The notes below the pieces were generated by a model. The model was not told the DNA's origin. It ran no database searches and worked only from the letters and a program-made list of their open reading frames with translations. From positions 1 to 10,086 of the forward strand of contig JAFGWL010000024.1 of NCBI GenBank assembly GCA_016937175.1: a stretch of 10,086 nt of DNA, written 5' to 3'. The stretch's first letter is position 1. Each line of letters starts with the position of its first letter. Positions 1-10,086 of this stretch are shown one piece after another. This DNA comes from Candidatus Mcinerneyibacteriota bacterium (GTDB lineage Bacteria > Macinerneyibacteriota > Macinerneyibacteria > Macinerneyibacteriales > DSCS01). Both the position numbers and the translations under genes were made by a program.

Positions 1-584
1 GTCTGCCCATGGGGTGTTGTGACATTGATATCATATCCCCGCTCCACAAGGAGAGAAAAGACATCGGGATCCGTATTGAAACGAGCTGCTTTGATAAGGA
101 GATTTTCATCTGCTGCTTCTTCTGTCAGAGAGGCCCCGGCATTGAAGAGAAGAGCGATCATCTCAGCCTTCTGATTATACCGGACTGAAGCCCCGAGAGG
201 ATGATGGCCCAGGTTATCAAAGACGTTCACGGGAGCTCCCGCTTCAATAAGCGCAGCAATGACTTCCGGATTTCTGTTGAATTTAATAGCACACATGAGT
301 GGCGTCCATCCCAGCTTGTTTCGAGCTCCCAGATCACTCCCGGCCTCGATGAGGTGCCGGATCATCTGGGGGTCCGTACTGTTCCGGGCTGCTTCCATGA
401 GCAGGGTATTTCCCGTGCTGTCCCGCTCGGTGATATCCAGCCCTTTTTCCAGGAGCCGGATCAGCTGATCCAAATTCCCTTCCCGGGCCACATACCAGGG
501 GTCATTGGCATGGGTATGGACAAGGATACCGGCTGTACCGATCATGACGACAATAAGAAGAAAAATACTATTTTTAACATTCAT
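1..584 (-). CDS. Secreted ankyrin-repeat protein (3' end missing)
   Basis: Reading from ATG at 582-584, the frame stays open for 194 codons to the left edge, so the C-terminus is missing. Residues 1-26 form a signal peptide: MNVKNS, a hydrophobic core, then a likely cut after HTHA. From residue 28 on there are about five ankyrin-type units of 33-35 residues, with recurring signatures such as GNTLLMEAAR (about 58-67), LGWTPLMCAI and LIEAGA/LIEAGS ending each helix pair. Ankyrin repeats bind proteins and have no catalytic residues; an exported version would act in the periplasm or at the surface on an unknown partner. The start is supported by an AGAGGTGG ribosome site about 8 nt upstream and by a good promoter just before it. 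It appears to be transcribed alone. The family call is firm; the role is unknown. Confidence 0.85.
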   Translation of the reverse strand, partial: MNVKNSIFLLIVVMIGTAGILVHTHANDPWYVAREGNLDQLIRLLEKGLDITERDSTGNTLLMEAARNSTDPQMIRHLIEAGSDLGARNKLGWTPLMCAIKFNRNPEVIAALIEAGAPVNVFDNLGHHPLGASVRYNQKAEMIALLFNAGASLTEEAADENLLIKAARFNTDPDVFSLLVERGYDINVTTPHGQ

Positions 585-604
585 ATCCCCACCACCTCTT
601 TAAT

Positions 605-633
605 ATTATAGAGACAATTCCGGAGCTCTTCAA
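605..633 (-). promoter_or_regulatory. Sigma-70-type promoter of the ankyrin gene
   Basis: On the minus strand a TTGAAG -35 box (628-633) is followed by a 17-nt spacer and a perfect TATAAT -10 box (605-610). The ATG of the ankyrin gene begins 20 nt after the -10, giving a very short leader that still holds the AGAGG ribosome site. No operator-like palindrome is seen. Confidence 0.65.
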
Positions 634-740
634 CACTAAACGGTTGTAAGGGGAAGCTTTTCTCCCATTTGACTAAAGCAGGACTCTTTTTTATGAAAAC
701 AAGGGGAAAAAGTTCAAATGCTTTTTATGACTGTTTTTTA

Positions 741-1175
741 TCACTCGCAGGAGAGCATGGCGGCCCAAGATGATATCTTAATTCCGTTTTTCATCGCCAT
801 TCCACGGTTTTCATATGTCCGTTCATCAATCCGTTTCAGATATTCCATCCCTTTGTAGACTCCATCTGTCGATTGATAGGAAGAAAAAATCGTATCATGG
901 ACAAGGACAAAACAACCCATGAGTGTCCCGATGGCCGGATTTTGCGAGACCCAAGTGGTGCTGTCCATCCCCGCTTTAAAAGGAGTGATCTCATATCTGT
1001 TGGAAAAAGTCATTCTCTCCGGACTCCCGATGGCCATAGACCCCTCATTGATCCACTTGCTTTCCCCATGAGTGACAGTGGTCTCCCCGACCAAAGGAAA
1101 GGCCTCTCCGTTTTCCGCATAATATGTCCCCCGGGCAACCCATTTCTTTTCTTCGAATAAAAATGTGTGTTTCAT
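741..1175 (-). CDS. Hypothetical cytoplasmic protein, probably beta-rich
   Basis: This is a 144-aa protein of unknown function. It has no signal peptide, membrane segment or cysteine pair. The alternating hydrophobic and polar pattern with many short G/N/D turns (for example VARGTYYAEN, GETTVTHGES, KWINEGSM) suggests a small beta-barrel or sandwich, perhaps lipocalin-like. It looks like a small conserved bacterial family that I cannot name, and I see no catalytic motif. The ATG at 1173-1175 is preceded by AAAGGAG with about 6 nt spacing, and a near-consensus promoter lies just upstream, so the gene is probably monocistronic. It is isolated from the operon before it by a strong terminator. The downstream stretch 585-740 holds the ankyrin promoter and no other gene that I can support. 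Confidence 0.8.
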   Translation of the reverse strand: MKHTFLFEEKKWVARGTYYAENGEAFPLVGETTVTHGESKWINEGSMAIGSPERMTFSNRYEITPFKAGMDSTTWVSQNPAIGTLMGCFVLVHDTIFSSYQSTDGVYKGMEYLKRIDERTYENRGMAMKNGIKISSWAAMLSCE

Positions 1176-1193
1176 CGCTTCTCCTTTGAAAAA

Positions 1194-1221
1194 ATTATAA
1201 GAGAAATCGAGATTTTTTCAA
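1194..1221 (-). promoter_or_regulatory. Sigma-70-type promoter of the 144-aa hypothetical gene
   Basis: TTGAAA (1216-1221) matches the -35 consensus at five of six positions. It is separated by 16 nt from a perfect TATAAT (1194-1199). The start codon lies 18 nt further on. The promoter sits just after the terminator of the preceding operon. Confidence 0.7.
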
Positions 1222-1252
1222 GATAGCTTCAAAAAAGAAAGGGGGAAGGGCG

Positions 1253-1283
1253 AAAAATCAGGGCGGGGGTTGGAGCCCCGCCC
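1253..1283 (-). terminator. Rho-independent terminator of the ECF sigma / queD operon
   Basis: On the minus strand GGGCGGGG (1276-1283) pairs perfectly with CCCCGCCC (1261-1268) across a 7-nt loop. The stem is followed by TGATTTTT (1253-1260). The 8-bp all-G/C stem with a T run 42 nt after the queD stop codon makes this the likely end of the operon that starts with the radical SAM gene. Confidence 0.8.
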
Positions 1284-1324
1284 GGGTGTGTGGTTGGGTC
1301 TGTTCGTGGATGTTGAAGTTCTGT

Positions 1325-1693
1325 TCAGGGAAACTGAAGGGAGGCTCTGTTGTTTGCCGTTTCCCATAGTGTAAGGCTATGAAGGCGGTATCGGCTGGTC
1401 TTGAGCAGAGGTTCCAGCACGTCCGCCATATAAACTAAAAGGTTTTCAGATGTGGGAGAAAAATCAAAAAGGTCATTGAGACAGGTATGATCCAGGCGGT
1501 CGACGACAGCTTCCTTGACGATATCCTTCAGCAAAGTATAGTCGATGACCATCCCTTCCTTGTCCGGGGTCCCGATAACGCTGACCTCAAGGGTAAAGGT
1601 GTGCCCGTGGAGGGCTTCACACTTTCCTTTGTATTGGGTCAGAAAATGAGCCGCATCAAAGGTAAAGCGCTTTGTGATGATGATCTCCCTCAC
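1325..1693 (-). CDS. queD: 6-pyruvoyl-tetrahydropterin synthase family protein, probably 6-carboxytetrahydropterin synthase
   Basis: This is a 122-aa protein of full family length. Residues that define the fold and chemistry are visible: zinc ligands His16 (DAAHF) and His29/His31 (LHGH), catalytic Cys25 in CEALHGH, the Asp68-His69 pair (RLDHTCLND) and the pterin-anchoring Glu111 (LWETANN). The CxxxHGH arrangement and short length fit QueD, which turns dihydroneopterin triphosphate into 6-carboxy-tetrahydropterin for queuosine and 7-deazaguanine synthesis; a different pterin role cannot be ruled out. The start is GTG at 1691-1693, overlapping the TGA of the PDZ gene by 4 nt (GTGA), with GGAGG about 7 nt upstream. 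It is the last gene of the operon. No queC, queE or queF is in view, so its place next to an ECF sigma factor is unexplained. Confidence 0.88.
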   Translation of the reverse strand: MREIIITKRFTFDAAHFLTQYKGKCEALHGHTFTLEVSVIGTPDKEGMVIDYTLLKDIVKEAVVDRLDHTCLNDLFDFSPTSENLLVYMADVLEPLLKTSRYRLHSLTLWETANNRASLQFP

Positions 1694-2388
1694 TGGGAGG
1701 CCTCCATCTTTTTGAGATGGAAGGTCATGTCTTTGCCTTTACGTTTCAGCTTGATCTCAAACTCTTTCTCTTCGTCGATGATCTGTCTGAACTGCACAGT
1801 ATAAGGGGTCGGTTTACCATTGATGGAATAGATGACATCACCGTTCTTGATTCCCTTTCGGCCCCCTTCCGACTCGGGCTCCACGATCTGGACCAGGACT
1901 CCCCCGTCGGGGACTTCGAAATACTCGTTCAGCGTGGCAGGAATATTACCCACCATGATCCCGATCTCATCCAGGGCATATCCCATGATCTCCAGCCGGA
2001 ATAGGTTGACGATAAGGGGGATCTCATTGTAAATGGCCGCATAACGGTCATTCTTCTCGCCGAGGGTGATCTCAAACTGTCTGACTTTTTTATTTCTTTT
2101 TATCGTAATGGTGACCTTTTCTCCGGGATACTGAGTGTAGAGGTTCAGCAGGAAATCGGATGCGTCATAAATGGTGTGCTCGTTCCAGCCGATCATGATA
2201 TCCCCTACAAGGAGTCCTGCTTTGTGAGCCGGGGTATCTTCCTGGACACTGTCAATAAGGACTCCGCGGTCGGTGTCCTTGACAATGATCCCCAGAAACG
2301 GGACTTTTGAGTCTTTCTCCTGGGCAGAAAGGCCACCCCAGAAAAAAAGAACCGTCAGTAATACCAGTATCCCTTTTTTCACAGTCAT
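1690..2388 (-). CDS. Secreted double-PDZ-domain protein without a protease domain
   Basis: The chosen start is ATG at 2386-2388 (232 aa), with AAGGAG 3 nt upstream and a 7-nt gap after the previous stop codon. The frame extends eight codons further upstream, but that would overlap the previous gene and lose this ribosome site; GTG at 2380-2382 would give better spacing. Residues 1-22 are a signal peptide ending GGLSA. The first PDZ domain covers about residues 28-110 (VLIDSVQEDTPAHKAGL, GDIMIGWNE), the second about 140-228 (GGVLVQIVEPES, GIKNGDVIYSINGKP). PDZ domains bind exposed C-termini; in HtrA/DegS and RseP they control proteolysis in envelope stress. No Ser/His/Asp triad or HExxH is present, so this is a binding protein only. 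Its position after an ECF sigma factor and a membrane protein suggests a role in envelope sensing, which is inference. Confidence 0.85.
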   Translation of the reverse strand: MTVKKGILVLLTVLFFWGGLSAQEKDSKVPFLGIIVKDTDRGVLIDSVQEDTPAHKAGLLVGDIMIGWNEHTIYDASDFLLNLYTQYPGEKVTITIKRNKKVRQFEITLGEKNDRYAAIYNEIPLIVNLFRLEIMGYALDEIGIMVGNIPATLNEYFEVPDGGVLVQIVEPESEGGRKGIKNGDVIYSINGKPTPYTVQFRQIIDEEKEFEIKLKRKGKDMTFHLKKMEASQ

Positions 2389-2395
2389 GCTCTCC

Positions 2396-2815
2396 TTAAT
2401 AGGCCAGGGCATAGGCCTGTTCTTCCAGCTTGTCCTTTTCGATCTGAAGCTGCAGGGGTTTCCCAGATTTCAGCAGAATGGTTCTGTCCACCGCCTTTTT
2501 CCCCATATTTTCGTCCCGGATCTCAGACTGTGATGAAATATCCTCCACCTTCTGGTAGAGATCCGCTACACCGCTTTCATCCAGGCCCATGGGGGCTGTA
2601 AACGCCTTGACCGTGACCGGCTGTTCGGGAACGGGGCCCGGCATGGCGACAGTCAGCAGGAGAAGAAGAACGGCCGCGGCGGCAAAGGAACTTCCGGCCA
2701 CGTAACGGATCCGTCTTTTCCTGGCCAGAGCCTTCTCTTCAAGCAGAAGAGCCTGGAGAAGGTTCTCTTTAAAAATAGGTGGCGGTGTGATAAAATCTTT
2801 CATTCTCTTCTTCAT
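2396..2815 (-). CDS. Single-pass membrane protein, candidate anti-sigma factor
   Basis: This 139-aa protein has a basic cytoplasmic N-terminus (1-37, with RKRRIR just before the membrane), one hydrophobic segment at about 38-58 (AAAAVLLLLLTVA), and an external domain of about 80 residues. The start ATG overlaps the sigma-factor stop in an ATGA, with a strong GAGGAGG site about 5 nt upstream, so the two are translationally coupled. That placement and topology fit an anti-sigma factor holding the ECF sigma at the membrane. However, there is no HxxxCxxC zinc motif, no cysteine or histidine at all, and the cytoplasmic part is short. I therefore infer the role from context; it could instead be an unrelated envelope protein. 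The external segment 70-139 is rich in charged residues and matches nothing I know. Confidence 0.7.
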   Translation of the reverse strand: MKKRMKDFITPPPIFKENLLQALLLEEKALARKRRIRYVAGSSFAAAAVLLLLLTVAMPGPVPEQPVTVKAFTAPMGLDESGVADLYQKVEDISSQSEIRDENMGKKAVDRTILLKSGKPLQLQIEKDKLEEQAYALAY

Positions 2816-3336
2816 CTTTCCTCCTCAAATATGACATCTTTACGAATTTTTTTCAATGCCCGGTGCACTTTGGAGCGCAAGGTCGAAGCATTTTCCTTCT
2901 TGATCTCCGCGAGCTCCCGATAGGTCAAATCGTCAAAGTAGATCCCGATCAGCAGATCTCTCTCATCGTCATCCAGCTTGTCGTTCATCACAGCCATGAC
3001 TTTATTCAGAGTATCCTCTGCTTCAAGGGCCTCCTGCAATTCGTGGGCTTCCTGGAGGACTTCATCGGACTTCAGCAGAAAGTCGTGCTTTTCAACCAGG
3101 GAGAGAGGCTTCTTCTGCCGGTACCAATTGATGATCTCATTATTGGCGATGGTGAAGATCCACGTCCCCAGGGCCGCTTTGTCCCGGTTATACGTATGCA
3201 GGTTTTTCAACACTTTCATAAAAACACCTGCCGTAATGTCCTCTGCCCGTTCAACATTCATTACACGCCTTAACACGTAAGAATATACCCTCTCAAAGTA
3301 GTATTTATAAATCTCTTCAATGTTAAGCGCCTGCAC
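2812..3336 (-). CDS. ECF-family RNA polymerase sigma factor
   Basis: This 174-aa protein has the two-domain ECF layout. Region 2 lies at about residues 8-75: YYFERVYSYVLRRV, then ERAEDITAGVFMKVLKNL, then the region 2.4-like GTWIFTIANNEIINWYRQKK, which reads the -10 element. Region 4 lies at about 118-167: DDDERDLLIGIYFDDLTYRE followed by the helix-turn-helix STLRSKVHRALKKIRK, which reads the -35. No region 3 or C-terminal extension is present. The start is GTG at 3334-3336, only 6 nt after the radical SAM stop. I see no good ribosome site, so translation probably depends on coupling, and expression may be low. It is followed by the membrane protein with an ATGA overlap. It probably directs an envelope-related regulon; the target promoters are not evident in the window. 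Confidence 0.93.
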   Translation of the reverse strand: MQALNIEEIYKYYFERVYSYVLRRVMNVERAEDITAGVFMKVLKNLHTYNRDKAALGTWIFTIANNEIINWYRQKKPLSLVEKHDFLLKSDEVLQEAHELQEALEAEDTLNKVMAVMNDKLDDDERDLLIGIYFDDLTYRELAEIKKENASTLRSKVHRALKKIRKDVIFEEER

Positions 3337-3342
3337 ACTAAC

Positions 3343-4320
3343 TTATACGCCCTTTCGTCTGAAAAGTTGCACTTTATCCCCTAAAAAGCGGGGAATATAA
3401 TCTTCTCCGGCGGATCCGGGATCCTGGACCCATCCGTTTTCAAACCCCAGCTCCGCTATCTTATCAATAATACGCTGATATTCCTCTTTCTTCAAGGGTT
3501 CTTTGAGAATCGGGTGCTCTTTGGCTTTCCACACCGGCGTATACTGGCTCATGACACTTACCGGGACATATTTCCCCAAACGCCGGCGGATCTCTTCAAG
3601 AAGCCGGAGACTCTCGTCGATGTATCCCGGCAAAACCAGGTGCCGGATGATCACGCCCTCTTCCATGACCCCTTCGGAAGAGAACTTGCCGTATCCGTTA
3701 AGTGTGATCATCTGTTCCACGGCCTCCCAGGCGAAGTGCGGATAATCCGCCGATCCCGAAAGCTCTGCGGAAGTCTCCCGGGAGACATATTTGAGGTCGG
3801 GGAGAAAGATATCGGCAAAGAGAGCGATCATCTCCACACTTTCACTCGTCTCGTAGCCGTTGGTATTGTAGACCACGGGGATAGTCAGCCCCCGGTCAGC
3901 AGCCAGGAGTAAGGCGGGGATGATGAAAGGCAGGTGGGGTGTGGGGGAGACAAGGTTGATATTATGGACTCCGTCTTCATTTTGAAGCCGCAGGAAGATG
4001 ACGGCAAGCTCCTCAACACTTAATACAACCCCCTTATGCTCCTGGGAGATCTCGTAATTCTGACAGAAAAGACAGGTGAGGTTGCAGCCTGTGAAAAAGA
4101 CATTGCCCGCACCCTGTGTCCCGCTCACAGGAGGCTCTTCATAGAAAAAAGGCTGGAAAAGAGCCACGGCTGTCTCCGCTCCCACGCCGCATGCTCCCTT
4201 GCGGACCCTGCGGTCTGCCTGACACCGGCGCGGGCAGAGGGAGCACTTCTCCAGGTGGCCCTTCAGTTCCGGGAGAAGCGCTTTGAGCCTGTCACGGTTT
4301 TGAATATAGCGAGGAATCAT
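3343..4320 (-). CDS. Radical SAM protein of the PflA-like COG1313 type
   Basis: This is a 325-aa radical SAM enzyme. The canonical CxxxCxxC cluster is Cys79, Cys83, Cys86 (TGCNLTCLFCQNYEIS), which binds the [4Fe-4S] cluster that cleaves S-adenosylmethionine. An N-terminal four-cysteine group (Cys26, Cys29, Cys33, Cys44; CSLCPRRC and GACGV) probably binds a second Fe-S cluster or zinc and is typical of the PflX / COG1313 group. Downstream are NLVSPTPH, VVYNTNGYE and DIFLPDLKY, motifs shared with pyruvate formate-lyase activases. The substrate of COG1313 proteins is not settled. The start ATG has AAGGA about 7 nt upstream. It heads the operon with the sigma factor 6 nt behind. No glycyl-radical enzyme is nearby to act on. 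Confidence 0.88.
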   Translation of the reverse strand: MIPRYIQNRDRLKALLPELKGHLEKCSLCPRRCQADRRVRKGACGVGAETAVALFQPFFYEEPPVSGTQGAGNVFFTGCNLTCLFCQNYEISQEHKGVVLSVEELAVIFLRLQNEDGVHNINLVSPTPHLPFIIPALLLAADRGLTIPVVYNTNGYETSESVEMIALFADIFLPDLKYVSRETSAELSGSADYPHFAWEAVEQMITLNGYGKFSSEGVMEEGVIIRHLVLPGYIDESLRLLEEIRRRLGKYVPVSVMSQYTPVWKAKEHPILKEPLKKEEYQRIIDKIAELGFENGWVQDPGSAGEDYIPRFLGDKVQLFRRKGV

Positions 4321-4340
4321 CCGCGTTCCTTTCTGGAGAG

Positions 4341-4369
4341 ACGATACCTTTTTTCGAAAAGAAGGGCAA
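4341..4369 (-). promoter_or_regulatory. Possible promoter of the radical SAM / ECF sigma operon
   Basis: In the 63-nt gap before the radical SAM gene, TTGCCC (4364-4369) and TATCGT (4341-4346) are separated by exactly 17 nt. Each box matches four of six consensus bases. It is a weak candidate; the operon could also be reached by read-through from the redoxin gene, as no terminator hairpin is visible in the gap. Confidence 0.35.
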
Positions 4370-4383
4370 GAGGTAAAGATTAA

Positions 4384-4935
4384 TTAATTATTTACTACAG
4401 ATTTTATATAATCGCGCCATAAAAGAGTATAATCAATACTATAAAAGGGCTGATCAGGAAAGTCCACTGATAAGACCTGCCGACTGTGTCGGTCATAAAC
4501 AACAAGCGCCTGAGAGAATTGATATCCCTTCCATTTGAGAATATTGGGTTCATATGCAACTATATTACTATTCGCTGAAGTCTTTTCACCGCATTGGATC
4601 TCAAAATAATCAATATAATCTCCTCTGCGGTTTATCTCCTGAGCAAACTCTGTGATACTTTCCCTGCATGCCGGACAAGTCAAGCCAAAAGTTATATAGA
4701 TAAAAACATAACGAGGCTTTCCCGGCCCGGCTTTCAAAAAGAGATCTAGTTCTTCTATATCCCATTCCTGTTTATGGAAGATGTCGCTAAGCTTAACAGA
4801 AAGCTCCTGCATAGCCATCTCTTTATGTACCAACTTTTCCACGATACTCAATTGATTCGCAAAGACAAATGCAGCCAATGCTGTCAAAACAAAAAGAACA
4901 GAGAAAAGAATGGGGACTATTTTTTTAAACATCAT
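4384..4935 (-). CDS. Membrane-anchored or secreted thioredoxin-like protein with CPAC
   Basis: This 183-aa protein has an N-terminal hydrophobic segment at about residues 5-26 (ending VFAN), which may be an uncleaved anchor or a signal peptide. A thioredoxin-like region follows: beta strand RYVFIYITFG leading into Cys87-Pro-Ala-Cys90 and the helix RESITEF. This matches the TlpA/redoxin group of extracytoplasmic disulfide enzymes. Cys115 is a third cysteine. The cis-proline that normally faces the active site is not evident: the expected place reads FSQALVVYD. The family assignment is good, but the chemistry may be atypical. Its start (ATGATG at 4930-4935) overlaps the end of the propeller lipoprotein gene by up to 11 nt and lacks a clear ribosome site, so it is probably translationally coupled. 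A role in making or reducing disulfides in the neighbouring cysteine-containing peptides is plausible but inferred. Confidence 0.8.
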   Translation of the reverse strand: MMFKKIVPILFSVLFVLTALAAFVFANQLSIVEKLVHKEMAMQELSVKLSDIFHKQEWDIEELDLFLKAGPGKPRYVFIYITFGLTCPACRESITEFAQEINRRGDYIDYFEIQCGEKTSANSNIVAYEPNILKWKGYQFSQALVVYDRHSRQVLSVDFPDQPFYSIDYTLLWRDYIKSVVNN

Positions 4936-5965
4936 ACTCGAAGATCCGAAGAATCAGCTTATCCTCTTTGCCCCTATCCACGTAGATCAACTCTCCCCGT
5001 GGAATCGTCGTCCTCAAGCTTGTCTTAAGCCAGGGAAACCGGTCTGTGTCCAGCCTATCGTCGAGTTTCTTAAGAATTCTCCCATTCCCATCAACAATTA
5101 TTTTTCCTTGTCCAAAGACATCCATGAAAAAGGTCTCATTTTCACGGTCGGGGATCATATTCAAAATAAGATCTTCAAAGGGAAGATCGATTCTCCCGAT
5201 CAGGTTCCCGTCACAATCACTGACCAGGATCTTTCCGCCTCCTTCGACCTTCCAGCTGTCTCGCTTGATCTGTTTCATGCTTTTATGGTAAAGCTCCCCG
5301 CTCATAAAGATCTTGTCTCCGCTGATGACGAAAACTTCAAACATGGCAAAGGAATTGTGTTTTCGCGGAAGACACTTTTTGATAGGATGGAGGGCTTTAT
5401 CCAAAATGATAATTCGATAAGTGTCTATTGTTCCACCGCTTTGATTAAAAAGGTAGATCCGTCCTTCATTTTTCCACGCATAATGGATAGTGCTTGAAGA
5501 CCAGACTGCTGTATCAATCGTGTCTTCAAAGGAAAATCCGTCAGGACTCAAGTAGAAAAGAGAAGCTCTTGAAAGTACCATATCAAAAAGAAGAGCTGTG
5601 GAATCATCGATAAATACAGCAGAATTGGCACTGAGTGCTTCTCCCGGGCCTTTGCCGTAGGGAGCCAGCTCTCCCAGGAAACGCCCACTCTCTCGATGCC
5701 AGGCGTAAGCACGCATATTGCTTGTTGCGATGATCCCTATGATATATTTTTCCCCTATTATAAAGTCTCGAAAAGGCCAAAGCCCATAGTTTAGATCCAG
5801 CTCTATGGTCTCTGTTAACTTCAAGAGATCAAAAAAGGAGTCAGCAGATTGTATCCGTTCCCTTTTTTCCTGAGATAACGGCCGAGATTCATAATCAGGG
5901 ATCATTTTAGAACAACCTGATAAGATAATAATGAAAAACAAAAATGTTAACTTTAATTTTAGCAT
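4925..5965 (-). CDS. Six-bladed beta-propeller lipoprotein, copy A
   Basis: Read from ATG at 5963-5965 this is 346 aa, the same length as copy B, and it begins with a clean lipoprotein signal (MLKLKLTFLFFIIILSGC; lipid-attachment Cys18). A GTG nine codons upstream is in frame but would overlap the peptide gene. The mature part has repeated beta-strand units such as GRFLGELAPYGKGPGEA, STALLFDM, IYLFNQSGGTIDTYRIIILD, GKILVSDCDGNLIGRIDLP and the closing LILRIFEYDV. Together these resemble the 6-bladed beta-propeller (NHL/TolB-like) lipoproteins common in Bacteroidota, which are thought to bind ligands or partners at the envelope. I see no enzymatic residues. The gene follows peptide A after an 8-nt gap and overlaps the redoxin start. 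No strong ribosome site is visible, so coupling to peptide A is likely. Confidence 0.82.
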   Translation of the reverse strand: MLKLKLTFLFFIIILSGCSKMIPDYESRPLSQEKRERIQSADSFFDLLKLTETIELDLNYGLWPFRDFIIGEKYIIGIIATSNMRAYAWHRESGRFLGELAPYGKGPGEALSANSAVFIDDSTALLFDMVLSRASLFYLSPDGFSFEDTIDTAVWSSSTIHYAWKNEGRIYLFNQSGGTIDTYRIIILDKALHPIKKCLPRKHNSFAMFEVFVISGDKIFMSGELYHKSMKQIKRDSWKVEGGGKILVSDCDGNLIGRIDLPFEDLILNMIPDRENETFFMDVFGQGKIIVDGNGRILKKLDDRLDTDRFPWLKTSLRTTIPRGELIYVDRGKEDKLILRIFEYDV

Positions 5966-5973
5966 AATAGCAT

Positions 5974-6276
5974 TTAGTTCATTCGAATGCACTTGGGCTC
6001 AACAGAACATTCAGACATCCCTTCATCCACTGCATAGCAAACTTGCATTTCCCCTTCCCACGACTCATAGCTCCCATATACTTCTTGAAATGAACAAGGC
6101 ATCCATCCTAACATATATTCCTTATCGAACATGTCTTCAACGATATCAATTGTCCCCCCAATAAAAACAGCTTTCAAAACTTCCTTACAAAACATCCACA
6201 CCAAAGGAACAGGGCTTGATAAAGAAACTCCCGTCAGCATACAGACCAATAAAACAATCGAAACAACCTTTTTCAT
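5974..6276 (-). CDS. Small secreted cysteine-containing protein, copy A
   Basis: This 100-aa protein starts at ATG 6274-6276, preceded by AAGGAGGT (6281-6288). The open frame continues upstream through the promoter, but only this start has a ribosome site and matches copy B. Residues 1-20 are a signal peptide (MKKVVSIVLLVCMLTG core). The mature protein begins SSPVPLVWMF and contains GGTIDIVEDMFDKEY, then a variable stretch (55-80), then the tail EGMSECSV with Cys90 and Cys96. Cysteines at 61, 80, 90 and 96 line up with those of copy B and could form two disulfides; Cys30 is unique to this copy. No family is recognised. It might be an exported signal, a toxin-like peptide or the ligand of the adjacent propeller lipoprotein; none of these is shown. 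Confidence 0.75.
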   Translation of the reverse strand: MKKVVSIVLLVCMLTGVSLSSPVPLVWMFCKEVLKAVFIGGTIDIVEDMFDKEYMLGWMPCSFQEVYGSYESWEGEMQVCYAVDEGMSECSVEPKCIRMN

Positions 6277-6304
6277 ATCGACCTCCTTCACAAGAATTTC
6301 AATC

Positions 6305-6329
6305 ATTATATATATATATATAATGTCAA
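6305..6329 (-). promoter_or_regulatory. Promoter of cassette A with TA-repeat spacer
   Basis: A perfect TTGACA (6324-6329) lies 9 nt after the stop codon of propeller copy B. TATAAT (6305-6310) lies only 13 nt from it, the gap being filled by alternating TA. Thirteen is too short for good sigma-70 promoters; AATGAT (6302-6307), with a 16-nt spacer, is an alternative -10. The TATAAT is 28 nt from the peptide start, about the same as the -10 of cassette B (26 nt), which supports it as the ancestral -10 box. Confidence 0.5.
6307..6322. repeat. (TA)8 dinucleotide run in the cassette A promoter
   Basis: Eight uninterrupted TA units lie between and partly within the -35 and -10 boxes. A change of two units would set the spacer at 17 nt, so replication slippage here could alter promoter strength. 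Confidence 0.7.
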
Positions 6330-6337
6330 TAACTTTT

Positions 6338-7378
6338 TTAAATATCATACTCAAAAATCCGAAGGATCAGCTTTCCTTCTTTGCCCCTGTCCACGTAGAT
6401 CTTCTTCCCCCGTCTAACACTTGTCTGCAGACTTGTTTTTAGCCAGGGGTATTTTTCTGAAGGCCATCCTTCATCAAACATTTTAAGGATCTCCCCAGCA
6501 GTATCCATTATATATGCATTTTTCCCGAGTTGCTGAATATAAAAGGTTTCGTTTTTTGAATCAGGGATTATATCCACGAGAAGCTCTTCAAATGGAAGTT
6601 CTATTCTTCCGACAAGATCACCCTCTAAATCACTAACTAACAATTTCCCTCTGCCCTCAACCTGCCAAAGTTCTTCTTTAATGTCTTTAACATTTTTATG
6701 ATATAGCTCGTCGGTCATAAAAATCCTGTCTCCACTGATGACGTAAGATTCAAACATGGCAAAAGAATTGTGTTTCCGTGGAAGACACTTTTTGATAGGA
6801 TCAAGGGCTTTATCCAAAATGATAATGCGATAAGTATCTATTGTTCCACCGCTTTGATTAAAAAGGTAGATCCATCCTTCATTTTTCCATGCATAATGAA
6901 TGGTACCTGAAGACCAGATTGCTGTATCGATCACATCGTCGAAAAAAAAACCATCAGGAGATAAACGGAAAATTGTCGCTCTTGAAAGCCCCATGTCAAA
7001 AAGAAGAGCTGTGGAATCATCAATAAACACAGCTGAACTAGTGTTAATTGCTTCTCCCGGGCCTTTACCATAGGGCGTCATTTCTCCCAGGAAACGCCCA
7101 CTTGACCGGTGCCATGCGTAAGCCCGCATATTGCCTGCCCGGATAATACCTATAATATATTTATCTCCGACAATGATATCGTAAAAAGGCCACAGCTTGT
7201 AATCAAGATTCAATTCGATATACTCCGATAAAACGAATAGATCTGATGAAAATTCTGCAGACTCTATCTTTTCTCTCTTATCCTGTGGGACTTGAGTTGC
7301 GTTATAAAGAGAAATTTCCCCCGAACATCCTGATAATATGAACACTATGAAAATATATATTTTTAACCGTGCAATCAT
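6338..7378 (-). CDS. Six-bladed beta-propeller lipoprotein, copy B
   Basis: This 346-aa paralogue of copy A starts at ATG 7376-7378, with AAGGGG 6 nt upstream. A TTG eleven codons earlier is in frame but lacks a ribosome site and would overlap the peptide gene. The signal peptide ends FILSGC, giving a lipid-modified Cys. Similarity to copy A runs the whole length. It is almost complete in the middle (about residues 110-215, including IDDSTALLFDM, TIHYAWKNEG, YLFNQSGGTIDTYRIIIL and PRKHNSFAMFE) and weaker in the N-terminal 50 residues and the last blades (260-315). As with copy A, the fold suggests an envelope binding protein rather than an enzyme. The gene follows peptide B after 11 nt. Unlike copy A it is not followed by a redoxin gene but by the promoter of cassette A. 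Confidence 0.82.
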   Translation of the reverse strand: MIARLKIYIFIVFILSGCSGEISLYNATQVPQDKREKIESAEFSSDLFVLSEYIELNLDYKLWPFYDIIVGDKYIIGIIRAGNMRAYAWHRSSGRFLGEMTPYGKGPGEAINTSSAVFIDDSTALLFDMGLSRATIFRLSPDGFFFDDVIDTAIWSSGTIHYAWKNEGWIYLFNQSGGTIDTYRIIILDKALDPIKKCLPRKHNSFAMFESYVISGDRIFMTDELYHKNVKDIKEELWQVEGRGKLLVSDLEGDLVGRIELPFEELLVDIIPDSKNETFYIQQLGKNAYIMDTAGEILKMFDEGWPSEKYPWLKTSLQTSVRRGKKIYVDRGKEGKLILRIFEYDI

Positions 7379-7389
7379 TTGATGCCCCT

Positions 7390-7695
7390 TTAACTCCCTG
7401 TTGGTATACAATCGCCTAGTACACTACATTCTGACATCCCTTTCTCTTCAACCTCCATGCACCTTGGTGCTATCCCTCTAACAGTTGTACCACTAGGGTA
7501 TAATGTTACCTCACAAGGATCAAAAACTATCGTGTATTCCTTATCAAACATATCTCCGATAATATCAACAGTTCCTCCGACAAATACGGTTTTCAGAACT
7601 TCTTTGAGAAACATCCACAACAAAGGAACAGGGTTTGAAAAAGTAGCTCCCGTCAGCATACAGACCAATAAAACAATCGAAACAACCTTTTTCAT
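7390..7695 (-). CDS. Small secreted cysteine-containing protein, copy B
   Basis: This 101-aa paralogue of copy A starts at ATG 7693-7695, with AGGAGGT at 7700-7706 and the same TCGAT spacer before the ATG. Residues 1-16 are identical to copy A, and the mature N-terminus NPVPLLWMFLKEVLK through DMFDKEY (to residue 54) differs only by a few changes. Residues 55-80 are unrelated, then KGMSECSV with Cys90 and Cys96 returns. Cysteines 61, 79, 90 and 96 correspond to those of copy A with a one-residue shift at the second. The conserved-variable-conserved pattern is unusual for a housekeeping protein. The family and function are unknown. It is the first gene after a strong promoter, so it is probably the most highly expressed product of the island. 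Confidence 0.78.
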   Translation of the reverse strand: MKKVVSIVLLVCMLTGATFSNPVPLLWMFLKEVLKTVFVGGTVDIIGDMFDKEYTIVFDPCEVTLYPSGTTVRGIAPRCMEVEEKGMSECSVLGDCIPTGS

Positions 7696-7721
7696 ATCGA
7701 CCTCCTAATTAATACCACTAA

Positions 7722-7750
7722 TTTATATATATATAAATATTAATTGTCAA
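7722..7750 (-). promoter_or_regulatory. Strong promoter of cassette B
   Basis: A perfect TTGACA (7745-7750), a 17-nt A/T-only spacer and TATAAA (7722-7727) form a near-ideal sigma-70-type promoter. The peptide B start is 26 nt further on, after a strong AGGAGGT. The spacer and -10 include a TA run. The stretch 7751-7861 between this promoter and the ATP-grasp stop codon holds no gene that I can support. Confidence 0.72.
7724..7735. repeat. (TA)6 dinucleotide run in the cassette B promoter
   Basis: Six uninterrupted TA units overlap the -10 box and the spacer of the cassette B promoter. This is the counterpart of the eight-unit run in cassette A. Confidence 0.65.
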
Positions 7751-7778
7751 ATAAATAATTAACAAATTTTGAATTCCC

Positions 7779-7797
7779 TCTTCATGTAAAGTGAAGA
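7779..7797. promoter_or_regulatory. Short inverted repeat upstream of the cassette B promoter
   Basis: TCTTCA and TGAAGA form a perfect 6-bp inverted repeat around a 7-nt centre, about 30 nt upstream of the -35 box. It could be a regulator binding site. A match this short can arise by chance, and cassette A has no copy of it. Confidence 0.2.
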
Positions 7798-7861
7798 ATG
7801 TTTCTCATTGTCCTAGAAATACATAAAAAATAGCTTTTTATAGATGCTGAGAATAGAAAAG

Positions 7862-8914
7862 TTAAACATCCCTGATAATCCCGTAAGCCTGGTAAAACCT
7901 CCTGATCCGGGTGTCAAGGAGAAAGGGCTTGTGCACCTGGAGGAGGTCCACGCCCGTGTAGCTGTTGCCTTCGATAACGCTGAAGCCCTCTTCTCCCAGG
8001 ACGATGTCCCAGCCCACATAGGGCAGGTAGGGATGAGCTTCCGCTGTTTTGAAGATGATGGAGACCATGGCCTCCCAGTCCGGGATCTTCCGACCGGTAA
8101 AGCGTTCTTTTGTGTCCGGATGGTGCTGCATCCACGTGAGCCCTTTCCCCCTGGGATGGACCACCCCTTCACCCAACTCTCCCGTCTCGGGATCCACATG
8201 GACACTGAGTCCGCCAAGCTCACAGTTATCCGTGGGCTCTGAAGATTTCGTCCCGATTCGCTGAACCGTCGAGGGGATGAAGGCTTTCCCTGTGTCGGGA
8301 TCCAGCATGGTCACGATCCTCAATGTGTTGATCGTACGGGGATAAAGAGACGATGCAAAAGCACCCTGGGCGATGAAGTCTGTGGCCAGGTAAGGGGACG
8401 TCTCATGGAGGATTTTCCCCAGGAGAGGGCGGGGATCCCTCTTCTCTCCGTTGACAGTGAACGTGTCCCCCTCGCGTTTTAAAAAAATGATCCCGTGCCC
8501 GCCTCCGCCTCTCAGGGGTTTCAGCACGAGTCCGTTGACCTCTTTCACATAATCCAGAAGAGCAGAGAGGGAATCCACCTGCCGGTGGCTCTCCAGTGGG
8601 AATGTGTGCCCCCTGTCCAAGAGGCAGAGGTTCTGCGGAACGGGGAAACAGCGTCCGAAGACCTTCTCAAAGACGATCTTGTCATCAAGGAAGAGCGCAA
8701 AAGAGCCGTTGATCTTCCTTGTACTGAGCCGCTGCCAGTCGGTAAGAAAAGCATCATATCCGTATTTTTTAAAATCATAGATCACATGGGCTTCGCTGAA
8801 AAACCCTCTGCGGAGAAGAGCCATCCGTTTCAATAAAGGGACATGCTCTTTGAACTGCAGCTCCTTTTTAATAAAGGCACGCAAACGCCTTAAGTTCTGA
8901 AAGCGCTTATCCAT
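7862..8914 (-). CDS. ATP-grasp ligase of the sugar-transfer-associated type
   Basis: This 350-aa protein has an N-terminal helical part (1-60) and then an ATP-grasp fold. Lys132 and the glycine-rich loop (GLVLKPLRGGGGHGI, 128-142) hold ATP phosphates. RTINTLRIVT (193-202) and CELGGLSVHVD (231-241) are hallmarks of the family Pfam calls sugar-transfer-associated ATP-grasp (PF14397). GWDIVL (Asp303) and VIEGNSYTG (Glu315, Asn317) supply the Mg ligands. Members join a carboxylate to an amine or similar nucleophile and often sit in surface-polysaccharide or cell-wall loci; the substrate here is unknown. The ATG has GGAGGA 5 nt upstream and overlaps the stop codon of the preceding ATP-grasp gene by 8 nt, so the two are co-translated. 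Confidence 0.87.
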   Translation of the reverse strand: MDKRFQNLRRLRAFIKKELQFKEHVPLLKRMALLRRGFFSEAHVIYDFKKYGYDAFLTDWQRLSTRKINGSFALFLDDKIVFEKVFGRCFPVPQNLCLLDRGHTFPLESHRQVDSLSALLDYVKEVNGLVLKPLRGGGGHGIIFLKREGDTFTVNGEKRDPRPLLGKILHETSPYLATDFIAQGAFASSLYPRTINTLRIVTMLDPDTGKAFIPSTVQRIGTKSSEPTDNCELGGLSVHVDPETGELGEGVVHPRGKGLTWMQHHPDTKERFTGRKIPDWEAMVSIIFKTAEAHPYLPYVGWDIVLGEEGFSVIEGNSYTGVDLLQVHKPFLLDTRIRRFYQAYGIIRDV

Positions 8915-9926
8915 TCTCTTCCTCCAACAGGTTCAAGACATCTTTCACCCGTAACTCACAGCTGTCAAAGCGGTTGAACTCTCCGGGCTCAAAGACCCAA
9001 CTTGTGTTATTATACAGAAAGCGCCCAGGGATCCCATCCACCTTCGTCTGATACGGGTTGATCTTCGAGGCAAAGACAGTATGGAGTTCATTGACCAGGA
9101 ATTCCCCCTCTTCAGTCTCGAAGAAATCTACGTTCATGGAGCGGAAATTTCCCGCATCACACACTCTTTTGAGAAAATCCAGGGGAGCATCTCCCGGGTG
9201 GCCGTAAGCGGCTTTCCCCGACCCGCTGCGAAAGCCCTTTTTATCAGGAAGTTTTTCATGGATGAAGTAGGACTCTCCGATCTTGACTCCCCGCCACTCA
9301 TGCCTTACCCGGACCGCTTCCTGGAAATAGACATTGTTATACTGAATATCGTCAAAGAGGGGATAGGGGATCCCCAGAGGGCCCCGGGCCCATTTGACAA
9401 AGCCTTTGAACCCCAGCCCTGTGCGGGTGAAGAGACGGTCTACAAGACGTCCGGCAGCTCTTCTGTCTTTGATCATACGCACGCCGCCGCCGCCACTTCC
9501 AAGGTTAGCCTTAAAAAAGAGAGGGAACCGTGGGCCATCATTAATGAAAGCCAGAGCTTCTTCCCTGTCATAAAAGACATGTGTGGGGGGATGGGGGATG
9601 TGATGGATCCTCAGCCAATAGAGAAGGACCCGCTTATTCTCATAGAGCATGATCTCCCGGTAGGAGGGGTAGACCATGCGTTTCATCTCCCGTTCGAGGA
9701 AATAGATGCGCTCATCGAACATCTGCTTGTAGACCATCCGTCGGGCTGTGGGACGGCAGAGAAAAGCACTGCACGGACACTCTTCAAGGCGCCGGATCCA
9801 GCCATCAGAGATGATATCGATTATTTTGTAGGGAACATCAAGCGCTTCACAGGCATTGACATAGCTCTCATGAAGCCCATCGGGTTCTTTGAGGATTCCA
9901 AGCATGATTTTGCTATTTTTTCCCAT
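8907..9926 (-). CDS. ATP-grasp protein, RimK-like
   Basis: This 339-aa protein begins with a small alpha/beta N-terminal domain (MLGILKEPDG and the following roughly 75 residues). A linker follows with PSYREIMLYENKR, where the Y/F-x-x-K helix introduces the ATP-grasp fold (HIPHPPTHVFYDREEALAFI). ATP-binding Lys139 and a glycine-rich loop (FFKANLGSGGGGVRM, 137-151) are clear; YFQEAV and NVDFFETEEGEFLVNELHT give the adenine-facing strand and the Mg ligands. It differs from the following ATP-grasp gene in sequence and domain order, so the two are not a recent duplication. It probably ligates an amino acid or similar group to a cytoplasmic carboxylate; the substrate is unknown. The ATG has AGAGGAG about 5 nt upstream and overlaps the preceding gene by 14 nt. 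Confidence 0.85.
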   Translation of the reverse strand: MGKNSKIMLGILKEPDGLHESYVNACEALDVPYKIIDIISDGWIRRLEECPCSAFLCRPTARRMVYKQMFDERIYFLEREMKRMVYPSYREIMLYENKRVLLYWLRIHHIPHPPTHVFYDREEALAFINDGPRFPLFFKANLGSGGGGVRMIKDRRAAGRLVDRLFTRTGLGFKGFVKWARGPLGIPYPLFDDIQYNNVYFQEAVRVRHEWRGVKIGESYFIHEKLPDKKGFRSGSGKAAYGHPGDAPLDFLKRVCDAGNFRSMNVDFFETEEGEFLVNELHTVFASKINPYQTKVDGIPGRFLYNNTSWVFEPGEFNRFDSCELRVKDVLNLLEEENG

Positions 9927-10086
9927 GTCTCCTCTTTTCTGTCATGATTCTGCGCGAAGCTTCAAACATCCGTCCGTAGTGGTCGGCAAAGGGGGAGGGA
10001 GAGGTTCCTGCTTCCTCATGAAGGAGGATGATGAGAGAATGAAAATCATTCACGTCGGGGTACGTTCTCATGCGCCCACGGATCAC
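9913..10086 (-). CDS. C-terminal end of an unrecognised protein
   Basis: An open frame enters from the right edge and ends at TAG 9913-9915, overlapping the following ATP-grasp start by 14 nt. The 57 visible residues include RTYPDVNDFHSLIILLHEEA, FADHYGRMFEASRRIM and a basic tail EKRRHGKK. There are no cysteines, membrane segments or motifs that I can name. The overlap and strand suggest that it belongs to the ATP-grasp operon, possibly as a third biosynthetic protein. Independent evidence that it is coding is limited to the open frame, the overlap and the lack of any better frame. Confidence 0.55.
   Translation of the reverse strand: MIRGRMRTYPDVNDFHSLIILLHEEAGTSPSPFADHYGRMFEASRRIMTEKRRHGKK

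Follow-up and report, generated by a model that had tools for sequence, protein, structure and literature searches.

Gene organization of the island

The window analysed here, a stretch of 10,086 nucleotides, is the entire contig C36 of a 1.88-Mb genome of Candidatus Mcinerneyibacteriota (G000), for which the genomes sampled include a single relative at the genus level (G001) and a single one at the order level (G002). Its minus strand carries a tightly packed island of five genes, in the order peptide 1, propeller 1, peptide 2, propeller 2 and redoxin. A preliminary description had proposed two tandem units of a peptide and a 346-aa propeller lipoprotein followed by an overlapping CPAC redoxin, and all five genes were confirmed. 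The span of 4384–7750 assigned to them contains these genes, but the island proper stops near position 7740, at the start of the AT-rich leader of peptide 1.

Peptide 1 (7390–7695, minus strand; 101 aa) is encoded by an ORF with an upstream AGGAGG and comprises a Sec signal peptide, a helical segment and a C-terminal domain with four cysteines. Peptide 2 (5974–6276, minus strand; 100 aa) has the same signal peptide and a diverged Cys domain, and the two peptides are 60% identical. The four mature cysteines expected in each peptide are indeed common to both, but peptide 2 contains five, the extra one being located in the middle segment. When read directly, the leader of peptide 1 (7696–7750, minus strand) contains TTGACA, TATAAA and the Shine-Dalgarno sequence AGGAGG; it is absent from the list generated by a promoter scan of the sequence. 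The leader of peptide 2 (6277–6337, minus strand) is a repeat of this leader (72–83% identity) with TTGACA, a TATATATA run and the Shine-Dalgarno sequence GGAGG, and the scan placed a promoter-like match within it, at 6329–6302.

Each peptide stop codon is separated by only 8–11 nt from the ATG of its propeller gene. Propeller lipoproteins 1 (6338–7378, minus strand) and 2 (4925–5965, minus strand) are both 346 aa in length when counted from this ATG, contain the lipobox LSGC and the motif GKGPGE, and are 66–67% identical to each other, rising to 90–95% between the two copies in a central patch of the gene (approximately 6913–6750). Propeller 2 matches PF15869 (E = 2.1e-7, 31.0 bits) above the curated cut-off of 29.2 bits. 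Propeller 1 scores below it (E = 6e-4, 19.6 bits), and its membership in this family follows from its identity to propeller 2. A GxGPGE motif is common to most of the PF15869/PF17170 six-bladed beta-propellers that were examined. Among solved structures, NHL propellers (Thin/TRIM71, lowest E = 1.7e-24) and 4RAA (E = 3.6e-9) also match the profile of the propeller family, in each case over partial length. We know of no function for PF15869/PF17170 propeller lipoproteins, and membership is uninformative with respect to a peptide partner. A scan of the genome contigs with propeller 2 found no relatives, a tblastn search of plasmids with two propellers gave no match, and the PF15869 profile yielded a single match, under the cut-off, over 386 genomes.

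The stop codon of propeller 2 is overlapped by the ATG of the redoxin gene (4384–4935, minus strand; 183 aa). In the AF2 model of its product, which is of moderate confidence (mean pLDDT 65), an N-terminal helix (residues 3–54) leads into a thioredoxin-like domain, whose CPAC motif (residues 87–90) falls where this fold would place it. A Foldseek search with this model gave a best E-value of 4e-4, with matches that include proteins of the ResA, Etrx and TlpA types, and VIA alignment gave a Z score of 8.6 and an rmsd of 3.2 over 100 aligned residues. No Pfam redoxin model matches the protein. With its CxxC motif and N-terminal anchor, the modelled protein is classed as a membrane-anchored thioredoxin-like protein of the TlpA/ResA kind.

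Searches of Pfam and NCBIfam gave no meaningful match for either of the peptides. NVEALA-type small exported peptides often adjoin six-bladed propeller lipoproteins in Bacteroidota, and the window resembles these systems in that the gene for a small exported peptide adjoins that of a propeller lipoprotein. However, PF14055 (NVEALA) has no match in G000 (E ≤ 0.001) or in 385 other genomes, and the NVEALA motif is absent from the peptides. Membership of the NVEALA family is ruled out by these zero matches in 386 genomes, and the preliminary view that a different peptide family is present holds for both libraries. The unit in the window also differs from NVEALA systems in that it includes a thioredoxin-fold protein. 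The predicted fold of the peptides is poor (mean pLDDT 60) and yielded nothing usable, the best PDB match having an E-value of 0.14.

Two genes upstream of the island, encoding an ATP-grasp protein of PF14397 (7862–8914, minus strand) and a RimK-like ATP-grasp protein (8907–9926, minus strand), are regarded as context and as uncertain members. Their counterparts occupy the same place in G001, with 85 and 88% identity, respectively, and there an Asn-synthase-like (AsnB-like) gene precedes the RimK-like gene.

Recurrence of the gene set

The orthologous locus of G001 is distributed over two contigs (C31/C45). One carries the AsnB-like gene, the two ATP-grasp genes, a peptide gene (75% identical to peptide 1 at the protein level) and a propeller gene ended by the contig edge; the other carries the remainder of a propeller gene, the redoxin gene and the same downstream genes as the window. 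The G001 genome also carries lipid-A type genes. A second locus of this genome, on contig C25, encodes in order a 2-Cys peptide, a propeller, a redoxin with the motif CEQC, another propeller, a 4-Cys peptide, a further propeller, a redoxin with the motif CNAC and, finally, a thioredoxin joined to the beginning of a CcdA-like membrane domain. When the 4-Cys peptide is aligned with the window peptides, all four cysteines coincide (hhalign P = 0.009; 1–3 of 2,000 in a shuffle test), and the propeller and redoxin are approximately 24 and 19–20% identical to those of the window. C25 is thus a deeply diverged paralogous locus with a homologous peptide. On contig C59 of G001, the end of a propeller gene is followed by an interrupted redoxin remnant. 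In the window genome, three peptides of the 2-Cys type precede one propeller on contig C42, and strict one-to-one pairing of peptide and propeller is therefore not the rule.

Every peptide homologue that could be detected adjoins a propeller. In profile searches, all four window-type peptides are found directly upstream of a propeller, a count in which the fourth homologue formed part of the last profile query, and all four 2-Cys-type peptides lie beside propellers, spread over two propeller loci. Weak matches of the peptide profile outside the genus (E = 0.004–0.007) were treated as noise. In genome G217, two related 2-Cys peptides are present, one at each of two distant propeller loci, and in G076, a 4-Cys peptide is encoded ahead of a propeller. 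No peptide homologue lacking a propeller neighbour was found, and only a minority of the nearest relatives of the window propellers stand alone. Both outcomes favour the preliminary interpretation. Within the genus, several propellers are without a peptide neighbour, and many in the propeller family are solitary. Given the gene order in G001 and the constant adjacency of detectable peptide homologues to propellers, the arrangement of the island is more than chance.

The pairing of peptide and propeller extends to genomes outside the phylum, namely G217 and G076 together with G081, G288 and G322, whose recorded kinship to the window genome is that of the same domain. Contig C63 of G081 encodes a 103-aa secreted 4-Cys peptide, a propeller and a redoxin with the motif CMSC, and contig C35 of G288 encodes a secreted 4-Cys peptide, a propeller and a redoxin with the motif CTSC in the same order. 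The trio of peptide, propeller and redoxin therefore recurs as a unit, in the G001 loci and in these two genomes. In G322 (C13), the set consists of a propeller, a 10-Cys peptide and MauE and is present twice in tandem, and a third MauE is located elsewhere in the genome. Comparison of the window peptides with those of G081 and G288 by hhalign was not significant (P = 0.22–0.23) despite their common Cys framework. Among the 20 secreted ORFs with at least four cysteines in 616 kb, six have the framework C-x14-27-C-x5-11-C-x4-5-C, and all six are located just upstream of a propeller; this framework was defined after examples had been seen, and the count is descriptive.

In a rule-based count, small secreted ORFs with at least two cysteines are more frequent beside GxGPGE propellers than beside other genes, both in the genus (4/16 versus 4/116, p = 0.008) and outside it (6/59 versus 3/214, p = 0.004), although these counts are small, concern loci picked by the propeller profile, depend on home-made detection rules and include many short contigs. 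An automatic count of the neighbours of propellers, also of small numbers, indicated ABC exporters outside the genus (p = 0.03) and gave no significant enrichment of redoxins. These counts are small because the procedure missed ORFs that were truncated at contig ends or excluded by length rules.

Related propellers also occur in neighbourhoods that resemble clusters for modified peptides. Contig C5 of the window genome carries YcaO, an ABC exporter, a propeller and two short peptides ending in EETGRPVL; in G001 (C47) and G002 (C81), a CefB-like and an AlbA-like radical SAM protein, respectively, are encoded with an ABC protein and a propeller; and in G224, two propellers neighbour a radical-SAM-like gene and a peptide with many cysteines at regular intervals. 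This distribution makes it plausible, as far as gene neighbourhoods can indicate, that GxGPGE propeller lipoproteins may generally partner exported peptides in the envelope.

Probable exchange of the Cys domain

Comparison of the two peptide genes of the window and of peptide 1 with its G001 orthologue revealed an uneven distribution of divergence. Between the window copies, the segment encoding the signal peptide contains no synonymous differences in 20 codons, whereas synonymous sites in the Cys domain are saturated. Conversely, between the window and G001, the Cys domain of peptide 1 (codons 52–100; 7393–7542, minus strand) is 95–97% identical at the DNA level, with a pS of 0.19 and a pN of 0.03, whereas the adjacent middle segment is only 48% identical, the DNA flanking the Cys domain is 48–80% identical, and the pS of the flanking genes is 0.49–0.59. 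The low pS of the Cys domain relative to the flanks has a binomial p between approximately 3e-4 and 4e-3, according to the rate assumed as expectation. These comparisons show a C-terminal Cys domain that, judged by its sequence divergence, behaves as an exchangeable cassette, with the signal peptide and leader kept uniform between copies, and they point to recombination that swaps Cys domains and homogenises leaders.

A candidate envelope system and alternative explanations

We propose, with a probability of roughly one-half, that the island encodes a three-part cell-envelope system composed of an exported Cys peptide, a redoxin that handles its disulfides and a cognate propeller lipoprotein, with antagonism or recognition as the output. 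The peptide would be exported by the Sec route, as its signal peptide suggests, and the periplasmic membrane-anchored thioredoxin-fold protein would form or correct the disulfides of the Cys domain, a role suggested by the repeated partnership of the genes. The folded peptide would then be bound by the cognate propeller lipoprotein. The Cys domain represents the variable, exchangeable business end of the peptide, and tandem copies keep different peptide types in one genome. The output would be a peptide-mediated interaction between cells, either antagonism or recognition, in which the propeller may serve for binding or self-protection. This is the weakest part of the mechanism, and exchange of cassettes together with multiple peptide types per genome favours an interaction system.

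The role in peptide disulfides that had been suggested for the redoxin is consistent with the finding that a redoxin or a MauE-type protein accompanies the peptide–propeller pair independently in other phyla. In methylamine dehydrogenase, MauA is the light chain, MauB is the propeller heavy chain, and MauD and MauE are maturation factors; for this reason, the replacement of the redoxin by MauE in G322 supports a redox step. It has been speculated that MauE forms disulfides within the beta-subunit of methylamine dehydrogenase (PMC7794033). Candidate peptide clusters of Streptomyces described in the same source combine MauE with precursors of at least eight cysteines. They resemble the present set in the pairing of Cys-rich precursors with MauE or MauD-type redox genes, although they belong to another phylum and the passage describing them names no propeller lipoprotein (PMC7794033).

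The parallel to the mau cluster also allows a different explanation, in which the peptide stays permanently, as a small subunit, in a propeller-based envelope enzyme or structural complex, like MauA with MauB, and is not released, the redoxin or MauE acting as an assembly factor. The parts correspond well: a small Cys-rich secreted subunit, a propeller, a thioredoxin-like protein comparable to MauD and, within the G322 copies, MauE itself. In the operon for quinohemoprotein amine dehydrogenase (qhp), a small cross-linked subunit occurs with the radical SAM protein QhpD (PMC7876137), and the sets of radical SAM protein, ABC exporter and propeller found elsewhere in the order of the window genome recall this operon. 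In the window itself, however, neither a radical SAM maturase for peptides nor a peptide exporter adjoins the peptide genes. Its propellers are lipoproteins of the PF15869/PF17170/NHL kind, and its peptides have only four or five mature cysteines, with a single Trp conserved among the three closely related peptides. MauE (PF07291) has no match in G000 or G001, the peptides match none of the Pfam amine-dehydrogenase families, including the MauA light chain, at E ≤ 1, and no cytochrome gene was seen nearby. Exchange of Cys-domain cassettes would also be unusual in an enzyme subunit, and we consider a fixed complex unlikely.

It is distinctly improbable that the island is a RiPP cluster in which the peptides are substrates of the Asn-synthase-like and the two ATP-grasp enzymes, with the propeller as an accessory or immunity lipoprotein. 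In G001, the three enzyme genes are conserved immediately upstream, and related propellers are found in the YcaO, CefB-like and AlbA-like radical SAM clusters of the same order and in G224. Nevertheless, a promoter-like leader stands between the ATP-grasp genes and peptide 1, the trios of G081 and G288 lack adjacent ATP-grasp genes in the sequence examined, and the Sec signal peptide does not resemble the cytoplasmic leader of a RiPP. A scan for the ATP-grasp proteins matched only the sister genome and two distant loci of Halanaerobiales, where the relatives are located among glycosyltransferase-like genes without peptides.

Approximately 1 kb downstream of the trio, a sigma factor gene is followed by a gene for an anti-sigma-like transmembrane protein (3336–2396), an arrangement retained in G001. 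The peptide might accordingly be a ligand and the propeller a sensor, perhaps feeding into these two proteins, but a radical SAM gene intervenes between the trio and the sigma factor gene, the G081 and G288 trios have no accompanying regulator in the sequence examined, and a transmembrane domain for signalling is absent from the propeller, which together make a signalling role very improbable. Accidental adjacency of a small secreted family and a common propeller family, duplicated together, could be imagined from the many solitary propellers but is scarcely tenable, since the trio recurs independently, also outside the phylum, and all four homologues adjoin propellers.

We return to the three-part envelope system. 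No description of the peptide–propeller–redoxin set was found in curated families or in the literature examined, which covered NVEALA, DUF5128/DUF4934, propeller lipoproteins associated with peptides, and peptides with a cysteine at every fifth position. We suggest, more tentatively than for the island itself and at somewhat below even odds, a class of such sets that spans phyla, in which peptides with exchangeable Cys domains would be matured by thioredoxin-fold proteins or MauE and received by propellers, within a wider group that includes the products of YcaO and radical SAM enzymes. Current annotation overlooks the peptide family because its genes are short and variable and no profile library covers them. 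The presence of the same gene set in unrelated bacteria indicates that it is probably an undescribed system in which a predicted disulfide-stitched peptide acts jointly with a surface protein, and the recurring trio offers propellers of the PF15869/PF17170 type a testable role, that of receiving or carrying exported peptides.

The Cys-domain segment of the window peptide

The segment coding for the Cys domain of the first secreted peptide (window 7393-7542) is nearly identical to its counterpart in the sister species, with the rest of the gene far more diverged. This segment is probably a recombination cassette.

Gene rows around the trio and in the sister species

Consecutive genes in the window (2396-3336 and 1690-2412) encode a sigma factor, an anti-sigma-like TM protein and a protein with two PDZ domains, a row that is kept in the sister species G001. 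In the latter genome, a redoxin remnant (CPSC) broken by a stop codon follows a propeller C-terminus (L026, G001:C59, 1-863). Two ATP-grasp genes follow an Asn-synthase-like gene in the same genome (L024, G001:C31, 11411-15114), and these genes may have a role in surface polysaccharide or peptide ligation.

Propeller lipoproteins beside maturases and short peptides

Outside the phylum, locus L090 (G224:C53, 1-3726) contains two consecutive propellers, a radical-SAM-like gene and an 80-aa peptide whose cysteines recur roughly every five residues, and locus L162 (G322:C13, 7072-11223) carries tandem units of a propeller, a 10-Cys secreted peptide and MauE. Within the order, a propeller lipoprotein of G001 (L079, G001:C47, 3051-6977) is accompanied by an ABC exporter and a CefB-like radical SAM/SPASM maturase (E 2e-62 against NF038107, under the cut-off); the peptide lies past the end of the contig. 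Locus L083 (G002:C81, 309-4961) contains a propeller, an ABC exporter, a second ABC transporter and a fragment of an AlbA-like radical SAM gene.

In the window genome itself, a propeller lipoprotein occurs with a YcaO gene, an ABC exporter and a LuxR-type regulator, together with two short peptides that share the C-terminal sequence EETGRPVL (L030, G000:C5, 2380-8583). This locus has the appearance of a YcaO peptide cluster not described before.

Follow-up and report, generated by a model that had tools for sequence, protein, structure and literature searches.

The most familiar promoters with a simple-repeat spacer are those of host-adapted pathogens, for example Haemophilus and Neisseria. 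In the contingency promoters of Neisseria, a homopolymer located between the two boxes sets their spacing, and expression is graded. In 1993, van Ham et al. are said to have described a tract of (TA)9–11 in the promoter region of the Haemophilus influenzae genes hifA and hifB. A change in spacing has been proposed for this (TA)9–11 tract (PMC2651432); the first-pass annotation of the DNA studied here pointed to this parallel and cited it correctly. In H. influenzae, seven of the eight dinucleotide loci found at a five-unit threshold are unchanged in overall length between strains (PMC2651432).

We have analyzed a window of 10,086 bases, which is the complete contig C36 of a genome of 1.88 Mb (71 contigs, 98.7% complete). 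According to the ORF list of this window, every gene around the site lies on the minus strand. Two similar cassettes are found in tandem, B followed by A, each formed by a secreted peptide gene and a propeller lipoprotein gene. The phylum is represented by three genomes in the collection. The genus has just one further genome there, from GenBank (contig DSCS01000017.1, labelled Bacillota bacterium isolate SpSt-1200), which we call the sister species. The features considered are the following, in the direction of transcription:

7745–7750, minus strand: TTGACA, -35-like box of cassette B (sequence)
7724–7735, minus strand: (TA)6 in the spacer of B, second-longest TA tract of the genome
7722–7727, minus strand: TATAAA, -10-like box of B, 17 nt from TTGACA, 5/6 match
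7390–7695, minus strand: secreted peptide gene of cassette B, orthologue of the C31 peptide of the sister species (75% amino acid identity)
6338–7378, minus strand: TolB-like propeller lipoprotein gene of cassette B
6324–6329, minus strand: TTGACA, -35-like box of cassette A (sequence; TTATTGACAT is kept in the sister species)
6307–6322, minus strand: (TA)8 microsatellite filling the spacer of A, longest TA tract of the genome (TRF and sequence)
6305–6310, minus strand: TATAAT, -10-like box of A, 13 nt from TTGACA
6302–6307, minus strand: AATGAT, alternative -10-like box of A, 16 nt from TTGACA, 10/12 matches together with TTGACA
6282–6287, minus strand: AGGAGG, ribosome-binding site of peptide A (sequence)
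5974–6276, minus strand: secreted peptide gene of cassette A, with a signal peptide and a Cys-containing C-terminus
4925–5965, minus strand: TolB-like 6-bladed propeller lipoprotein gene of cassette A (Pfam PF15869, E=2e-7)
4384–4935, minus strand: membrane-anchored protein carrying a CPAC motif; only its position and this motif point to a thioredoxin-like protein

Both propellers match the Pfam family TolB_like, A above the curated cut-off and B below it. A lipobox, LSGCS, can be read in the sequence of propeller A. The two peptides are 60% identical, and signal sequences and cysteines are present in both. Neither of them has a family match, and the family search with the CPAC protein gave no significant match; when solved structures were searched by sequence with the propeller and the CPAC protein, none was similar. 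Judging from the signal peptide, the lipobox and the TolB_like match, the products may be secreted or exposed at the surface.

The promoter of cassette A is TTATTGACAT(TA)8ATGATTGAAATTCTTGTGAAGGAGGTCGATATG. Reading along the minus strand, TTGACA comes first, then a single T, then (TA)8 and ATG. The first-pass annotation placed TTGACA and TATAAT 13 nt apart, with (TA)8 across the gap, which agrees with both TRF and the sequence (spacer 6311–6323), and its count that two additional TA units give a spacer of 17 nt is correct. The two final TA units and the AT behind them make up TATAAT, so it overlaps the repeat: In part, this box results automatically from a (TA)n tract with AT behind it. The other candidate, AATGAT, was missed in that annotation. 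The combination TTGACA-16-AATGAT is also picked up by a consensus promoter scan; AATGAT retains A2 and T6, and 16 nt is the spacing preferred by this genome. It may be the real -10 box when there are eight units. The promoter of cassette B is TTGACAATTAATATT(TA)6AATTAG. Its boxes are separated by 17 nt, with (TA)6 in the spacer, as the first-pass annotation stated; the second box is TATAAA rather than TATAAT.

The repeat might instead act on translation: An in-frame upstream start would be read through the tract, and slippage would shift the frame. In fact, the frame of cassette A has no stop between an upstream TTG and the peptide, the tract included (ORF 5974–6354). Nevertheless, the strong AGGAGG is found 5 nt before the ATG at 6276, on the 3' side of the tract, and a proper signal peptide starts there; in cassette B, a TAG at the ribosome-binding site interrupts this frame. 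Such a switch is extremely improbable, and we have dropped it because a strong ribosome-binding site lies beyond the tract.

The promoter of A shares several features with hif. In both cases the TA tract is located between the -35 box and the -10 box, the spacing shifts by 2 bp per unit, and the best predicted state is near 16–17 bp. The number of units is 9–11 in hif, as compared to eight in A, seven in the sister species and six in B. In hif, a divergent gene pair shares the tract, whereas A is one promoter for one cassette, with both neighbours on the minus strand. The products also differ, fimbriae in hif and a secreted peptide plus a propeller lipoprotein in A, and no gene homology is apparent. 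We consider that the promoter of A resembles hif in its predicted mode of working, as judged here from sequence; it is not a member of the hif system. Eight units are short for a dinucleotide contingency locus. Neisseria spacers differ in having single-base repeats; with the dinucleotide TA, only odd spacings (11, 13, 15, 17) can be reached in A. As would be expected of a phase-variable promoter with a repeat in its spacer, the repeat in A is uninterrupted and above chance expectation, and its length differs between relatives while its flanks are kept.

Chance does not account for the TA tract in the promoter of A. Throughout the genome, tracts of at least five TA units are found only in the promoters of cassettes A and B; as the cassettes are paralogous, the two tracts cannot be counted as independent. 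The expected number of (TA)8 tracts per genome is between 0.0003 (order-3 Markov) and 0.004 (order-2 Markov). An exact TTGACA/TATAAT pair with a spacing of 11–18 is seen once, with 0.02 expected in the shuffled window. The pattern TTGACA-N0-9-(TA)7AT is present in 2 of 386 bacterial genomes: this one and the sister species. A scan of viral contigs gave no match to this promoter.

To define normal spacing, we have counted perfect TTGACA/TATAAT pairs: This genome has 29 and the sister species 37, as compared to one and four with a reversed-pattern control. The spacer is 16 nt in 18 and 23 of these pairs, respectively, and 17 nt in five and five. The spacers of 13 nt (A) and 11 nt (sister species) are therefore outliers, while B conforms with 17 nt.

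A contig scan with a single propeller sequence gave no matches, a scan with a propeller alignment found the sister MAG only, and the cassette is absent from the third genome of the phylum. Gene order around the cassettes is the same in the sister species. Its promoter, TTATTGACAT(TA)7ATGATTGAAATTCTTATGAAGGAAGTCGGTATG, is located ahead of its first cassette, which is the orthologue of B by position and identity (75% for the peptide, 78% for the N-half of the propeller). An A-type promoter on a B-type gene points either to promoter exchange or to divergence of the B promoter in the present genome. The sister assembly breaks inside the propeller, so the promoter of any second cassette is missing there.

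Counting TA units in related genomes, as the first-pass annotation had proposed, gives seven units in the sister species against eight here, in the single species pair compared. As compared to A, the left flank is identical, the right flank is nearly so, and the tract has no internal substitution. A difference of one unit without substitution is the trace that would be expected of slippage. This difference could also correspond to slow drift between species: The comparison covers three promoters from two species. In the sister species the spacer between TTGACA and TATAAT is 11 nt, and AATGAT is found at 14 nt.

This difference in length also bears on the palindrome CAT(TA)nATG, which could be the binding site of an AT-recognising regulator or form an mRNA hairpin, rather than being a variable spacer. 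The palindrome, CATTATATATATATATATAATG, is perfect over 22 bp, and the RNA is able to form an AU hairpin. However, (TA)n is inherently self-complementary, so just three flanking pairs are informative; the RNA fold is no better than shuffles (z = -1.0), and a 2-bp change in length would be incompatible with a rigid dyad, yet both seven and eight units are found. We consider this explanation very unlikely.

We have scored all hexamer pairs for tracts of 4–12 TA units with a crude model, which gives equal weight to each matching base and includes the spacer frequencies of these genomes. In silico, maxima are found at eight (TTGACA-16-AATGAT), ten (TTGACA-17-TATAAT) and five units (TTGACA-16-TGAAAT); scores are poor at seven and nine. 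A switch based on these pairs would work as follows. Slipped-strand mispairing would shift the spacer of A in 2-nt steps, with TTGACA remaining fixed, and the TA count would decide which -10 hexamer sits at a usable distance. With the eight units found here, TATAAT would be too close at 13 nt and the weaker AATGAT would be well placed at 16 nt; low expression is predicted, as only AATGAT is well placed. Seven units (the sister species) or nine would leave no good box pair, and the promoter would be off. With ten units, TTGACA-17-TATAAT would be a perfect promoter with full expression. The model thus predicts an expression peak at ten TA units and a lesser peak at eight.

The promoter of A is a real and unusual feature. 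The phase-variable switch proposed in the first-pass annotation is plausible and partly supported: The anatomy of the promoter, a tract which is singular in the genome, the one-unit difference in the sister species and the abnormal spacers of 13 and 11 nt are consistent with it. We infer actual use of the boxes, frequent and reversible slippage, and a dependence of expression on the TA count. We assign a probability of about 45% to the proposal that the promoter of A has a slippable TA microsatellite as its spacer and that slippage changes the expression of cassette A.

An ordinary promoter, constitutive or regulated, should also be considered. It would combine TTGACA with AATGAT at 16 nt, or with some other -10 box further downstream, and the TA tract would be an easily melted, slowly drifting spacer. 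The conserved A2 and T6 of AATGAT at the favourite spacing of the genome agree with this explanation, as does a short tract whose length variation is known between species only. On the other hand, AATGAT lies at 14 nt in the sister species, where no good pair is left in spite of the conserved TTGACA and right flank, and a pure TA tract which is unique in the genome exceeds what is needed as a melting aid. We consider an ordinary promoter a somewhat unlikely explanation.

The location of the -35 box of A, 8 nt downstream of the stop codon of propeller B, suggests another explanation: Cassette A, and the CPAC protein, might be co-transcribed from the TTGACA-17-TATAAA promoter of B, with the A promoter being redundant, decayed or unimportant. 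All these genes are on the same strand, and no convincing terminator is found between B and A, where the single hit is weak and lies inside coding sequence. Such redundancy is at odds with the sister species, in which an almost unchanged A-type promoter precedes the first cassette and is not internal; the near-perfect conservation of its flanks makes decay of the A promoter unlikely. We consider a redundant internal promoter rather improbable. Nevertheless, given the 8-nt gap and the lack of a convincing terminator, transcripts from B may run into A and hide any switch.

A broader form of the variable-spacer proposal is that each cassette is tuned by its own TA spacer, A being low at eight units and B on at six, which would form a contingency system in an uncultured phylum. 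We regard this as unlikely. If the variable spacer of A is real, it would be a dinucleotide-spacer switch outside the known host-adapted pathogens, in a thinly sampled and uncultured phylum. It would also suggest that repeat-driven bet-hedging occurs in bacteria which are not known as host-adapted, and for other products.

Other peptide and propeller operons are found in these genomes. In contig C42 of this genome, three short MKK... secreted peptides are clustered ahead of a propeller gene, and two promoters, TTGACA-17-TATTCT and TTGACA-16-TATTCT, have near-identical leaders (1950–2222 and 1253–1523 of its stretch). Contig C25 of the sister species contains a peptide/propeller operon with the promoter TTGACATTCG(T)12ATTATCATAAGG (minus strand, about 2551–2640 of its stretch), in which T12 lies within the spacer, TATTAT is found at 15 nt and TATCAT at 18 nt. 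These operons are like A in having a perfect TTGACA, usually TTGACAT, a MKK... secreted peptide as first gene and propellers in the same clusters. The C42 promoters differ from A in their spacers, which are 16 and 17 nt long and have no TA repeats. C25 is a possible second repeat-tuned promoter; no counterpart of its T12 promoter was found in 40 contig starts searched in this genome.

In a census of homopolymers, runs of at least 11 T or A are absent from this genome, while the sister species has six, only one of which, that of C25, is located in a promoter spacer. Others are found in rnpA, upstream of a cobalamin gene and at low-complexity contig ends. Given these locations, simple repeats are not a general mark of promoters. 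One such end is in contig C48 of the sister species (1501–1577), near dnaA, with T19 and T28 runs which are probably an assembly artefact. The other (TA)6 of the sister species, in contig C9, is intergenic and has no TTGACA. A (TA)7 run is found at a contig end of a more distant relative (C109, 1480–1515), in a propeller-like coding frame (YIYIY).

In the sister assembly, two propeller genes are broken at the same point (C31, C45, C59), which suggests that there is more than one propeller copy with an identical middle segment. In the present genome, cassettes A (4925–6345) and B (6338–7760) form a mosaic: They are almost the same in the leader and signal peptide, a mid-propeller segment is 90–93% identical, and the mature peptide is strongly diverged, that of B having 92–97% DNA identity to the sister species. 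This pattern points to gene conversion combined with diversification.

Two ATP-grasp genes (ATPgrasp_ST and RimK-like, 7862–9926 of the window) are located directly upstream of the peptide cassettes; the position of the ATPgrasp_ST gene is kept in the sister species. The window also contains a gene for a sigma-70-family factor (2812–3336), followed by a small membrane protein (the two genes spanning 2396–3336) which is possibly an anti-sigma factor.
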